Origin: an uncultured Bacteroidales bacterium
GTDB taxonomy: Bacteria; Bacteroidota; Bacteroidia; Bacteroidales; F082
Assembly (NCBI GenBank): GCA_946185535.1
Contig: CAMHJX010000017.1
Location: 1 to 64,000, forward strand
Direction of reading: 5' to 3'
DNA: 64,000 nucleotides
Part shown: piece after piece, positions 1 to 64,000 of the stretch
Position numbering within the stretch: position 1 is the first letter of the stretch
Layout: every line of letters begins with the position of its first letter
Program-made: the position numbers and the translations under genes
The notes under the pieces: generated by a model
Told to the model about the DNA's origin: nothing
The model's input: the letters and a program-made list of their open reading frames with translations, nothing else
The model's database searches: none

Positions 1-634
1 CGGTGTACTGGTGGTATTCGAGGTTGCGGTCCTTGATGTGTTGCTTCACCACGCTTGGCAGTTTCAACTCGACGGGTGAGACGAGGTTGAACTTCGCGTT
101 GAAGTTGCACATGGCCTCGACGAGGCTGTGAACGGTGCGTCCGTATTTCAGGTCGCCGACGAGGGTGATTTCAAGATTCTCAAGCGTGCCCTGCGTCTTG
201 CGGATGCTGTAGAGGTCGAGCATGCACTGGGTGGGGTGCTGGTTGGCGCCGTCGCCAGCGTTGATGACCGGGACTTTCGACACCTCGGAGGCGAAGCGAG
301 CCGAACCTTCGATGGGGTTGCGCATGACGATAAGGTCGGCGTAGCTGGCCACCATGGTGATGGTGTCGGCGAGTGATTCGCCCTTCTGGATGCTCGTGCC
401 AGCGGTGCTGCTGAAGCCGATGACGTTGCCGCCCAGCAGTTGGATGGCCGTCTCAAAGCTTAGACGCGTACGGGTGGAAGGCTCGAAGAAGAGCGAGGCG
501 ATGATGCGCCCGTTCAGCAGATTCTGGTGCGGGTTTTTCTCGAAGTCCTCGGCGATGTCGAGGACATGGCAGATTTCCTCAGGCGTGTAGTCGCTGATGG
601 AAATCAAGCTGCGGTTTTTCAGTGAAATTGACAT
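1..634 (-). CDS. pyrB: Aspartate carbamoyltransferase catalytic subunit, 3'-truncated by window edge
   Basis: Condenses carbamoyl phosphate with aspartate in the first committed step of cytosolic pyrimidine synthesis. The reverse strand reads from ATG at 634 to the window edge, giving about 211 residues of a protein usually near 305. Near residue 53 it carries the carbamoyl-phosphate-binding motif [15 protein letters not shown], and near 135 the stretch [10 protein letters not shown], both characteristic of aspartate/ornithine transcarbamoylases. The absence of ornithine-specific features and the presence of a pyrimidine-style leader favour pyrB over argF. The start follows a short leader ORF by four bases and a hairpin plus T-run by about 30 bases, so expression is probably controlled by attenuation. 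The C-terminal third lies outside the window. Confidence 0.95.
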
Positions 635-638
635 AGGC

Positions 639-782
639 TTATCGATTTAGTTTGTTGAACTTGGCAAAAAAAAGACGGTCGACAAAGCGACCGTCGATAT
701 GGGAATTAGTGAAATTCAAGGTAGTGGAATCGGTTGATTCCCAGCAAACAATCTTTTCCGATGGCTTGTTTTGGTATCTCAT
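639..782 (-). CDS. Candidate PyrL-like leader peptide, 47 aa
   Basis: A 48-codon ORF starts with ATG at 782, eight bases past the -7 element, and stops at 641-639, four bases before the pyrB start. It reads straight through the hairpin and T-run at 666-695; the T-run encodes Leu-Phe-Phe. In enteric bacteria the pyrL ORF has the same arrangement and couples ribosome position to UTP-dependent termination. Sequence similarity to enteric PyrL is not apparent, so this is an analogy of layout. An open frame of this length could occur by chance. Confidence 0.4.
666..695 (-). terminator. Intrinsic terminator / putative pyrB attenuator
   Basis: On the reverse strand GACGGTCG and CGACCGTC form an 8-bp stem with a 6-nt loop, followed by eight T residues. 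It lies between the promoter at 790-797 and pyrB, so it can terminate both transcripts from the upstream LRR gene and the pyrB transcript itself. Confidence 0.8.
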
Positions 783-789
783 CGGACTG

Positions 790-797
790 CAAAGATA
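790..797 (-). promoter_or_regulatory. pyrB: Bacteroidota -7 element upstream of pyrB
   Basis: The reverse strand reads TATCTTTG (consensus TAnnTTTG), with a TTG about 16 bases further upstream. The expected transcript start near 784 lies almost on the leader ORF ATG. Confidence 0.6.
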
Positions 798-844
798 AAG
801 AAAGTTTTTGATTCAATGTATTGGAATGGAAAGTTTTTTGATAA

Positions 845-3130
845 CTATTTCGCTACCACCACACGTTTTGTCATCGTCCCGTTTTCGGTTTCTATTCTAA
901 TGAGGTAAATTCCAGCCTTATGTCTGCCGAAATCGTACTCAAACATGCCTCCGTTGACCTTGCTTTCATAAATACATTGACCTAGCATATTGCAGATGCG
1001 AATGTGTTTAATGTCTTCGGCCTCAATGGTTATCTTTCCATTCGTGGGATTAGGATATACAATTGCTGATGCTGATAATGCTTCGCTAATAGAAGTCTGA
1101 ACCTCGAAAGTAGCTTTGATTAAAACTCCATAAGGAGGCATAAAGAAACTAGATCCAGAGTTGGTTAAAGCCACATATTCAGTAGTGTCGTTGGCATTGC
1201 ATACCGAAAGAGATGCCAAAGTCATACCTTCATCAGGGATTACCCAAATATCGACTTCGTTTCCCATATTTGTAACAGAGTATGAGGCTCCTACCCATCC
1301 GCCAGGAGAGTCGACAACGGTGATTGGGTATAAGTTGCATTCCTCAAATATCTTGTGACTGCTGATGCTCCAATTTTGACAATAATCTGTTCTTGTTCCA
1401 CAAGGTACACCTATATAATACTCAGGTTGGGACAGGCCAAAAGCAAATTCGTTAATCTTGGGTGGTGTTGTAGCCATGACGAAAACCGTATCGACATTGG
1501 TGCATTCCGAAAAAGCAAATCCTTTGATGAGTATTACAGAGTGTCCTATAGTAATTGTATTTGAAATGCCACCGCATCTTTCAAAGGCCTTCTGACCGAT
1601 GTAGATGGTGGTGTTTGGGATGGACAATGGCTCGTTGAAACCTTTGCAGTTATGAAAAGCTTGGTCGTCAATGTACTTTACAGAAAAAGGAATGGATAGT
1701 TTTCCGGTAAATCCTGAACAATAGGAGAAAGCGCTTTTCCCGATGGTGACTAAACCGTCAGGAAGAATTAAGTCGTTTGACAAGCCGTCACAGCTGGCAA
1801 AAGCACCTTGTTCAATAGTGGTAATGGAATTTGGAAGTGTCAGTGATCCAGAAAACCCTTTGCAATAGAAAAAGGCGAAATCTCCGATTTTGGAGACGGA
1901 ATTAGGAATATGGAGAGGACCTGTAAGACTTTGACATTGATTGAAAGCTTCTCGTCCAATGGAAACCAAGGAATCAGGTAATAACAGTTCACCTGACAAA
2001 TTCTTACAACCGCTGAAAGCTGAATTGCCGATGACTCTCAATGAACTCGGGAGCGAAAGTTTTCCAGAAAGCCCCTCACAATTATAAAAAGCATAATCTG
2101 AGATCAAAGTGGTGCCATCTTTTATCTCCAAATCCCCTGTCAGTTCTCCTATGTGACCTATACAATAATTCCCCAAATACAAGATTCCGTCAGGCTGGTT
2201 ATCGTACCAAGTGGTAAATCCGAAACAACCTGCACCGATATATTCAACTGAATCTGGAAGAGTGATATTGTCAATGCAATGGCAGCTATGAAATGCACGA
2301 CTGCCAATGGATTTTACGGAATTTGGGATGATAAGCTCTCCTTTGATGAAATAACAGCCTTCGAAAGCTCCATAACCAATTTCTACCAATGAATTTGGAA
2401 AGACGAGCGTGTCGGAAACATCACTTTGATAAAAGGCCTCCGTTCCGATTATGGTCAAGGAATTTGGAAAAACAACATGTCCGCTGAACCTCTCTCCGTC
2501 GAAGGCACGGTCAGCGATGAGCCGTGTCCCATCTTGGATGATAAGATCTCCTTCAAGATTTCCCTTCTGTCCTAAGCAGCATCCGTCGACATATATCGTC
2601 CCATCGGGGAGATTGAAGAACCAGGTTGTATTACTAAAGGCAAACCGACCAATCTCTTTGACGGATTCAGGAATGTGAATGTCTTCGATTCCACAATCCA
2701 TGAAGGCCTCGGTTTCTATAGAAACCAATGATTCAGGCAGATACAATGTCCCTGAAAAGCCACTGCATCCATCAAATGCACCCCTTTTAATGTACTTAAT
2801 TGTGCTTGGAAGCGATAAAGTTCCCGTAAGAAGTCTACAATCTTCGAAAGCCCTTTCACCAATGGCCGTTACTGTGAATGTGATACCTTTGTATTCAATG
2901 CTTGAAGGGATGTTAAGGGGGCCTGAAATGTCGTATCCGTCAATGGGATAATTCAAGGTTACGCTTTGTCCGTCATTGTTGACGGAGTATACGAACTCAT
3001 CGACGACAAAGTCTCCACCGCCTATCATGTATTGGGCATGGGCTGTCTTTGTTATTGAGACAATGAATGAGAGAAATACAATCAAAACAAATTGTCTTCC
3101 GCTTTTCATCCGCAAAATGATGTTTTTCAT
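845..3130 (-). CDS. BspA-type leucine-rich-repeat surface protein with T9SS sorting tail
   Basis: Predicted secreted or surface-attached adhesin-like protein of 761 residues. Residues 1-32 form a signal peptide with a basic start, a hydrophobic core and an AHA end. Residues about 45-575 are a run of LRR_5 (BspA) repeats with the recurring pattern IGxxAFxxCxxLxGxLxLPxSL. A region near 600-680 resembles bacterial Ig/InlB-like repeats. The last 70 residues are a type A T9SS C-terminal domain (YPNPTNGKITIE ... GIYLIRI), so the protein should cross the outer membrane through the T9SS whose genes lie 20 kb away. BspA proteins of oral Bacteroidota bind host matrix proteins; the ligand here is unknown. 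Initiation could also be at the internal Met8. Confidence 0.9.
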   Translation of the reverse strand: MKNIILRMKSGRQFVLIVFLSFIVSITKTAHAQYMIGGGDFVVDEFVYSVNNDGQSVTLNYPIDGYDISGPLNIPSSIEYKGITFTVTAIGERAFEDCRLLTGTLSLPSTIKYIKRGAFDGCSGFSGTLYLPESLVSIETEAFMDCGIEDIHIPESVKEIGRFAFSNTTWFFNLPDGTIYVDGCCLGQKGNLEGDLIIQDGTRLIADRAFDGERFSGHVVFPNSLTIIGTEAFYQSDVSDTLVFPNSLVEIGYGAFEGCYFIKGELIIPNSVKSIGSRAFHSCHCIDNITLPDSVEYIGAGCFGFTTWYDNQPDGILYLGNYCIGHIGELTGDLEIKDGTTLISDYAFYNCEGLSGKLSLPSSLRVIGNSAFSGCKNLSGELLLPDSLVSIGREAFNQCQSLTGPLHIPNSVSKIGDFAFFYCKGFSGSLTLPNSITTIEQGAFASCDGLSNDLILPDGLVTIGKSAFSYCSGFTGKLSIPFSVKYIDDQAFHNCKGFNEPLSIPNTTIYIGQKAFERCGGISNTITIGHSVILIKGFAFSECTNVDTVFVMATTPPKINEFAFGLSQPEYYIGVPCGTRTDYCQNWSISSHKIFEECNLYPITVVDSPGGWVGASYSVTNMGNEVDIWVIPDEGMTLASLSVCNANDTTEYVALTNSGSSFFMPPYGVLIKATFEVQTSISEALSASAIVYPNPTNGKITIEAEDIKHIRICNMLGQCIYESKVNGGMFEYDFGRHKAGIYLIRIETENGTMTKRVVVAK

Positions 3131-3259
3131 AAGAACCTCTTTTTTAGTTTGCCTTTTGGCTCAATAGGCTGGATATTGAATAGTACACAGAGCGGAGCCT
3201 CCCAATTTTATCCTTATTTTCAACAGCTGGGTCTGCACTCCCGTGAAATGAAAATGAGT

Positions 3260-3436
3260 TTACATCGGGATTGCTCCACTGTATATGCTTGAGATAGAAT
3301 ACACAAACACTACAATGAAAACAATCTTCCTCTTAAAACTCCTCATTTCACGAAGCGAATTGTGCAGATTCACTGTTGAGGAATAAATCAAAGAATATGC
3401 TTTCTCTGACCAAGACGATTTCTCCCGTCTTGGCAT
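3260..3436 (-). CDS. Doubtful small ORF with hydrophobic C-terminus, 58 aa
   Basis: ATG at 3436 lies only three bases after the -7 element TATTTTTG. The 58-residue product ends in a basic-then-hydrophobic stretch (KRKIVFIVVFVYSISSIYSG) that resembles a signal or membrane segment. A shorter version from the internal Met at 3346 would be 28 residues. It may equally be part of an untranslated 300-nt leader of the LRR gene. No family was recognised. Confidence 0.2.
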   Translation of the reverse strand: MPRREKSSWSEKAYSLIYSSTVNLHNSLREMRSFKRKIVFIVVFVYSISSIYSGAIPM

Positions 3437-3439
3437 GGG

Positions 3440-3447
3440 CAAAAATA
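3440..3447 (-). promoter_or_regulatory. Bacteroidota -7 element, reverse strand
   Basis: TATTTTTG with TTG 18 bases upstream. It probably drives the small ORF at 3260-3436 and/or, after a leader of about 300 nt, the LRR gene ending at 845. Confidence 0.5.
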
Positions 3448-3510
3448 GGGAATTTTTCTTTTGAACAAGGGAAAAATGAGAAAATGCCGATGATTTTTCT
3501 TGAAGTTTTG

Positions 3511-3518
3511 TAATTTTG
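3511..3518 (+). promoter_or_regulatory. -7 element of the toxin-antitoxin operon
   Basis: TAATTTTG lies 19 bases before the antitoxin ATG at 3537, a spacing that fits a short 5' UTR. Confidence 0.55.
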
Positions 3519-3536
3519 CCACCAAAATCATAGGCC

Positions 3537-3749
3537 ATGAAAGAATACGATAACCAAGAAGAGCAGTCTGCTTCAATGGCCGCTGAGCCTCAGGTCGCAT
3601 ACGGTGAGTCACAACAAATAAAGTCAATACCTCTTGGCTCTTCGCAAAACATCCCTTTGGGTTACATGTCATTGGAGCGTTTTGGTGAATTGTTCCATCA
3701 GAAATTGGATGCCTGCTATGCTGAACTACAAGGTGATAGTAAGCAGTGA
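3537..3749 (+). CDS. Putative antitoxin of a ParE/RelE-type module, 70 aa
   Basis: Small, acidic, low-complexity protein of 70 residues. The N-terminal half is rich in Glu/Gln/Ser and probably disordered; the C-terminal half (LERFGELFHQKLDACYAEL) could form one amphipathic helix. No Phd, RelB or ParD DNA-binding signature could be seen. The assignment rests on position: a TAnnTTTG promoter directly precedes it, and its 3' end overlaps the start of a ParE-like toxin by about 30 bases, the normal antitoxin-first arrangement. It would neutralise the toxin by binding it through the C-terminal helix. Family membership is unproven. Confidence 0.6.
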   Translation: MKEYDNQEEQSASMAAEPQVAYGESQQIKSIPLGSSQNIPLGYMSLERFGELFHQKLDACYAELQGDSKQ

Positions 3750-4026
3750 TGCGGTTGACGATTTGGATGAGATGGTTCAATACATAGCCTCATTGTATCG
3801 TGTAGAAAGTGGACATAATTATGTGAATCGGATATTAGGCAAACTGACTTCACTGTCCTACACCGCTGATATTTATCAGTATAGCCGTTATTCTGTGGCA
3901 AAAAAGATTCATCCTTTGGCTAAAACGCTTTCGATTATGAATCACAAATGGACTGCGGTTTTTCATATCGACGGTGAATTTGTAATTATTGACCGCTTTA
4001 TTCCATCAAAACTGATGGTGGATTGA
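3718..4026 (+). CDS. ParE/RelE-superfamily toxin
   Basis: About 102 residues from ATG at 3718; an ATG at 3709 in the same frame is possible, while longer upstream starts run deep into the antitoxin gene. The order of elements fits ParE_toxin: a beta strand, then SSDAVDDLDEMVQYIA helix, a second helix (YVNRILGKLTSL), then strands ending in WTAVFHIDGEFVIIDRFIP. RelE/ParE proteins cleave ribosome-bound mRNA or poison gyrase; which activity applies cannot be told. The overlap with the preceding 70-residue ORF implies coupled translation. The stop is 66 bases before argS, which has its own promoter. Confidence 0.75.
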   Translation: MLNYKVIVSSDAVDDLDEMVQYIASLYRVESGHNYVNRILGKLTSLSYTADIYQYSRYSVAKKIHPLAKTLSIMNHKWTAVFHIDGEFVIIDRFIPSKLMVD

Positions 4027-4065
4027 TATTGTCCATTGATTCGTTCTTGAATCAAGTTTTTTTCC

Positions 4066-4073
4066 TACTTTTG
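4066..4073 (+). promoter_or_regulatory. argS: -7 element of argS
   Basis: TACTTTTG, 21 bases before the ATG at 4095. Its position shows that the longer in-frame extension starting at 4023 is not the true start. Confidence 0.65.
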
Positions 4074-4094
4074 TGCCAAATTAATCGATATATC

Positions 4095-5906
4095 ATGTTA
4101 GAAGAAGTATTAAGACAACTTTTCATAAAGTCATTTACAACTTTATACGGACAGGAACCGCCTGTACAGCAGGTGAATTTCCAGAAGACACGCCCTGAGT
4201 TTGAGGGCGACATGACCATCGTGGTGTTCCCCTTCGTGAAGCTGGCAGGCCGCAATCCTGAGCAGTTGGCCAACGAGATGGGTGCCGAGATGATCAAGGA
4301 GTCGGACATGATTGCCAAGTTCAATGTGGTGAAAGGTTTCCTTAACCTCTTGATTTCCGACAAGTTCTGGATGGATTTCTTCAAGGCGAATCATGAGAAC
4401 CGTGAGTTTGGCCGCAAACCCGTTTCAGGCAAGAATGTGGTCATTGAGTATTCTTCACCCAACACGAACAAGCCCTTGCATTTGGGTCATATCCGCAACA
4501 ACCTCCTCGGCTGGAGCGTGTCGGAGATCATGAAGGCCAATGGCAAGAGAGTGGTGCGAGTCAACTTGGTCAACGACCGTGGCATCCACATCTGCAAGAG
4601 CATGTTGGCCTGGCTGAAGTGGGGCAACGGCTGCACGCCCGAGTCGACGGGAAAGAAGGGCGACCATCTCATCGGCGACTTCTATGTGCTGTTCGACAAG
4701 AAGTTTAAGGAAGAGGTGAAATCTTTGCTGCCGGCCGACTTCGACACCTTGGACGAGAAAGCCAAGGAAGAAGCCAAGGTAAAGGCCGAAGCCGAGTCCA
4801 CGCTGATGCAGGAAGCACGTGAGATGTTGGTGAAATGGGAGGCCAACGACCCAGAGGTGCGTCACCTTTGGGAGACCATGAACCAATGGGTGTACGACGG
4901 TTTCGATGTGACCTACAAGCGCATGGGCGTGTCCTTCGAGAAGATCTACTATGAATCACAAACTTATCTGCTGGGTAAGGCTTTGGTTCAGGAAGGCCTC
5001 GAAAAAGGCGTCCTCTATCGTCGTGACGACAACTCCGTGTGGTGCGACCTCCGCGACGAGGGTTTGGATGAGAAGCTCCTGCTCCGCCGCGACGGCACAT
5101 CGGTCTATATGACCCAAGACCTTGGCACTGCCCAACTGCGTGTCAAGGAATACGACCCAGAGAAGTTGATTTATGTTGTGGGTAATGAACAAATTTACCA
5201 CTTTGACGTGCTGAAACGTGTGTTGGTACGTCTCGGTCGTGAGTGGGGCAATGATATCGAACACCTTTCCTATGGCATGGTGGAACTGCCCAACGGCAAG
5301 ATGAAATCGCGCGAGGGCACGGTGGTCGATGCCGACGACCTCATGGACGAGATGGTGGCCACTGCCAAGGCTGTCTCCGATGAGCTCGGCAAGGCAAAGG
5401 ACCTTTCGCCAGAGGAGGCTGACAAACTCTATCACACCATCGGCTTGGGCGCCTTGAAGTATTTCATCCTCAAGGTCGACCCGAAGAAGACCATGCTCTT
5501 CAACCCTGAGGAGTCCATTGACTTCAACGGCAACACGGGTCCCTTTGTGCAATACACCCACGCCCGTATCTGCTCGGTGCTGCGCAAGGCCGAGGAACAA
5601 GGCATCAAGCTCGAAAGTGAGGTGAAAGTCAGCGACTTGCAACCCAAGGAGAAGGAAATCATTGTGATGATGTACGGCTGGCCGATGGTCTTGAACCAAG
5701 CTGCCGAGAACCGCAGCCCCGCGATGATTGCCAACTTCATCTTTGACCTCGCCAAGGAATTCAACCAGTTCTACCAAGAGTGCAGCATCCTGAAGGAGCC
5801 TGATGCCGACCGTCGCATGTTCCGCTTGCAAGTGTGCGACATGGTGGCCGCCTTGTTGCGCAATGCCTCTGAATTGCTGGGTATTGGGATGCCGAATAGG
5901 ATGTAA
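4095..5906 (+). CDS. argS: Arginyl-tRNA synthetase
   Basis: Charges tRNA-Arg with arginine in the cytosol. The 603-residue product has the ArgS N-terminal additional domain (residues 1-90) and then the class I catalytic core. The HIGH signature appears as PLHLGHIRNN after the family-specific YSSPNTNK, and a KMSKS-equivalent is seen as KMKSREG near residue 405. The C-terminal DALR anticodon-binding domain begins near 480 (FVQYTHARI). The length is normal for bacteria. ATG at 4095 is chosen because a good -7 element precedes it and homologues start at this point. A short A/T-rich spacer separates it from rsmE. Confidence 0.97.
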   Translation: MLEEVLRQLFIKSFTTLYGQEPPVQQVNFQKTRPEFEGDMTIVVFPFVKLAGRNPEQLANEMGAEMIKESDMIAKFNVVKGFLNLLISDKFWMDFFKANHENREFGRKPVSGKNVVIEYSSPNTNKPLHLGHIRNNLLGWSVSEIMKANGKRVVRVNLVNDRGIHICKSMLAWLKWGNGCTPESTGKKGDHLIGDFYVLFDKKFKEEVKSLLPADFDTLDEKAKEEAKVKAEAESTLMQEAREMLVKWEANDPEVRHLWETMNQWVYDGFDVTYKRMGVSFEKIYYESQTYLLGKALVQEGLEKGVLYRRDDNSVWCDLRDEGLDEKLLLRRDGTSVYMTQDLGTAQLRVKEYDPEKLIYVVGNEQIYHFDVLKRVLVRLGREWGNDIEHLSYGMVELPNGKMKSREGTVVDADDLMDEMVATAKAVSDELGKAKDLSPEEADKLYHTIGLGALKYFILKVDPKKTMLFNPEESIDFNGNTGPFVQYTHARICSVLRKAEEQGIKLESEVKVSDLQPKEKEIIVMMYGWPMVLNQAAENRSPAMIANFIFDLAKEFNQFYQECSILKEPDADRRMFRLQVCDMVAALLRNASELLGIGMPNRM

Positions 5907-5992
5907 TTCAAAATTTAATATTCAAAATTCAAAATTGCGCAAGCTCCCGAATCTTTTAATCTTTAAATCTTAAATTTTAAATCTTTGAATCC
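5907..5992. repeat. Low-complexity A/T intergenic spacer
   Basis: Built from short variations of TTCAAAATT and TTTAAATCTT. A similar stretch precedes folD (47360-47390). It has no obvious coding or hairpin content and is probably slippage-derived. Confidence 0.5.
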
Positions 5993-6736
5993 TTGAATGT
6001 TTTCTACATACCCAATGCCACTGAAGGCCTGACGACCTTGCCAGAGGACGAGTCGAAGCACTGCGTCAAGGTGCTGCGCATGACCGAAGGCGAGCGCTTC
6101 TGCGTCACCAACGGCGAAGGCTATCTCTTCGACGCCGAGTTGGTGGAGGCCTTGCCCAAGAGGGCCACCGTCAACCTGATGAACCAGCGCAAGGGGTATG
6201 ACCACTGGGGCTTCAACCTCGAAATCGCCATCGCGCCGACCAAACTCAACGAGCGCACGGAGTGGTTCTTGGAGAAAGCCACGGAAATCGGCATAGATAA
6301 AGTGAGGTTGTTCACATCGTATCATTCCGAACGCCGCGCCGCCAATGTGGAGCGTTTCCAGAAGGTGATGGTGGCGGCCATGAAGCAGAGCATCAAGTCA
6401 AGGTTGCCAAAGGTGGAGGACTTGGTTGCGTTCGACAAATTGGTGAAGCAACCCTTCGATGGACAGAAGTTTATCGCTTGGATTGACGACGATGTGAAGG
6501 ATTGTCTTTGTGACTTATATAAGAAAGGTGAAAACGCCTTGGTGCTCATCGGTCCCGAAGGTGATTTCAGCCCTGAGGAAGTGGCCTTGGCCAAGGAGAA
6601 CGGCTTCGTGCCTTGCAGCTTGGGAGAGGCGAGATTGCGTACCGAAACGGCAGCCATTGTAGCTTGCCATACTATCCAACTCATTAACCAAATGAAGGAC
6701 AAAATTGCCAGCAATTTTGTCTCTAATTCAAAATAA
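5993..6736 (+). CDS. rsmE: 16S rRNA (uracil-1498-N3)-methyltransferase
   Basis: Methylates U1498 of 16S rRNA in the 30S subunit, using SAM. The 247-residue protein has a PUA-like N-terminal domain (residues 1-70, ending in VRFT-type strands) and a SPOUT methyltransferase domain. Visible family motifs are KATEIGIDKVRLF, LIGPEGDFSPEE (SAM-binding knot) and SLGEARLRTETAAI near the C-terminus. The start codon is TTG at 5993. An in-frame TAA at 5978-5980 excludes longer versions, and RsmE proteins of Bacteroidota begin with the same xxVFY pattern. It follows argS by 86 bases and may be co-transcribed with it. Confidence 0.95.
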   Translation: MNVFYIPNATEGLTTLPEDESKHCVKVLRMTEGERFCVTNGEGYLFDAELVEALPKRATVNLMNQRKGYDHWGFNLEIAIAPTKLNERTEWFLEKATEIGIDKVRLFTSYHSERRAANVERFQKVMVAAMKQSIKSRLPKVEDLVAFDKLVKQPFDGQKFIAWIDDDVKDCLCDLYKKGENALVLIGPEGDFSPEEVALAKENGFVPCSLGEARLRTETAAIVACHTIQLINQMKDKIASNFVSNSK

Positions 6737-6790
6737 TTCAAAAAGGAACTTCTCTAATTCTGAAATTCTTGATAAAAGAAATCCGCTGAA

Positions 6791-7438
6791 ATGAAGAAAC
6801 TATTGATTGCCATATTTTTGTCCTTCTCGTTCGCTGCCTCGGCCCAGCAACTCAACATCGCTTTGCTGAAATACCGTGGGGGAGGAGACTGGTATGGCAA
6901 CCCAACTTCCTTACCCAATCTGGTGCGTTTTTGCAACCAGGAGATTGGCACGGACATCAACCCCAATGTGCCCACCGTGGAACCTTCGTCTCCGGACTTG
7001 TTCAACTATCCCTACGTCTATATGACTGGTCACGGCAATGTGGTCTTCGATGCGGCAGAGGCACAGAACCTGCGCAATTACATGTTGGCAGGCGGTTTCC
7101 TGCACATCGACGACAACTACGGCATCCGGCAATACATTGAGCCTCAGATGAAAAAGGTGTTCCCAGAGTTGGATTTTGTGGAGTTGCCTTACACGCACGA
7201 GATTTTCAAGAAGCCGTATGCTTTCCCCAATGGCTTGCCGAAGATCCATGAGCATGACAACAAGCCGCCCCAACTCTTCGCCTTGATTTACGAAGGTAGA
7301 ATCGTTTGCATCTTTACTTACGAATGCGACCTCGGTGACGGTTGGGAAGACCAGCGTGTGCACCACGACTCGCAAGAGACTAGAGAAAAAGCCCTGAAAA
7401 TGGGTGCGAATATATTAAGGTATGTGTTTACGAAATAG
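6791..7438 (+). CDS. DUF4159 domain exported protein
   Basis: 215 residues. Residues 1-18 form a signal peptide (LLIAIFLSFSFAASAQ), so it is periplasmic or secreted. The rest matches the DUF4159 pattern: LLKYRGGGDWYGNP near the start, YMTGHGNVVF, then GGFLHIDDNYGI, resembling the glutamine-amidotransferase-like fold used by several non-enzymatic proteins. The cellular role of the family is unknown. In many Bacteroidota it sits beside rsmE, as here, but no functional link is established. A candidate two-gene unit with rsmE (54-base gap). Confidence 0.85.
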   Translation: MKKLLIAIFLSFSFAASAQQLNIALLKYRGGGDWYGNPTSLPNLVRFCNQEIGTDINPNVPTVEPSSPDLFNYPYVYMTGHGNVVFDAAEAQNLRNYMLAGGFLHIDDNYGIRQYIEPQMKKVFPELDFVELPYTHEIFKKPYAFPNGLPKIHEHDNKPPQLFALIYEGRIVCIFTYECDLGDGWEDQRVHHDSQETREKALKMGANILRYVFTK

Positions 7439-7441
7439 CTA

Positions 7442-7508
7442 AGGTCCCTGAGCCCGTCGAAGGGCCGAAACTAAATTAAGACGGCGTTTCGACAGGCTCA
7501 ACGACCTG
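7442..7508. repeat. Inverted pair of the dispersed CCTGAGC-type repeat
   Basis: GGTCCCTGAGCCCGTCGAAG (7444 onward) and its near reverse complement ending at 7508 form a hairpin with about 25-nt imperfect arms. Single copies occur at 30765-30787 and a doubled copy at 35087-35133. Confidence 0.7.
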
Positions 7509-7546
7509 CTTTAACTGAATAACTGAACAACTAACAACTGCTAAAA

Positions 7547-7909
7547 ATGGAAGAAAAAAGAAAATGCCTCTACTGCGGTGAACCCATCATTGGACGTGTC
7601 GACAAGAAGTTTTGCTGTGACTCGTGCCGCAACAGCTATAACTACGAAAAGACCCACAAGCAAGTCAATGTGGTAAGAAAAATCAATGGAATCCTCGCTC
7701 GCAACCATACGATATTGGAGGAGCTGAATCCCAATGGGAAAGGCTTTGCCAGTCGCCAACAGTTGATGGAGAAAGGCTTTGACTTCAAGTATTTCACGAG
7801 TACCTACACAACCAAGGCAGGTGCTGTCTACCATTTTGTTTACGACCAAGGGTATGTCCCGAAAGAAACCGATAAGGATGCTTTTGTCTTGGTGAAAAAC
7901 GCGGATTGA
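7547..7909 (+). CDS. Small zinc-ribbon protein of unknown function
   Basis: 120 residues. The N-terminus holds one treble-clef/zinc-ribbon site, CLYCGEPI followed by FCCDSCRNSYNYEK, with four well-spaced cysteines. The remainder is predicted to be helix plus strand, ending in a segment (FDFKYFTSTYTTKAGAVYHF) that recurs in conserved hypothetical proteins of Bacteroidales. No signal peptide is present, so it is cytosolic. It might bind nucleic acid or act as a small adaptor; this cannot be decided. It stands between a repeat element and the C10 protease gene. Confidence 0.75.
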   Translation: MEEKRKCLYCGEPIIGRVDKKFCCDSCRNSYNYEKTHKQVNVVRKINGILARNHTILEELNPNGKGFASRQQLMEKGFDFKYFTSTYTTKAGAVYHFVYDQGYVPKETDKDAFVLVKNAD

Positions 7910-7930
7910 TAACAGTATAAGGCTCAAATT

Positions 7931-10225
7931 ATGAAAAAGACGCTATTTATTCTTTTGTTTGCAGCTCTGTTTCTGAACGGACTGCAAGCCAAACCTGTTG
8001 ATGTCCAAAAGGCCAAGTCCTTGGGTGTCAAGTTTATGAAGGTTAATACTGAGATGAGGTCAGCTTCTGCTGAATTGACTTATACGGCTTTTGCCAAAAA
8101 TGGTCAAGCTGCGTTTTATGTCTTCGCGGTACAGCCGAAAGGATTTGTTATTGTCAGTGCCGACGACCGTGCTAAACCTATCTTGGGCTATTCCACTGAG
8201 AGCAATTTCACTGCTCAGTTGCCTGATGGCTTGATGACCTTCTTCGACAATTACAAGGCTGGCTTCAGCCAGATGTTTGCACGTAACGACGAACGTACAG
8301 CCGAAGCTGTTGCCGACTGGACGAGTTTGGAGAAGACAGGTAAGCTTTTGGCATCGAAAACTGATCGTAGTGTTGGCCCTTTGCTGGCTTCCATTTGGAA
8401 CCAAACAGACCTTTACAATAATATGGCTCCCGAAGACCCTAGCTCAGTTTACAGTGGTCATTGCAAGTCGGGTTGCGTGGCTAATGCCATGAGCCAGATT
8501 ATGCGTTATTGGGAATGGCCTCGTCATGGGCAAGGTAGCCATGGCTATGATGCTAGTGGCTATTATGGCAATTATGGCTGGCAAGAAGCCAACTTTGAGG
8601 ATGCCACCTATCGCTATGAACTGATGCCCGATTTCCTTGATTTTGCCAGTCCGCAGGCTGAGGTGGATGCCGTTGCTTTGTTGGAATACCATGCTGGTGT
8701 AAGCGTCGAGATGGGTTATGGACCCAATGCCAGTGGCGCTTATTCGTATGATGTGGGACCTGCCATGGAGGAACATTTCAGGTATAGTCCCGACTGGGAG
8801 CATCGTGATAAGCCGAATGGTTCTAGTACACAGTGGAAGAACGACTTACGCGCCAACCTTGATGCGAGTATGCCTATCTATTATGCCTCGCAGGGTGAAG
8901 CAGGCGGTCATGCCTACGTGCTTGATGGCTATGACGACAACGATATGTTCCATCTCAATTGGGGTTGGGGAGGCTTTGATAACGGCTATTACACCATTAA
9001 TGGTTTTTATCTGACGTTCTATTCTTTCCCATGGAATCACAACGCCATTTTTAACCTTCACCCCGTTGATGAGTATTATGATGTGCCAATGGCGGTGGAG
9101 GATGATTTTATTTCACCTTATCCGATTCCTACGGAAGGTTCTCCGCTTTATGTTGATTTGTATATTGCTCCCGTTTATCAAACTCGTAACGGTGATCCGA
9201 TAACTGAACTTGACTCAGTCGTCGTCATGCGTGACGGTGAGGTGGTGGCGCAGTTCGACCATGTGACTACAGGCCATGTTTCGTGCCGTGATTATGTGGA
9301 CAAGAACGGTACCTATTATTATACGGTGTATGCTGTCAACGAGGTGGGTCGTAGTAAGGTGACACGTGACACGATTATGGTTGGCCCAACTTGCGATTTA
9401 CGTTTTGAGTTGGCAGATAGCGGAAATAATGGTTGGGATTTGTCGTTTATCGCAGTACTTGATGAAGATGGCAAAGTATCCCAACGCGTGGGTCTTTGGG
9501 ATGGCGGCTCTGCTACGCTGTATAGTAATGTACCAAGCGATCAGACTGCCACTTTCTTCTGGACATATGACAATACTTGTTATTCGCATGGTAGTCTTTC
9601 GGAAGTGTCATACGAAATCTATGACTGGAACGACAACTTGATTGTAGCTTCCAATGGTTATCCTGAGGTGGGCGAAATCATCGACTATGAAATTGGCTGT
9701 ATTACAGATTGTCGGGCAGTTTCCAACCTTGATGGCCGATATCAATGGCTTAATGCAGATGAGTTTGGTGCAGAATTGACGTGGGAATGGGGTGGCAATG
9801 TGTCTGATTTTCAAAATTTTGCCATTTATAGGAATGATTCATGCATAGCTAACATTACGGATGCTGAAGTGCAAGAGTTCTTTGATGCCATTAAAGAGGT
9901 TGGGACGACGACATATTCTGTTGTAGTCAATTATTCAAAATATAATGGCGAAACATGCCAGTCAAACCCTGTGAGTGTCATTATTGAGATTACGGGTATC
10001 GGTGAGGATGTCGCAAAAACTTTGCTTTATCCTAATCCTGCCTCTAACAGCTTTACGGTAGAAGGTAAGGTAAAAGAAATCAAGGTTTTTGATGCCTTGG
10101 GACAAATGGTGTATCACGGAGAGGACAATGTTGTCGAAGTGGCAACATGGCCACAAGGCGTGTATTTTGTCCGTGTCGTGGATGAAAATGATTCAGTTTC
10201 GACGGTGAAATTTGTCAAGGAATAA
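7931..10225 (+). CDS. C10-family (streptopain/interpain-like) cysteine protease with T9SS tail
   Basis: Secreted endopeptidase precursor of 764 residues. Residues 1-20 are a signal peptide. About 21-150 form the Spi_C prodomain. The C10 catalytic domain follows, with the nucleophile Cys182 in SGCVANAMSQIMRYWEWP and the general base His327 in GGHAYVLDGYD, followed by the family's LNWGWGG loop. Residues about 395-680 are Ig/FN3-like accessory regions, and the final 70 residues (YPNPASNSFTVEG ... GVYFVRVV) are a type A T9SS sorting domain. This is the layout of Bacteroidota PrtT/interpain-like enzymes, which are self-activating and can degrade host proteins. It ends 11 bases inside the convergent glycosyltransferase gene. 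Confidence 0.93.
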   Translation: MKKTLFILLFAALFLNGLQAKPVDVQKAKSLGVKFMKVNTEMRSASAELTYTAFAKNGQAAFYVFAVQPKGFVIVSADDRAKPILGYSTESNFTAQLPDGLMTFFDNYKAGFSQMFARNDERTAEAVADWTSLEKTGKLLASKTDRSVGPLLASIWNQTDLYNNMAPEDPSSVYSGHCKSGCVANAMSQIMRYWEWPRHGQGSHGYDASGYYGNYGWQEANFEDATYRYELMPDFLDFASPQAEVDAVALLEYHAGVSVEMGYGPNASGAYSYDVGPAMEEHFRYSPDWEHRDKPNGSSTQWKNDLRANLDASMPIYYASQGEAGGHAYVLDGYDDNDMFHLNWGWGGFDNGYYTINGFYLTFYSFPWNHNAIFNLHPVDEYYDVPMAVEDDFISPYPIPTEGSPLYVDLYIAPVYQTRNGDPITELDSVVVMRDGEVVAQFDHVTTGHVSCRDYVDKNGTYYYTVYAVNEVGRSKVTRDTIMVGPTCDLRFELADSGNNGWDLSFIAVLDEDGKVSQRVGLWDGGSATLYSNVPSDQTATFFWTYDNTCYSHGSLSEVSYEIYDWNDNLIVASNGYPEVGEIIDYEIGCITDCRAVSNLDGRYQWLNADEFGAELTWEWGGNVSDFQNFAIYRNDSCIANITDAEVQEFFDAIKEVGTTTYSVVVNYSKYNGETCQSNPVSVIIEITGIGEDVAKTLLYPNPASNSFTVEGKVKEIKVFDALGQMVYHGEDNVVEVATWPQGVYFVRVVDENDSVSTVKFVKE

Positions 10226-11393
10226 CGACTTCTTTATAGGTCTCAAATATTTGCTGTCCAATGTTTTGGGCAGCAAATGTTTTTATGGCATAGTCGCGAA
10301 TTGCTTGGCGGTCGTATTCTGATGAATGGCCGAGCATTTGGATCATGCCTTGCAACAAAGCGTCTTCGTTCCCTTGGGGGATGAGGATGCCTCTCTCAGG
10401 TGAAAGGATTTCGGCAATGCCTCCGACGGAAGTGCTCAATACAGGTACACCGCTGGCAAAGGCTTCCACAATGACGCAGGGTAGGTTTTCGAAGTTGGAG
10501 AATAACACGAAGAAGTCTGCTTTTTGGTAGGCTTGTGCCACCTCAGCAGAGGTCTTTTTGCCGTGGAAGATGACACAATCTTCAAGATGATGCTCTTTTA
10601 CAAAAGTTTTGAACTCTGGAGCATCATAGTCATGGATGACGTGCAATTCGAAATCGTCGCGCTGATGTCTTAATCTTTCAATAGTGCGCAGGATGCCACT
10701 GAAGTTCTTGGCCTCGTCGCGCAAAGTCGAAATATGGAGCATTCGCTTTTTCCTGCATTGCATGTCATTCCTGCAGAGGCCTGTGTGATGGGGGGAATCT
10801 ATGCACGGCTGTCCAAGCTTAAACATATCCGTGTTTACTAAATTGTAAATCACCTGAAATCGGTTATTCACACCATGCCCTTCCATGCAACGCTGCAAAT
10901 CGAGACTGACAGGCATGATAAGCTCGGCATTGTTGGCGATTTTGACGATTTTGTGCTTCAGCATACCGACCAAAACGTCCTTGTTCTGCGGCTGGTAAAT
11001 GGTCCAGTGTTCGGTGAGAACGTATCTATAGCCAAAAAGATTCTTCCAAAGCAAGGCCACTTGTCCAAGAGGGTAGGTGACGTGCAGGTGTATCAAGTCG
11101 GGCTTGAAAAAATGTTGCTTGATGTATTTCAATCCGTATTGGTACATCCGCAGCATCTTCAGTTTGCGAATGGTGTTAATCTTTGGTGGACGGATATATA
11201 TCTGCACATGGGTGTGGTGCGCCCCAGGAATCTCCTTGACCTCGAACGATTTTGTCATGTCCTTGCCGTCGCAGACAGAGAGAATGACGGAATGGCATTC
11301 CTCAGGCAACGCGTCAATCATGCGGACGCAGAAGTTGCCCAAAGTGGGGTCGTCGGGGGTGGGAAACCAACTCAGTAGGTGCAGGATGTTCAT
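10215..11393 (-). CDS. GT4-family glycosyltransferase
   Basis: 392 residues with a GT-B layout. The N-terminal Rossmann domain starts at MNILHLLSWFPTPDDPTLGNF, and the C-terminal Glycos_transf_1 domain has the signature ADFFVLFSNFENLPCVIVEAFASGVPVLSTSVGGIAEI, whose Glu residues hold the nucleotide sugar. It probably adds one sugar to a surface polysaccharide or LPS O-antigen at the inner face of the cytoplasmic membrane. It is the last of three same-strand genes (flippase, methyltransferase, glycosyltransferase) that look like the end of a polysaccharide cluster. Donor and acceptor cannot be inferred. Confidence 0.92.
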   Translation of the reverse strand: MNILHLLSWFPTPDDPTLGNFCVRMIDALPEECHSVILSVCDGKDMTKSFEVKEIPGAHHTHVQIYIRPPKINTIRKLKMLRMYQYGLKYIKQHFFKPDLIHLHVTYPLGQVALLWKNLFGYRYVLTEHWTIYQPQNKDVLVGMLKHKIVKIANNAELIMPVSLDLQRCMEGHGVNNRFQVIYNLVNTDMFKLGQPCIDSPHHTGLCRNDMQCRKKRMLHISTLRDEAKNFSGILRTIERLRHQRDDFELHVIHDYDAPEFKTFVKEHHLEDCVIFHGKKTSAEVAQAYQKADFFVLFSNFENLPCVIVEAFASGVPVLSTSVGGIAEILSPERGILIPQGNEDALLQGMIQMLGHSSEYDRQAIRDYAIKTFAAQNIGQQIFETYKEVVIP

Positions 11394-11438
11394 CGGTTGT
11401 TCAGTTGTATGGCCGTCACACTGGGGTAGCCGTATTGG

Positions 11439-12248
11439 TTATTCGATTCTATGCGTTTTGATGTCAATCTCAAAGTACTTATGCGGTATCTCATACGGCA
11501 CAAGCTTGTGAGTGGGCAAATTTTCAGGCAGATAAACAGCACACAGAGTATTTGAGATATGATAGATATGTTTACGCTTCTCTGCCGGTGCACCATCCAA
11601 GATGGCGCCCATCACATCCCAGCGGATGGTCTCGGGGTCGAGGCCGTAGTCGTGCCAAACGATGATGCTGCGCTCGCCTCTCAACAGTTTGAAGGCAGTC
11701 TCGGTGTCTTTTTTCACGCTCTCGTAATGGTGGTCACCGTCGACGAAAACCATGTCGTACTTGCCGAAATGTGGTCCGAAATCGAAGGTTTGGGAGTCGC
11801 CATAGAGTTGTTCCACATTGGCCAAATCCTTACTGAAGAAGCTGTGCAGATCGGCATATTGTTGATTTCCTGTTAATCTGACGATATCATCTTTCGGTAG
11901 GTTAAAAGTGACGCAATGCTGTGCCACATCAGCCAAATTGGCCACACTCTCGCCGCGCCAGGTGCCGATTTCAAAGTAGTCCTTCACTTCGTAGCGTTTC
12001 GCCAATGCCCTTAACAAGGCAATGTCGATGGGCATAGTGGCACCCGAGAGATAGGCGTATGGCTTCGCAATTTCGTCGAAATCGGGGAACAGTTCGTTGA
12101 TTTCGATGACGGGCAGACCGTCAGCGAGGCCATATTTTCGGATGACGTCTTCCTTGTTACTGCCTTCGTCTTGAAGGACGAGGTTGAGCAGGTAAGGATG
12201 CCGGATGATGCGCCCGATGGCTTTGGTCAGTTTATTGAGTTTATTCAT
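11439..12248 (-). CDS. Class I SAM-dependent methyltransferase (Methyltransf_24 type)
   Basis: 269 residues. The SAM-binding region begins at YFEIGTWRGESVANLA near residue 80, and the acidic strand plus metal-site-like motif is DMVFVDGDHHYESVKKD near 168, followed by IIVWHDYG. This pattern is typical of Methyltransf_24 enzymes encoded in polysaccharide clusters, where they methylate sugars. The first eight bases of the gene overlap the 3' end of the flippase gene, indicating translational coupling. The sugar substrate is not known. The long N-terminal segment (about 70 residues) before the Rossmann fold is unusual but consistent with this subgroup. Confidence 0.85.
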   Translation of the reverse strand: MNKLNKLTKAIGRIIRHPYLLNLVLQDEGSNKEDVIRKYGLADGLPVIEINELFPDFDEIAKPYAYLSGATMPIDIALLRALAKRYEVKDYFEIGTWRGESVANLADVAQHCVTFNLPKDDIVRLTGNQQYADLHSFFSKDLANVEQLYGDSQTFDFGPHFGKYDMVFVDGDHHYESVKKDTETAFKLLRGERSIIVWHDYGLDPETIRWDVMGAILDGAPAEKRKHIYHISNTLCAVYLPENLPTHKLVPYEIPHKYFEIDIKTHRIE

Positions 12249-13536
12249 TTTCAGAGGGTTGTTTCAAGAATTGTTGCTTGAGTTCGGTGATGTAGTTCTG
12301 GATCTCGCTCTTAGTCAGGATGAAGTTGCGCCCATTGAAGTGCGATTCTTTGACGAAGAACACGAATAAAAACACCGCATTGACGGTGTAGGACACTGCC
12401 GACGTGATGGCTGCTCCTGTGACGCCATATTTGGGTATCAGCGTGAAACCACAGACGAAAGTGGCTACCAACCCGCAAAGTGCTGCGAAGGTGTTCATTT
12501 GATAACGCCCAGTACCGGAATAATAGTGCCCTAAAATAAGGAAAATGCAGTAAAACAGGATGCCTGGTGCGAGGATGCGGATGAGGTGTGCCATCTCGCC
12601 GAAGTCGGTGCCGAAGACAAAGACATAGAACTGAGGTGGCAGCAGGCATAGCACCACAACAGCCACTGCCGATATAAGGAGGCAGATTTTGCTCAAGTCC
12701 AGGGTGAGTTTCTGTGAATATTCACGGTCGTCGGCATTGGCGATGCGGGCATACTGCACCAGTGCAATGCTGTTGCTGATGATCCAGATGGCTTCGGCCA
12801 ACGAGACCGAGCGCGAAAAGACTCCGACTTGACCTCTTCCGATGTAACTATCTAGTAAATAATAGCTTAGACGAAGATTGAAGAACTGTACAAAATGTCC
12901 TGTTTGGTTGAGGAAACCGTATTTGAACAGGTCTTTTAATACGGGCTTGTATTCTTTGTCTTTGTCGTTGGGCAGGTTGGCATATTCTTTCCGTAACATC
13001 CAAACGCCCAGCAGGAATGTACCTCCGTAGGCGGTATAGAGACCGATGATATAGCCGTAGATGTCGGTCTTTTTCAGCGCAATGTAATACACTACTAAAG
13101 TGATGGTTAGCAGGATAGGCTGAAGCAGCGTGTTGTAGTTGGCCTTCTGGATTTCCTCCTTGCCGACCAAGAAGCGGAAATTGATGTTGCTGAGCGAAGA
13201 AATGAACGATAGGATAGCCACATGAACGACCAAATCGGACTCCAATTTAGGGTAGAACAGCCTGATACTGAATCCCATAATCACCGCAATCAAAGCCGAC
13301 CAAATCACCGATGCGACCAAAATCTTCTTGAACGAATGGCGTGGGGCGAGATAGATAATGCTGGCTCCGCACACGATTTCGGAGAAGATGAGGATGAACG
13401 TGATGGAGGTCAATACCAGTGACTGTGTCCCCGAACCCGTGTCGCCCAAGGTCTGGGAGATGATAATGGCAATGGCGAAGTTGAGGACTGCCGCCAGTAT
13501 CTTGGTTCCAAAGGTATTTAGGATTTTCTTGAACAC
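12241..13536 (-). CDS. Polysaccharide flippase (Wzx/MOP superfamily)
   Basis: 431-residue integral membrane protein with about 12-14 hydrophobic segments, beginning with ILAAVLNFAIAIIISQTLG, the classical first helix of MOP/Wzx exporters. It would flip lipid-linked oligosaccharides across the cytoplasmic membrane for O-antigen or capsule assembly. The start codon is GTG at 13536; no in-frame ATG lies between it and the -7 element at 13564-13571. A nearby ATG is in another frame. It is the first gene of the three-gene glycan unit. Confidence 0.88.
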   Translation of the reverse strand: MFKKILNTFGTKILAAVLNFAIAIIISQTLGDTGSGTQSLVLTSITFILIFSEIVCGASIIYLAPRHSFKKILVASVIWSALIAVIMGFSIRLFYPKLESDLVVHVAILSFISSLSNINFRFLVGKEEIQKANYNTLLQPILLTITLVVYYIALKKTDIYGYIIGLYTAYGGTFLLGVWMLRKEYANLPNDKDKEYKPVLKDLFKYGFLNQTGHFVQFFNLRLSYYLLDSYIGRGQVGVFSRSVSLAEAIWIISNSIALVQYARIANADDREYSQKLTLDLSKICLLISAVAVVVLCLLPPQFYVFVFGTDFGEMAHLIRILAPGILFYCIFLILGHYYSGTGRYQMNTFAALCGLVATFVCGFTLIPKYGVTGAAITSAVSYTVNAVFLFVFFVKESHFNGRNFILTKSEIQNYITELKQQFLKQPSENE

Positions 13537-13563
13537 TGGGTCTTCATTTACTCTTTTTCAACG

Positions 13564-13571
13564 CAAAAATA
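13564..13571 (-). promoter_or_regulatory. -7 element of the flippase-methyltransferase-glycosyltransferase unit
   Basis: TATTTTTG, 28 bases before the GTG start. Confidence 0.6.
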
Positions 13572-13609
13572 CAAAATTCAGTGTAATACCTATAAATTAT
13601 AGTGGCTCT

Positions 13610-14806
13610 TTAATAGGTTAGTCCTACAATCCACAAGGGCAGCTTCTTTCCTACAGGGTGCTCCATCATGTCGGCAAGAATGTAGGAATCAGGGATGTCC
13701 GCGATTTGGTCGAAGGTCTTGTCTTGTCCGCCTACTTCTACTGTAATGTGCCCGTCAATACGGAAATCGCCTTGGGTCTTGCCGTATTCAACCGTATGCT
13801 TCACTGAGAGTTGGTTGACAGCAAAACATTCGCGGATGGTTCCAATCTCATTGCGTTGCCCGAGGGCATAGAACATGTTGGGGTTGTGCAGGTAAATCTT
13901 GTCGGGCTTTTGTAGGCGCGTCACCGACTTGTTGTCGGAATAAAGCAAATGCAAAAGTTCGGCGCGTTCCATATTCGCGAGGTAGGACAACACCGTCTGC
14001 TTATTAAGTTCCAAATAAGTTGACAGCTTGGCAATGTTCACTTCGTAGGGAACATTCTCTGCCAAGAAAACCAGCAAAGCCTTGATTTTACGTGTGTTGT
14101 AAAATTCCACTCCGCAAAATTGTGTCATTTCCTGCTCGATAATAAAATTGATGACATTCTCGATACGGCTGTAATATTCCTCCTCGTTGCCGTCATAAAA
14201 AGGATAGTATCCCGCACGAAGATACTGCTCAAAAAGCTGTTGAGGCCGACATAGTTTGTTGATTTCCATACAGATGTTATAGGCATTGGAAAGAATATCA
14301 TCAAGACTCTTCACGGGGAATTGAATGCCTTTGTAGAAATGGAGGAACTCGCGAAACGACAGTCCTGCCATGTCGTAACTCAGTACACGACGCGAGAGGT
14401 CGGCATCGGCATTGAGAATCTGCAAAAGGGATGATCCCGAAAAGGTGATTTTCATGTCGGGATAGAGGTCGATGATTTCCTTGATTTCCTGGCTCCATGT
14501 GGGATATTTGTGTACCTCGTCGAGGAAAAGGTGCTTGCCGCCCATCAAGTGGAAAGTTTCGGCCAGTTGAAGCAGGCTGTGGTTGCTGAAATAGAGGCTG
14601 TCCAATACGCAATAAAGCGCCTCGCCAGGTTTGATGCCATAGTTTTTCTTGATATACTGTCGCATCAGTGTAGTTTTTCCTACGCCTCGCGAACCTCGAA
14701 TGCCCACCAATTGCTTCTCCCACGAAATGGTATTGATTGTCTCTCGGACGATGTCCATGCTCACCTGTGAAATCAGAATTTGGTGTTTTTTGAATAACGT
14801 TTCCAT
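13610..14806 (-). CDS. AAA_14/DUF4143 ATPase
   Basis: 398 residues. Walker A is GSRGVGKTTL near residue 38 and Walker B is HLFLDEVHKYPTW near 95, followed by the sensor-like ITFSGSSLLQI. The C-terminal half is DUF4143 with a winged-helix part (ISTYLELNKQTVLSYLANMERAELL) and a PD-(D/E)XK-like remnant (DFRIDGHITVEVGG). These ATPases are very common in Bacteroidota in many divergent copies; their role is unknown, with suggestions ranging from transcription to defence. Promoter TATCTTTG lies at 14830-14837. No partner gene is evident. Confidence 0.9.
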   Translation of the reverse strand: METLFKKHQILISQVSMDIVRETINTISWEKQLVGIRGSRGVGKTTLMRQYIKKNYGIKPGEALYCVLDSLYFSNHSLLQLAETFHLMGGKHLFLDEVHKYPTWSQEIKEIIDLYPDMKITFSGSSLLQILNADADLSRRVLSYDMAGLSFREFLHFYKGIQFPVKSLDDILSNAYNICMEINKLCRPQQLFEQYLRAGYYPFYDGNEEEYYSRIENVINFIIEQEMTQFCGVEFYNTRKIKALLVFLAENVPYEVNIAKLSTYLELNKQTVLSYLANMERAELLHLLYSDNKSVTRLQKPDKIYLHNPNMFYALGQRNEIGTIRECFAVNQLSVKHTVEYGKTQGDFRIDGHITVEVGGQDKTFDQIADIPDSYILADMMEHPVGKKLPLWIVGLTY

Positions 14807-14829
14807 CTTTTCTGTTCGTCTTTAGGCTG

Positions 14830-14837
14830 CAAAGATA
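14830..14837 (-). promoter_or_regulatory. -7 element of the DUF4143 ATPase gene
   Basis: TATCTTTG, 24 bases before the ATG at 14806. Confidence 0.6.
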
Positions 14838-15092
14838 CAAAAAAGTTAATACGATAACCGTTTTTATCAAATAATCGGTTAATCGACTAATCTATTTATT
14901 GTATTTTTCGGTTAGTTGGGTAAACGATATTTGGATGAATCACGGGTGTAATGATTGATTCCACAGGGTTTATTGTCTAACTGGTATACTTCATTGCTTC
15001 GCCAGCAAGTCTTGGAACGTTATTCTATCCAATGTTGAAACACAAATCAATGAAAAAACGCACCCAAATCCTTGCGCCTTTGAAAAAATGTG

Positions 15093-15100
15093 TAATTTTG
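15093..15100 (+). promoter_or_regulatory. -7 element driving the structured leader at 15165-15363
   Basis: TAATTTTG with a TTG at 15072-15074 (18-base spacer). The ATG of the next gene is 326 bases downstream, which leaves room for a long leader or a separate RNA. Confidence 0.55.
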
Positions 15101-15164
15101 CACCGATAAAACCACGAATAGTAACCCATAAATCGAAATGGATATGCAATAAAAGCGCAGATTT

Positions 15165-15363
15165 GCGTGAAATGAAACGACATAAATAACAGCATTAAAC
15201 TTGATTCTTCTCCATTAGAAATTTGGCGATTTTTAGGATGATATCACAAGTTAATAGGCTACATGCTCATGGTATAGCGTGAGATGGACTTATTTCTTGG
15301 TGATATCGGGTTACGCCAAATACCTTAATGGAGCGGGAAACGAGGAAGTTTCACGCTTTTTTT
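15165..15363 (+). ncRNA. Long rod-shaped structured RNA (leader or small RNA), copy A
   Basis: Nested inverted repeats read by eye: GCGTGAAA 15165-15172 with TTTCACGC 15349-15356; CTCCATTA 15210-15217 with TAATGGAG 15326-15333; TTTGGCG 15222-15228 with CGCCAAA 15314-15320; TGATATC with TGATATC (15239 and 15301); AAGT with ACTT; and a terminal CTCA/TGAG hairpin at 15266-15283. Seven T residues follow the outer helix. The promoter at 15093 and the T-run show forward-strand transcription. The fold could be a cis-acting leader of the lipoprotein gene at 15427, or a separate RNA such as a 6S-like rod. Confidence 0.6.
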
Positions 15364-15426
15364 GTGCTTGTTTGGAAACAGAAACTAGTCAATTAAACAA
15401 GTAATAACAATTAAAATCACAAGAAA

Positions 15427-16608
15427 ATGAAAACAATCATGAAGGCTACAGCAGCCATAATGCTGATGATGGCGGTGATGATGACCGCAGGATGCACAAA
15501 AGACCCAAACAATGGGGGAAACAATAGCGGTGGTAATGGAGGCAGTAGCGGTGGTGGCTCAAATCCATCAACCGAAGGTATCTATTTGGGCATCATTGGT
15601 TTCAACAACGGAATCATTGAACCTATTAAAGAAATCAGTTTGTTGAACGCCTCTACTAAGAATCAGTTCCTTAGTTATATTGGGAACTTACAGAAAGGTA
15701 GGCTTACAGGCCTCTATTATGCAGATTACATGGGCCTTGAGAAGTTGAAGACCTATCAGAAACCTCCAAAACTCCAAAATGTGTCTTTGGTAACGTTCAC
15801 CGATGGATTAGACAACTATTCAACACAGGAAGGAGTAATGAATCCGAACAACTATCTTGACCCTGATGACTATAGGGATTATCTGAACAATAGAATAAGA
15901 AATGAGAATATCCATGGATTGCCAATAACGGCCTACTCCATCGGACTTAGGGGTGCTGACATTCAAGCCAACAACGTTCCCAGATTCCGAACTATTTTGG
16001 AAAAACTCGCAAGCCCTAACAAATCATATATGGCTGAAAACATGGCCCAAGTCAATCAACAATTCCAGGTAATTGCCCAAGAGCTCAGCCACACTTATTA
16101 TAATTCTAACGTTTCTTTGGCTGTGCCACCAGCGTATTATCCTAACGAACAAATCCGTTTTACATTCGATTTAAATCAAAGTGCAACAAGTCCTGCCAAT
16201 TCCAGCCTTTACATAACTGCCACTTACGAAAAAACATCCAACAGTAGAGTGCTGAAAAATATAACCTACAGCGGATTCAAGAACAATGTTTCTAACAACG
16301 AGTCTTTTGAAAAGGATGCCGATGGTTTCTTTGTTTTCAAGTTTGCTGATTTGAGATATTCAAACGACCAAACGGTTTCATCTTCCGATTTGAGCAGGGT
16401 TAGGCTATGGCACAAACCCACAGATGGAGATTGGACACCTGAGTCGGAATTCAAGCCAGGCCAATCCACAAGCTCCGAGGTTGATAAAAACAGTGCTTTG
16501 ATAATGCTTGTACTCGACTGCACAGACTCGATGGGCGACAACTTCATCGACATGAAGAATCACGCAAAAAACTTTGTGAACACTCTTGTTTCGGCAAGCA
16601 GCAATTAA
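15427..16608 (+). CDS. Lipoprotein with rearranged VWA-like segments
   Basis: 393-residue lipoprotein: the hydrophobic signal ends in the lipobox MMTAGC (lipidated Cys23), followed by a Gly/Ser/Asn-rich linker (residues 30-48). The middle segment has NVSLVTFTDGLDNYST near residue 120, the usual MIDAS Asp strand of VWA domains. A second MIDAS-like motif, LVLDCTDSMGDNF, appears only at residues 361-375, close to the C-terminus, whereas in ordinary VWA domains DxSxS precedes the FTDG strand. It is probably attached to an envelope membrane and involved in metal-dependent binding. It is followed after 21 bases by a CUB-domain lipoprotein. Confidence 0.8.
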   Translation: MKTIMKATAAIMLMMAVMMTAGCTKDPNNGGNNSGGNGGSSGGGSNPSTEGIYLGIIGFNNGIIEPIKEISLLNASTKNQFLSYIGNLQKGRLTGLYYADYMGLEKLKTYQKPPKLQNVSLVTFTDGLDNYSTQEGVMNPNNYLDPDDYRDYLNNRIRNENIHGLPITAYSIGLRGADIQANNVPRFRTILEKLASPNKSYMAENMAQVNQQFQVIAQELSHTYYNSNVSLAVPPAYYPNEQIRFTFDLNQSATSPANSSLYITATYEKTSNSRVLKNITYSGFKNNVSNNESFEKDADGFFVFKFADLRYSNDQTVSSSDLSRVRLWHKPTDGDWTPESEFKPGQSTSSEVDKNSALIMLVLDCTDSMGDNFIDMKNHAKNFVNTLVSASSN

Positions 16609-16629
16609 TCACCTAAATATGAATGAGAT

Positions 16630-17967
16630 ATGAAAAGAGATATGAAAATAAAAACAAAATTATCGTATATCTTTGCCATTGCAACATTTGCATTGTGTTT
16701 TGCCTCCTGCAAAAAAAGCACTCCGCCTACGGTGAAAATTTATGACAATGCCGTTTCGGTGTCTTATAACTCCGCCAATGTGACGGGCGAAGTTACCGAT
16801 GAGGGAAGTTCTCCTGTCACCGACAGAGGCTTTATATATGGCAAACAAGGCGAAGCAAGGCAAGACACCATGTACTGCGGAAACGGTGGTGGTGAATTCC
16901 CAACTAGATTGACAGGTCTTGAACCTAACACCATGTATAATTGCATGGCTTTTGCACGCAACAGCACTGGCATGGCTTTCAGTGGCAAAGCGACATTCAC
17001 AACGCTTCCCATGGCACAATCCGAAGTAACCACTTATGATGCAACGAATGTTACTCATACTCATGCCACTTGTGGCGGAAACGTAATTAGTGACGGAGGA
17101 TCGGAAGTGACGGAAAGAGGAGTATGCTGGGCCACTACACCCAATCCTACAACAAGCGGTTCACATCTTGCCAGCGGTACAGGAATAGGAGATTTCTCTG
17201 TCACCCTATCAGGACTAACAGCCAACACCACCTATCATGTACGAGCATACGCAGTGAATGAAAAAGGCACTGCTTATGGTGACGATGTGACGTTTAGAAC
17301 TGTAGCATATAGTATTCCAACTGTTGTTACTGGCGAAATAACAAACATCACTACAACCTCAGCCACATGTAGCGGCAATGTGACTTCCAATGGTGGATTG
17401 ACAGTTACAGCAAGAGGGATTTGTTGGTCGAGAACTAATCAACATCCCACAATAAGCGACAGTCATACGACGGATGGAACAGGAATAGGTGAGTTCTCAA
17501 GCAATATCATTGGACTAACTCAAAATGCTACTTATTATGTATGTGCTTACGCAACAAATAGTCAAGGAACTGGTTACGGTGAATCGCGTCAGTTCACAGC
17601 TGCCGAACTTGCATATTTAATAAGCCAGGGAGGAACAGTTACGACAACTTCAGGTAAATTTTACGACTCCGGCGGTGCGAGCGGAAACTATAGCAACAAC
17701 GAAAGTTATGTCATGACATTCAAAAGTGGAACTAGCAGAAAGATTCGGGTGACTTTCACAAGGTTTGAAACTGAGGACGGGTATGATAAATTAAAGATTT
17801 ATGATGGCCCAACCACTTCGTCAACATTACTTGGGACATATCAAGGATTTAATTCACCTGGTACGGTAACATCAACCAATTCTTCTGGAGCACTCACTTT
17901 TGTGTGGTATTCTGACAACAGTGCCACCAAAGCAGGCTGGGAAGCTACTATTTCAACTGTACCATAA
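16630..17967 (+). CDS. Lipoprotein with FN3-like repeats and C-terminal CUB domain
   Basis: 445 residues; Met5 at 16642 is an alternative start. The signal ends in LCFASC, a lipobox. Three FN3/Ig-like repeats of about 90-100 residues follow, each with the pattern VTxxGGxxVTxRGxCWxxxxNPT ... GxGxFSxxxxGLxxNTTYxVRAYAxNxxGTxYG; the same repeat is found in the lipoprotein at 52330-54570. Residues about 335-445 form a CUB domain (FETEDGYDKLKIYDGP, TFVWYSDNSATKAGW), a beta-sandwich used for binding. Likely surface-exposed. It sits in an operon with the VWA-like lipoprotein and ends in a good terminator. Confidence 0.85.
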   Translation: MKRDMKIKTKLSYIFAIATFALCFASCKKSTPPTVKIYDNAVSVSYNSANVTGEVTDEGSSPVTDRGFIYGKQGEARQDTMYCGNGGGEFPTRLTGLEPNTMYNCMAFARNSTGMAFSGKATFTTLPMAQSEVTTYDATNVTHTHATCGGNVISDGGSEVTERGVCWATTPNPTTSGSHLASGTGIGDFSVTLSGLTANTTYHVRAYAVNEKGTAYGDDVTFRTVAYSIPTVVTGEITNITTTSATCSGNVTSNGGLTVTARGICWSRTNQHPTISDSHTTDGTGIGEFSSNIIGLTQNATYYVCAYATNSQGTGYGESRQFTAAELAYLISQGGTVTTTSGKFYDSGGASGNYSNNESYVMTFKSGTSRKIRVTFTRFETEDGYDKLKIYDGPTTSSTLLGTYQGFNSPGTVTSTNSSGALTFVWYSDNSATKAGWEATISTVP

Positions 17968-18008
17968 TGGTTATTTGCGGTTTCGACAACAACTATAATT
18001 ATTATTTC

Positions 18009-18040
18009 AAGGCTTCGTCGAATAGGCGGAGCCTTTTTTT
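18009..18040 (+). terminator. Intrinsic terminator after the CUB lipoprotein
   Basis: AAGGCTTCG pairs with CGGAGCCTT (one G-T pair) around a 9-nt loop, followed by a run of T residues. Confidence 0.85.
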
Positions 18041-18044
18041 CTTC

Positions 18045-19079
18045 TCACTTCACCATCCCCAAAATCACCTCCGGTGCAATGCTCATTTCAGTTACAGCGC
18101 ATAGCCCCGTCCCCATATCCTTCAAACTGGCGCCCAACAGATAGACTTTGTCGTCGATGATTAGGAAGCGGTCATGATTGCGATGGGGCAGTTGGATGAA
18201 CTCAATCTCTGGATATTGGGTGTTGTGTTTCTTCAGGTCAGTGAGAAATTGCTCGTTGTTACGTGTGTGGATGGTCGCTGAAACGCCAACTTTCCGCTTT
18301 GTAAACATGGAGAGTACTCGGTCGTCAACATAATTGTCGATAAGGACGATTCTTTGTCGGGCACTTCGAATGAGGCCGGAGATGTAAGTCCATGCATCCC
18401 AGACGCAACCGGTTGGGAAGACTTGCTCGGGGAGGAGTTTTGGACTAACGTCCTCGATTCTATCAAGAATAACCTTAATCGTTTTGTCTGTTTCTTGTTG
18501 ATGCTGCTCAATGTTGAAGATGCGCTCAATAATCTGCGTGTTGTGATTGACGAGTTGCGGAATCATGGTGAAAGCCCGCATGATGCGAATGTTGACTTCC
18601 ACGGCTGTGTCAGACCTTAATACACTACTGAGCATGGCGATGCCGTTGCGAGTGAAGGCATAGGGCATATAACGGTTGCCCCCTCTTCCGTTTGAGGTAA
18701 CAAATTGTGACCTCAAAGGATTATCCTTTTTGTTTGAGGTCGCAATTTGCGACCTCAAAAACGACTCTTCCTCGTTTAAGGTCGCAATTTGCGACCTTAA
18801 AGCGTCGTCATTGTTCAAGGTAACAAATTGTGACCTTGAACGACTTGCTTCCTCTTTTGTTAGTTGGAACATAAAGTCTTCTGGAAAACGATTGATATTA
18901 CGTTTAACGGCTTGATTAAGCGCTTTTGTTTCAACGCCATACAACATCGCTAAATCAGAATCAAGCATTACCTGTTGGCCTCTTATTACATGTATCAAGG
19001 ATTCTATATTGATACTGTCAATCCCTTTGATGTCGCAAATTGCGACTTCAAGTTTTGTGTTGGTTTCTTTCTTTGCCAT
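18045..19079 (-). CDS. ORF6N domain protein with palindromic repeat insert
   Basis: 344 residues. Residues about 20-75 are the ORF6N domain (VIRGQQVMLDSDLAMLYGVETKALNQAVKRN split over two helices; INRFPEDFMFQLT), related to phage antirepressor modules. Next come four copies of a 13-14-residue unit starting LRSQ(I/F)(A/V)T, encoded by DNA palindromes at 18691-18840. The usual linker (RYMPYAFTRNGIAMLSSVL) follows, then a helical segment and a C-terminal region near 225-344 with WDAWTYISGLIRSA, IVLIDNYVDD and NHDRFLIIDDKVYLLG, a phospholipase-D-like HxK-type fold lacking a clear full HKD motif. The C-terminal part suggests an interaction or nuclease-like function. Role unknown. Confidence 0.85.
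   Translation of the reverse strand: MAKKETNTKLEVAICDIKGIDSINIESLIHVIRGQQVMLDSDLAMLYGVETKALNQAVKRNINRFPEDFMFQLTKEEASRSRSQFVTLNNDDALRSQIATLNEEESFLRSQIATSNKKDNPLRSQFVTSNGRGGNRYMPYAFTRNGIAMLSSVLRSDTAVEVNIRIMRAFTMIPQLVNHNTQIIERIFNIEQHQQETDKTIKVILDRIEDVSPKLLPEQVFPTGCVWDAWTYISGLIRSARQRIVLIDNYVDDRVLSMFTKRKVGVSATIHTRNNEQFLTDLKKHNTQYPEIEFIQLPHRNHDRFLIIDDKVYLLGASLKDMGTGLCAVTEMSIAPEVILGMVK
18691..18840. repeat. Four tandem coding palindromes in the ORF6N gene
   Basis: 27-bp palindromes lie at 18691-18717, 18733-18759, 18775-18801 and 18814-18840, spaced 42, 42 and 39 bases. The arms change together: TTTGAGG/CCTCAAA, TTTAAGG/CCTTAAA and TTCAAGG/CCTTGAA. A shorter relative, GTCGCAAATTGCGAC, lies at 19032-19046 near the start codon. 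Confidence 0.9.
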
Positions 19080-19151
19080 ATTCCTATTAGTTTTAATACC
19101 GCAAAGAAATACCTTTTGTCAAGACAAAGCCGTTGAACAAACGTTTGTAGT

Positions 19152-19183
19152 CGACAGCAGTCGTTTGTTGTCGTTTGCTGTCG
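19152..19183. repeat. Short inverted repeat upstream of the ORF6N gene
   Basis: CGACAGCA at 19152-19159 and TGCTGTCG at 19176-19183, inside a GTCGTTTG-rich spacer. Possibly an operator or an RNA hairpin. Confidence 0.4.
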
Positions 19184-19222
19184 GATATGTTATTGTAAAT
19201 GAATAAGAAGTGAAAAACTTTA

Positions 19223-20275
19223 TTAGGGCTCCCAAATCCTCCCGCTGCAACTGTCACTCTCGGCACCAGTCACCGAAGCCAGCACATTGGTCTTCCCCTC
19301 CAGTCTCAAAAGTCCAAGGAAAGCAAATACCAAGGCTTCCTTGTAGTCGATAATCATCTTGTCGGGGATGACGACTTCGTGCGAACTCCGTGCTTGCAGG
19401 CGTTCCATAAGGAATTTGTTCCTGGCACCGCCACCGGTGACGAGAATCTTTCCTTTGGGCAGATGACTCACTCCCAATGCGATCTGCAAGGCAATGTGTT
19501 CCACAAAGGTGGCCAGCAGATCTGGCACGGAGAGGCTTTGCAAGAGCTCCTTCTGGTTCGCTTCGAAGAACTCTCTTCCCAACGACTTGGGTGGAAACTG
19601 TCCATAGAAAGGGTGCCTGTTCAGCTGTTTCAGTAGGGTAATGTCGACCTCACCGCTACGGGCTATTTCGCCATCGCGGTCGTAGGGTAGGCCTTTCATC
19701 TGGGCGAGATAATTGAGGGCTTGGTTGGCGATGCACAGGTCGAAGGCGATACGCTTGCCGTCTTCGTCATACGAGACGTTGGCGATGCCGCCGATATTGA
19801 GGCAGATCTCATAGTCGCCGAAGAGCAATTTGTCGCCAATGGGTACTAGCGGCGCGCCTTGTCCGCCCTTGCTGACATCCTCACTGCGGAAATCGTTGAC
19901 GACGGTGAAGCCACAAGCCTTGGCCAACTCTTGTCCGTCGCCGATTTGAAGCGTGTAATGCTCCTCGGGACGGTGGAAGATGGTGTGACCGTGCGAAGCG
20001 ACAAAACCTGGCGTAACATTATGCTTCTTGGCAAAAGCCAACACTTGTTCGCCTAGATATTTGCCGTAGTCCTTGTCCAGCTGTACCAAGTCTTCGGGTT
20101 GCTTGTGGAAGGCTTCAGAGAGTTGCTCGGTCCAGTATTCGGGATAGGGTAGGGTCTCGGCCTGCAAGATTTGGAAGTGGTATTTGCCGTCCTCTTCTTG
20201 GAAACGGACGAGGGCGAGGTCCAGCCCGTCTAACGAGCTGCCCGACATTAATCCTATGGCGATGGCTTCTTTCAT
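19223..20275 (-). CDS. anmK: Anhydro-N-acetylmuramic acid kinase
   Basis: Phosphorylates and opens 1,6-anhydro-MurNAc to MurNAc-6-phosphate in the cytosolic recycling of peptidoglycan. The 350-residue length is normal. The start IGLMSGSSLDGLDLALVRF is the family's ATP-binding signature, and VASHGHTIFHRPE, LNIGGIANVSY and ILVTGGGARNKFLMERL are further AnmK motifs of the ASKHA fold. It follows murF on the same strand with a 104-base gap occupied by an inverted repeat, so two wall-related genes (synthesis and recycling) are adjacent. Confidence 0.96.
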   Translation of the reverse strand: MKEAIAIGLMSGSSLDGLDLALVRFQEEDGKYHFQILQAETLPYPEYWTEQLSEAFHKQPEDLVQLDKDYGKYLGEQVLAFAKKHNVTPGFVASHGHTIFHRPEEHYTLQIGDGQELAKACGFTVVNDFRSEDVSKGGQGAPLVPIGDKLLFGDYEICLNIGGIANVSYDEDGKRIAFDLCIANQALNYLAQMKGLPYDRDGEIARSGEVDITLLKQLNRHPFYGQFPPKSLGREFFEANQKELLQSLSVPDLLATFVEHIALQIALGVSHLPKGKILVTGGGARNKFLMERLQARSSHEVVIPDKMIIDYKEALVFAFLGLLRLEGKTNVLASVTGAESDSCSGRIWEP

Positions 20276-20288
20276 TGGTGATGTTTTT

Positions 20289-20371
20289 AATTAGGAATGC
20301 TGAATGATGAATGCTGAATGTCGCGATGCGGCGCTAGGTTTCATCCCATTCAGCATTCATCATTCCTAATT
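20289..20371. repeat. Long intergenic inverted repeat between murF and anmK
   Basis: Left arm 20289-20320 (AATTAGGAATGCTGAATG and on) pairs with right arm 20347-20371 (CATTCAGCATTCATCATTCC and on). The left arm has one extra 7-base GAATGCT unit. The loop is about 26 nt. It could act as a terminator-like or mRNA-stabilising hairpin. Confidence 0.75.
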
Positions 20372-20378
20372 CCACATT

Positions 20379-21662
20379 CTATAATAGCGGTAACACTTTC
20401 CCCAATTGTATGCTATTTGATCCTTTAACGAGTATGGTCTTTCCGCTGATAGGATGACCCTCAAGATATTGGCATAAGTCTTCCACTTTTGCGAAGGTAC
20501 TCCAATCAGTGTTCTCATTATAAGCGCTGAAGTTCGAACCGACCAACATGGCTTCCTTGAATTTCAACTCCTTCATCAAACCGAGGATGTTGCGGTGCTC
20601 TTCTTCGGAAGCCGTGCCCAACTCTCGCATATCACCTAATATTAATAGGTGTTGCTCACCGCAGATACTGGCGAAGTTAATCAAGGCAGCGCGCATGGAG
20701 GTGGGGTTAGCGTTGTAGGCATCCATGATGATGCGGTTCTTTCCGGTCTCAATCACCTGCGAACGGCTGTTGGTGGGCGTGTAAGCCTCCAAGGCTTCGA
20801 TGATGGCGCTCTCATCCACACCGAAGTACTGCCCCACGCAGATGGCAGCGGCCACGTTCTCAAAGTTGTAGCTGCCCACGAGATGGGTCTGGATGAGGTG
20901 CTTTCTCCAAACAACACTCAAATATGGGTTGCATGCGGCAGGGACGACAGGGCAGAAGGCCGCGCAATGCCTGCCATAGCTGATGCGTTCCTGTCCTTCA
21001 GATTGCTCCCAAAGCAGCGGGTTGCCTTGGTTGACGAAGACGGCCTTGCCATGAGCCTTGATATGTCGATACAGTTCTGTCTTTGTCTTGATGACGCCCT
21101 CAAAGCTACCGAAGCCTTCTAGATGTGCTTTCCCGATGTTGGTGATAAGACCGTAGTCGGGATCGGCAATCTTGCAGAGGAAATCGATTTCTCCAGGGTG
21201 ATTGGCACCCATCTCCACGACAGCAATCTCGGTCTCTGGCTCGATGCTCAGCAGGGTGAGAGGTACGCCGATATGGTTGTTGAGGTTGCCCATCGTGTGA
21301 ATGATGTTGTGTTTCTTGGCCAGCACTGCTGAGACGAGCTCTTTGGTAGTTGTCTTGCCATTGGTGCCAGTGATGCTTAGCACTGTGGCCTTGCTCTGTT
21401 GGCGGTGGTAGGCTGCGAGGTCTTGCAAGGTCTTCAGTGTGTCGTCAACGATGAGGATACGCTCATGCATGGGCAGGTTTTTCCTGTCTGCGACGACGAG
21501 GCTGGCCACACCTTGCTCGGCCACTTGCAGGGCGAAGTCGTTGGCGTCGAAGTTCTCTCCCTTGAGGGCGAAGAAGACGGCATCTTTTTCGACCTTGCGG
21601 CTGTCGGTGGATACCTTATAGGCCTTGATGTAGTGTTGGTATATGGCTTCGATAGGATTCAT
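20379..21662 (-). CDS. murF: UDP-N-acetylmuramoyl-tripeptide--D-alanyl-D-alanine ligase
   Basis: Adds D-Ala-D-Ala to the UDP-MurNAc-tripeptide, the last cytosolic precursor step. The product has about 427 residues. The ATP-binding motif is SITGTNGKTTTKELV, followed by MGNLNNHIGVPLTLL, VVEMGANHPGEIDFL and the C-terminal-domain DAYNANPTSM motif, all typical of MurF. The start at 21662 (MNPIEAIY) is preferred over an upstream in-frame start at 21701, because the latter begins inside the terminator hairpin of gldJ at 21682-21709. murF next to gldJ is a conserved arrangement in Bacteroidota. Confidence 0.95.
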   Translation of the reverse strand: MNPIEAIYQHYIKAYKVSTDSRKVEKDAVFFALKGENFDANDFALQVAEQGVASLVVADRKNLPMHERILIVDDTLKTLQDLAAYHRQQSKATVLSITGTNGKTTTKELVSAVLAKKHNIIHTMGNLNNHIGVPLTLLSIEPETEIAVVEMGANHPGEIDFLCKIADPDYGLITNIGKAHLEGFGSFEGVIKTKTELYRHIKAHGKAVFVNQGNPLLWEQSEGQERISYGRHCAAFCPVVPAACNPYLSVVWRKHLIQTHLVGSYNFENVAAAICVGQYFGVDESAIIEALEAYTPTNSRSQVIETGKNRIIMDAYNANPTSMRAALINFASICGEQHLLILGDMRELGTASEEEHRNILGLMKELKFKEAMLVGSNFSAYNENTDWSTFAKVEDLCQYLEGHPISGKTILVKGSNSIQLGKVLPLL

Positions 21663-21681
21663 GGCTTTGGATTTAATGAAA

Positions 21682-21709
21682 GAAGCCGCCTGACGGATCA
21701 AACGGCTTC
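21682..21709 (-). terminator. gldJ terminator
   Basis: On the reverse strand GAAGCCG and CGGCTTC form a 7-bp stem with a 14-nt loop, followed by a T-rich stretch. It separates gldJ from murF. Confidence 0.65.
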
Positions 21710-21737
21710 AATGCTATCATGAAAAAGAATCTATTAC

Positions 21738-23228
21738 TTACTTTGCGAAGGAACTGCCCACCTTGTTCATCGCGCAACGGAAGCCGATGGTCGAAGCGGA
21801 CTGGTTCTGGTTGAGGTAACGGCGTGTGCCAGGGCTCAGGTAGTAAGGACCGTCAGCCCAAGAACCGCCTTTGTACACTCTCGATTCGTCGCTGATGAGG
21901 GTCGTACCAGGAGTGTCGTTGGTTGCAGCTTCATACATTTCCTTGGTGAAGACGCTCTGGTCGTCTTGAGGATCGCTCCAACGGTTGCGGATGGCCGACA
22001 TGTAGTCACCATCGTCATAGTTGGAGTTGAAGCTGGTACGGTAGTTTTGACGCTTGGCTGCTTCTTCCTGAGGTATGGGCTCTCTACGGATACGGCCCAA
22101 AGAGTCTTTCTGCAGCAGGAAGCCTTCGTCGTCAACAGCCTTACGAGTAAACACGTTACCACGGAAGGGGCTGTAGTCGGCCACGTCTTCGTGAGACAGC
22201 GGACGATAGACATCTTGGCACCATTCGGCCACGTTGCCAGCCATGTTATACAGGCCATAGTCGTTGGGCCAGTAGGAACCCACAGGAGCGGGCAGGGCAG
22301 CACCGTCGTTCAGGTTGCCTGCAACACCCATGTAGTCACCTGGGCCTCTCTTGAAGTTGGCCATGAAACTACCCATATATCTCTTGTTGTCGGTGCGCAA
22401 GCCGTCGCCATTCCAAGGATACACCTTACGTTCGCTGACGAGTTCGTTGCTGGTGTTGCCAACCAGACCAACAGCGGCATATTCCCATTCGGCTTCCGTA
22501 GGCAGACGATAGGAAGGCAGCAGGATACCGTCGTCCATTCTGACGTTACGCACGCCGTCGCCACCCTTGGAGAGGTCTTTCTTTCCGTTCTTCACCTTGC
22601 CGGTGTATTGGCCAGCCAAATAAGCATCGGTGTTGAAGTTTTCTTCGTCCTGTTGGGTCGGATCCCAATCGAGGATGCCGGCATCAACGAGCATCAACTC
22701 GTTGACACGGTCGGTACGCCAAGCGCAGTAGTCATTGGCTTGTACCCAAGTCACACCTACCACAGGATAGTCGTTATAGGAGGGATGGCGGAAGTAAATC
22801 TCAACCATGGGCTCATTGTAAGACAAACGGTCACGCCAAACCAAGGTATCAGGGACGGCATTGCGTACCACCTGAGGATAGTTTTGGCCGTAAACGCGGT
22901 TCAGCCAGTAGATGTACTCGCGATAGTCCACATTGCTGACCTCGGTGCGGTCCATCAGGAAGGAAGGCACGGTGACCTTGCGCGGCGAGTTGTCCCACGA
23001 ATAAGTCAGGTTGTCGGTTGTAGCACCCATCACGAAGGTTCCACCTTCGATGGCAATCAGGCCGGGACCGATTTCCTGGTCGTTCACTTCAGTAACTTCA
23101 AAGCCACCGTTGTTGGCATCGTTGTAAGCCCAACCCGTCGTGCGTGAAGATTGCTTGGAGCACGAAACGGTGAGTAATCCTGCCAAAACGATGATGGCTA
23201 GTGTCTTGAATCCTTGTTTTCTATACAT
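21738..23228 (-). CDS. gldJ: Gliding/T9SS lipoprotein GldJ
   Basis: 496-residue lipoprotein: signal with lipobox LLTVSC (Cys23). The remainder is a formylglycine-generating-enzyme-like (SUMF1) domain: GLIAIEGGTFVMGAT, DRTEVSNVDYREYI, PVVGVTWVQANDYC, YRLPTEAEWEYAA, YNMAGNVAEWCQD and VYKGGSWADGPYYL, with GFRCAM at the end. GldJ is needed for stability of the GldK/GldL/GldM core of the T9SS and is anchored to the outer membrane; the sulfatase-activating cysteines are not required. In Flavobacterium and relatives gldJ lies beside porU and porV, and here it is divergent from porU with a 254-base intergenic region. Confidence 0.95.
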   Translation of the reverse strand: MYRKQGFKTLAIIVLAGLLTVSCSKQSSRTTGWAYNDANNGGFEVTEVNDQEIGPGLIAIEGGTFVMGATTDNLTYSWDNSPRKVTVPSFLMDRTEVSNVDYREYIYWLNRVYGQNYPQVVRNAVPDTLVWRDRLSYNEPMVEIYFRHPSYNDYPVVGVTWVQANDYCAWRTDRVNELMLVDAGILDWDPTQQDEENFNTDAYLAGQYTGKVKNGKKDLSKGGDGVRNVRMDDGILLPSYRLPTEAEWEYAAVGLVGNTSNELVSERKVYPWNGDGLRTDNKRYMGSFMANFKRGPGDYMGVAGNLNDGAALPAPVGSYWPNDYGLYNMAGNVAEWCQDVYRPLSHEDVADYSPFRGNVFTRKAVDDEGFLLQKDSLGRIRREPIPQEEAAKRQNYRTSFNSNYDDGDYMSAIRNRWSDPQDDQSVFTKEMYEAATNDTPGTTLISDESRVYKGGSWADGPYYLSPGTRRYLNQNQSASTIGFRCAMNKVGSSFAK

Positions 23229-23309
23229 TTTTGATCAAATTTGTTATCTATAAACTCTATTGAGAGGCATTTATTGTACACCGCTCAGAAAATTTTCAAA
23301 AAAATCACG

Positions 23310-23317
23310 CAAATTTA
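23310..23317 (-). promoter_or_regulatory. gldJ: -7 element of gldJ
   Basis: TAAATTTG on the reverse strand, 81 bases before the ATG. Confidence 0.5.
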
Positions 23318-23400
23318 TGGACTTTTTTTGAATCAGCTGGCATTTTTTGAAAAAAAACTTTTTTCAACTGAAAAATTGACGAATTGCAATAAAAATGTTG

Positions 23401-23408
23401 TATCTTCG
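23401..23408 (+). promoter_or_regulatory. porU: Probable -7 element of porU
   Basis: TATCTTCG, one change from the consensus, with TTG at 23376-23378. It lies 74 bases before the porU ATG in the divergent gldJ-porU region. Confidence 0.4.
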
Positions 23409-23482
23409 TTCCCTTAAATAGGTCGGAATAGAATGAGTTGTTTTCTGAGTAAAAAATTGATTATTAGGTTTTAAGAGATATT

Positions 23483-26400
23483 ATGCGAAATAAGATACAC
23501 TTGAAATTGCTGCTTTTTCTGATGGTTTTTGCCACTTTTACTCCAGTTTTGGGGCAAGTGAAGATGAATCATCCCATCCGTTTGCAATGGAATGGTGTGG
23601 CTGAACAACGGGCTGCATCCGATACCTTATTATATATTGATTTGGAATCGGGTGTCTATGAACACGTCATGCCGTTCTTTTGCCAGTCGTATCCCATCTA
23701 TGACGATGCGGTGAATACTGAGGTAAAGCTCTTGAATGTCAAGACGATGTCTTTGTCAAATGAAGAATTGCAGATTGCCCAAGGCTTTTCCTATACCTCT
23801 GATTTTGAAGTGACAGCCACGCCTTTACGCTCACGCGACGAGGCTCTGCTTTCGGTACGCATCGTGCCCTTCCGTCAAAAAAGTGGTCAGTACGAGAAAC
23901 TATTATCGGCAACACTTTCAGTGACTCTTACGCCTGATTTCAGTGCTTATAAATCGAATCCGACCTACACACATCGTTCGGCGATGGCTTCAGGCAGTTG
24001 GTACAAAATCGGTCTTGCTGAAACAGGCATTTATAAACTGACCGCTTCCGACCTTACCGATTTGGGCATTGATGTTTCCACAATCGACCCGCGTCAAATT
24101 CGCATTTATCACAATGGCGGTGGCGTGTTGCCTGAGATGAATGCCGTTTCCCGACCTGACGACCTGGTTGAGGTGCCCATTTATGTGGCGGGCGAATCCG
24201 ACGGACATTTCGACAATAGCGACTATATCCTTTTCTATGGTCGCGGCCCCGTTTGTTGGAAACTCGAGTCTGACCGTATAGCTTACACCCATGAGCAAAA
24301 CCCATACGATGACTATGCATACGCTTTTGTTGTTTTGGGTTTGGGCCAAGGCAAACGCATCGCCGAAGCCAGCCAGCCCTCGGGGAATGCTAGTGAAATC
24401 ATCAATCAATTCCTTGACTATCAGGTTTATGAAAATGACCAATTCAATGTGTTCCGCGTAGGTCGTACCTATTATGGCGACAAGATGGAATACACCTCAA
24501 CCAAGACTATCAATTTCGATTTTCCCAATGTGGTCACTACCATTCCTTGTTGGGTGAAAACTGCTTTAATGGGGCGCAACTTCCAGCCTGCTAATTTCGA
24601 GGTGTTTGTTGATAATGTGAATAAGGCGACTTATCCCATATCAACCACGACTTCTTCCACCGAGTATCCTTTTGGCTACGATGTTGGGGGATGGGTCTCG
24701 GCAAATCCTACGAAGGATAACCTGAGTGTCATGCTGAAACATAATGCCTTGGGCTCTAATTCCACTTCGGAAGGTTATGTCGACTATGTCCTTGCCAACG
24801 CTTGGCGAAAGCTGACTTTCACGGGTGGGCAGATGCTGTTCCGCAATCCTGGAGCTTCCGCTTTGACTCAAACCTATGAATACCGGCTCGCAGGAGCCTC
24901 TCAACAGACTCAGGTTTGGGATGTGAGCGACCCTCGTAGTCCGATTAAAGTGAAAGGACTACTTAATGGCACTACCTATAGCTTCAAGACGGTCGGCAAT
25001 CGCAATAATGAGTTTGTTGCTCATAATGGCAGTTCGTATTGCTCGGCAAAGGCAATCGGAAAGGTTGACAACCAGAATCTTCACGGTGTGCGTGATGTGG
25101 ATTTCGTCATCCTGACCTATGCCGATTTCATGGAGCAGGCCGTAAGGCTTAAAGCGATTCACAATCGCATCGATCCCGACTTGAACATCTATATCACCAC
25201 GCCTGAATTGGTTTACAATGAGTTCTCGTGCGGTGCCAAAGACGTCACTGCCATCCGTGATTTTTGCCGCATGCTCTATCTTGACAGTACTCCGGGCCGC
25301 AAAATCAAGTACCTATTGTTGCTGGGCGATTGCTCCTACGACTTTAAGAACCGCGATGGCATCGTCGATTTCGTGCCTTCTTACGAGACGGTGAAATCGC
25401 TTGATATGAGTACCACTTATGTCACCGATGATTATTTTGGCTTCATGGATGAAAACGAAGGCGACATTGGTCGTTCCTTGGCCGACATCGGTATCGGGCG
25501 TTTTCCTGTGCAAACCTTGGAGCAAGCCTCACAGATGGTCGACAAGATTGAACGTTACATCGTGAAAGATGCCACCACTATGACACCTTGGCGTAACAAG
25601 TTTACCTTCTTCTGCGATGATAACTCTGGCTTTGTGCAGAATGCGGATAGCTTGGCAAGGATGCTGAAATGGGTTGGCGGCGAAGGCGTGGTGGTCGATA
25701 AGATTTATCTTGATGCCTATCCGCAAATCAGTGCGCCAGGCGGTGAGATTGCTCCGGAGGTGAATGCCGCCATCAACAGCCGCGTGGAAAAAGGCACTTT
25801 GGTTCTCAACTATGTCGGTCACGGTGGTGAGGTGCAGTTGGCTGATGAGAAAATCCTGCAACGCAAGGACGTCGATTCGTGGCGCAACGCACCCATGTAT
25901 CCGTTGATGATTACAGGCACCTGCGAGTTCAGTCGATTTGATGACCATCAACGTACTTCCTTGGGTGAGTATTCGTTTCTCAACCAATATGGAGGCATGA
26001 TTGCCATGTTTACCACCTCAAGGGTGACTCATGGACCTGATAATATGAATTTCGCTAAAGGTATTTATAATAACCTTTTCCGCGTTGTGGGAGGTGAGCA
26101 TTATCGTTTGGGTGATATCTACCGCATGGCGAAAACCAATGGTGGCAATTTCGAAAAACGCTATGTCTTTTTTGGCGACCCAGCCCTCCACTTGACCTAC
26201 CCGAAGTGGAAAGTGGAGACGTTGAGCATCAACGGGAAATATCCTGGCTATGACTTGGACTCTATCCAAATCAACGATACCACTTGGAGAACCTATCCGG
26301 TATATCATGATACCATAAGTGCCTTGCAACCCGTAGAGATTGAAGGTGTTGTTAAGGACTTGGACGGCAATGTGGCTTCCAATTTCAATGGCGTGGTGAG

Positions 26401-27316
26401 TGTGATTGTGTATGATAAAGAAACCGAACTTGTTGCCAATGGTGTCAATTTCAAGTTGCGCAACAGCATGATTTTCAATGGTAAAGCTGAAGCTGTAAAT
26501 GGGAAGTTCAAAATCAATTTCATTGTCCCTCGCGACATTTCCTATCGTTTTGGTCAGGGCTTGATCAATTATTATGCGACCGATTACGATATTGATGCCA
26601 ACGGTAACTGCGACTCGTTCATCATCGGTGGTTTCTATGACGAGGCCACTGAGGACAATGAAGGACCTGAGATTAAACTCTTCATCGACGATACGCTCTT
26701 TGTGAGCGGTGGTTTGACGGGTCAGAACCCGATGCTGCTGGCTTTGGTCGATGATGAAAGTGGCATCAATACTACGGGTGCGGGCATTGGTCACGACATA
26801 ATGGCCACATTGACAGGGCCGACCAGAAATGCCTATAGCCTCAACGACTACTTCGTTGCTGACCTTGACCAGCCGGGCAAGGGCTCCATCACTTATAAGA
26901 TGCAAGACCTCGCTGACGGCGACTATACGCTGACCCTTAAGGTTTGGGACATCTATAACAATTCCAGCATGGCTTCTATTGATTTCACCGTGGTCAACAA
27001 CAGTGGTATGGTTATTGAGAATGCCTTCAACGCGCCTAATCCGGTGACGGACGAGACGCATTTCGTGTTCGACCACAATCAGGTGGTCAACAATGTGAAG
27101 GTCGACATCTACATCTATGACATCATGGGTCGTTGGGTGAACACCATCTCCGAGACGGTGTCGGGTGCTTCCACGCGCACCGATCCTATCCGCTGGAATG
27201 GTTGCGGTGCAGGTGGAGCAAGCCTTCGCAATGGAGTTTATATCTATCGCATTGTGGCCACCAACGACTACGGTGAAACGGCCACCTTGGTTTCAAAACT
27301 AGTGTTAAGCAAATGA
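23483..27316 (+). CDS. porU: T9SS C-terminal signal peptidase (sortase) PorU, C25 family
   Basis: 1277-residue outer-membrane-associated protease that removes T9SS sorting tails and attaches cargo to lipid-linked polysaccharide. Signal peptide residues 1-24. The N-terminal PorU region contains SGSWYKIGLAETGIYKLTASDL and LPEMNAVSRPDDLVEV. The gingipain-like C25 domain has the dyad His780 in VLNYVGHGGE and Cys814 in ITGTCEFSRFD. The C-terminus (NAPNPVTDETHFVF ... LRNGVYIYRIVA) is an uncleaved FlgD-like CTD, as expected for PorU. It is the first gene of a unit with a second C25 protein (overlap ATGA) and porV. Confidence 0.93.
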   Translation: MRNKIHLKLLLFLMVFATFTPVLGQVKMNHPIRLQWNGVAEQRAASDTLLYIDLESGVYEHVMPFFCQSYPIYDDAVNTEVKLLNVKTMSLSNEELQIAQGFSYTSDFEVTATPLRSRDEALLSVRIVPFRQKSGQYEKLLSATLSVTLTPDFSAYKSNPTYTHRSAMASGSWYKIGLAETGIYKLTASDLTDLGIDVSTIDPRQIRIYHNGGGVLPEMNAVSRPDDLVEVPIYVAGESDGHFDNSDYILFYGRGPVCWKLESDRIAYTHEQNPYDDYAYAFVVLGLGQGKRIAEASQPSGNASEIINQFLDYQVYENDQFNVFRVGRTYYGDKMEYTSTKTINFDFPNVVTTIPCWVKTALMGRNFQPANFEVFVDNVNKATYPISTTTSSTEYPFGYDVGGWVSANPTKDNLSVMLKHNALGSNSTSEGYVDYVLANAWRKLTFTGGQMLFRNPGASALTQTYEYRLAGASQQTQVWDVSDPRSPIKVKGLLNGTTYSFKTVGNRNNEFVAHNGSSYCSAKAIGKVDNQNLHGVRDVDFVILTYADFMEQAVRLKAIHNRIDPDLNIYITTPELVYNEFSCGAKDVTAIRDFCRMLYLDSTPGRKIKYLLLLGDCSYDFKNRDGIVDFVPSYETVKSLDMSTTYVTDDYFGFMDENEGDIGRSLADIGIGRFPVQTLEQASQMVDKIERYIVKDATTMTPWRNKFTFFCDDNSGFVQNADSLARMLKWVGGEGVVVDKIYLDAYPQISAPGGEIAPEVNAAINSRVEKGTLVLNYVGHGGEVQLADEKILQRKDVDSWRNAPMYPLMITGTCEFSRFDDHQRTSLGEYSFLNQYGGMIAMFTTSRVTHGPDNMNFAKGIYNNLFRVVGGEHYRLGDIYRMAKTNGGNFEKRYVFFGDPALHLTYPKWKVETLSINGKYPGYDLDSIQINDTTWRTYPVYHDTISALQPVEIEGVVKDLDGNVASNFNGVVSVIVYDKETELVANGVNFKLRNSMIFNGKAEAVNGKFKINFIVPRDISYRFGQGLINYYATDYDIDANGNCDSFIIGGFYDEATEDNEGPEIKLFIDDTLFVSGGLTGQNPMLLALVDDESGINTTGAGIGHDIMATLTGPTRNAYSLNDYFVADLDQPGKGSITYKMQDLADGDYTLTLKVWDIYNNSSMASIDFTVVNNSGMVIENAFNAPNPVTDETHFVFDHNQVVNNVKVDIYIYDIMGRWVNTISETVSGASTRTDPIRWNGCGAGGASLRNGVYIYRIVATNDYGETATLVSKLVLSK

Positions 27317-30300
27317 GAATGAGTATGAAATACAGAAGAAATACCTTAATTGCGCTTCTATTGCTGCTGGTTGGCAGTTCGATGGGCTGGGCGCAGGAGA
27401 ATACCTACCATTCGGTGCTGAGTGAGCACACTTGGTACCGCCTCTCAGTGACGCAAGAGGGTGCCCATCAGTTGGATTATGCCACCCTGCAAGGCATGGG
27501 CATTGACATGAATAACCTGAATCCGAACCAGATACGGTTGTTTGGTAACCCTTCGGGAGCTTTGCCTGAGAAAAATGCCGACAGCCGCCCCGATGATCTG
27601 ACCGAAATGGCCATTTGTGTGACAGGTGCCGACGACGGCAGCTTCGATGAGGGCGATGTGGTGCTGTTTTATGGTCAGGAGCCTACGCGTTGGGTGTTGG
27701 TCGATTCTGGTAAAGATACCTATAGGCGTGAACGCAACTATTATTCCGACACCACCTATTATTATTTATGTGTCAACAGTGGCGTTGACGGCATGAGGGT
27801 GGGAGAGAAGGCCACGCTTCCTGTCGAGAACACTACAGCGGTCATCTCCGATTTTCCTGATTTCGTTTGGCATGAAAAGGAACTGTTTTCGCCTTATTCC
27901 ATCGGACAAAATTGGTTTGGCGAGCAGATTACTTCAGAGGATTCGGTCTTTGCTATTCCTTTTGTTTTTCCTAATCTAGTGAAAACCAAGTATTTAAGAA
28001 TTAATTCGCAAATATTGGGACGTATCAAAAAGACTTATTTGCATTACGATGCTTGGGTCAACGACAACCAAGTGGCTGACAATGTTGCCATCAAGTATAT
28101 TACTGATCAAGATCATTTGTATGGCAGGTTGTCGACCATCAACAAGCAAATGGTTCTTGATTCCGACACCGCTACGTTCAAAATGAGTCTTGTCAACTCT
28201 CCCTCAGGTTCGCTATATCTTGATTACGTGGAGATTTATGGATGGCGTCAACTGAAACGGTCGGACGACAATTTCCTTTTCCGACTGATGCCAAGCCAGT
28301 TTGGTGACGACAAAACTGCCATTTGGGTGCAGAATGTTAGTGCTGATTGTTGGCTTTGGGATGTCTCTTCTCCTTTGAGACCTATGTTGCAGGATGCTGT
28401 GCTGAGTGCTAACAATCTGGTCTTTGCCACTGATGAGAGGACTGAGAAACGCTATGTGTTGTTCAAGCCCACAGCGGCTTATCCTATTGTAAGCTGGTCG
28501 GCATTGCCCAATCAAAACCTTCATGCCATCGCTATGGCTGACAACCTGATTCTCACTTCGCCCATTTTCTTTGAGCAAGCTCAGGAGTTGGCTAACTATC
28601 ATGCTGCGAAGGATGACCTGACCAGCATAGTGGTGGATGTGAACGAAATATACAACGAGTTTTCGACTGGCACTCCTGACCCTACGGGCATTCGCGACTT
28701 CGTCCGGATGGTGTATCGTCGTAGTTCGGGACAACTGAAGTATTTGACTTTATTCGGTAGAGCCTCTTTCGACTTCCGCAACATCAAAGGCATTGGGCAG
28801 AATTATGTGCCTACCTATGAAACGTTTGAAGAACCTCAGCATGAGTTGAGTTTCGCCTCCGACGACTTCTTTGCCTTAATGGACAACAATGAAGGCGATA
28901 ACTGCAACGGCCGAGTTGACATTGGTGTGGGGCGTATCTCGGTTTCAACCGTTGAGGAAGCGGAGACTATGTTGCGCAAGATCAAGCATTACGACGACTT
29001 GTCGGCTTCTTATGGCGAATGGAAAGCTGACGTGCTTCTGATGACCGATGACGAGAATACGAGTTATGTGAACTATATGGAAGACCTTTACCATGGAATA
29101 GACACCCTTTGTCCTGCCTTGACAAAGAAAAAGTTGTATTGTGGAGCTTATCCACTTCAAAACACTTCGAGCGGTATGATGAACCCTGGGGCCAATGCCG
29201 ATTTGATGCGTGCTTTCGATCAGGGCATGTTGGCCTTGTTTTACAATGGCCATGGTGGCGTCAAAGGATTGACGGGTGAGAACGTGTTTACCAATGCCGA
29301 TATTAATGCGCTGACCAACTACGACAAGATGCCTTTCGTCTATACCGCTACTTGTGAGTTCACCAAATACGACAACCCTTTTTTGGTTTCGGCTGGCGAA
29401 CAGTTGTTCTTGAACCCCCATGGCGGCTGTGTGGCGCTTTTCACGGCATCTCGTCCTACCTATGGGGACAAAAACAATCGCTTGACCAAATCTCTTGCTC
29501 CTGCGCTCTTGCAACGCGATGAAGATGGCTTGCCGTTACGTTACGGCGATATTGTCAGACTGGCGAAGAGCAATACGCTCAATTATAATTATAGCCAAAG
29601 CAATCCCAAACCTTACCTCAACCTGAACATTCGCTTTTTGTTTTTAGGCGACCCTGTGCTACGTTTTCCCCTGCCTCAAAAGAACATCACTGTAACGAGA
29701 ATCAATGGAATCGCTGCTGGCGCTTCTAGCGAACTCGGGCTTCATGCCATGAGCATGGTGACCTTGGAGGGCGAAATACGGAATGTCAACGGACTGCTCG
29801 ATGCAGGATTCAATGGCACATTGTGGGTGAGGTTCTATGACCAGAAAACAAAATTGGTGGTCAAGTTTGTTGATGACAGCATAAGGAAAGTGTATTATCA
29901 TAAGGATGTGCTCTATCAGGGGCAGGTTAGTGTGAAGGCGGGCAAGTTCAGCATCTCCTTCCAGGTGCCTAAGGAAATCAAGCCTGGAGAGGGCACGCCA
30001 CGTTTCAGCTTCTATGCATACGATTCCGTCCGTGGCATCGACGCCATGGGCAAGTTTGATGAGCTTCTATTGGGTGGTATCGATCCTGCCATGGTGCCTG
30101 ATGACGAAGGCCCGAAAATCACCTTCTACTGGAACACTCCCGATTTTGAGAATGGCCAACTGGTGGAACATCAGGGTGTGCTTTATGCCGACCTATACGA
30201 TGCCCAAGGTATCTACCACTACGGCTATAGCTTGGGCCGCGACATTGTCATGAACAGCAATCTTGCAGCTTGCGACCACTTGGTGTTGAACGACCGTTAT

Positions 30301-30756
30301 GAGCCGGCCATGAACGACTTCAGGCGTGGACGCATCGCCTTGCCACTCAATGACCTTGAGCCGGGAACATACGAATTCACCCTTAAGGTGTGGGATACGC
30401 AGGACAACGCTTCCGAGGCAACCATTTGGTTTGTAGTCGACGACAACCTCTTCCTCTCGCAGGTGCGCAACTATCCTAATCCATTCAATGAGGAAACACG
30501 CATTACGATGACCCATATCGGCGAGGACGGCGATTTTGATGTCAACATTGAGATTTTCGACATCATGGGTCGCTCTGTGCAACAGCTATATAAAAAGGTG
30601 TCGTCCTCCAATGGTGTCATCGAGCCCATCGTTTGGGACGGCCGCGACTATTATGGAAATCATTTGCGCTCAGGCATTTATCTCTATCGCCTTACCCTGA
30701 CGGACGAAACGGGTTATTTCCGCACCGTCAGCCAACGCATGATCATCCAACGTTAG
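27313..30756 (+). CDS. Second PorU-like C25 protease
   Basis: 1147 residues starting in the ATGA overlap with porU. It has the same architecture as its neighbour: signal peptide (Met5 may be used), SEHTWYRLSVTQEGAHQLDY, LPEKNADSRPDDLTEM, a C25 core and an FlgD-like C-terminal domain (NYPNPFNEETRITM ... LRSGIYLYRLTL). The catalytic dyad is kept: His647 in LFYNGHGGVKG and Cys681 in YTATCEFTKYD. It is therefore probably an active paralogue of PorU rather than a degenerate copy. Many T9SS bacteria have one PorU; a tandem second enzyme could process a different cargo class or tail type. Cargo gingipains also use C25, but the N-terminal PorU-type region argues for a sortase relative. Confidence 0.85.
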   Translation: MRMSMKYRRNTLIALLLLLVGSSMGWAQENTYHSVLSEHTWYRLSVTQEGAHQLDYATLQGMGIDMNNLNPNQIRLFGNPSGALPEKNADSRPDDLTEMAICVTGADDGSFDEGDVVLFYGQEPTRWVLVDSGKDTYRRERNYYSDTTYYYLCVNSGVDGMRVGEKATLPVENTTAVISDFPDFVWHEKELFSPYSIGQNWFGEQITSEDSVFAIPFVFPNLVKTKYLRINSQILGRIKKTYLHYDAWVNDNQVADNVAIKYITDQDHLYGRLSTINKQMVLDSDTATFKMSLVNSPSGSLYLDYVEIYGWRQLKRSDDNFLFRLMPSQFGDDKTAIWVQNVSADCWLWDVSSPLRPMLQDAVLSANNLVFATDERTEKRYVLFKPTAAYPIVSWSALPNQNLHAIAMADNLILTSPIFFEQAQELANYHAAKDDLTSIVVDVNEIYNEFSTGTPDPTGIRDFVRMVYRRSSGQLKYLTLFGRASFDFRNIKGIGQNYVPTYETFEEPQHELSFASDDFFALMDNNEGDNCNGRVDIGVGRISVSTVEEAETMLRKIKHYDDLSASYGEWKADVLLMTDDENTSYVNYMEDLYHGIDTLCPALTKKKLYCGAYPLQNTSSGMMNPGANADLMRAFDQGMLALFYNGHGGVKGLTGENVFTNADINALTNYDKMPFVYTATCEFTKYDNPFLVSAGEQLFLNPHGGCVALFTASRPTYGDKNNRLTKSLAPALLQRDEDGLPLRYGDIVRLAKSNTLNYNYSQSNPKPYLNLNIRFLFLGDPVLRFPLPQKNITVTRINGIAAGASSELGLHAMSMVTLEGEIRNVNGLLDAGFNGTLWVRFYDQKTKLVVKFVDDSIRKVYYHKDVLYQGQVSVKAGKFSISFQVPKEIKPGEGTPRFSFYAYDSVRGIDAMGKFDELLLGGIDPAMVPDDEGPKITFYWNTPDFENGQLVEHQGVLYADLYDAQGIYHYGYSLGRDIVMNSNLAACDHLVLNDRYEPAMNDFRRGRIALPLNDLEPGTYEFTLKVWDTQDNASEATIWFVVDDNLFLSQVRNYPNPFNEETRITMTHIGEDGDFDVNIEIFDIMGRSVQQLYKKVSSSNGVIEPIVWDGRDYYGNHLRSGIYLYRLTLTDETGYFRTVSQRMIIQR

Positions 30757-30764
30757 TTCTGCGA

Positions 30765-30787
30765 ACCCTGAGCTTGTCGAAGGGTCG
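30765..30787. repeat. Dispersed CCTGAGC-type repeat, single copy
   Basis: AACCCTGAGCTTGTCGAAGG, matching the arms at 7442-7508 and 35087-35133. It lies between the PorU-like gene and porV. Confidence 0.6.
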
Positions 30788-30846
30788 CTTTCAAAATTAG
30801 ACAAAAATATTTTCACCTCAATACAATAAGCCATTTGAATCAGCGT

Positions 30847-30854
30847 TATTTTTG
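30847..30854 (+). promoter_or_regulatory. porV: -7 element of porV
   Basis: TATTTTTG, 22 bases before the ATG at 30876. It overlaps the extended ORF and so supports the shorter start. Confidence 0.65.
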
Positions 30855-30875
30855 CAATTTAATACAATATCGAAT

Positions 30876-32099
30876 ATGAAAGTGAAGAAACTCCTTGTCG
30901 CCGCACTTATGTTGGTCGCGGCCGTGTCTTATGGACAAACCTATTCTCCGAATGTGATTACCACAGGTGTACCCTTTGTCTCCATCAATCCCGATTCAAG
31001 GGGTGGTGCAATGGGCGATTGTGGTGTAGCCACTTCGGCTGATATTTATTCCATGCATTACAATCCCGCCAAGTATGTTTATCTTGAGGACAAGTTTGCC
31101 GCTGGCTTGGGTTATAGCCCTTGGTTGCGCAACTTGGTTTCTGATATGGGCTTGGCATATTTGGCATTAGGCTATAAGATTAATGACCGCTCTGCCGTTG
31201 CCGGTACATTGCGTTATTTCAGCCCTGGTAAGATCGAATTTAGAGACCAGTACAACCAATCGTTGGGTGAATATACGCCTAATGAATGGGCCATCGATGC
31301 TACGTATTCCCGTATGCTTGGTGATTATCTGTCGGGTGCTGTGGCAGGTCGTTTCATCTATTCCAATTTGATTCAGAACCAGTCCGATTATGCTCGTCCG
31401 GGTATTTCCGTGGCTGCCGATGTGGCCGTGTATTACAAACGCCCTGTTGAGTGGTTCAGCAACATGGATGCCGACTTTTCATGGGGCGCTGCCATCACAA
31501 ACATTGGTAGTAAGATCACCTATAATGCTTCCAGCAACCGTCGTGACTTCATCCCGACCACCTTGCGTTTGGGTACGGGCTTGAGACTGGAACTTGACGA
31601 ATACAATTCTTTGGCATTCACTGTCGATTTCACCAAATTGATGGTTCCTACGCCTCCTATCATTGCCAGAGACGATAACGGCAATCCTTTGTACAATGAC
31701 GACGGTACCTATAAGATTCAATATGGTATGGACAATAATGTGTCTGTCGTGCAAGGCATGATTCAGTCCTTCTACGATGCTCCAGGTTATAGCTATAATG
31801 CCAATAATCACGAATTGGTGCATGTAGGTTCATTCTATGAGGAGCTTTGCGAAATCAACATTGGCGCTGGTGTGGAGTATTGGTACAACAACATCTTTGC
31901 GGTGCGCGGCGGTTACTTCAACGAGACCGCAATGAAGGGTAACCGTAAGTATGTCACCCTTGGTGCCGCTTTGAAATACAACGTGTTTGGCCTGGATGTT
32001 TCCTACCTGATTCCCGTCAATACGGTGGCTGGTAGCAACCCCTTGGAGAACACCCTGCGTTTCAACCTCACCTACAGCATGGGCGGAAAGAAAGGTTGA
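30876..32099 (+). CDS. porV: T9SS outer-membrane protein PorV (LptO)
   Basis: About 407 residues from ATG at 30876. Signal peptide MKVKKLLVAALMLVAAVSYGQ, then the FadL-like beta-barrel typical of PorV with the conserved opening TGVPFVSINPDSRGGAMGDCGVATSADIYSMHYNPAKY in two parts. The barrel ends in FNLTYSMGG, with a terminal aromatic strand. PorV receives cargo from the Sov translocon and delivers it to PorU on the cell surface. It follows the two PorU-like genes and ends in a strong terminator at 32121-32145. Confidence 0.94.
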   Translation: MKVKKLLVAALMLVAAVSYGQTYSPNVITTGVPFVSINPDSRGGAMGDCGVATSADIYSMHYNPAKYVYLEDKFAAGLGYSPWLRNLVSDMGLAYLALGYKINDRSAVAGTLRYFSPGKIEFRDQYNQSLGEYTPNEWAIDATYSRMLGDYLSGAVAGRFIYSNLIQNQSDYARPGISVAADVAVYYKRPVEWFSNMDADFSWGAAITNIGSKITYNASSNRRDFIPTTLRLGTGLRLELDEYNSLAFTVDFTKLMVPTPPIIARDDNGNPLYNDDGTYKIQYGMDNNVSVVQGMIQSFYDAPGYSYNANNHELVHVGSFYEELCEINIGAGVEYWYNNIFAVRGGYFNETAMKGNRKYVTLGAALKYNVFGLDVSYLIPVNTVAGSNPLENTLRFNLTYSMGGKKG

Positions 32100-32120
32100 T
32101 GAAATACGATTCAATACAAA

Positions 32121-32145
32121 AAGCGGCTTTCGGGCCGCTTTTTTT
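32121..32145. terminator. Intrinsic terminator after porV
   Basis: AAGCGGC pairs with GCCGCTT around a 6-nt loop, flanked by A and T runs. It works for porV and, on the other strand, for the convergent transporter-like gene. Confidence 0.9.
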
Positions 32146-32154
32146 GTATAGAAA

Positions 32155-32184
32155 TGTAGAGACGCGGCGTGCCACGTCTCTACA
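32155..32184. repeat. GTAGAGACG palindromic repeat, copy 1
   Basis: GTAGAGACG and CGTCTCTAC arms around a 10-nt centre. Other copies are at 40396-40424, 52225-52252 and 55941-55968. Confidence 0.8.
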
Positions 32185-32190
32185 AGATTG

Positions 32191-33432
32191 TTAGAATATC
32201 AACGCCAGCAAAACATACAGCCAGTGTGCTGCAATACCTGCGCAAAGACCACCAACGGTATGTGCACCGATGGCCTTGCCGATGAGCTTGCGGTAGCCGA
32301 GGCTGTCGAGCATGGCGGCATGGGTGCTTAGGAAACCGCTCCAGCACATGCCAATGGCCGTGAACACGGCGATGGCGTTGTTGTCGATGATGCCTTGGGT
32401 GATGAAACGTGGCACCAGACCGATGGCGGCACCCACGGCACCGAGGGCGGTCATGGGGAAGGAGATCAAGGCACCGTCTTTGAAACCAAAGAGCCAGTCA
32501 AAGATGAAATTCACCTTATTGGCTGCCCAGCTGATGACAGGCACACCTTCGTAAGCCACACCAAGATATTCGCCGTTCTCGCCTGAAGCACCGAAGGTGA
32601 GCATCATCACGATGGTGGAGATACACAGCACACCTGGGATGATGGCGAAGCCAATGCTGACACCGTCCTTGCCGCCGTCGAGCAACGAGTTGAGGAAACG
32701 CATAAACACGCCACCCTCGCTCTTGAAGGTAATCTGCTGCTCGTCGCCGCCAAACTCTGCGTCAACGGGGGAGTCCAACTCGGGATAACTCTTCAAGGTG
32801 GAGCGTTGCATCACTCTTGTTGAGATGATACTGCCGATGACTGCACCAGCCACACCGACTAAAGCACCTTTACCGAATCCAAGACCGGTCATAAAGGCGA
32901 CCACGACCAAACCCATGCCGAAAGCTGTACCGAAGTTGGTCAGCGAGACGAGCTGGTATTTCTTGAAATAACGGTTGAAGTTCTTGTCGTGTGCCAAGGT
33001 GATAATGGCGGGGTTGTCGCTGAGGAAAGTCATCACTGCTCCCAAAGCGGCTACACCAGGCAAGTTGTAGAGCGGCTTCATCAAAGGACGCAGCAGGTTC
33101 TCCAACAGACGCACCACACCAAACTCGGTGAGTAGCTTGCTGATGGCACCCATCAGCACGCAGATGGCCATGATGTAGAATACGGTCTCAAGCAGCAGGT
33201 GGTAGGCCGTTTGCATGAATGTGTTCAGCATCTTGGGCAGCGTCATCTTATAGGCCAGGAGCCCGAAGAAGGCGAAGAAAATGATGAGGAAAAGGAAAGC
33301 TTCCACGCTTCGTTTGGTGGTGAACCGCAGAGGTTTTTTCAGTTTCTCTTCAATCTTTTTGAACATTTTTTCCACTTTATGATGATAAAAAGTGGTGGTT
33401 CGCTTGATGGTGTTGTATTTTGTCTTAGCCAT
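32191..33432 (-). CDS. Nucleoside-recognition (Gate) domain membrane protein
   Basis: 413 residues with a basic cytosolic N-terminus (about 45 residues) and roughly nine hydrophobic segments. The stretch VMTFLSDNPAIITLAHDKN and the glycine-rich GAVIGSIISTRVM match the Gate domain found in nucleoside transporters and SpmA/SpmB-like proteins. It is probably located in the cytoplasmic membrane. Substrate unknown; transport is inferred only from the domain. It lies six bases downstream of the porin-like gene on the same strand, suggesting an outer/inner membrane pair. Confidence 0.75.
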   Translation of the reverse strand: MAKTKYNTIKRTTTFYHHKVEKMFKKIEEKLKKPLRFTTKRSVEAFLFLIIFFAFFGLLAYKMTLPKMLNTFMQTAYHLLLETVFYIMAICVLMGAISKLLTEFGVVRLLENLLRPLMKPLYNLPGVAALGAVMTFLSDNPAIITLAHDKNFNRYFKKYQLVSLTNFGTAFGMGLVVVAFMTGLGFGKGALVGVAGAVIGSIISTRVMQRSTLKSYPELDSPVDAEFGGDEQQITFKSEGGVFMRFLNSLLDGGKDGVSIGFAIIPGVLCISTIVMMLTFGASGENGEYLGVAYEGVPVISWAANKVNFIFDWLFGFKDGALISFPMTALGAVGAAIGLVPRFITQGIIDNNAIAVFTAIGMCWSGFLSTHAAMLDSLGYRKLIGKAIGAHTVGGLCAGIAAHWLYVLLALIF

Positions 33433-33438
33433 AGCGGA

Positions 33439-34479
33439 TTATTTTTTCTTGAGGTTGAGAAGGTTGACTTTCCATGTGAGGCCGAGGTTGGCTTGGAACT
33501 TGCTGATGCCGTCTACGCTGGTGTGTGAACCGCAGAGATGGAGGCGGATGTTACGGTCGCCCAAAGGATAGTATTCAAAGCCGATGCTCTCAAAGTCGAC
33601 CTTTTTGCCTGGAGTGACATATTGGTCGTAGGCCTCAGTGTTGGGCAGTTGGGCTTGGTTGAAGTCATAGCCTGCTTTGGCAAATACAATCCATTTCTTC
33701 CCAATGTCGACGCCGATGCCGTAGATGGCAGTGATGTCTTGACCGAAGAACTTCTCCTGCTCAAAAGAGGCACGGTTGATGACATCGAGATACATCTCCA
33801 CACCCTTGAATTGCAACTTGTTGCCCAATGCGATGTAGTTGATGAACTTGCCGGGTTGGTATTCGATCATGTTGACGGAATAGGCCGTCTTGAAGATGCC
33901 GAAGTTGCCGTACCACATCATATTGTAGGCATAGATGCTCTGCATGGCTTGGTTGATGAAAGGCGAGTTGCACATCTGGACGAGGAAATGGTTCTTTCCC
34001 GAGTTGTCCTTGTAATTCAAGGATGCGCCCACCTCATAGCAACATACCGTGTTCCAAAACTCAGTGCCGTAGTAGATGTCGATGGGGTTGGAGTCGTATT
34101 CCCAGCCGCCGATGGCCACGACTTGCTTACCTGCCGAGAGGAACAGGTTATCAGTGAAGTTCCAATTGAGGTAGGCCCAGTCGGTGCCTTGAAAGAAGGT
34201 ATTGGCGAAGCCGATGTTGGGTGCGTTGATGCGCTGGCGTAAGTGGTAGCTGAACTTGCTGCCGATGGTGCCGTCCAAGGCCACGACCAAGTATTTTCCA
34301 GCAAAACCGTGGTCCCACGAGGGCGCAACGGTGTCATGCTCAGGGTGATAGTCGACGGTAAAGTCGGCGCGGGTGTTCAACTGAAGGTTGTCTAATGTGA
34401 TGAACGGCTTCTTGTCTTGCGAGAAGGCTTGCAAGACGAAAAACAAGCCAAAAAAGGAGAGAAGTAACGCTTTTCTCAT
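33439..34479 (-). CDS. Phosphate-selective-porin-like (OprO/P) outer-membrane protein
   Basis: About 346 residues from ATG at 34479. Signal peptide ALLLSFFGLFFVLQAFSQ, then alternating beta strands including YHLRQRINAPNIGFANTFF, GTDWAYLNWNFTDNLFLSAG and QVVAIGGWEYDSNP, which resemble the OprO/OprP porin family. The last strand ends in a lysine-rich LNLKKK. A 16-stranded outer-membrane channel is likely; the solute is unknown. An in-frame TTG at 34500 lies on the -7 element and is not used. It precedes the Gate-domain gene in an apparent two-gene operon. Confidence 0.8.
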   Translation of the reverse strand: MRKALLLSFFGLFFVLQAFSQDKKPFITLDNLQLNTRADFTVDYHPEHDTVAPSWDHGFAGKYLVVALDGTIGSKFSYHLRQRINAPNIGFANTFFQGTDWAYLNWNFTDNLFLSAGKQVVAIGGWEYDSNPIDIYYGTEFWNTVCCYEVGASLNYKDNSGKNHFLVQMCNSPFINQAMQSIYAYNMMWYGNFGIFKTAYSVNMIEYQPGKFINYIALGNKLQFKGVEMYLDVINRASFEQEKFFGQDITAIYGIGVDIGKKWIVFAKAGYDFNQAQLPNTEAYDQYVTPGKKVDFESIGFEYYPLGDRNIRLHLCGSHTSVDGISKFQANLGLTWKVNLLNLKKK

Positions 34480-34480
34480 A

Positions 34481-34505
34481 CGCAAATAAATTTGCGGCAA
34501 AGGTA
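34481..34505 (-). promoter_or_regulatory. Porin promoter with adjoining palindrome
   Basis: The -7 element TACCTTTG reads from 34505 to 34498 on the reverse strand. Directly downstream, CGCAAAT and ATTTGCG (34481-34496) form a perfect 7-bp-arm palindrome just before the ATG. It may be an operator or a 5' hairpin. Confidence 0.55.
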
Positions 34506-34541
34506 AGGAATAAAAGTGTCGGGAATTGCGTTTGTGGCAAC

Positions 34542-34572
34542 AAAAAAAACGGGGCGGATGACTCCGTCCCGT
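34542..34572 (-). terminator. Hsp20 gene terminator
   Basis: ACGGGaCGGA and TCCGcCCCGT form a 10-bp stem with one mismatch and a 4-nt loop on the reverse strand, followed by eight T residues. Confidence 0.9.
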
Positions 34573-34595
34573 TGTAGGGTTGTTTTTCGAAGACT

Positions 34596-35021
34596 TTAGC
34601 AGACTTCGATGGTCTGCATGGTCTGCTTCTTCTCTTCGACGGTCACCTTCGGGATGATGATGTCGAGGATGCCGTTTTCGACCTTGGCGCTGATCTGCTC
34701 CTTGTGGATGTCCTCGGGCAGCATCACTGTCTGGCGGAAGTGTTCGACCGAGAACTCGTGACGCAGGTAGCGCATCTCTTCCTTGTTCTCTTTCTTCTCG
34801 CTCTTGTTCTCTTTGATCATCTCAACGACGAGGTTGCCTTCAGCGTCGATGCTCAATTTGACATCTTCCTTGGTGAGACCAGGGATGCAGAGTTCGAGTT
34901 TGTAGTTGTCTTTCGTCTCCATGATGTTCATGCGAGGCGTTGAATAAGTTGTGTCGTTCCAGTTCATCAGTTCGTTGAACAGAGTAGGCATAAAGTCTTG
35001 GTTTCTTCTAGTTACTAACAT
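34596..35021 (-). CDS. Hsp20/alpha-crystallin family small heat-shock protein
   Basis: 141 residues. The alpha-crystallin domain runs from about residue 30 to 125 with YKLELCIPGLTKEDVKLSID and FRQTVMLPEDI, and the conserved GILDIIIPK near 120 stands for the usual GxLxxxxPK. These proteins are ATP-independent holdases that keep unfolded proteins soluble under stress. The start MLVTRRNQDFMPTLFNELMNW fits other Bacteroidota Hsp20s. AGGAG lies 9 bases before the ATG, which is unusual among the genes here. No TAnnTTTG promoter was seen close by, so a stress promoter is possible. Confidence 0.93.
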   Translation of the reverse strand: MLVTRRNQDFMPTLFNELMNWNDTTYSTPRMNIMETKDNYKLELCIPGLTKEDVKLSIDAEGNLVVEMIKENKSEKKENKEEMRYLRHEFSVEHFRQTVMLPEDIHKEQISAKVENGILDIIIPKVTVEEKKQTMQTIEVC

Positions 35022-35086
35022 GGTTTTGATCTCCTATTTTTATTGTTGTTTGTTTATTGTTTAATTGTTTAATCGTTGTTGGTTGA

Positions 35087-35133
35087 GGTCCCTGAGCCTG
35101 TGATCCCTGAGCCTTGTCGAAGGGTCGAAGGGC
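35087..35133. repeat. Dispersed CCTGAGC-type repeat, nested double copy
   Basis: Two overlapping copies of the CCCTGAGCCTTGTCGAAGGG family, the second interrupted by GTCGAAGGG duplication. See 7442-7508 and 30765-30787. Confidence 0.65.
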
Positions 35134-35202
35134 CGACCTTGGGACTTTTTGTCCGTCCTTTTGTTCGGACGACTCCATCTAGTCAAATTCTTTGCCAAGG
35201 CT

Positions 35203-35228
35203 AAAAATGGGCCAAAACGCCCATTTTT
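35203..35228. terminator. Bidirectional intrinsic terminator
   Basis: AAAAATGGGC and GCCCATTTTT are perfect 10-bp arms around CAAAAC. No gene reads directly into it on the forward strand. Confidence 0.65.
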
Positions 35229-35230
35229 AA

Positions 35231-35287
35231 TGACAAAATTTCCGATTTTGCACAAAACAGGCTTAAAAATTATGACAAAATTTCCGA
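35231..35287. repeat. Direct repeat TGACAAAATTTCCGA
   Basis: Copies at 35231-35245 and 35273-35287. A third copy with one mismatch (TGTCAAAATTTCCGA) lies at 42281-42295 just upstream of the rhomboid gene. Confidence 0.6.
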
Positions 35288-35355
35288 AATTACTGTTTTT
35301 TGGTGTCTTTTTGATGAAATAACCAATTATATGGTTTGCATTTAATGATAATGTT

Positions 35356-35363
35356 TATCTTTG
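35356..35363 (+). promoter_or_regulatory. -7 element driving structured RNA copy B
   Basis: TATCTTTG with TTTG at 35335-35338 (17-base spacer). The start codon of the next gene is 267 bases downstream. Confidence 0.65.
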
Positions 35364-35402
35364 CAAATGATTTGGTTCGCCAGGTCGACAAATTATTTTA
35401 TT

Positions 35403-35570
35403 GAAGCGTTATGCTTATCTTGAAATTTGGGAATGTAGGAGTTTTCAAAAAGCAACGAGTAATCATAGCGGCTTCCACGCTTGTTATGCGTGGACTGCTA
35501 TACCACAAAGTTGCTTTAGGTATCCTACAACCTCCAATTTCTGAGTGGCCTACAGTTCCACGCTTCTTTT
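35403..35570 (+). ncRNA. Long rod-shaped structured RNA (leader or 6S-like RNA), copy B
   Basis: Six nested helices seen by eye: GAAGCGT 35403-35409 with ACGCTTC 35560-35566; GAAATT 35422-35427 with AATTTC 35536-35541; GTAGGA 35435-35440 with TCCTAC 35523-35528; AGCAAC 35451-35456 with GTTGCT 35510-35515; ATAGCGG 35465-35471 with CTGCTAT 35495-35501; CCACGC 35475-35480 with GCGTGG 35488-35493 around TTGTTAT. A T-rich run follows. The elongated rod with internal loops recalls 6S RNA, but the position 60 bases before a start codon and a shared 3' block with 15165-15363 also fit a cis-acting leader. Confidence 0.6.
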
Positions 35571-35629
35571 GTGTCTAATAGTTTGCATCCTTGTATGAAT
35601 AGTAATAATCATCTTAAAATCAATTTATT

Positions 35630-36832
35630 ATGAAAACAAGAAGAATTCTTTTCGCTGCGTTGCTTCTCTTGGGAACCTCATTGTCATCCTATGCACAAAC
35701 CTTGCAAGCCAACTACATTACGACTGCTGTGCCTTTCCTATCGAATATCCCTGATGCTCGTGGAGCCTCGCTGGGCTTTAGTGGTGTTGCCACCAGCCCT
35801 GATGCTTTCAGCATGTTTTACAATCCAGCCAAATATGCCTTCATGTCGAACGACCATACCATGATAGCTTCTGGATTCAATGCGTATACCACTTTCCCGA
35901 ATCAATACTTGTTGTATGACGCTTTCGCTCAGAGAATTGGCAACTCGGTTATTGCTGCCACGGCACGATATCATCGTTGTGGCGATATAGAGTTATATGA
36001 CGCATATCACCAATCTCTTGGATACTATAGGCCGCAGGAATTTGCCGTGGATGTTGCCTGTTCCTATCGTTTTGGCGATTATTTGTCTGCAGGTGTTGCA
36101 GGGCGTTTTATCCATTACGCTCTGAATACAAGTATGCCAGGATATAACGCCAAATCCAGTTCGGTTGCGGGTGATGTTTCTGCCTATTACAAACGCCCGT
36201 TGGGCAATTTGGTTGACATGTCATTGGGTGCCGCCATTACCAACATTGGCACGAAGATGTCATATAGTTATGCCGAGGGTCGTAAGGATTTCATCCCAAC
36301 AACGCTGCGACTTGGCTCGTGCTTCAAGTTCAACTTCCATCCCAAGAACACCCTTGCCGTGAATCTGGAATTCAACAAATTGATGGTGCCTACGCCTCCT
36401 ATCGTTGCAAGGGATGATTATGGGAATTACATGTACAATGACGATGGTTCCTATCAGATTTTGTATGGAATGGACAATAATGTCTCGGTGTTCCGAGGTA
36501 TGTTCCAATCCTTCTTCGACGCTCCTGGCTATACTATGAATTATGTCACAGGAGATTATGAGCGCATCGGCTCGTTTTACGAGGAACTTTGTGAAGTGAA
36601 TACGGGAATCGGTATTGAATACAATCTAGCCGATCATTTCTTCGTCAGGACGGGTTATTACCATGTGCCAGACTTGAAAGGTCGCGTGGATTGCCTGACC
36701 GAGGGTTTGGGTATGAAGTTCGGTATATTTGGTATGGATATTTCTTATTCCTGGTATTATAAGACTGGTGTTATCGTGAACAGTCAATTTGAAAGGAGCC
36801 GCCTTCGTTGGGACATGTACTTCGCTTTCTAA
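35630..36832 (+). CDS. Second PorV-like outer-membrane protein
   Basis: 400 residues. Signal peptide ending LGTSLSSYAQ, then the PorV opening PFLSNIPDARGASLGFSGVA, followed by TSPDAFSMFYNPAKYAF. Barrel strands match PorV throughout, including RKDFIPTTLRLGSCFKFNF and KLMVPTPPIVARDD, which are nearly shared with porV at 30876. It is a clear paralogue. In Porphyromonas, PorV and its homologues PorQ and PG0027 are distinct; this protein is closer to PorV by the shared barrel motifs. It may serve a subset of cargo. It stands alone behind the structured RNA, with no PorU-like neighbour. Confidence 0.85.
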   Translation: MKTRRILFAALLLLGTSLSSYAQTLQANYITTAVPFLSNIPDARGASLGFSGVATSPDAFSMFYNPAKYAFMSNDHTMIASGFNAYTTFPNQYLLYDAFAQRIGNSVIAATARYHRCGDIELYDAYHQSLGYYRPQEFAVDVACSYRFGDYLSAGVAGRFIHYALNTSMPGYNAKSSSVAGDVSAYYKRPLGNLVDMSLGAAITNIGTKMSYSYAEGRKDFIPTTLRLGSCFKFNFHPKNTLAVNLEFNKLMVPTPPIVARDDYGNYMYNDDGSYQILYGMDNNVSVFRGMFQSFFDAPGYTMNYVTGDYERIGSFYEELCEVNTGIGIEYNLADHFFVRTGYYHVPDLKGRVDCLTEGLGMKFGIFGMDISYSWYYKTGVIVNSQFERSRLRWDMYFAF

Positions 36833-36856
36833 GGAATCGATAGATTTTCCATATAG

Positions 36857-36913
36857 TTTCGGCTCGTTGTCTGGCTTTATTCCGTATTTTTGCCGCCCGA
36901 TAACGAGCCGAAA
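36857..36913. promoter_or_regulatory. 12-bp inverted repeat flanking the MFS gene promoter
   Basis: TTTCGGCTCGTT at 36857-36868 and AACGAGCCGAAA at 36902-36913 are perfect inverted arms 33 bases apart. The -7 element TATTTTTG (36885-36892) lies between them, and the ATG follows two bases after the right arm. Likely operator sites or an mRNA hairpin covering the start. Confidence 0.6.
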
Positions 36914-36915
36914 TC

Positions 36916-38109
36916 ATGGAAGAAAAACTGTTCAATAAGAATTACCTCTGCCTTTGCGCGGCTAATTTCTTGTTTTTCTTTTCGTTCTATCTGCTGCTGC
37001 CCGTATTGCCTTTCTTCATCATGGAGAAATACCAGGCAGGCAATGCGGTCATCGGCACGGTCATCTCCTGTTATACGCTGGCTACCTTGGTGGTACGTCC
37101 TTTCTCGGGCTATATGATGGACACTTTCAAACGTAAACCTTTGTATCTTCTGGCATTGTCCATCTTCACGGCCGTGTTTGTGGGTTATCTCTTTGCAGCA
37201 ACCATCACTATATTAATAATAATCCGTATTGTTCATGGCTTGGCCTTTGGTCTCACCTCGGTGGGCGGTAACACCTTAGTTATTGATGTGGTACCATCGG
37301 AGCATAGGGGAGAAGGCATCGGCTATTACGGTGTGGCCAACAACATCGCCATGGCGGTAGGTCCGATGACGGGGCTGTTTGTGTATGAGCACTTTAGTTT
37401 CAACGCTATCTTTATGGGATGCATGGGTTGCAGCCTGCTGGCGGCTTTGTTCGCCTCAAGGATTCAAACCAAAGTCAGACCGCCCGTCAAGCGTCCTCCA
37501 ATTTCCCTTGACCGTTTTATTTTAATAAAAGGCTTATTGGCGGGTGTTTCGTTCACTCTGTTAGCCTTCGCGTATGGCCAAATTTCCAATTATATTGCCC
37601 TTTATGCTAAGGAGATGGGCCTGACCATCAGTAGTGGCTTGTTCTTCACGGTGTATGCCGTCGGACTCATCGCTTCACGGCTTTTTGCAGGCAAGATGGT
37701 CGATAAGGGCAAGGTGACGCAGACCATCGCCTTGGGCTTGGGTATCGTTGTGTTAGCCATGTTCGGATTGGGGATGTGCCATCATTGCAATGCCTTGGGC
37801 ACGGATTACACTGCTGTAGCTTTCCTGTTGATTGCCTTGTGTTGCGGTTTGGGTTTCGGTGCAGCTTTCCCGTCGTTTAATGCTTTGTTCATCAATCTCG
37901 GTACCAATGCCCAGCGTGGCACGGCCACATCAACTTATTTGACCACCTGGGACTTGGGTCTCGGTATCGGCATCTTCTCGGGTGGAATGCTGGCGGAGCA
38001 TTTCTCGTTCTCGGCCGCTTATTTGGTAGCCTCTGCCTCGGTGCTGGTGTCGCTCATCTTTTTTGTCATCGTTGTAACACCTCATTATCAAAGAAATAAA
38101 CTACGCTGA
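36916..38109 (+). CDS. MFS transporter
   Basis: 397 residues with 12 predicted membrane helices. The A-motif-like loop GYMMDTFKRKPLY between helices 2 and 3 and the GRLADKG-type loop ASRLFAGKMVDKGKV in the second half mark the major facilitator superfamily. It is an inner-membrane secondary transporter or efflux pump, substrate unknown; some relatives export arabinose or drugs. Its stop codon shares one base with the ATG of the GNAT gene (TGATG), so both are co-translated. The promoter is embraced by a 12-bp inverted repeat. Confidence 0.9.
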   Translation: MEEKLFNKNYLCLCAANFLFFFSFYLLLPVLPFFIMEKYQAGNAVIGTVISCYTLATLVVRPFSGYMMDTFKRKPLYLLALSIFTAVFVGYLFAATITILIIIRIVHGLAFGLTSVGGNTLVIDVVPSEHRGEGIGYYGVANNIAMAVGPMTGLFVYEHFSFNAIFMGCMGCSLLAALFASRIQTKVRPPVKRPPISLDRFILIKGLLAGVSFTLLAFAYGQISNYIALYAKEMGLTISSGLFFTVYAVGLIASRLFAGKMVDKGKVTQTIALGLGIVVLAMFGLGMCHHCNALGTDYTAVAFLLIALCCGLGFGAAFPSFNALFINLGTNAQRGTATSTYLTTWDLGLGIGIFSGGMLAEHFSFSAAYLVASASVLVSLIFFVIVVTPHYQRNKLR

Positions 38110-38684
38110 TGCAACCTGTTAATCCCATAGTCCAGCTGCGAGATGCCACATTGGATGATGCGCCTTTCATCGCCCGCGTGGTGTTGGCAGGTATCGATAT
38201 GCTTGACATGGATGCTGTCCTTCCCGATGAGCAGCGTGCGATTTTTGAACATTTGATTAAGATTTGTCGCATGGATGACACCTTATATAGCTATCTCAAC
38301 ACGCGCATTGCTGAGGTTGATGGTAAGCCTGTGGGGGCTTTGGTGGCCTACGATGGCGCACGCTATGCTACTTTGCGCGCTAAGACCTTTGGCCTTGTGC
38401 AGCAAACTTCTGGCATGGACTTGAGTCATAACGCAATGGAAACCGGTCCTAGTGAATTTTATTTGGATAGCATGGCTATCCTTTCCGATTATAGGGGCAT
38501 TGGTATTGGCAAACTGTTGATGCGCGACCGTGTGGATTTTGCCTTCAACAATGGTTTTCAAAAGATTACTTTGCTTGTCGACAAAGACAAACCGCGTTTG
38601 CAACAATATTATGAAAGCGAGGGCTTTGCTTTCAGTGAGGAGATGTTTGTGTTTGGGAGTTGGTATAATAAGCTGGTGAAATAA
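38109..38684 (+). CDS. GNAT-family N-acetyltransferase
   Basis: 191 residues. The acetyl-CoA-binding region is SMAILSDYRGIGIGKLLMRDRVDFA (Q/RxxGxG/A as YRGIGIG), followed by ITLLVDKDKPRLQQYYESEGF, the usual strand-helix ending. It transfers an acetyl group to an unknown amine. The ATG overlaps the stop of the MFS gene by one base, which suggests a joint function such as detoxifying and exporting the same compound; that link is inference. Confidence 0.88.
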   Translation: MQPVNPIVQLRDATLDDAPFIARVVLAGIDMLDMDAVLPDEQRAIFEHLIKICRMDDTLYSYLNTRIAEVDGKPVGALVAYDGARYATLRAKTFGLVQQTSGMDLSHNAMETGPSEFYLDSMAILSDYRGIGIGKLLMRDRVDFAFNNGFQKITLLVDKDKPRLQQYYESEGFAFSEEMFVFGSWYNKLVK

Positions 38685-38713
38685 TGTTTTTTTGCCGTTG
38701 AAGCAAAAATTCC

Positions 38714-38721
38714 TATTTTTG
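38714..38721 (+). promoter_or_regulatory. -7 element of the endonuclease/phosphatase gene
   Basis: TATTTTTG, 22 bases before the ATG at 38743. Confidence 0.65.
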
Positions 38722-38742
38722 TGCCAATAAAAACATAATCTC

Positions 38743-39690
38743 ATGAAAAAACTCCTTCTTTTTGCCCTTATCATAGTGGCATCCATGCAACTTTTTGCCC
38801 AAGATATGCTCGTGGGTACCTACAATATCCGCTATAAAGCTTGGAACGATAGCGTTCAAGGTGAAATATGGCAGAAACGTTGCCAGGTCATCTGCGATCA
38901 GGTGAACTTCATGGCTCCTGAGATTTTCGGGACTCAGGAAGTGCTGTATGTCCAACTTCAAGATATGAAGAAGGCTTTGGATGGCTATGATTATATCGGA
39001 ATCGGTCGCGATGACGGTCAACACGGTGGTGAACACGAAGCTATCTTTTACAAAACGGACAAACTTCAACTTCTCGACCATGGCGATTTTTGGCTGAGCG
39101 AGACACCTGACAAGCCTGGCTTGGGTTGGGACGCAGTCTGTATCCGTATTTGTACTTGGGGCAAGTTTGTTGTAAAGGAAGCGGAACAACGCCATGGCTT
39201 GTTCAATCGCAGAAAAGCTGCAAAAGTGTTCTATTTCTTCAACCTCCACATGGATCATGTGGGTGTGGTGGCGCGCCGCGAGGCGGCCAAATTGGTGGTG
39301 GCCAAGGTCCGAGAGATTGCCCAAGGTGCGCCCGTGTTCATTACTGGCGACTTCAATGTGGACCAGAACGATGAGATTTACACGATTTTCACGAAATCAG
39401 GTTTGTTGAAGGACTCTTATGATACTGCTCGTATCCGCTTTGCGGAAAACGGCACATTCAATGCCTTCAAAACCAACTTTTTCACCAATAGCCGTATCGA
39501 CCATGTGTTTGTGTCGCCTAGTACGACGGTGGAGGCCTACGGCGTTTTCACCAACAGTTATTGGACACCTGATGATGACCCCGATGACAACCTGAAGGCC
39601 AACGATGCACCGCAACAGATTTCGTTCGATACCTACATTCGGCACAATCCCTCGGATCATTATCCGGTCTTCGTGAAGGTTAAGCTTTGA
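38743..39690 (+). CDS. Secreted endonuclease/exonuclease/phosphatase family protein
   Basis: 315 residues with a signal peptide (LLLFALIIVASMQLFAQ). EEP-fold motifs are present: MLVGTYNIRYK, PEIFGTQEV (catalytic Glu), FFNLHMDHVGVVAR (His), VFITGDFNVDQND and RIDHVF, ending in HNPSDHYPVFVKVKL (Asp-His pair). Metal-dependent phosphodiester hydrolysis is likely, either of nucleic acid or of phospholipid/inositol phosphate. The signal peptide places it in the periplasm or outside. It overlaps the convergent EamA gene by 11 bases. Confidence 0.9.
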   Translation: MKKLLLFALIIVASMQLFAQDMLVGTYNIRYKAWNDSVQGEIWQKRCQVICDQVNFMAPEIFGTQEVLYVQLQDMKKALDGYDYIGIGRDDGQHGGEHEAIFYKTDKLQLLDHGDFWLSETPDKPGLGWDAVCIRICTWGKFVVKEAEQRHGLFNRRKAAKVFYFFNLHMDHVGVVARREAAKLVVAKVREIAQGAPVFITGDFNVDQNDEIYTIFTKSGLLKDSYDTARIRFAENGTFNAFKTNFFTNSRIDHVFVSPSTTVEAYGVFTNSYWTPDDDPDDNLKANDAPQQISFDTYIRHNPSDHYPVFVKVKL

Positions 39691-40573
39691 CTTTCCTCTT
39701 CCTTATCTCGCTCCAAGTCTGTAACACCACCGAGATGATAATCAGGGCAATACCGATGCAGAACGAGAAATTCAGCTCCTTGTATTCGCTGAAGATGAAC
39801 ATGGAGAGGATGATGCTATATACTGGCTCCAAATTATAGGTTAAGTTGACGGTGAAAGCTGGAATCTTTTGTAATACAATGATTTGCAGCAGGCAGAGCC
39901 CGATGGTACACACCACAACCATGAAGGCGAGATAAGGATAGTCCATCCCGACGGGATAGAGTCGCCCAACAGGGATGAACATATTATACAAAGGTATTAG
40001 GCAGGTCAAGCCGATGAGGCCACCGACCATTTCCCAAAGCAACATGTTTTTGGCTTCATAGTGTTTGCCAACGCGCTGGTTGGCGATAGCAAACAAGGCA
40101 TAAAGCGCCGAGGAGATCACGCCCAAGGCAATACCCAACCGATAGCGCGAATCGAATTGGAAGATGAGGTAAATGCCAAGGATGGTGAGCAGGCTGAACA
40201 GAAATTCACGGCCTGAGAATTTATGCTTGTTGATGATGGGTTCGAACAAAGCGGTGAAAAAACCTACCAAAGAAAAACACACCACGCCGATGCTGACATT
40301 GGAGGCCTTGATGGAGGCGTAAAAGAATACCCAATGCAGGCACAATAACATACCTACGCCACCCATCTGCAATATGTCCCTGAATTTGTACCGTTGTAGA
40401 GACGCACGACCGTGCGTCTCTGTAAACCGTAAATACAGGAACATCAACACCGCCGCCGCGGCCATGCGCCACCATACCAAAATGGCGGAATCCAAGGTGA
40501 TGAGTCGTCCTAAAACACCAGTGAAGCCCGCAATGAAGACGGAAAGATGTAGCAGCAAGTAGTCCTTTTTCAT
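39680..40573 (-). CDS. EamA/DMT-family transporter with palindromic repeat insert
   Basis: 297 residues, ten hydrophobic segments in two EamA halves, e.g. LITLDSAILVWWRMAAAAVL and LYSIILSMFIFSEYKELNF. An inner-membrane exporter of unknown metabolites. Residues around 52-62 (TETHGRASLQ) are encoded by a copy of the GTAGAGACG palindrome, which has entered the gene in frame at the loop after helix 2. It is the last gene of an EamA-SpoU-EamA unit and overlaps the SpoU gene by four bases. Confidence 0.88.
   Translation of the reverse strand: MKKDYLLLHLSVFIAGFTGVLGRLITLDSAILVWWRMAAAAVLMFLYLRFTETHGRASLQRYKFRDILQMGGVGMLLCLHWVFFYASIKASNVSIGVVCFSLVGFFTALFEPIINKHKFSGREFLFSLLTILGIYLIFQFDSRYRLGIALGVISSALYALFAIANQRVGKHYEAKNMLLWEMVGGLIGLTCLIPLYNMFIPVGRLYPVGMDYPYLAFMVVVCTIGLCLLQIIVLQKIPAFTVNLTYNLEPVYSIILSMFIFSEYKELNFSFCIGIALIIISVVLQTWSEIRKRKVKA
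40396..40424. repeat. GTAGAGACG palindromic repeat inside a coding sequence, copy 2
   Basis: AGAGACGCACG and CGTGCGTCTCT arms lie within the EamA gene and add about ten residues without breaking the frame. Confidence 0.85.
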
Positions 40574-41340
40574 GGTTTTCTCCTTTGGCGGATGGCCTCA
40601 AAGGTGACGATGGCGGTGGTGACCGACACATTAAGCGAGTCGGCGATACCGTTCATGGGAATGATGATGTTTTGATCGGCGGCCTCGACCCAAGCATCGG
40701 AGATACCTGTTGCCTCGGTACCCATCACGAGGGCGGAAGCCTTACGGAAGTCGGCATCGAGGTAATCGATGGAGGCCTTAAGGTAGGTGCAATAGATGGT
40801 GATGCCATTCTTTTTCAGCCATTGGATGCATTCTTCTGTGGAGCATGCATAGACGGGCACACTGAAAATGCATCCGATGCTGGCTCGGATGGCATTAGGG
40901 TTGAAAAGATCCGTGGCAGGGTCAGCAACGATGACAGCATCCACGCCTGCCGCATCAGCGGTGCGCATCACGGCGCCGAGGTTGCCAGGTTTTTCCACAG
41001 TCTCCAATACAATAATCAAAGCATCTTTTCTTGGCTTGAACTCGCTGAGGTTCTTGTATTTGGGTATGGCAACAGCCAGCAGACCATCGCTACCTTCACG
41101 GTAGGCAATCTTGTCGAACACCTCTTCCGTAACAGTCTCGGTATAGGTGGCGTTAACCTTAACAGGTTCTCGTAGCAGTGGCTCGCAGACATAAAGCTGC
41201 TCGATCTCAAATCCACAGGCTTGGGCCCGTTCAATCTCGCGCTGTCCCTCTATAAGGATGCGGTTTCGCTCGCGACGTTCAGCGGCTTTCTGCAGCTTGA
41301 CGAGGTTCTTTATCTTGGGGTTGGTTTTGCTGGTAATCAT
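40570..41340 (-). CDS. SpoU/TrmH-family RNA 2'-O-methyltransferase
   Basis: 256 residues. An N-terminal substrate-binding domain (KIKNLVKLQKAAERRERNRI) is followed by the SPOUT knot: ETVEKPGNLGAVMRTADAAGVDAV, FNPNAIRASIGCIFSVPV, ALVMGTEATGISD and IPMNGIADSLNVSVTTAIV. These are motifs 1-3 of rRNA/tRNA ribose methyltransferases such as RlmB or TrmH. The target nucleotide cannot be read from sequence. It sits between two EamA genes on the same strand. Confidence 0.92.
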   Translation of the reverse strand: MITSKTNPKIKNLVKLQKAAERRERNRILIEGQREIERAQACGFEIEQLYVCEPLLREPVKVNATYTETVTEEVFDKIAYREGSDGLLAVAIPKYKNLSEFKPRKDALIIVLETVEKPGNLGAVMRTADAAGVDAVIVADPATDLFNPNAIRASIGCIFSVPVYACSTEECIQWLKKNGITIYCTYLKASIDYLDADFRKASALVMGTEATGISDAWVEAADQNIIIPMNGIADSLNVSVTTAIVTFEAIRQRRKP

Positions 41341-41364
41341 TGTCAGTTGGGTTTTGTAGGGCTG

Positions 41365-42261
41365 TCACACCGTGGCAGCCGATTTGGGTTTAATTTGTGA
41401 CAACACCAATCCCACCACCACCACCAAGATGCCTATAATCTTAAAAGCAGTCATCTCTTCGATGGCAAGAAGATAACTGAAGATGGCCGTGAAGACAGGG
41501 ATGAGGTTGGAGTAAACATTAGCCTTTGAGGCACCCAGCTTGCTGAAAGCGAAAGCCCACAGGGCGTAAGCGCCAGCGCTACATAAGATACCCAGACAGA
41601 CTAATGGGACGATGTAAGCGCCCACATTGGCGAAGTTTGAAGGCTCGTAGCGCTCCATGATGAAGACCATGGGAATGAAGTAGATCATTCCAACGATGTT
41701 CTGCATCCAAGTGATGGTCAGGGGCTTATAGAGTTTGGTGAGACGAATCAAAGCGATGGAGTAGCCTACGGCCACAATTACCGACCCGCAGAGGAAAAGG
41801 ATGCCTTTGGGTGAGGCTGTTAGTTCTAGGTTCTTGTTAAGTAGCATAACAATGACGCCGACAAAGGAGATGATGAAGCCTACGATATTCATAGGGGTGA
41901 GCCGCTCCTTGAGGAAAATGCGTGCCGCTATAGGTGTCACCAAGGGTATCAGGGCGATGATGCCGGCTCCGATGACGGGTGAAGAGTTCTTCAGTCCATA
42001 GCCTTCAAAGATGAAGTATAGGAAAGGTTCGAACATGGCTGCTATGGCGAACAGCCCGAGGTGCTTTCTCTGGATCTTTTCGTTGAGGCGGAAGACAAAC
42101 AAAATTGTTGTTAGGAAAATGGTGGCGACAACAAGGCGTAGGAAGATGGTCGCGGTAGGGTTGAGGTTCTGGTAGACCTGCGTCGACCAAACGAATGACA
42201 TCCCCCAAAAAACCATAGCGATAACGCCTGCAAGATGAACAATAAATCCTCTGTTTTTCAT
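41365..42261 (-). CDS. EamA/DMT-family transporter
   Basis: About 298 residues from ATG at 42261, with ten hydrophobic segments: GFIVHLAGVIAMVFWGMSFV at the start, FEGYGLKNSSPVIGAGIIAL in the first repeat and SYLLAIEEMTAFKIIGILVV in the second. Two EamA domains, inner-membrane metabolite exporter, substrate unknown. The in-frame TTG at 42276 falls in the -7 element, so ATG at 42261 is used. That ATG lies four bases from the -7 element, implying an almost leaderless mRNA. Confidence 0.88.
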   Translation of the reverse strand: MKNRGFIVHLAGVIAMVFWGMSFVWSTQVYQNLNPTATIFLRLVVATIFLTTILFVFRLNEKIQRKHLGLFAIAAMFEPFLYFIFEGYGLKNSSPVIGAGIIALIPLVTPIAARIFLKERLTPMNIVGFIISFVGVIVMLLNKNLELTASPKGILFLCGSVIVAVGYSIALIRLTKLYKPLTITWMQNIVGMIYFIPMVFIMERYEPSNFANVGAYIVPLVCLGILCSAGAYALWAFAFSKLGASKANVYSNLIPVFTAIFSYLLAIEEMTAFKIIGILVVVVGLVLSQIKPKSAATV

Positions 42262-42265
42262 GCCG

Positions 42266-42273
42266 CAAAAATA
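42266..42273 (-). promoter_or_regulatory. -7 element immediately before the EamA start
   Basis: TATTTTTG on the reverse strand, only four bases before the ATG. Confidence 0.6.
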
Positions 42274-42334
42274 CAAAATCTGTCAAAATTTCCGACCTTT
42301 GCGCGCGGAATGATTCTTGAACGGCCTCAAAATC

Positions 42335-43072
42335 ATGGATAACAAAGCGGAAAGACGGAAGTTTTTGGGTAGCCTCATCGTGCCCTTGCTCATTGTGGCG
42401 GTGATGTGGGTGGTGAAGATTATTGAGGTATCGCTGAACATTGACTTTGGCCGATATGGCGTCACACCACATACAGCGCAGGGCCTTATTGGCATTTTCA
42501 CTTTGCCCTTCCTGCATGGCAGCTGGGAACATCTGCTGTCCAATTCTGTCCCCATTTTGGTTTTGGGCACGGCCTTGTATTACTGTTATCCCACGCTCGC
42601 CAACCGAGTGATGCTCATCACCTATTTGGCCAGCGGCTTGATTACCTGGTGCATCGGCAATCCAGAGTCCACCCATATTGGTGCGAGTGCGCTCGTGTAT
42701 GGCTTGAATCTTTTCCTGATCGCGAGCGGTTTCATTCGTGGCAACCGCATGCTAATCGTCATTTCGCTTATCATGGTGTTCCTTTACGGCAGTTTCATCT
42801 GGGGCATGATTCCGTCTTTGGCCATTCCGCAAAACATCTCGTGGGAAGGGCATCTTAGTGGGGCCATCATTGGGGTACTGTTGGCCATTTTCCTTAGAAA
42901 GGAAGGCCCCCAAAAAGAGGTGTATCATTGGGAAGACGATGAGGATAACGAAGAGGAAATAAAGGAAGATAACTCGGACGTTGCCACAGGCTCATCCTCC
43001 GAAAAACCCTATTGGGATGTGCCCACGCCGAGCAATGACGAACTGACTGTGCGTTACCGGTTTAGACATTAA
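42335..43072 (+). CDS. Rhomboid-family intramembrane serine protease
   Basis: About 245 residues from ATG at 42335 (an in-frame ATG at 42317 is possible). Six hydrophobic segments. The catalytic serine lies in HIGASALVYGLN and the catalytic histidine in WEGHLSGAIIG, the classic GxSx and H pair; LPFLHGSWEHLLSNSVP is the family's HxxxN region. The acidic C-terminal tail (about 60 residues, EDDEDNEEE) is probably cytosolic and disordered. It cleaves membrane proteins within the bilayer, substrate unknown. The 3' end overlaps the convergent GDSL gene by four bases. Confidence 0.93.
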   Translation: MDNKAERRKFLGSLIVPLLIVAVMWVVKIIEVSLNIDFGRYGVTPHTAQGLIGIFTLPFLHGSWEHLLSNSVPILVLGTALYYCYPTLANRVMLITYLASGLITWCIGNPESTHIGASALVYGLNLFLIASGFIRGNRMLIVISLIMVFLYGSFIWGMIPSLAIPQNISWEGHLSGAIIGVLLAIFLRKEGPQKEVYHWEDDEDNEEEIKEDNSDVATGSSSEKPYWDVPTPSNDELTVRYRFRH

Positions 43073-43791
43073 ATCGACTCGGTTTCGAGATAATCGAGCA
43101 CCTGCTCGGCGATTTCATTCTGACCCTCAGCATTAGGATGTGCCCAATCTTTGTGGATGTCATGCAAATCAATACAATCTATTCCATAATGACGGGCAAT
43201 GGTATGAGCCGACTCTACGAATAATTGCCCAGTATGATCGAAGTCGGCAAGGGATGTGTCAATCATAAAATAAACTATTGCCTTGGGATAGAGCTGTTTC
43301 AAATTCTCAAACAAATAAGCTAATGCCGGCCTATACTGTTCTAGCTGGCCTTCGGTCCAGTCAGAATAAACAAAATCTCCATAATAGGCACCATTCCAAA
43401 CATCGTTGGTACCTCCAAAGACAAAAATCACATCAGGGTCGCCGAGATTGTCCATACGGCGAATAAAGGAATGCGGGCTATAGTAAGGTCCGGCATTGTA
43501 ACCCCAGAAATTGCAAATCAAAGAGCCGGAGAATGAGTTGTTTTTGTCAAGCATCCAGCCCATCTCCGTGGCCACCTTGTGCCACCACATCTGTTCGACT
43601 TGAGTCACGTTGATGTTGTTGTGGGGCGGCGGGGAATACCAAGCGTCGTTTGAATCGGGATACACATAACCCTTAAAAGCAGAAAAACTGTCTCCCAAAA
43701 TGGAAAAGCGTATTTCTTTGGGGTCGTTTGGCTTTGTGCAGGCTGACATGAGGATGGCCAATGCGACTAATGCTAAAGTGCTCTTTTTCAT
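43069..43791 (-). CDS. SGNH/GDSL hydrolase lipoprotein
   Basis: 240 residues. Lipoprotein signal ending ILMSAC. The SGNH blocks are present: FSILGDSFSAF (Ser nucleophile), GSLICNFWG region, VFVFGGTNDVWNG (Asn) and DWAHPNAEGQNEIAE (Asp/His). It is an esterase or deacetylase working on envelope or glycan substrates outside the cytoplasmic membrane. Two bases separate its start codon from the stop of the upstream OmpA-family gene, which points to co-transcription with it and with the beta-propeller gene. Confidence 0.9.
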   Translation of the reverse strand: MKKSTLALVALAILMSACTKPNDPKEIRFSILGDSFSAFKGYVYPDSNDAWYSPPPHNNINVTQVEQMWWHKVATEMGWMLDKNNSFSGSLICNFWGYNAGPYYSPHSFIRRMDNLGDPDVIFVFGGTNDVWNGAYYGDFVYSDWTEGQLEQYRPALAYLFENLKQLYPKAIVYFMIDTSLADFDHTGQLFVESAHTIARHYGIDCIDLHDIHKDWAHPNAEGQNEIAEQVLDYLETESI

Positions 43792-43793
43792 GT

Positions 43794-45446
43794 TTAATCG
43801 ATAATAATCATTTCAGTTCTTCGGTTCAAGGCACGATGCTCTTCGGTGTCATTGGAAACCATGGGTTTTGTGGCGCCATAGCCTTTGGCTGTCAATCGTG
43901 TTTCTTCGATACCATTGGCAATCAAGGCCTTCCTGACCGCTTCAGCACGGTCGGAGGAAAGTTTCAAATTGTAGTTGTCGTTACCCACATTGTCGGTATG
44001 TCCGGCAAGCTCCACCTTCAATTCGGGATTGCGCTTGAGGAAGGTGGTCAATATCTGGATGCCCGACTCTGAGTCAGCCGTCAAGGCAGCGCTGTTGAAT
44101 TCAAACTGTATGTTTTGCAGCACTACTGCATCGCCAGGGGTAAGCTCTATCACATCCAAAGAGGTGAGGTAGTTGGCTGAGTCTGAGCGGATTTCTTCAG
44201 GTAGTTCAAAGGTGTATATGTCGTAGCCGCCTTTGCCGCCATCGCGCTGTGAGGAAATGAAGGCAGTCTTGCCATCGGCAGCCACGAAAAAGTTGATCTC
44301 GTCACCGCTGGTGTTGATGGGGAAACCGAGATTGACAGGCTCCTGCCAATGTCCGTCATCGTCTCTGCGACTCATGAAAAGGTCGAAGCCGCCCATACCG
44401 ACATGCGTGTCGGATGAGAAGTAAAGTGTACGTCCGTCAGGATGCAGAAAAGGCGCCATTTCAGTGCCTTTTGTGTTGATAGGACTACCTATATTTTGCG
44501 GTTCGCCCCAAGTTCCGTCTGTATTACGCTTGCTGCAATAAATATCAGCTTGACCCGATCGGCGCGACACGAAATAGAGTTCCTTGCCATCGCTGCTCAC
44601 GCAAGGTTGTGATTCCCAATTTCTTGTATTAATGCCTTCCGACAATCGTCGAGGCATGCTCCATCGATTGTCCTTCCATTCTGAGACATAGATGTCGCAA
44701 CTGCTGTCGCGACTCCAGCCACAGCCCGTCAGGTAGATTTTCTTGCCATCAGCGGAGATGAAAGCTGCCCCAGGGTCTACATCTTGAGGAAAGTCTGAAA
44801 AGGCAAGCGGCTGTGGGTCAGTCCATTGGCCGTCATTGAGATGGGAAACGAAGAGAAACTCCTTTTGATAGTTGTCGTCAATCGACATCTTGCGCGTGTA
44901 CAGGAGCTGCGAGCCATCGAACGACAACATGTTCACATATTCGTCGTGGCTCGAATTGACCGCTGCCCCCAGATTTTCAGGCTCAAAGGCGACGGGATGA
45001 CATACCGCCCAGTCGCGGAAAGTTGCTTTTGCCAGCATCTCATTTGCCGTGGCTTCGTTGAATGCTTGGCCGAAGCCCTTTGAAAGATACCATTTCAGCA
45101 AGGCGATTTCTCGTTTGTAGTTGCCTTGGGTGTCGTAGAGGCGAGCCAAAGTGATGGCCGCTGGAGGGAACAGCAATGAGTCGGACGACAAAGCGTTTTC
45201 GTAACCCAACATGGCAAGGTCATAGTCTTTCAGCTCTATCCCGACTTCGCCTTCCAAGAGCCAAGCCTCGGCATAGTTCGGGTCTTCCAATACGGCTTTT
45301 AATAGCTGTTGATGGGCTTTCAAATAATCACGCTTCTGAAAGGCTTGTTCTGCCGCTTCGTATGCTTTCACCGCTTTTTTCGGATGTTGGGCAAAGGCTG
45401 TGGAGGTCAGTACGATGATTATCAGAATGATTGCAAAGCGTTTCAT
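43794..45446 (-). CDS. PorE-like TPR/PD40/OmpA outer-membrane protein
   Basis: 550 residues. Signal peptide to about residue 19 (IILIIIVLTSTAFAQ). Residues 20-140 are TPR repeats (KAHQQLLKAVLEDPNYAEAWL), 170-410 are PD40/WD40-type blades (FISADGKKIYLTGCGWSR, GKELYFVSRRSGQADIY, DGRTLYFSSDTHVGMGGFDL), and the last 120 are an OmpA/MotB peptidoglycan-binding domain (VELAGHTDNVGNDNYNLKLS, ERRTEM-type end). The same order occurs in PorE of Porphyromonas, which links the T9SS to peptidoglycan; this protein lacks an obvious carboxypeptidase-regulatory domain. Other OmpA-TPR-PD40 proteins exist, so the PorE role is probable, not certain. Confidence 0.85.
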   Translation of the reverse strand: MKRFAIILIIIVLTSTAFAQHPKKAVKAYEAAEQAFQKRDYLKAHQQLLKAVLEDPNYAEAWLLEGEVGIELKDYDLAMLGYENALSSDSLLFPPAAITLARLYDTQGNYKREIALLKWYLSKGFGQAFNEATANEMLAKATFRDWAVCHPVAFEPENLGAAVNSSHDEYVNMLSFDGSQLLYTRKMSIDDNYQKEFLFVSHLNDGQWTDPQPLAFSDFPQDVDPGAAFISADGKKIYLTGCGWSRDSSCDIYVSEWKDNRWSMPRRLSEGINTRNWESQPCVSSDGKELYFVSRRSGQADIYCSKRNTDGTWGEPQNIGSPINTKGTEMAPFLHPDGRTLYFSSDTHVGMGGFDLFMSRRDDDGHWQEPVNLGFPINTSGDEINFFVAADGKTAFISSQRDGGKGGYDIYTFELPEEIRSDSANYLTSLDVIELTPGDAVVLQNIQFEFNSAALTADSESGIQILTTFLKRNPELKVELAGHTDNVGNDNYNLKLSSDRAEAVRKALIANGIEETRLTAKGYGATKPMVSNDTEEHRALNRRTEMIIID

Positions 45447-46366
45447 TTCTTCTTGTTTTTGAGGTTCTTTTCAATCCATTTGCGGAAATCCACCACGAAA
45501 ACCTTTGCGGTGATGGTGGGGGAGGTCTCAGCCGTTACATAGCATCGTCCGTAGTCGAAGAAACAAATGCCTTCGGTTTGGGCACCTGTCCATTGTGGCA
45601 TCTCGAAGCGACGGTTCGAGAGCTTCACTCCTGACTCGTCGAAGTCGAAAATGATGTACATGAAAGGCTTCCAAATGTTTTTCACATAGCCTACAATGAC
45701 TAATATGCGATTCTCAATATCGTAGTCGGCACCTGTGATTAGACCTTGTGAGTCAAAGCCATTGACCACCTCTGCCACATGGTCTCCAGGTGTTTTTGAA
45801 AGTCGGTATAGACGCGTTGTACCCGTAGCCCAGCCTTTGCTGAAAAGATAGAGATAGTCCTCAGTAGTAAACATGGCCTCACAATCGTAGTCATGTCCTT
45901 GTTTGATGTGGTTGAAGTCTGTTTGGTCGCCAAAGCGGAATGTGATGGAGTCCGCGATAATGTTGGCATCGCCTTCTTTAGGAATGTTTGACAAGGGGAA
46001 AGTAAAGATTCTCAAGTTTTTACGGCTTCCTTTGTTGTTGCCGAAGTCGCCAATGAACACCGTTTCGCCATCGGTGCAGACATCTTCCCAATCCTTGTTT
46101 TTCACATTGGCTAGAGTGATTCTCTGCACTACTTCAAATGTCACGGTATCAAGCGCAAACAATATCGGCTTGCCTCCGCTGTCGTTGTGCGTCCAAAGGC
46201 GACCATTGTGCATGAAAAGTCCTGAAGTTTCGTTCACCTCTTTAGGCAGTTCAGCCTTAAGTTGAGGTAAGAAAATAGGGGAGAAGTCAGCCGTGCCTTC
46301 TTCCTGTGCATTTGCCAAAGTGAAAAACGACAACAACACGAATGTAATAAACCATCTTTTTTTCAT
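45443..46366 (-). CDS. Secreted beta-propeller-like protein
   Basis: About 307 residues from ATG at 46366 (an upstream in-frame start runs through the promoter). Signal peptide KRWFITFVLLSFFTLANAQ. The rest shows repeated beta blades with NETSGLFMHNGRLWTHNDSGG and WEDVCTDGETVFIGDFGNN, resembling SMP-30/esterase-like or phytase-like propellers. No catalytic motif is certain. Located in the periplasm or outside. Its last four bases overlap the start of the PorE-like gene (ATGA-type), forming the first gene of a three-gene envelope operon. Confidence 0.75.
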   Translation of the reverse strand: MKKRWFITFVLLSFFTLANAQEEGTADFSPIFLPQLKAELPKEVNETSGLFMHNGRLWTHNDSGGKPILFALDTVTFEVVQRITLANVKNKDWEDVCTDGETVFIGDFGNNKGSRKNLRIFTFPLSNIPKEGDANIIADSITFRFGDQTDFNHIKQGHDYDCEAMFTTEDYLYLFSKGWATGTTRLYRLSKTPGDHVAEVVNGFDSQGLITGADYDIENRILVIVGYVKNIWKPFMYIIFDFDESGVKLSNRRFEMPQWTGAQTEGICFFDYGRCYVTAETSPTITAKVFVVDFRKWIEKNLKNKKK

Positions 46367-46387
46367 GTTCTCTTTTGCTATAAGGTG

Positions 46388-46395
46388 CAAAACTA
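46388..46395 (-). promoter_or_regulatory. -7 element of the beta-propeller/PorE-like/GDSL operon
   Basis: TAGTTTTG on the reverse strand, 22 bases before the ATG at 46366. Confidence 0.6.
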
Positions 46396-46421
46396 TGTAA
46401 AAATCTTGGATTATTTGCAAT

Positions 46422-46458
46422 AAAAAAACGGGATGACCCTGAAAAAGGTAATCCCGTT
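46422..46458 (-). terminator. folD terminator
   Basis: AACGGGAT with ATCCCGTT, plus an inner CCT/AGG pair, followed by seven T residues on the reverse strand. Confidence 0.9.
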
Positions 46459-46477
46459 ACCAAAAAACCATGAAAAC

Positions 46478-47359
46478 TTATTTCGGATAGACCTCGCCTT
46501 TGGCTGCTTTCAGCGTGTTTTGCAGCAACGAAACGATGGTCATGGGGCCTACACCACCAGGGACAGGGGTGATTTTAGAGGCCACTTTATATACTTCGTC
46601 ATAATCCACATCGCCCATAATCTTGTAGCCCTTGGGACTGGTTGGGTCTTCGATGCGGTGGATGCCCACGTCGATGACCACGGCACCGGGTTTCACCATG
46701 TCGGCGGTCACGAAACCTTGCTTGCCAATGGCGGCAACGAGGATGTCTGCATTGCGGCAGATGTCGGGCAGGTTCTTGGTGCGGCTGTGGCACAGGGTGA
46801 CGGTGGAGTCGATGCCCTTACGTGACATGAGGATGGCCATAGGCGTACCTACGATGTTGGAACGACCCAAGACCACCACATTCTTACCAACCGTCTCAAT
46901 GCCAGAACGTTTGATGAGCTCCATAATGCCGTTTGGTGTGGCGGGAATGTAGCAAGGCAACCCAAGCATCATTCGACCTGCGTTGATACTCGTGAAGCCG
47001 TCCACGTCCTTTTCAGGCTTGATGGCGGCGATGACTTTGTTCTCATCGATGTGTTTGGGCAAAGGCAGTTGGATGATGTAACCGTCAATCTCGGGATCAT
47101 TGTTGAGAAAATCGACCATGTCGAGCATCTCTTTTTCCGTCGTCGTGACGGGCAGACGGTACACTGACGAGGTCATTCCCACCGAGTGGCAGGCTTTTTC
47201 TTTAGAGGCTACATAGGTCTTGCTGGCACCGTCATCGCCCACAATGACTGCAGCGAGATGCGGAGCGGGTTTGCCGTGGTCGATCATGTCTGCGACTTCA
47301 GCCGCAATCTCTTTCTTTATCTGTTCAGAGATGATTTTACCATCAATAATCTTATCCAT
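46478..47359 (-). CDS. folD: Bifunctional methylenetetrahydrofolate dehydrogenase/cyclohydrolase
   Basis: Interconverts 5,10-methylene-, 5,10-methenyl- and 10-formyl-THF in the cytosol. 293 residues, normal length. Signatures seen are VGDDGASKTYVASKEKAC (with the YxxxK pair), GYIIQLPLPKHID, KPEKDVDGFTSINAGRM, VVVLGRSNIVGTPMAILM and VDVGIHRI followed by PVPGGVGPMT. It follows ffh by 36 bases on the same strand through an A/T-rich spacer and ends in a strong terminator. Confidence 0.97.
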   Translation of the reverse strand: MDKIIDGKIISEQIKKEIAAEVADMIDHGKPAPHLAAVIVGDDGASKTYVASKEKACHSVGMTSSVYRLPVTTTEKEMLDMVDFLNNDPEIDGYIIQLPLPKHIDENKVIAAIKPEKDVDGFTSINAGRMMLGLPCYIPATPNGIMELIKRSGIETVGKNVVVLGRSNIVGTPMAILMSRKGIDSTVTLCHSRTKNLPDICRNADILVAAIGKQGFVTADMVKPGAVVIDVGIHRIEDPTSPKGYKIMGDVDYDEVYKVASKITPVPGGVGPMTIVSLLQNTLKAAKGEVYPK

Positions 47360-47395
47360 AATTTTAAATTTTAAATCTTGAATCTTGAATTATGA

Positions 47396-48730
47396 TTAGC
47401 GGCGTTTCATGTTCCCCGCCATGCGCATCAGTTTCTTGCCTCCGCCGGTGGTCATCATGCGCATCATCTTCGAGGTCTCCTCGAATTGCTTCACGAGACG
47501 GTTCACTTCCACGATAGAAGTGCCACTTCCGTCGGCAATACGCTTACGACGCGTGCCGTTAAGCAGTTTTGGGTTCTCGCGCTCGGCAGGAGTCATCGAA
47601 TAGATGATAGCCTCAATGCTCTTGAAGGCGTCGTCGTCGATTTCCTCGCCTTTCAAGGCCTTGTCCATGCCAGGAATCATGCTGGCCAAGTCCTTCAGGT
47701 TACCCATCTTCTTGATTTGCTGGATTTGCTTCAGGAAGTCGTTATAGTTGAACTCGTTCTTTGCGAGTTTTTTCTGCAACTTGCGGGCTTCTTCCTCGTC
47801 AAACTGCTCTTGGGCGCGTTCCACGAGGGAGACAATGTCACCCATTCCGAGGATACGGTCGGCCATACGCTTGGGGTGGAATACATCGAGAGCATCCATC
47901 TTCTCGCCGATACCGACGAACTTGATGGGCTTCTCCACTACCGTGCGGATAGTAAGGGCAGCACCGCCACGGGTGTCACCGTCCAACTTGGTGAGCACCA
48001 CACCGTCGAAGTCCAAACGGTCGTTGAAGGCCTTGGCCGTGTTCACGGCATCCTGACCTGTCATGGAATCGACCACAAATAAGGTTTCATGCGGATGAAC
48101 CGTTTCCTTGATGTTGGCGATCTCGTTCATCATCTCCTCGTCGACGGCCAAACGACCAGCGGTATCGATAATGACCACATTCTTGCCTTGATTACGGGCG
48201 TGGTTGATGGCATTTTGCGCAATCTGCACGGGATTCTTGTTGCCATCTTCGCTATACACTTCAACTTCAACCTGTTGACCCAATACCTTCAACTGCTCGA
48301 TAGCAGCGGGACGGTACACGTCTCCTGCCACCAACAAGACTTGCTTGCTGCGTTTGCGTTTCAGATAAGAAGCCAACTTGGCTGAGAAAGTGGTTTTACC
48401 CGAACCTTGCAGACCTGCAATCAAGATGATGCTTGGCTGACCTTTCAGGTTGATGTCGACGGCCTCACCGCCCATCAATTCGGCCAGCTCATCATGCACG
48501 ATCTTGACCATCATCTCACCCGGCTTCACCGAAGTGAGAATCTCCTGGCCAAGAGCCTTCTCCTTGATATTGTTGGTGACATCCTTGGCAATCTTATAGC
48601 TGACGTCGGCATCCAAGAGGGCGCGACGGATTTCCTTCATCGTGTCGGCAATATTCACCTCAGTGATATAAGCCTGTCCCTTAAGGACTTTGAACGAACG
48701 TTCTAGTTTTTCGCTTAAACCTTCAAACAT
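47396..48730 (-). CDS. ffh: Signal recognition particle protein Ffh
   Basis: SRP54 GTPase that brings ribosomes making membrane and exported proteins to FtsY. 444 residues. N domain (1-90), G domain with P-loop AGLQGSGKTTFSAKLA, VIIDTAGRLAVDEEMM, VLTKLDGDTRGGAAL and VGIGEKMDALDVFHP, and a methionine-rich M domain near 330-444 (LNGTRRKRIADGSGTSI) that binds SRP RNA. It has its own promoter at 48751-48758 and leads into folD. Confidence 0.97.
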   Translation of the reverse strand: MFEGLSEKLERSFKVLKGQAYITEVNIADTMKEIRRALLDADVSYKIAKDVTNNIKEKALGQEILTSVKPGEMMVKIVHDELAELMGGEAVDINLKGQPSIILIAGLQGSGKTTFSAKLASYLKRKRSKQVLLVAGDVYRPAAIEQLKVLGQQVEVEVYSEDGNKNPVQIAQNAINHARNQGKNVVIIDTAGRLAVDEEMMNEIANIKETVHPHETLFVVDSMTGQDAVNTAKAFNDRLDFDGVVLTKLDGDTRGGAALTIRTVVEKPIKFVGIGEKMDALDVFHPKRMADRILGMGDIVSLVERAQEQFDEEEARKLQKKLAKNEFNYNDFLKQIQQIKKMGNLKDLASMIPGMDKALKGEEIDDDAFKSIEAIIYSMTPAERENPKLLNGTRRKRIADGSGTSIVEVNRLVKQFEETSKMMRMMTTGGGKKLMRMAGNMKRR

Positions 48731-48750
48731 AATTCTTCGAAATTTGGGCG

Positions 48751-48758
48751 CAAAGATA
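48751..48758 (-). promoter_or_regulatory. ffh: -7 element of ffh
   Basis: TATCTTTG on the reverse strand, 21 bases before the ATG. Confidence 0.65.
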
Positions 48759-48830
48759 GGAATTTATGTTGATTGTTGAGTTGTTTAATTGTTTAATTGT
48801 TGGAATGGATGCTTGCAATTAGATTTTCAG

Positions 48831-48838
48831 TATTTTTG
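48831..48838 (+). promoter_or_regulatory. -7 element of the YggS-family gene
   Basis: TATTTTTG, 23 bases before the ATG at 48861; it lies inside the longer in-frame extension and fixes the start. Confidence 0.65.
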
Positions 48839-48860
48839 CACGTTTTTAAATCATAAAGCT

Positions 48861-49532
48861 ATGATTAAGGAAAACTTGAAAAAAATTAGGGCGACACTGC
48901 CCGAGTCAGTGACTTTGGTAGCTGTCAGCAAAACCAAGCCTGTCAGCGACTTGCAAGAAGCTTACGACGCAGGCCAACGTATTTTCGGCGAAAACCACGC
49001 TCTTGAGATGCGCGATAAGCATGAAGTGCTGCCGCAAGATATCCAGTGGCACTTCATCGGCCATTTGCAGACCAACAAAATCAAATACATCATCCCTTTT
49101 GTCACACTCATCCATAGTATAGACTCGGCTAACCTATTGGAAGCCGTCAATAAGGAAGCCAAGAAACACGAACGTGTTGTCGATTGCCTGCTACAATTCC
49201 ATATTGCGCAGGAAGAGACGAAATTTGGCCTCGACATGGATGAAGCTCACCAATTGCTTGATTCAGAAGCGTTCAAACAGATGCAGAACATACATATCTG
49301 TGGTGTAATGGGCATGGCCACTTTCACTGATGACGAGGCCGAAGTCCGCAAGGAATTCAAACATCTGAAAGAGATATTTGACACGTTGAAAGCCAAGTAT
49401 TTCGCCGAGCAGTCACAGTTTAAGGAGATTTCGATGGGTATGTCGGATGATTATCCGATCGCCGTGGAAGAAGGAGCGACTTTGGTTCGCGTAGGGAGCA
49501 AGATTTTCGGGCCACGGAATTATAATGTATAA
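48861..49532 (+). CDS. YggS-family pyridoxal-phosphate homeostasis protein
   Basis: About 223 residues from ATG at 48861. Motifs of the family are VTLVAVSKTKPV (PLP lysine), IFGENHALEM, DIQWHFIGHLQTNKIKY, FHIAQEETKFGLD and SMGMSDDYPIAVEEGATLVRVGSK (split across residues about 193-216). It binds PLP in the cytosol and keeps amino-acid and vitamin B6 pools in balance; no enzymatic reaction is established for the family. It precedes the exchanger gene with two intervening bases, so the two are co-transcribed. Confidence 0.95.
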   Translation: MIKENLKKIRATLPESVTLVAVSKTKPVSDLQEAYDAGQRIFGENHALEMRDKHEVLPQDIQWHFIGHLQTNKIKYIIPFVTLIHSIDSANLLEAVNKEAKKHERVVDCLLQFHIAQEETKFGLDMDEAHQLLDSEAFKQMQNIHICGVMGMATFTDDEAEVRKEFKHLKEIFDTLKAKYFAEQSQFKEISMGMSDDYPIAVEEGATLVRVGSKIFGPRNYNV

Positions 49533-49534
49533 AG

Positions 49535-50491
49535 ATGGCATCCTTAATACCTTTATTATTATTGATTGTCGGCTTCGTCGCACTGATTTTAGGTGCCAAT
49601 TGGCTTGTCAACGGAGCTACCAGCGTGGGCATCCGTGCCAAGCTGTCGCCGCTCATTATAGGCTTGACCATCGTGGCTTTTGGCACATCGCTGCCTGAGA
49701 TGATTGTCAATGTGTTTTCGTGCGCCAAAGGCAGTCCAGGGTTGGCCATCGGGAACATCATCGGAAGCAACACGATGAACATACTGCTCATTTTAGGCGT
49801 GAGCGCACTCATCTGGCCCATCGACGTAAGCCGTGTCTCCATCCGCCGCGACATACCCGCAGGTTTTGTCGCCACACTCGCCATCACCTTGATGGCCAAC
49901 TATATGTTCACGGGACAGTCACGCACCATCAACTGGATTGAAGGCATCGTCCTCCTGTTGATGGGTTTCGCTTATCTGCTGCTGACCATGCTGAAAAACG
50001 ACCCGAAAGAAGAGACAGAGGACGTGCAAGAGGCCTTGCCATGGGGCAAGACCATAATAGCCTTGATTGCGGGCATTATTGGACTCTATATTGGTGGAGA
50101 ACTTGTGTCAAGAAACGCACAAATCTTGGCTAAAAACTGGGGCATGAGCGAGAGCACCATCGGCCTGACCGTGGTGGCTACAGCCACTTCCCTTCCCGAG
50201 CTCATCACTTCTATCGTTGCGGCACTGAAAAAGAACTCTGGCATTGCCATTGGCAACGTATTGGGTTCCAATATTTTGAACATTTTCATAGTATTAGGGG
50301 TCAGTTCCATCATCACGCCACTACCCTTCGAGCCGATGATGAACAAACAACTGATGATCCTTTTTGCCGCCAATATCTTCATGCTGATGTTTGTCTTCAC
50401 AGGCAAAGGACGCAAGATTTCCCGCTGGGAGGGTGCTCTACTGACATTAGGTTATGTAGGCTTTATGTGGTTTTCGTTGGCGATGCAATAA
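49535..50491 (+). CDS. CaCA-family calcium/sodium antiporter
   Basis: 318 residues, about ten membrane helices in two inverted repeats. The alpha repeats carry the ion-binding motifs GLTIVAFGTSLPEMIVNVFS and GLTVVATATSLPELITSIVA, each followed by GNIIGSNTMN or GNVLGSNILN. This is the YrbG-type exchanger of the inner membrane. The gene begins two bases after the YggS-family stop. The 3' end lies nine bases from the convergent AAA gene. Confidence 0.94.
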   Translation: MASLIPLLLLIVGFVALILGANWLVNGATSVGIRAKLSPLIIGLTIVAFGTSLPEMIVNVFSCAKGSPGLAIGNIIGSNTMNILLILGVSALIWPIDVSRVSIRRDIPAGFVATLAITLMANYMFTGQSRTINWIEGIVLLLMGFAYLLLTMLKNDPKEETEDVQEALPWGKTIIALIAGIIGLYIGGELVSRNAQILAKNWGMSESTIGLTVVATATSLPELITSIVAALKKNSGIAIGNVLGSNILNIFIVLGVSSIITPLPFEPMMNKQLMILFAANIFMLMFVFTGKGRKISRWEGALLTLGYVGFMWFSLAMQ

Positions 50492-50500
50492 GAGTTCCAT

Positions 50501-52042
50501 TTACACCACTTTCCAACCCTCAACCCGTCTCGTCTCGCTTGAGAAGTTCACGCCGATTTTGTATAGTTTGCGGGGGTCGTTGGCAAAGGGCGCGGCGTAT
50601 TGTTTCATTTCAATCTGCTCCAAGGCCTCATTGACGGACTTGTCCAACTTGAACTCGAAAAGGTAGATGTAGTCGGCGGTTTGCACGACCATGTCCATGC
50701 GTCCATCGGAAGTGTGGCGCTCGGTTTCGGTGTAGAAGCCCACCATCTTGAAGATGAGGCTCACCGCATTGTGGAAATACAGCTCCGCATCGCCCGCAAG
50801 CTGGTAGTCCTGGCCTGCAAACAAGGTTTCCAACCGCTTCATGAACTTTTCGGGCTGTCCAGCCTCAACTTCCAAAACGAAATCCCTCAGGAAGTTGTCG
50901 CGAATTTGGCTTGAGGGTGTGTAATACCTGAACAGGAATCGGGTAAAGCCTCGCTCCACTTCTTCGTTAGGGAAGCCCAAGCGGTAGGTCATGAATCGTG
51001 GGTCGTAGGATTTGATGGTCAAGTAGCCGCTTTGGTAAATCAACGGAATCGGGTTGGTGTCAATGGAATCGAGGCTACCCAACAAATCGGCAGTCACGTT
51101 TTCGCGGGTGAGTTGCTCCAAGTCGTAGTTGTTCCGTTTCATGGTCTCCACAAGGAAAGTCGGGGTACCCGTTTCAAACCAATAGTCGCCAAAGTCTTGA
51201 GCATCAATCGCCCTCAACAAGCTGAAAGGATTGTAAATCCCGACTTCGCTGTTGCTGAAATGGTAACCGTCATATTGCTTCTTCAGCTTCTCGTAACATT
51301 CTTCCTTGGTGATGCCGTGATAGTCGGCCATTTCCCCGACACCTTCGTCCATCGTCTCACGGATTTCCCTTTCGGTGATGCCACAAATCTCATTGTAGCG
51401 ACGATCCAACGAAATGTCTTTCAAGTTGTTCAAGTCGCTGAAAACACTAACCTTGGAGAATTTCGTCACCCCAGTGAAAAAGGCTAATCGGATGTAATTA
51501 TCCATGGTCTTAGCCACCCCATAAAAGGATTTCAGGATTTTACGATAGTCGTCTTGCAGTGCCGTATTCCCGATGGCTTGTAACAAAGGCTTGTCGTATT
51601 CGTCCACCAGAATTACCACTTGTTGCCCTGTCTGTTCGTATGCGTGGCGAATGACATCCATAAACCGTTCGGACAACGACCGACCTTCTTGCCTCGGGCC
51701 ATAGGTTTTCTCAAAATAGCCTAACTGATAACTAAGGATGCTCTGTAACGCCTCGACATCGATGTAATTGGCCGCATTCAAGTCGATGTGCAATACGGGA
51801 TGCACCGTCCAATCTTTCTCCAATTTGCTGATAGCCAAGCCTTCGAAAAGTTCCTTGCGCCCTTCGAAATAGGATTTCAAGGTGGTGAGGAGCAAGCTCT
51901 TGCCAAACCTGCGCGGACGGCTCAAGAAATAATAGCCTCCGTCTTTGGCGAGCATGAAAACGAGGGCAGTCTTGTCCGCATAAAGATAATTCTCCTCGAT
52001 GATCTTGGAGAAAGTCTGTATTCCAATAGGGTATTTAAGCAT
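50501..52042 (-). CDS. AAA-ATPase-like / PD-(D/E)XK nuclease-like protein
   Basis: 513 residues, with the common Bacteroidota layout AAA-ATPase_like (PF09820 type) plus PDDEXK_9 (PF08011 type). Residues 1-50: YPIGIQTFSKIIEENYLYADKTA, quoted in part, and FLSRPRRFGKSLLLTTLKSYF, a P-loop variant. Residues near 145: VVILVDEYDKPLLQAI (Walker B). The C-terminus has DGRMDMVVQTADYIYLFEFKLDKS, the D-E-K nuclease core. Dozens of such genes occur per genome; the function is not known, and defence or plasmid origin has been suggested for relatives. Promoter TAAATTTG lies at 52063-52070. Confidence 0.92.
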   Translation of the reverse strand: MLKYPIGIQTFSKIIEENYLYADKTALVFMLAKDGGYYFLSRPRRFGKSLLLTTLKSYFEGRKELFEGLAISKLEKDWTVHPVLHIDLNAANYIDVEALQSILSYQLGYFEKTYGPRQEGRSLSERFMDVIRHAYEQTGQQVVILVDEYDKPLLQAIGNTALQDDYRKILKSFYGVAKTMDNYIRLAFFTGVTKFSKVSVFSDLNNLKDISLDRRYNEICGITEREIRETMDEGVGEMADYHGITKEECYEKLKKQYDGYHFSNSEVGIYNPFSLLRAIDAQDFGDYWFETGTPTFLVETMKRNNYDLEQLTRENVTADLLGSLDSIDTNPIPLIYQSGYLTIKSYDPRFMTYRLGFPNEEVERGFTRFLFRYYTPSSQIRDNFLRDFVLEVEAGQPEKFMKRLETLFAGQDYQLAGDAELYFHNAVSLIFKMVGFYTETERHTSDGRMDMVVQTADYIYLFEFKLDKSVNEALEQIEMKQYAAPFANDPRKLYKIGVNFSSETRRVEGWKVV

Positions 52043-52062
52043 GGCTTTTTGTTTTTATGGCG

Positions 52063-52070
52063 CAAATTTA
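52063..52070 (-). promoter_or_regulatory. -7 element of the AAA/PD-(D/E)XK gene
   Basis: TAAATTTG, 21 bases before the ATG at 52042. Confidence 0.6.
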
Positions 52071-52224
52071 CTATATTTTCTGCATTTTCCCACAAAAAAC
52101 GCAAAAATGGCCTCTGTAATAGTTTAACAACCATACGAATTCCCCCAACGCCGTTTTCGGAAGACGCAACTAGCCGTAACCTAGGTCGCCGACCTACGAC
52201 AGCACCCTAGCAGGCAAAAAAACA

Positions 52225-52252
52225 GTAGAGACGCGCCATGGCACGTCTCTAC
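52225..52252. repeat. GTAGAGACG palindromic repeat, copy 3
   Basis: GTAGAGACG, then GCCATGGC, then CGTCTCTAC form an almost perfect 28-bp palindrome; it shares its 27-base core with copy 4 at 55941-55968. Confidence 0.85.
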
Positions 52253-52261
52253 AATCATGTA

Positions 52262-52309
52262 GGAATTGCAAATTCCCTTCTCATCGCTTGCGAATTGCAA
52301 ATTCGCAAG
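52262..52309. repeat. Two neighbouring palindromes with an AATTGCAAATT core
   Basis: GGAATTGCAAATTCC (52262-52276) and CTTGCGAATT/AATTCGCAAG (52287-52309) repeat the same centre. They lie downstream of the FISUMP lipoprotein stop and have no T-run. Confidence 0.65.
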
Positions 52310-52329
52310 AACGGGGAGCGGGTTATTGA

Positions 52330-54570
52330 TCACTCTGCATTGCGCACTAAGCGCACAGAGTAACCGTAACTTCGGTAAGCACTACTACTATCCAAATTAC
52401 CCTCACTAAAGGTCCATGAATACACCGCCAACATGACAGGATACTTCGTAGCTGACCAATAAAAGCCCCCGGAATTGCTATTACTGACAGAAGTACTCCA
52501 GCGACGACCAGCAGCAGGCAAGAAGATGGCTCCATTGGCTTCAAGAACATTAATCCAATTGGAAACAGTAATGGAGTTGTCTTCGAACTGGAATTGACTT
52601 TGGTAAGGATTTGTGTTATTTAATGCGTAAATAGAGGCATCCCAATTATCTGGTAACAGAATGACTCCATTCATGCCATCAATAGTACCCATCACCCAAC
52701 GAATACCACTCGTCGTATTGCGTGTATTAAACACATAATCCCATTCATCAGATGTCATAGTGCGCCACAGGTTCTCCGTGTTGCCTCCGTTACTTATCGC
52801 ATTGTAGCCCCAATCCGCCTTTCCTGTCAGATCGTACAAATTGTAAGTGTAACTGCCGTAGGCATAGTAGTCATCGACACCATTACTGGTACACAAAGGT
52901 TGGTAGCAAACAGCACCATGATTGTAACCACTCGTGCCCCAGCCGAAAAGACTAACAATGTTTTGGTTTGCATAGTTCTCTCCAATTTCCTGCCAAGCAG
53001 TTTCCACCATATCATATTGGTGTTCCATAAGCGACCATTCGTTTGTTGTCTTGTTGTACTGCAAGTTACCTTGCGAGAAATACACTTGGTCGCCGTTGGC
53101 ATTGATGGTGAACAAGCCATTGATGATGCCTTCAGGCAAAGTTTTGAAGCTCACCTGCTCGCCATAACCCGTTCCAGCCTCGTTGGTGGCATAGGCACGG
53201 ACATAATAGGTTGTGTTCCCCGAAAGGTCTGTCATGTTTACCGTGAATGCGCCTTCGTTCAGTTGGCTTGTGGCATAGTTGTCTTCCGTTGTCGGATTCA
53301 CGTCTGTGCTCCAGCAAACACCACATTCCGAAATTGTGCCGTTACCCATATCTGTAACCGTGCCGCCACCAGTGGCTGTAGTGGCTGCAAACTCAGAGAT
53401 TTCATTGGTCGTCACCGTGGGAACGGTAATGACGATTTCCTCCTCCGTGGTGAAGGTCACTTCGTCACCGTAGCCCGTGCCGCCTTCGTTGGTGGCGTAG
53501 GCACGCACGGTGTAGGTGGTGTTAGGAGTCAGGTCGGTCAGGGTTGTCGAGAAGGCGTTGTTCGTGGCGGTCAAGGCAATGCAAGTCCAGTCCTCGTTGC
53601 CGGTCTTGTAGCACACGCCGCACTCGGTAATCGCACTGCCGCCGTCGCTCAGGATTTCACCGCCTACCGTGGCCGTCGTCGTGGTGATGTCGGTCACTGC
53701 GTTGGTCACCACGTTGGGCAACTCAATCGGGGTCGGAGTCTCGGTCACAATCAGCAAAGGATTGAAACGCTTCACCTCGTTGCGAACGATTTGGGCGAGG
53801 TTGGTCTCAAGGGTCTTGGTGCAGACCACGTTCTCGCCGTCGAGCACATCCATCGTGAAGCCTTGGGCCAAGGCACCCACGGGCAGCACGATGAAGAACT
53901 CTTGCGCGGTGGTCGTGCTGGTCAGCGTCACGTCGCAGTTCAGGGTCACGATGTTCGTGCCGTTGCTGCCTTGGTTGGCCATCATTGCAGGCTCGTTGGC
54001 CGAGCAGTCGACGGTGAAGCTGCCATTCAGTTTCTCACTATCATTTCCCTTGATGCGGATGCCGCTCACGTGGATGTTGTCGCCCAACAGACGGATGTCC
54101 AAGGCTCCGCAGAGGTTGCGGAAGTAGAGGTTGTCGTCTGTGCCGTAGGCCGCCATCGGGTTCGCGCCGTTGGCGAAGGTGCCAGACTGCGTCAGGGTTT
54201 GCGTGGCGGGCAGCGTGAAGGTCGCCGTCGTACCGTTGATGGTGGCGTTCTGCGGATAGGCCGCCGTGAAGGGGGCTTCCATCTCGAACTCGCCCGCCGT
54301 GCTGAAGGTGCCTTCGTTGCTTCCCGCTCCCGACTGGAGGGTGAACTGGGCCGATTCGCCGTTGTCGTTGGCAATCAGGATTTTGTCGCCCGCCAACCAT
54401 TTCACCATCCCGTTCTCGGGATTGATGGCGGTGCGGTTTTGTTGGCCGTTGTGTTGCTCGATGTTGGCCGTGAAGATGGCTTCCTTCGGGTCTTTCTTGT
54501 CCTTGTTGCACGAGATGAGCATCATCAGGCTCATCGTCAGTGCCATTGCTGAAAATAGTACTTTCTTCAT
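52330..54570 (-). CDS. Large lipoprotein with FN3-like repeats and C-terminal FISUMP domain
   Basis: 746 residues. Lipobox LMMLISC (Cys21). Residues 30-270 form a fimbrillin-like beta region (KWLAGDKILIANDNGESAQF, FIVLPVGALAQGFTMDV). Two FN3-like repeats follow, 280-370 and 380-480, with TITTTTATVGGEILSDGGSA and NTTYTVRAYATNEGGTGYGD, close to those at 16630-17967. The end (GLFTINANGDQVYFSQGNLQY to YGYSVRLVRNAE, WGTSGYN, ISNGGNTENLWRTMTSDEW) is the Fibrobacter succinogenes major paralogous domain (TIGR02145 type). Probably surface-exposed. It starts 12 bases downstream of an unusual 82-residue ORF. Confidence 0.85.
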   Translation of the reverse strand: MKKVLFSAMALTMSLMMLISCNKDKKDPKEAIFTANIEQHNGQQNRTAINPENGMVKWLAGDKILIANDNGESAQFTLQSGAGSNEGTFSTAGEFEMEAPFTAAYPQNATINGTTATFTLPATQTLTQSGTFANGANPMAAYGTDDNLYFRNLCGALDIRLLGDNIHVSGIRIKGNDSEKLNGSFTVDCSANEPAMMANQGSNGTNIVTLNCDVTLTSTTTAQEFFIVLPVGALAQGFTMDVLDGENVVCTKTLETNLAQIVRNEVKRFNPLLIVTETPTPIELPNVVTNAVTDITTTTATVGGEILSDGGSAITECGVCYKTGNEDWTCIALTATNNAFSTTLTDLTPNTTYTVRAYATNEGGTGYGDEVTFTTEEEIVITVPTVTTNEISEFAATTATGGGTVTDMGNGTISECGVCWSTDVNPTTEDNYATSQLNEGAFTVNMTDLSGNTTYYVRAYATNEAGTGYGEQVSFKTLPEGIINGLFTINANGDQVYFSQGNLQYNKTTNEWSLMEHQYDMVETAWQEIGENYANQNIVSLFGWGTSGYNHGAVCYQPLCTSNGVDDYYAYGSYTYNLYDLTGKADWGYNAISNGGNTENLWRTMTSDEWDYVFNTRNTTSGIRWVMGTIDGMNGVILLPDNWDASIYALNNTNPYQSQFQFEDNSITVSNWINVLEANGAIFLPAAGRRWSTSVSNSNSGGFYWSATKYPVMLAVYSWTFSEGNLDSSSAYRSYGYSVRLVRNAE

Positions 54571-54582
54571 AGTGCTTGAGGT

Positions 54583-54831
54583 TTACGGCCAATTGACATC
54601 GGTCAGGTTCATGGATTCCGTTCCGCCGCCGGCGTAGGTTGCCGCGACACCGCCCGAGGCACATAAAATGCCTTGGGGCTCAATCTCTATGATCTCCACT
54701 TTGGGAGCCTCATAGGATCGCCTCATTTTGAGGCTGAGTTTTGATACTGTCATAATGCGTTTTTCTGCATTTTGCGCCAACTCAGACACCCTCTCATTGG
54801 CAGGTTCGTTGGATAATGATTCAGAAAACAT
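54583..54831 (-). CDS. Small protein with EAPKVEIIEI motif and glycine-rich tail
   Basis: 82 residues from ATG at 54831; internal Met27 (54753) or Met36 are possible starts. The core SYEAPKVEIIEIEPQGILCASGG is quoted here only as YEAPKVEIIEIEPQG plus ILCASGG. It is followed by a Gly/Ala-rich stretch (VAATYAGGGTE) and ends in DVNWP. Short Bacteroidales proteins of the pattern 'YEAP-x-E-(V/I) ... G(I/V)LCxSG' are common in front of lipoprotein genes; their function is unknown. The Gly-Gly and cysteine after a predicted strand recall peptide precursors, but no modification or transport gene is next to it. Co-transcribed with the FISUMP lipoprotein. Confidence 0.6.
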   Translation of the reverse strand: MFSESLSNEPANERVSELAQNAEKRIMTVSKLSLKMRRSYEAPKVEIIEIEPQGILCASGGVAATYAGGGTESMNLTDVNWP

Positions 54832-54860
54832 ATAGAAAAAAGCGCGGGTATCATGTCTAT

Positions 54861-55096
54861 TGCATTATCCCGCATTTCGAGGCTCTCGCATGCCCACCAA
54901 CCGAGGATAAGCAATACCGAAAGCCCACGCTATAGACCACATCAATTCAACTATAGACATATTCAGACCGAAAAACAATCAATACTGAATAGAATCAAAC
55001 AAGTTGAACGTATCATCTATCATAAATGGGCATCGACTATTGCCTTACCGTGCGGTTGGTTGAATTTGCGAGATTCGAAATGCCGCAGATAAAGCG
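54861..55096. repeat. MITE-like element: imperfect inverted arms of about 67-70 nt
   Basis: The arm at 54861-54927 (TGCATTATCCCGCATTTCGA and on) aligns with the reverse complement of 55027-55096 over GCATTTCGA..CTCGCA..ACCAACCG..AAG.CAATA..GCCCA. The centre of about 100 nt is A/T-rich. No target duplication could be recognised. Confidence 0.5.
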
Positions 55097-55151
55097 TAGT
55101 ACAACGCCTTCTCAATATGTCTGCCAAGCGCATTGCTCGCGTTTGACAGGG

Positions 55152-55159
55152 CAAAAATA
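55152..55159 (-). promoter_or_regulatory. -7 element upstream of the small-protein/FISUMP unit
   Basis: TATTTTTG on the reverse strand. The surrounding 50 bases resemble the region of the promoter at 3440-3447. The first gene downstream starts about 320 bases away. Confidence 0.45.
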
Positions 55160-55242
55160 AGCATTTTTTTTGCACTACGGAAAAAGTGAGCAAATTTTGT
55201 TTACGCAGTCCAGCATTTTTGTGTTTGGCGTTTTCTGCACGC

Positions 55243-55273
55243 AAAAAAAGACCCGTCCATCGGACGAGTCTTT
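55243..55273 (-). terminator. Terminator of the collagen-like lipoprotein gene
   Basis: AAAGACTCGTCC and GGACGGGTCTTT form a 12-bp stem (one G-T pair) with a 3-nt loop on the reverse strand, then four more T residues. Confidence 0.9.
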
Positions 55274-55301
55274 GTTCGTTGATCCTCAATGGATTTCTTA
55301 A

Positions 55302-55910
55302 TCAATCATCAGCCAGTTGGAAGGCGGTCTTCACGGCTTCGTAGTTGCTGTAGTCGACATCGCTGCGGGTGTTATACAGTGTGGCCTCAATGGCTACGAT
55401 CTTGAAATCGTGGGTGTCGGGGCGATAGCCGTCGTAGAAGTCGCTCTCTGTCCAGAAGAGACGCACACCACCGTTATTTAAGGTGGCAACCTCAATGGAG
55501 GCAGCGCAGTTGATGAGTTCTTGCTCGCCATTATCGTTGGTAATCAAATCCTGATAATAGTAGGTCAGCGGCACTTGTGACCAGGCCCCGGCAACATTCA
55601 TATAGACGAATACTGCGCCATAGTTGAAAACATTATCGTTGATGGCAGGATAGTCAATTTCGACCATCCATTGGCAATTGTTCACCCATTGCCAATCATT
55701 GGAATTAATAGTCAATGTAGATGAAGCAACATTGACATAGCCGTCATTTCCGTCATTCCCAGCAGGGCCTTGCGGACCAACTGGACCAACAGGGCCAACA
55801 GGACCGGCAGGGCCTTGGGGACCTTGAGGCCCCATCGGACCAACCTTGGTACAAGAAGCTGAAAACAAGACAGCTAAAATCATCATGCAGATTATGCTTA
55901 ACTTTTTCAT
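55302..55910 (-). CDS. Lipoprotein with collagen-like Gly-X-Y segment, long form
   Basis: 202 residues. Lipobox AVLFSASC (Cys20). Residues 23-56 are an uninterrupted Gly-X-Y run, GPMGPQGPQGPAGPVGPVGP in its first part, about eleven triplets, followed by GNDGNDG. The globular C-terminal part (residues 57-202) has no recognised domain; it contains VNNCQWMVEIDYPAI, VPLTYYYQDLI and VRLFWTESDFYDG. Collagen-like stalks usually trimerise and hold a binding head away from the cell surface. The neighbouring gene at 55993 encodes nearly the same head on a much shorter stalk. Confidence 0.85.
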   Translation of the reverse strand: MKKLSIICMMILAVLFSASCTKVGPMGPQGPQGPAGPVGPVGPVGPQGPAGNDGNDGYVNVASSTLTINSNDWQWVNNCQWMVEIDYPAINDNVFNYGAVFVYMNVAGAWSQVPLTYYYQDLITNDNGEQELINCAASIEVATLNNGGVRLFWTESDFYDGYRPDTHDFKIVAIEATLYNTRSDVDYSNYEAVKTAFQLADD

Positions 55911-55940
55911 TGTATTGAGTTTTAATTATTTTTCTAAAAC

Positions 55941-55968
55941 ATAGAGACGCGCCATGGCACGTCTCTAC
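55941..55968. repeat. GTAGAGACG palindromic repeat, copy 4
   Basis: ATAGAGACG, GCCATGGC and CGTCTCTAC, in the gap between the two collagen-like genes. Confidence 0.85.
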
Positions 55969-55992
55969 CTGAATTATCCTATCATATTATTA

Positions 55993-56523
55993 TTAATCGT
56001 CAGCCAGTTGGAAGGCTTTCTTCACAGCTTCGTAGCTGCTGAAGTCGACATCGCTGCGGTCTCTGTATACATTAGCTTCGATGGCCACAATCTTGAAATC
56101 GTGGGTGTCAGGACGCATGCCATCATAGAAATCGCTTTCCGTCCAGAAGAGGCGTACTCCACCGTCGCTCAAGGTGGCCACCTCAATGGAAGCTTCGCAA
56201 TTGATGACTTCCTGTGTGCCGTCATCGTTGGTAATCAAATCCTGATAATAATAGGTCAGCGGCACTTGCGACCAAGTGCCTTCAACATCCATATAAACGA
56301 GCACTGCGCCATGGTTATACACATTGTCGGTGATGGCAGGATAGTCAATTTCTACCATCCATTGGCAGTCGTTTACCCATTCCCAATTGTTGGGATAAAT
56401 TGTGATAGTTGACGAAGCTACATTTGCGTTGCCATCGTGTCCAGCGGGCCCTTGTGGACCACGGCAAGATGCTAATAAAGTGATGGCCAAAATCGTCATG
56501 CAGATTACACTTAACTTTTTCAT
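55993..56523 (-). CDS. Lipoprotein with collagen-like segment, short form
   Basis: 176 residues. Lipobox ITLLASC (Cys20). Only three Gly-X-Y triplets remain (GPQGPAGHDG). The C-terminal head of about 145 residues closely matches that of the next gene: VNDCQWMVEIDYPAI, VPLTYYYQDLI, VRLFWTESDFYDGMRPDTHDF and FQLADD at the end. This is a tandem duplication with stalk contraction or expansion. Promoter TAGTTTTG lies at 56574-56581. Function unknown; surface exposure is likely. Confidence 0.83.
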   Translation of the reverse strand: MKKLSVICMTILAITLLASCRGPQGPAGHDGNANVASSTITIYPNNWEWVNDCQWMVEIDYPAITDNVYNHGAVLVYMDVEGTWSQVPLTYYYQDLITNDDGTQEVINCEASIEVATLSDGGVRLFWTESDFYDGMRPDTHDFKIVAIEANVYRDRSDVDFSSYEAVKKAFQLADD

Positions 56524-56573
56524 TGTGTTAGATATTTAATTATTAAACTTCAATTTCTTTCATTTTAACACTG

Positions 56574-56581
56574 CAAAACTA
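56574..56581 (-). promoter_or_regulatory. -7 element of the collagen-like pair
   Basis: TAGTTTTG on the reverse strand, 51 bases before the ATG at 56523. Confidence 0.55.
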
Positions 56582-56594
56582 CAAAAATCCTGCC

Positions 56595-56630
56595 AAAAAA
56601 CAAGCCGTCTCCGAAAATCGAAAACGGCTT
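56595..56630 (-). terminator. gcvT terminator
   Basis: AAGCCGT and ACGGCTT form a 7-bp stem on the reverse strand with a 15-nt loop holding an inner CGA/TCG-type pair, followed by G and six T residues. Confidence 0.85.
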
Positions 56631-56651
56631 GAACCTTTTTTCTTCCGATTC

Positions 56652-57767
56652 TTATGGCAGGAAAGGCATTTTCACCACAATAGCCTTGATGAGTTTGTTG
56701 CGGATCTTGATGAAGATTTCAGTGTCCTTCTTGCTGAAAGCCTTCTTCACCAAAGCAGTGCCGATGTTTTTGCCAGTTGAAGGTGACGGGCTACCTGAGC
56801 GTACCATACCGATGCAGTTGCCTTCGGCATCGCAAACCTCATAGCCGTTACGCGGAATGCCGCGATCAATCATCTCGAAGCCGACAATCTTTTGGCTCAC
56901 GCCATTGGCCTTCTGGGCGGCGAAGATTTCGCGGTTGAGGAAGTCGTTGCCATCCACGAACTTGGTGATCCAACCGAGACCAGCCTCGATGGGGCTGATG
57001 GTGTCGTCGATTTCGTGACCGTAGAGGCAGAAGCCCTTTTCGAGACGCAGGGTGTCGCGGCAGCCCAGACCTGCGGGCATGATGCCGAACTCCTTGCCAG
57101 CCTCAAAGACAGCGTCCCAAACTTCCTTGGCGTGGGCGACGGGGATGTAGATCTCGCAGCCACCTGAACCAGTGTAACCTGTGGTCGAGAAGATGATGTT
57201 GTCGACACCAGCGAAGTTAATGATTTGGAAGGTATAATACTCCATATCCACCACATTGGCTTTAGTGAGCTTCTGCATGGCTTTCAGGGCGTTGGGGCCT
57301 TGCACGGCCAACTGAGCCCATTCTTCGCTCTCGTTCTTGAAGTCTTCACCGAGGGTCATGCCAAATTTTTCGGCAATCTGGCTCATCCAAGCCCAGTCCT
57401 TGTCGATGTTGGCGGCGTTGGGCACCATGAAGTAGTGGTCGTCGGCGATACGGTAAACAAGCATGTCGTCTACGATACCACCTTTGCCGTTTGGCAAGCA
57501 GGTATATTGCACCTTGCCGTCGCTCAAAGCGGCAACGTCGTTGACGGTGCAGTACTGCATGAACTGCTTAGCCATGGGGCCTTTGGCGCGGAACTCGCCC
57601 ATGTGGCTCACGTCGAACACGCCGACATTGTTGCGGACATTGTTGTGTTCTTCAACAAGACCAGTGTATTGAATCGGCATGTCGTAACCGGCAAATTCAG
57701 CCATCTTGGCGCCCAGGTCGTGATGGATCTGGTTGTAAGGGGTTTTCTTTAATTCGATGTTTTCCAT
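56652..57767 (-). CDS. gcvT: Aminomethyltransferase, glycine cleavage system T protein
   Basis: Transfers the methylene group of glycine from lipoylated H protein to THF, releasing ammonia. 371 residues, the usual length. Motifs are VGVFDVSHMGEFRAKGP, GKVQYTCLPNGKGGIVDDML, LAVQGPNALKAMQKL, GYTGSGGCEIYIP, GLGCRDTLRLEKGFCLYGHE and YEVCDAEGNCIGMVRSGS (family KEY signatures split over the chain). Partner genes gcvH and gcvP are not in the window. It has a good terminator and a short A/T-rich leader. Confidence 0.97.
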   Translation of the reverse strand: MENIELKKTPYNQIHHDLGAKMAEFAGYDMPIQYTGLVEEHNNVRNNVGVFDVSHMGEFRAKGPMAKQFMQYCTVNDVAALSDGKVQYTCLPNGKGGIVDDMLVYRIADDHYFMVPNAANIDKDWAWMSQIAEKFGMTLGEDFKNESEEWAQLAVQGPNALKAMQKLTKANVVDMEYYTFQIINFAGVDNIIFSTTGYTGSGGCEIYIPVAHAKEVWDAVFEAGKEFGIMPAGLGCRDTLRLEKGFCLYGHEIDDTISPIEAGLGWITKFVDGNDFLNREIFAAQKANGVSQKIVGFEMIDRGIPRNGYEVCDAEGNCIGMVRSGSPSPSTGKNIGTALVKKAFSKKDTEIFIKIRNKLIKAIVVKMPFLP

Positions 57768-57806
57768 TGTAGGGTATTTAAGATTTAGTATTTAAAGATT
57801 CAAAAT

Positions 57807-58673
57807 TTATCTTCTCGTGTCATGCAGACCCTTCTTGAAGCTGGGGCCGAAATGCAATTTCGTGTACTTGAGGTCGTAGACGGTGACCACTTTTGCAGGG
57901 TCAGCGTTCATTTGACGTTTCAGTGTGCAGCCGTTGCTGGGGTCGACCCAGTATTGGATGACCAAGTTGTCTTCGAAGTCGACGAAGAAGCGCCAGCAGT
58001 TGATGTCAAGCACTTTTTCCATGCCGACATAATAGTTGGAAAGGTTGTTCTTTTCCACCTCGGTAGCGAAGGAGTTGATGATGGGGAAGCTTTCACCGAA
58101 AGCCTCAAACTCCCAGTCGACATCGTCGGTCCAGCCTTGTGCATCGGGACGATAGTACCAGTTCTTACCTGTCTTGATGTTCCAGAAACGGTCGATGCCC
58201 AGGCCATCATTGTAGGCTTCGTTGTCACCATGTCTCATATAGGTCTCGTTGCGCTTGGTACCCAAGTCATTGATGGTGATGAAGAAATTATCGGTGGGCG
58301 GGTTGAACTTATAGGTACCTGTGAAAGTCTGCGTGGCAGGTTTCTCGGGTATTTCAACCACAGCAGGGACATCATTCGGATCAAAAACGGTGAATCTGGC
58401 CACAGCTTGGTCATTGCTGTCGTTGCAAGTGGCAATGATGCTGCTTTTGCCTATTCTTTTTGCGATAACCTGAATGCAGTCGCCAAACTTGACAGTCTTG
58501 AAACTGATGATTTTGGGTCCATTGATTTCGTAGCCGTTGTTGTCGCAGTTGTCGAAAGGCCTCCAAACGACAGTGTCGCCTAAAGCCATCTTGAATTCAT
58601 TTTTGTTTATTTCTTGAGCCGTAACAAGGCCGCAGAAACAAAGAATCATGAAGGATAATAGTACTTTTTTCAT
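57807..58673 (-). CDS. Exported protein of unknown function
   Basis: About 288 residues from ATG at 58673; the longer frame upstream covers the promoter and the fur-family gene. Signal peptide KKVLLSFMILCFCGLVTAQ. Residues 25-100 look like an Ig-type domain (FKMALGDTVVWRPFDN, GKSSIIATCNDSNDQAVARF). The C-terminal part (FVDFEDNLVIQYWVDPSNGC, LKRQMNADPAKVVTVYDLKY) resembles outer-membrane-lipoprotein-sorting-like beta folds, but no family was recognised. Located in the periplasm or outside. Promoter TATTTTTG lies at 58698-58705. Confidence 0.75.
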   Translation of the reverse strand: MKKVLLSFMILCFCGLVTAQEINKNEFKMALGDTVVWRPFDNCDNNGYEINGPKIISFKTVKFGDCIQVIAKRIGKSSIIATCNDSNDQAVARFTVFDPNDVPAVVEIPEKPATQTFTGTYKFNPPTDNFFITINDLGTKRNETYMRHGDNEAYNDGLGIDRFWNIKTGKNWYYRPDAQGWTDDVDWEFEAFGESFPIINSFATEVEKNNLSNYYVGMEKVLDINCWRFFVDFEDNLVIQYWVDPSNGCTLKRQMNADPAKVVTVYDLKYTKLHFGPSFKKGLHDTRR

Positions 58674-58697
58674 ATTGAAAGGTTTTGAAATTTGACG

Positions 58698-58705
58698 CAA
58701 AAATA
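58698..58705 (-). promoter_or_regulatory. -7 element of the exported protein gene at 57807-58673
   Basis: TATTTTTG, 25 bases before the ATG at 58673. Confidence 0.6.
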
Positions 58706-58749
58706 CAAAATATCTAGATTCAGAGTGTATTTGAAGTGGAAAAATGCAT

Positions 58750-59172
58750 TTATCTATGGCACTTTTGACATTTTGGGCAAATGCCTTTGAGCACAAAATT
58801 GGCACTTTGTATCAGATAACCTTCGGGCAATTGTACTTCAGGGATGGCCAGTTCTTCAAGACAAATGGTCTCTCCGCAATGTTCGCAGTGGAAGTGAATA
58901 TGCATGTCGTTGTCGACAGCGTGGTCGTGGCTGTGGCAGAGTTCATAGCGCACGCCATCACCGTCTTCAAGCACATGCACGAGGTGCTGTTCCTTGAAGA
59001 GCGTCAAAGCACGGAAAATGCCCGATTTGTCGATGCTGCCGATGCGGTCTTCCAACTCTGTCATTGAGAGGGGACGGCTTCCTTCTGACAAAGCCTTGGC
59101 CACGATGATACGATTGGCGGTGGGTTTGACACCGTGCTCTTTCATCAATAAGGTAAGGTCGGATTCATTCAT
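58750..59172 (-). CDS. Fur-family metal-dependent transcriptional regulator
   Basis: About 140 residues from ATG at 59172. N-terminal winged helix (KPTANRIIVAKALSE, DKSGIFRALTLFKEQHLVH), then the dimerisation half with histidine/cysteine sites: HIHFHCEHCGETICLEEL and the C-terminal CPKCQKCHR structural-zinc pair. Fur, Zur and PerR cannot be told apart here; two CxxC motifs fit a structural zinc. An in-frame ATG at 59229 is possible but would run deep into the HD gene. The first eight bases overlap the HD gene 3' end, implying coupled translation. Confidence 0.9.
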   Translation of the reverse strand: MNESDLTLLMKEHGVKPTANRIIVAKALSEGSRPLSMTELEDRIGSIDKSGIFRALTLFKEQHLVHVLEDGDGVRYELCHSHDHAVDNDMHIHFHCEHCGETICLEELAIPEVQLPEGYLIQSANFVLKGICPKCQKCHR

Positions 59173-59803
59173 TGGTCTTGATTTTCTCAAAGGTTTGATC
59201 GAATGCTTTGCGCATTTTTTCTTCGTCACGAATAATTATTCGCAATTCCTCCAATCGAGCGGCATTGTCCGATTCGGGAATCCAAAGGCGAAGGTAGCCC
59301 GTGTCGGAATACTTTTCCAAAAGATGTTCACGAAAACGTTGGTATTGTTGTTCCTTGTCATACTCGGGGAAGTGGTCTTGCGTGAACTGAATGGTGCGTC
59401 GGATGACTTTTTCGGGTGAGATGAGCCGGTCGGCTTCGGCCACAATTTTGCCGTAGATGCTGCGTGGCTCGTGACCCGAGGAAGCGCGATGGTCTTCGGC
59501 AGCTTGGGCCATAGTCTCGATCTGTTCTTCAGTGTACCATTTCCGCAACTTTATGTCCTCACGGATGATGCGCCCCGAAACAAGGTGGTGCGTGTCGCGG
59601 CCTTCACAGAGACCCGTGTCGTGATAAGCAGCGATGGCGTAGACCATGTTTTTGTCTACATCATAATACCCAGCCAAGGCCAAACTCCGCGTGATGACTT
59701 CTTCAGCGTGGTTGCGCTGGTGGGCCGCGTCGAAATGGTCGTAGCAGGGGAGGATTTGCCGCTCGATGTATTGGATTAGGTCTTTGTTGATGGTGTTGTT
59801 CAT
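59165..59803 (-). CDS. HD-domain phosphohydrolase
   Basis: About 212 residues from ATG at 59803. The HD metal site is seen as RNHAEEVITRS and AIAAYHDTGL (H...HD...), followed by ASSGHEPRSIYGKIVAEADRLIS (later Asp). Members hydrolyse phosphomonoesters or nucleotides; substrate unknown. The -7 element TATTTTTG at 59812-59819 is nine bases before the ATG, so the mRNA is nearly leaderless. Its 3' end overlaps the Fur-family gene; a joint operon is likely, though the functional relation is unknown. Confidence 0.88.
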   Translation of the reverse strand: MNNTINKDLIQYIERQILPCYDHFDAAHQRNHAEEVITRSLALAGYYDVDKNMVYAIAAYHDTGLCEGRDTHHLVSGRIIREDIKLRKWYTEEQIETMAQAAEDHRASSGHEPRSIYGKIVAEADRLISPEKVIRRTIQFTQDHFPEYDKEQQYQRFREHLLEKYSDTGYLRLWIPESDNAARLEELRIIIRDEEKMRKAFDQTFEKIKTNE

Positions 59804-59811
59804 AGTGGGGA

Positions 59812-59819
59812 CAAAAATA
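59812..59819 (-). promoter_or_regulatory. -7 element of the HD/Fur-family operon
   Basis: TATTTTTG on the reverse strand directly before the HD gene start. It lies against the T-run of the terminator at 59821-59857. Confidence 0.6.
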
Positions 59820-59820
59820 C

Positions 59821-59857
59821 AAAAAAAAAACTCCTCCTCAAGCGGGATGGAGTTTTT
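59821..59857 (-). terminator. Terminator of the 62593-59881 operon
   Basis: AAAAACTCC and GGAGTTTTT arms, 14-nt loop, on the reverse strand, continuing into a run of ten T residues. Confidence 0.8.
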
Positions 59858-59880
59858 CAGGAGTTGTCTAATCAGAATAT

Positions 59881-60582
59881 TTATGGTACTTTGGCAGTAG
59901 AAACGGCACTGCCGCAACTGCCAGACGGGCAAGCCGAAACTGTACAAGAAGATGCCAAATATTGCAACGGAATCTTGCACACGCAAAGAAAGTCCTCAAT
60001 CTCCATACTATCCATGGTGGTTCCCAAGGCCTTTTGCAAAATGGTTGTCTCAATTCTGAACGAACCTACTTTGCCAAGAACCGCCTTCGCGCCCTCCCTT
60101 GCTCCGCAGAACAGATAGACATAATCCTTGGGGACGAGACCAATGGAATAGCCAGTTCTCAAACAGTAATCGTAAACCAAAAGACGATTGCCATTCCCCA
60201 AGACACCACTTTTCTTGGCCTCACTAGCGACATAATCAAAATATTCATCAAAGTTGGAAAACGATGTGGCTGGCTTGAGTGTAGCGGTTTTAGCAGCAAA
60301 GGCTTTCAGAATAGATTCGGGAATTCTTTTTTGGTGAGAGTTTCGCTTCGCCTTGGATACCGCAAAAGTATCTCTTGGATTCACTGGCATACAGCATTGG
60401 GTGGGATAGATGCCATTCTGGCTAATCTCAATTCCATAAACATAACGCTTTACGCATAAACCATTATAAAGCTTAAGCATTTCATGAAGCCTGAGCCGCG
60501 CCCTGTTATAGTAGCAGTCAATTGGATATCTACAGCGCGTACCACTTGAAGTCACTAGGTTTGACATTTCTTTCTTATTCAT
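59881..60582 (-). CDS. Unknown protein with cysteine-rich C-terminal tail
   Basis: 233 residues, no signal peptide. Four features are visible: an N-terminal TSSGTRCRYPIDCYYNRARL; a central NGNRLLVYDYCLRTGYSIGL with YVYLFCGAREGAKAV; a segment EIEDFLCVCKIPLQYL; and a tail ASSCTVSACPSGSCGSAVST with three closely spaced cysteines. I do not recognise the family. The tail looks like a modified-peptide or metal-binding end, but no modifying enzyme is nearby. It is the third gene of a unit with the FISUMP lipoprotein (13-base gap) and ends in a strong terminator. Confidence 0.7.
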   Translation of the reverse strand: MNKKEMSNLVTSSGTRCRYPIDCYYNRARLRLHEMLKLYNGLCVKRYVYGIEISQNGIYPTQCCMPVNPRDTFAVSKAKRNSHQKRIPESILKAFAAKTATLKPATSFSNFDEYFDYVASEAKKSGVLGNGNRLLVYDYCLRTGYSIGLVPKDYVYLFCGAREGAKAVLGKVGSFRIETTILQKALGTTMDSMEIEDFLCVCKIPLQYLASSCTVSACPSGSCGSAVSTAKVP

Positions 60583-60595
60583 AATTTATAGGTCT

Positions 60596-62215
60596 TTAGT
60601 TCACATCTTTAACCAAACGAACGGAATAGCCATTGGAGCGTGACCAACCGTCGGAATCAAAACCTACTTGACAAGCCGTAGCATAAATATGAATGGCATT
60701 AGCAGAATTAATATTAAGACCACTAAGATCATTAGGATGGGAACTTGACCAATAATAGCCATATTCGCCAACATTGTGCATCATATTAGAAGTTTGAACC
60801 CCTTGTCGATAACCTGCAGCCGGCAAAAAAACAGCGCCGTTTGCTTCCATCTTTGCCCATTGAGATGTGCTGTAAGTGTTCATTGTTTGCGATGTGGAAT
60901 TATTAAAGCTTAATCCATTGGGAAGTGTCCAATCATCAGGAAGAAGAATCACACCGTTTTTGTAGTTTATCTTGGCGTACCCGTATTTCAAAGTGGCATT
61001 CGTGCGGGAACTGAAGATATAGCACCATTCTTCAAAAGTCAGCGTGCGCCACATTCCAGATTGGTTACCTCCATTGCTGATAGCGTTATAAACACCCCAA
61101 TCGGCATTAGCGTAGGCACCTGTCAGGTCGTTGGCATAATCGCCACCAGGCCGATATTTCTCGTCATAAGGATTTGCTTCATAAGGCATATAGCATTCAG
61201 CACCGCTTTCCCAGCCACTCGTACCCCAACCGAAAAGGTCAATCCAACCAGGGTTAGTCATGGAAACATATTTATTGTTGTCACCCACGTAATCGTATTG
61301 GTGCTCAGCAAATCGCCATTCATTCAAAGCAAGTGGATTCGAACTATTATTAGTTGCCCTCCACTGAAGATTGCCTTGCGAGAACCACACTTTGTCTCCG
61401 TTACTATTAATAGTGAACAGACCTGAAATTGCGCCTGTAGGCACGTCAATCATCGAAATGTCCACACCAGTGTTGTAATACATGTTAATGGTAACTGCAG
61501 GTACACTCGCAATCGTTGAGAGATAGTTAGCGATGGTTACATTCACATTAGTTAACGCATTCTGTGGTAGTAAGATGGCCCATTTCTCTGTGTCGCTGAC
61601 CGAGTAAAGTGTCACCGAACCAGTGGCATTTGTCGGAGTAATACCTGGCGTGGCAAAGTTGATGTTGGCTGTATTCTTCATCCCAGAAACACTGATGGAA
61701 TTCGATGTGGCAGAGACAGGCACAAACTTCACCAAGCCGCACTTATTCTCCAACATGCAGGTATAGGCCGTAGTGCCGTCAATGTATTTGCTGGTGGAAT
61801 GGCCGTATGACAGCACAGGCAGTTTGCTGCTTTGGTCGCTAATGTCCACGGTGAACGAGGTGGTGCTTCCCGCTGTAGGATTAGTTGAAGGAGTCTTGCC
61901 GCCCGTGAAGTAGAAGTGCAGATAGTCACTGGTGCTGGGATTGGTGATGCTGCCGCTGAAAGCACCATTGGCGTAGGTCAGCTTACCGACATATTTGCCA
62001 TTGTTACCCACATAGATGACATCGCCATCACTATAAACGACTGCGCCCGTGCTAGGATAGACAATGTGCTTGTCGCCATTATCTGCCACCTTCATGGTAA
62101 TGAAAACGGTTTCACCTTCGTCGGATGTTGTGTTATTGGGTTGTTGTTCCTTTTTGCATTGCGTCATGCCCAAGACGAGCATAAGAGCCACAAGGGCCAA
62201 AGTTATTTTCTTCAT
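60596..62215 (-). CDS. Lipoprotein with C-terminal FISUMP domain
   Basis: 539 residues. Lipobox LVLGMTQC (Cys20). Residues 30-270 form a fimbrillin-like beta region (DGDVIYVGNNGKYVGKLTY, WAILLPQNALTNVNVTIANY). From 270 onward the FISUMP domain matches that at 52330-54570: GLFTINSNGDKVWFSQGNLQ, HQYDYVG, WGTSGWE, ISNGGNQSGMWRTLTFEEW, GVILLPDDW, GAVFLPAAGYR and NGYSVRLVKD. Surface exposure is likely; the ligand is unknown. It stands between a small exported protein and a cysteine-tailed protein in one unit. Confidence 0.85.
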   Translation of the reverse strand: MKKITLALVALMLVLGMTQCKKEQQPNNTTSDEGETVFITMKVADNGDKHIVYPSTGAVVYSDGDVIYVGNNGKYVGKLTYANGAFSGSITNPSTSDYLHFYFTGGKTPSTNPTAGSTTSFTVDISDQSSKLPVLSYGHSTSKYIDGTTAYTCMLENKCGLVKFVPVSATSNSISVSGMKNTANINFATPGITPTNATGSVTLYSVSDTEKWAILLPQNALTNVNVTIANYLSTIASVPAVTINMYYNTGVDISMIDVPTGAISGLFTINSNGDKVWFSQGNLQWRATNNSSNPLALNEWRFAEHQYDYVGDNNKYVSMTNPGWIDLFGWGTSGWESGAECYMPYEANPYDEKYRPGGDYANDLTGAYANADWGVYNAISNGGNQSGMWRTLTFEEWCYIFSSRTNATLKYGYAKINYKNGVILLPDDWTLPNGLSFNNSTSQTMNTYSTSQWAKMEANGAVFLPAAGYRQGVQTSNMMHNVGEYGYYWSSSHPNDLSGLNINSANAIHIYATACQVGFDSDGWSRSNGYSVRLVKDVN

Positions 62216-62233
62216 TGTGATTTCCTTTCTTTT

Positions 62234-62593
62234 TTACTTGTTTGACTTTTGGTTTTTCTTTCTTGATTTCATTGCGGCATAGCCCATGCCAGCCACCATG
62301 AGGATGGCGAGGCCGCTGCCCAAAGGACCTTCATTTTCCTGCCCGAAGGTCTGGTTGGAGAGTTGGTAACCACTATGGGAATCCGATCCAAACTGCTGAT
62401 TGCTAAGGTTGTAGCTTCCAAATGAACCACGTCCCATTAATCCGCCACTATTGCTTTTCTTGTCTTTTCCTGCATAATAATCATCAAGCAGATTTCCATG
62501 AATGCCTTGAGCTTGAACGGAAGGAGCCGACAGCATAGTAGCTGCCAGAACCAATGAAAACACAAGGGCTCTCTTCTTTTTTCTTTTGTACAT
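62234..62593 (-). CDS. Small exported protein with C-terminal anchor-like signal
   Basis: 119 residues. A long signal peptide (KKRALVFSLVLAATMLSAPS) is followed by a polar middle of about 65 residues with two similar units, SFGSYNLSNQQFGSDSH and SGYQLSNQTFGQENE. The end has three parts: PLGSG, a hydrophobic helix (LAILMVAGMGYAAM) and a basic tail (KSRKKNQKSNK). This layout resembles C-terminal sorting signals such as PEP-CTERM-type tags, but the motif PLGSG matches none that I can name, and no exosortase is in the window. It starts a unit with the FISUMP lipoprotein 18 bases downstream. Confidence 0.7.
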   Translation of the reverse strand: MYKRKKKRALVFSLVLAATMLSAPSVQAQGIHGNLLDDYYAGKDKKSNSGGLMGRGSFGSYNLSNQQFGSDSHSGYQLSNQTFGQENEGPLGSGLAILMVAGMGYAAMKSRKKNQKSNK

Positions 62594-62741
62594 TTCTTCT
62601 TATATTTGATGTTCGTTAAAGATTAGGTAACTATTCACAATCCAATAATCATTGGGTCGCCCGTGAAGGCGCACAAGCCAATCTTCTTGCTCCTTATTTT
62701 ATTTATTAAGTAAATGAGCATATTTGGTTTACATATTGACG

Positions 62742-62790
62742 CGAGACTACGAGACACGAGACGCGAGACATTGGTTTGTTCCATGTCTCG
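62742..62790. repeat. GAGAC tandem units with a hairpin
   Basis: Four GAGAC units in seven- to eight-base steps, the last forming the left arm of an 8-bp hairpin (CGAGACAT with ATGTCTCG, 11-nt loop). Confidence 0.6.
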
Positions 62791-63087
62791 AAGTCCTGTG
62801 TCAAATGGAATAATTGTAGTTTAATTCTGGACACTTACTTATTATTTTAAGCGTGCAAATAAATTAAAAAAAATCCGATTCGCGTTGGTCCTTTTTAGTC
62901 CTTTTCGTTTTGGGATGGTTTTCAGCGGGTTATGGTGTGTGTTTCAGGTGTATTTTGCTTTTGGGGCTTTGGAACGCGAGGCTTTTATTTTACGGATTTT
63001 GTGTATAATTATTCATATATTCCGCTATGAAACCAAAAATTTTCATTTTGTAGCGGATTAAAGTTGATTTTATTCCAAAAAATGTCT

Positions 63088-63095
63088 TATCTTTG
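63088..63095 (+). promoter_or_regulatory. -7 element of the terminal ATPase gene
   Basis: TATCTTTG, 28 bases before the ATG at 63123. Confidence 0.65.
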
Positions 63096-63122
63096 CAGCC
63101 GAAATGAAAATAATGAAGTGTC

Positions 63123-64000
63123 ATGTGCATCATCATTGGAAGGGAAAAGGAGATTGAGGAACTGAACCGCCGCTGCCAAAGCAAACGTCCTGAGTTTATT
63201 GCAGTGTATGGCCGTCGGCGCGTGGGCAAGACCTTTTTAATCAATGAAGTGCTGCGTGATCGCATGGTGTTTCACCACACGGGTTTGTCGCCATACGACC
63301 GCAAGCGGAAGGTCACACTGAAAGACCAATTGCAGAACTTCTATTTCTCGCTCATCCGCCACGGCATGGAAGGCATCAACCCACCCAAGTCGTGGCTTGA
63401 GGCGTTCTTCATGCTTGAGCAGCACCTTGAACGTTGCAACAATGGATCGCGGCAAGTGGTCTTCATCGATGAACTGCCATGGATGGACACGCCAAGGTCG
63501 GGATTTCTCACTGCGCTTGAAGCGTTCTGGAACGGTTGGGGCAATGCCCGCCACAACCTTTGCCTCGTGGTGTGCGGCTCGGCCACTTCATGGATGCTCG
63601 ACAACCTTATTAATAACAAAGGCGGCTTGTACGGCAGGCTCACGTGCGAGATGAAGCTTGCTCCATTCACCTTGAACGAATGTGAGCGGTTTTTCGAAAG
63701 CCGTGGCATCAGGATGTCGCGCTACAACATCACCCAAGCCTACATGATTCTTGGCGGCATCCCCTTCTATCTTGACTGCTTCGACCCATCATTCAGCCTC
63801 GCGCAAAACATAGACCGTCTGTTCTTCAACGCGAAGGCGAAGCTCGGCGACGAGTTCGACAGACTGTTCACCTCCGTTTTCGACCATGCCGATGCCTGCA
63901 TGTCCATCGTGAGAACGCTTGGCCGACGGCACGCGGGCTTCACGCGCGAGGAAATCGCCGAAAAGACCGGCATCAACCCCAATGGTGACTTTACGACTTT
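63123..64000 (+). CDS. Archaeal-type AAA ATPase (PF01637-like), 3'-truncated
   Basis: The frame runs from ATG at 63123 to the window end, about 292 residues. It begins MCIIIGREKEIEELNRRC, with Walker A AVYGRRRVGKTFLI near residue 30 and Walker B VVFIDELPWMD near 113, then the sensor VVCGSATSWMLDN. The later part contains GGLYGRLTCEMKLAPFTLNE, typical of these ATPases, and the start of a winged helix (TREEIAEKTGINP). Full-length members are about 450-500 residues and often end in a DUF234 nuclease-like domain. Common in Bacteroidota, function unknown. Confidence 0.9.
   Translation, partial: MCIIIGREKEIEELNRRCQSKRPEFIAVYGRRRVGKTFLINEVLRDRMVFHHTGLSPYDRKRKVTLKDQLQNFYFSLIRHGMEGINPPKSWLEAFFMLEQHLERCNNGSRQVVFIDELPWMDTPRSGFLTALEAFWNGWGNARHNLCLVVCGSATSWMLDNLINNKGGLYGRLTCEMKLAPFTLNECERFFESRGIRMSRYNITQAYMILGGIPFYLDCFDPSFSLAQNIDRLFFNAKAKLGDEFDRLFTSVFDHADACMSIVRTLGRRHAGFTREEIAEKTGINPNGDFTT

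Follow-up and report, generated by a model that had tools for sequence, protein, structure and literature searches.

A leader RNA family of Bacteroidia with two alternative predicted folds, located between promoter boxes and unrelated genes

The window, by which we mean the whole 64,000-nucleotide stretch of the Bacteroidales contig that was analyzed, contains three copies of a structured leader RNA, the third of which was recognized by eye (Table 1). Copies A and B precede a lipoprotein gene and a PorV-like gene, respectively, while copy C lies on the opposite strand ahead of a gene for a 47-aa peptide. An earlier note on this DNA had proposed a good promoter ahead of copy A, which agrees with a -7 box at 15093, and had placed both start codons about 60 bases after the T-run, as we also found (15427 for copy A; 35630 for copy B, where the tract ends at about 35571).

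Table 1. Coordinates of the three leader RNA copies, their parts and neighboring genes in the window (R2 is the covariance model described in the text)
Feature	Position	Strand	Remarks
Leader RNA copy A	15179-15370	+	R2 match 114.1 bits, E 9.1e-19; R2 seed
-7 promoter box TAATTTTG, copy A	15093-15100	+	
Two-codon mini-ORF ATG-CAA-TAA, leader of copy A	15144-15152	+	
P1 5' strand, copy A	15210-15217	+	partner 15326-15333
P2 5' strand, copy A	15221-15228	+	partner CGCCAAAT, 15314-15321
Segment X, copy A (AGCGTGAG)	15276-15283	+	partner is apical 5' strand or T
Short hairpin b:b' of copy A, GGGTTA-CGCCAAAT-ACC	15308-15324	+	loop is P2 3' strand
Segment T (GTTTCACGCT) and T-run, copy A	15348-15363	+	T-run 15357-15363
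Lipoprotein gene downstream of copy A	15427-16608	+	VWA-like according to the earlier note
Leader RNA copy B	35393-35577	+	R2 match 91.5 bits, E 8.3e-15 in window; R2 seed
-7 promoter box TATCTTTG, copy B	35356-35363	+	
P0 hairpin GAAGCGTTATGCTT, copy B	35403-35416	+	
P2 5' strand, copy B	35434-35440	+	partner TCCTACA, 35523-35529
Segment X, copy B (ATGCGTGGA)	35486-35494	+	
Segment T (GTTCCACGC) and pyrimidine tract CTTCTTTT, copy B	35555-35571	+	tract end ~35571
PorV-like gene downstream of copy B	35630-36832	+	
Leader RNA copy C	54835-55120 (about)	-	large apical insert; by eye P0, P1, P2, P3, GGGC...GCC, X, T, T-run
-7 promoter box TATTTTTG, copy C	55152-55159	-	
47-aa peptide gene downstream of copy C	54583-54726	-	longer ORF in ORF list: 54583-54831

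Judged by their sequences, copies A and B are relatives. The earlier note had rested this kinship on the 3' ends, where 18 of 20 positions are indeed identical between 15347-15366 and 35554-35573 and where AGTAATAACAATTAAAATCA is present at 15400-15419; that likeness stands, but its restriction to the 3' end does not, as the resemblance spans the entire element. Both copies were predicted to fold more stably than any of 200 shuffles each (copy A, -71 kcal/mol, z -4.65; copy B, -67.7 kcal/mol, z -4.96), in line with the expectation of a structured RNA. Copy C gave only a weak match to the family model R2 (54828-55024, E 0.036), with a reverse shadow of copy A scoring 0.029. A long-insert version resembling copy C occurs elsewhere in the genome (C13:24366-24607), and small peptides with the core EAPxxExIEIEPQGILCAS are encoded downstream of three leaders in the genome, namely copy C, L011 and L103.

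A pattern describing the 3' end occurred at 19 sites in the genome, compared to 7 for the reversed pattern. Folding of the sequence upstream of these sites revealed eight members of two types (A-type and B-type), with the other 11 rejected by eye. R1, a covariance model derived solely from four A-type copies, found unseen B-type copies within 24 kb (E 3.5e-8, 3.7e-7 and 5.2e-7), together with copy B at 0.0021. Because the A copies are near-palindromic, their reverse-strand shadows scored in the same search (E 1.4e-4 to 0.011) and, as copy B reached only E 0.33 over the whole genome, its R1 match is unconvincing by itself. R1 additionally revealed four new copies of two further types in the genome and matched 33 of 60 genomes (E<=0.01, own genome included).

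We then used an alignment of 41 members from the window's genome and relatives (A6, excluding the wrongly cut sequence of L055) as the source of a second covariance model, R2, whose seeds include copies A and B, so that their R2 scores are non-independent. R2 identified 25 copies in the window's genome at E<=0.005, 12 of them seeds, and three more candidates at E 0.08-0.1 were member-like by eye. At E<=0.001, it matched at least 116 of the 295 genomes in the order, belonging to 82 of 183 genera, and at least 70 of the 295 in the class, from 41 of 156 genera and with 64 of the 70 genomes in other orders, the window's own genome being included in each set and the counts being lower bounds since eight candidates were scored per genome. 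Four Chryseobacterium genomes found via a 17-mer, representing three named strains and one metagenome bin, carried 5-8 matches each at E<=0.1 and 4-8 at E<=0.01. Outside Bacteroidota, none of 19 genomes chosen for sharing the 17-mer matched at E<=0.01, with two at 0.02 and 0.08. The resulting set of 206 members comprises distinct matches after removal of reverse-strand shadows (in L063, L064, L065, L068, L055 and L153), equal-score duplicates under another locus id, the contig-end-cut L116, L189 and a weak second match in L190. The three candidates at E 0.08-0.1 (L108-L110) were added by hand, and 28 members come from the window's genome.

The leader RNA appears to be unnamed, as no family of Rfam 15 matched the copies tested. 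Rfam gave no match over the gathering threshold in the window and none at E<=5 for copy A, while L008 had only two matches, both to eukaryotic families (E 3.5-3.7). Across 19 loci with members, the only matches at E<=1 were to DUF805b RNA downstream of the leader and to microRNA models at L217:740-824, outside the RNA. DUF805b (RF02914), a known cis-regulatory family, is a separate 35-nt motif, and we rejected it as an identity for the leader RNA because its model matches the downstream gap and not the leader. It lies between leader and gene at L106:1448-1480 (-), over the cut-off, and at L295:603-638 (+), below it; both loci thus appear to carry two cis-elements in series before the start codon. 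In the window's genome, DUF805b had three matches at E<1e-6, two of them over the cut-off and one of these beside a leader RNA. Immediately ahead of the start codon, L307, which has a DUF805b leader, shares a similar stretch containing AATTTAGGGA with L095 and L019, which have the leader RNA.

Among the top-ranked titles of the open-licence PMC literature, and in passages of PMC8040213, PMC9723704, PMC2864571, PMC7366714 and PMC12691694, we found no description of the leader RNA. The structured RNAs that Weinberg 2010 found computationally include the Bacteroidota candidates Flavo-1, Bacteroidales-1, Bacteroides-1, Bacteroid-trp and 6S-Flavo (PMC2864571), none of which matched in the 19 member loci (E<=1) or in copy A and L008 (E<=5). 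A fragment of the family could be among the palindromic terminator candidates in Bacteroidetes or the 64 structured 5' regions in F. psychrophilum that are presented in PMC8040213 and PMC9723704, respectively, so that a part of it may already be in print.

The position of the RNA was regular. In 149 of 202 members, a TANNTTTG promoter box was present no more than 150 nt upstream, compared to 12% in shuffles. The gap from U-tract to start codon contained such a box in only 3 of 168 cases. Of the 107 members whose flanks were both long enough, 94 were followed by a same-strand ORF of 60 aa or more that began no farther than 120 nt downstream, whereas outward ORFs on the other strand were found in 15. 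With the box upstream and rare in the gap, and with an ORF close downstream, the leader RNA is most simply the 5' part of the downstream gene's transcript. A small RNA gene that stands alone and ends in a terminator of its own, next to a gene with another promoter only by chance, would also present a promoter box, a compact fold and a U-tract end, but the close same-strand ORFs and the scarcity of boxes in the gaps make it very unlikely.

The leaders of L087, L127 and L035 are 87-91% identical, as are the following 50 bases (86-96%), while the downstream proteins are apparently unrelated, with their first 120 residues aligning at 28-33%. Such near-identical leaders ahead of unlike proteins suggest that promoter, leader and translation start may travel as one cassette. 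Similar leaders ahead of unlike genes would also be expected of a DNA-level mobile palindromic element (MITE-like) inserted before genes by chance, as would the many dispersed copies and, in one fragmented genome (G051), the location of several copies close to the ends of contigs. Against this, the site from promoter box to start codon is regular, the helices vary in sequence between copies yet stay paired, and there was no plasmid-record match for three copies and no phage-record match for one; we consider such an element extremely improbable.

The region before the RNA contains a minimal reading frame more often than expected: within the 92 nt that end at P0, 69 of 204 members had ATG-NNN-stop (27 expected; 68 against 23 in another count), as did 21 of 73 after dereplication (8.2 expected). 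Of the ATG-to-stop spacings from 0 to 12, only 3 stood out, the others occurring 9-28 times against 22-27 expected, and the middle codon varies. Among ORFs of ATG, 0-7 codons and a stop in these 92 nt, only those of one codon were enriched, and over this size range the members do not show the leader peptide of a leader-peptide attenuator.

The RNA comprises about 200 bases in two halves, which are predicted either to fold separately or to pair into one long rod composed of P1, P2, P3, P4 and an apical P5. Pairings of both folds co-vary, and covariation is wide among homologues, as the earlier note's proposal required. In an alignment of 104 rows (A7; 103 distinct), where P3 is unaligned and thus outside the count, 24 of 29 rod pairs were changed on both sides (21.3 in shuffles), including all 7 pairs of P2, and the covariation score was 0.476, with shuffles giving 0.208 and slid partners no more than 0.132. 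RNAalifold on A6 recovered just the apical hairpin during the building of R2 and, in a separate run, the apical hairpin, P2, a P0-T helix and a few isolated pairs. Across 194 distinct rows of A7 and A9, which were used for the partner-swap, b:b' and 3'-half analyses, a member's own P1 duplex was better than 97.6% of those formed with a partner taken from a different member, and its own P3 duplex better than 95.9%; P2 reached 95.0%, a circular result because P2 was located through its own complementarity. In the separate halves, hairpin b:b' was GGT/ACC in 137 and GGC/GCC in 21 of 186 parsed members, and X:T pairing was present in 187 of 194 predicted 3'-half folds. A tract of at least six T in eight followed in 176 of 185 members, although these were members where a pattern already requiring four T had matched.

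Attenuators and transcriptional riboswitch platforms consist of a leader between promoter and gene, with mutually exclusive pairings and a hairpin followed by a U-tract. The leader RNA resembles them on each point: by sequence, it lies between promoter and coding region; in the predicted folds, the X:T hairpin directly precedes the T tract; and X is shared by P5 and X:T, providing a competing antiterminator pairing. In contrast to attenuators, it consists of two complementary halves that each fold on their own, occurs in many copies before unrelated genes, and has no recognized aptamer, leader peptide of the usual length or, in the copies tested, Rfam match. Our best explanation, to which we assign a probability of about 0.65, is that a predicted terminator formed by the 3' half alone competes with an antiterminator formed by the rod. 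When the 3' half folds by itself, the X:T hairpin and U-tract would cause termination; when the halves pair into the rod, transcription would read through; and some factor would shift the balance between the two. The earlier note's idea of a cis-regulatory leader with a terminator is therefore retained as to the leader, which covariation and the upstream box support, but the terminator would be the alternative fold of the 3' half and not the rod that the note had in mind.

Two other readings concern the rod itself. One is a constitutive 5' UTR whose sole working structure is the rod, which would shield the mRNA against RNases or Rho or isolate it from what lies upstream, with no termination at the U-tract. 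This reading is consistent with the stability of the rod, which exceeds that of the separate halves by 13 kcal/mol on average in the predictions, and with covariation being strongest in P1-P3. In the window's own copies, moreover, the 5' half alone is not unusually stable, which raised our estimate for this reading very slightly and lowered that for the terminator-antiterminator model from 0.66 to 0.65; we regard a constitutive UTR as unlikely. A small-molecule riboswitch would place a ligand pocket in the joining regions that are unpaired in the rod (GAAA opposite ACCU; AUUUU opposite GGGU), with the terminator as expression platform. The conservation of these regions, the many copies and the terminator-like 3' end would suit it, but GGGU/ACCU, at least, is accounted for by stem b:b' of the other fold, and no common metabolic theme emerged among the downstream Pfam families listed, leaving a riboswitch distinctly improbable.

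Under the terminator-antiterminator model, a candidate for the deciding factor would be a protein acting at P0, such as either of the two NusG-family proteins encoded in the window's genome; a metabolite or a ribosome at the mini-ORF are other candidates. Control by a NusG paralogue is known from UpxY and the capsule operons of Bacteroides. In LoaP-responsive leaders of the Bacillus dfn and mln operons, a large terminator comes after a small hairpin that serves for recognition (PMC12691694), and P0 occupies the place of that hairpin. Unlike LoaP leaders, no UNCG hairpin was noticed in the leader RNA, and its genes are varied and not long biosynthetic operons.

Pfam and PADLOC scans covered 148 of 173 non-redundant downstream proteins. 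Among the matches listed, which are the best 25 of 74 matching Pfam families, Por_Secre_tail occurred in 8 proteins, LRR_5 in 5, MethyltransfD12, ResIII and N6_N4_Mtase in 3 each, VWA, CsgG and LytTR in 2 each and Mrr_cat_2 in 1; PorV (PF19572) was found in one of the 148. The best 25 of 221 matching PADLOC families comprised 23 methyltransferase models, mad2 (6 members) and PbeA (2). The earlier note had called the genes behind copies A and B unrelated, and its notion of a shared, unnamed leader is favored by the covariation, the placement of the promoter box and the lack of Rfam matches in the tested copies. Export-like N-termini were found in 82 of 123 downstream proteins with 150 aa or more and in 17 of the 50 below that length, and lipoboxes in 29 and 3, compared to 101 and 21 of 345 other ORFs. 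The comparison uses crude patterns, and its background, all other ATG-initiated ORFs of 150 aa or longer from the six reading frames of these loci, may include false ORFs. In Chryseobacterium, the leaders of L340, L348 and L349 precede related secreted-looking proteins that share IKSSTQDFLSQVTTTIDQQYLITGSSIQ near the start, with a gap of 134-215 nt.

With 25 or more copies in a single genome, members across Bacteroidia and no Rfam 15 match in the copies tested, the leader RNA constitutes a large class. Its fold of two complementary halves, each also self-folding, provides a sharp, testable model, and the Chryseobacterium strains carrying matches make the leader RNA testable in culture. More speculatively, and in our view doubtfully, a promoter-plus-leader cassette copied from gene to gene across Bacteroidia might place surface proteins, T9SS cargo and restriction-modification genes under one two-state switch, off when the complementary hairpins stay apart and on when they kiss and zip into the rod. 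If such a single shared switch were true, surface and defense genes could possibly vary from cell to cell without DNA inversion or, alternatively, respond to one global signal. The leader RNA precedes genes that these bacteria use toward hosts, rivals and phages, and it probably contributes to switching genes for surface proteins and DNA-modifying enzymes on or off.
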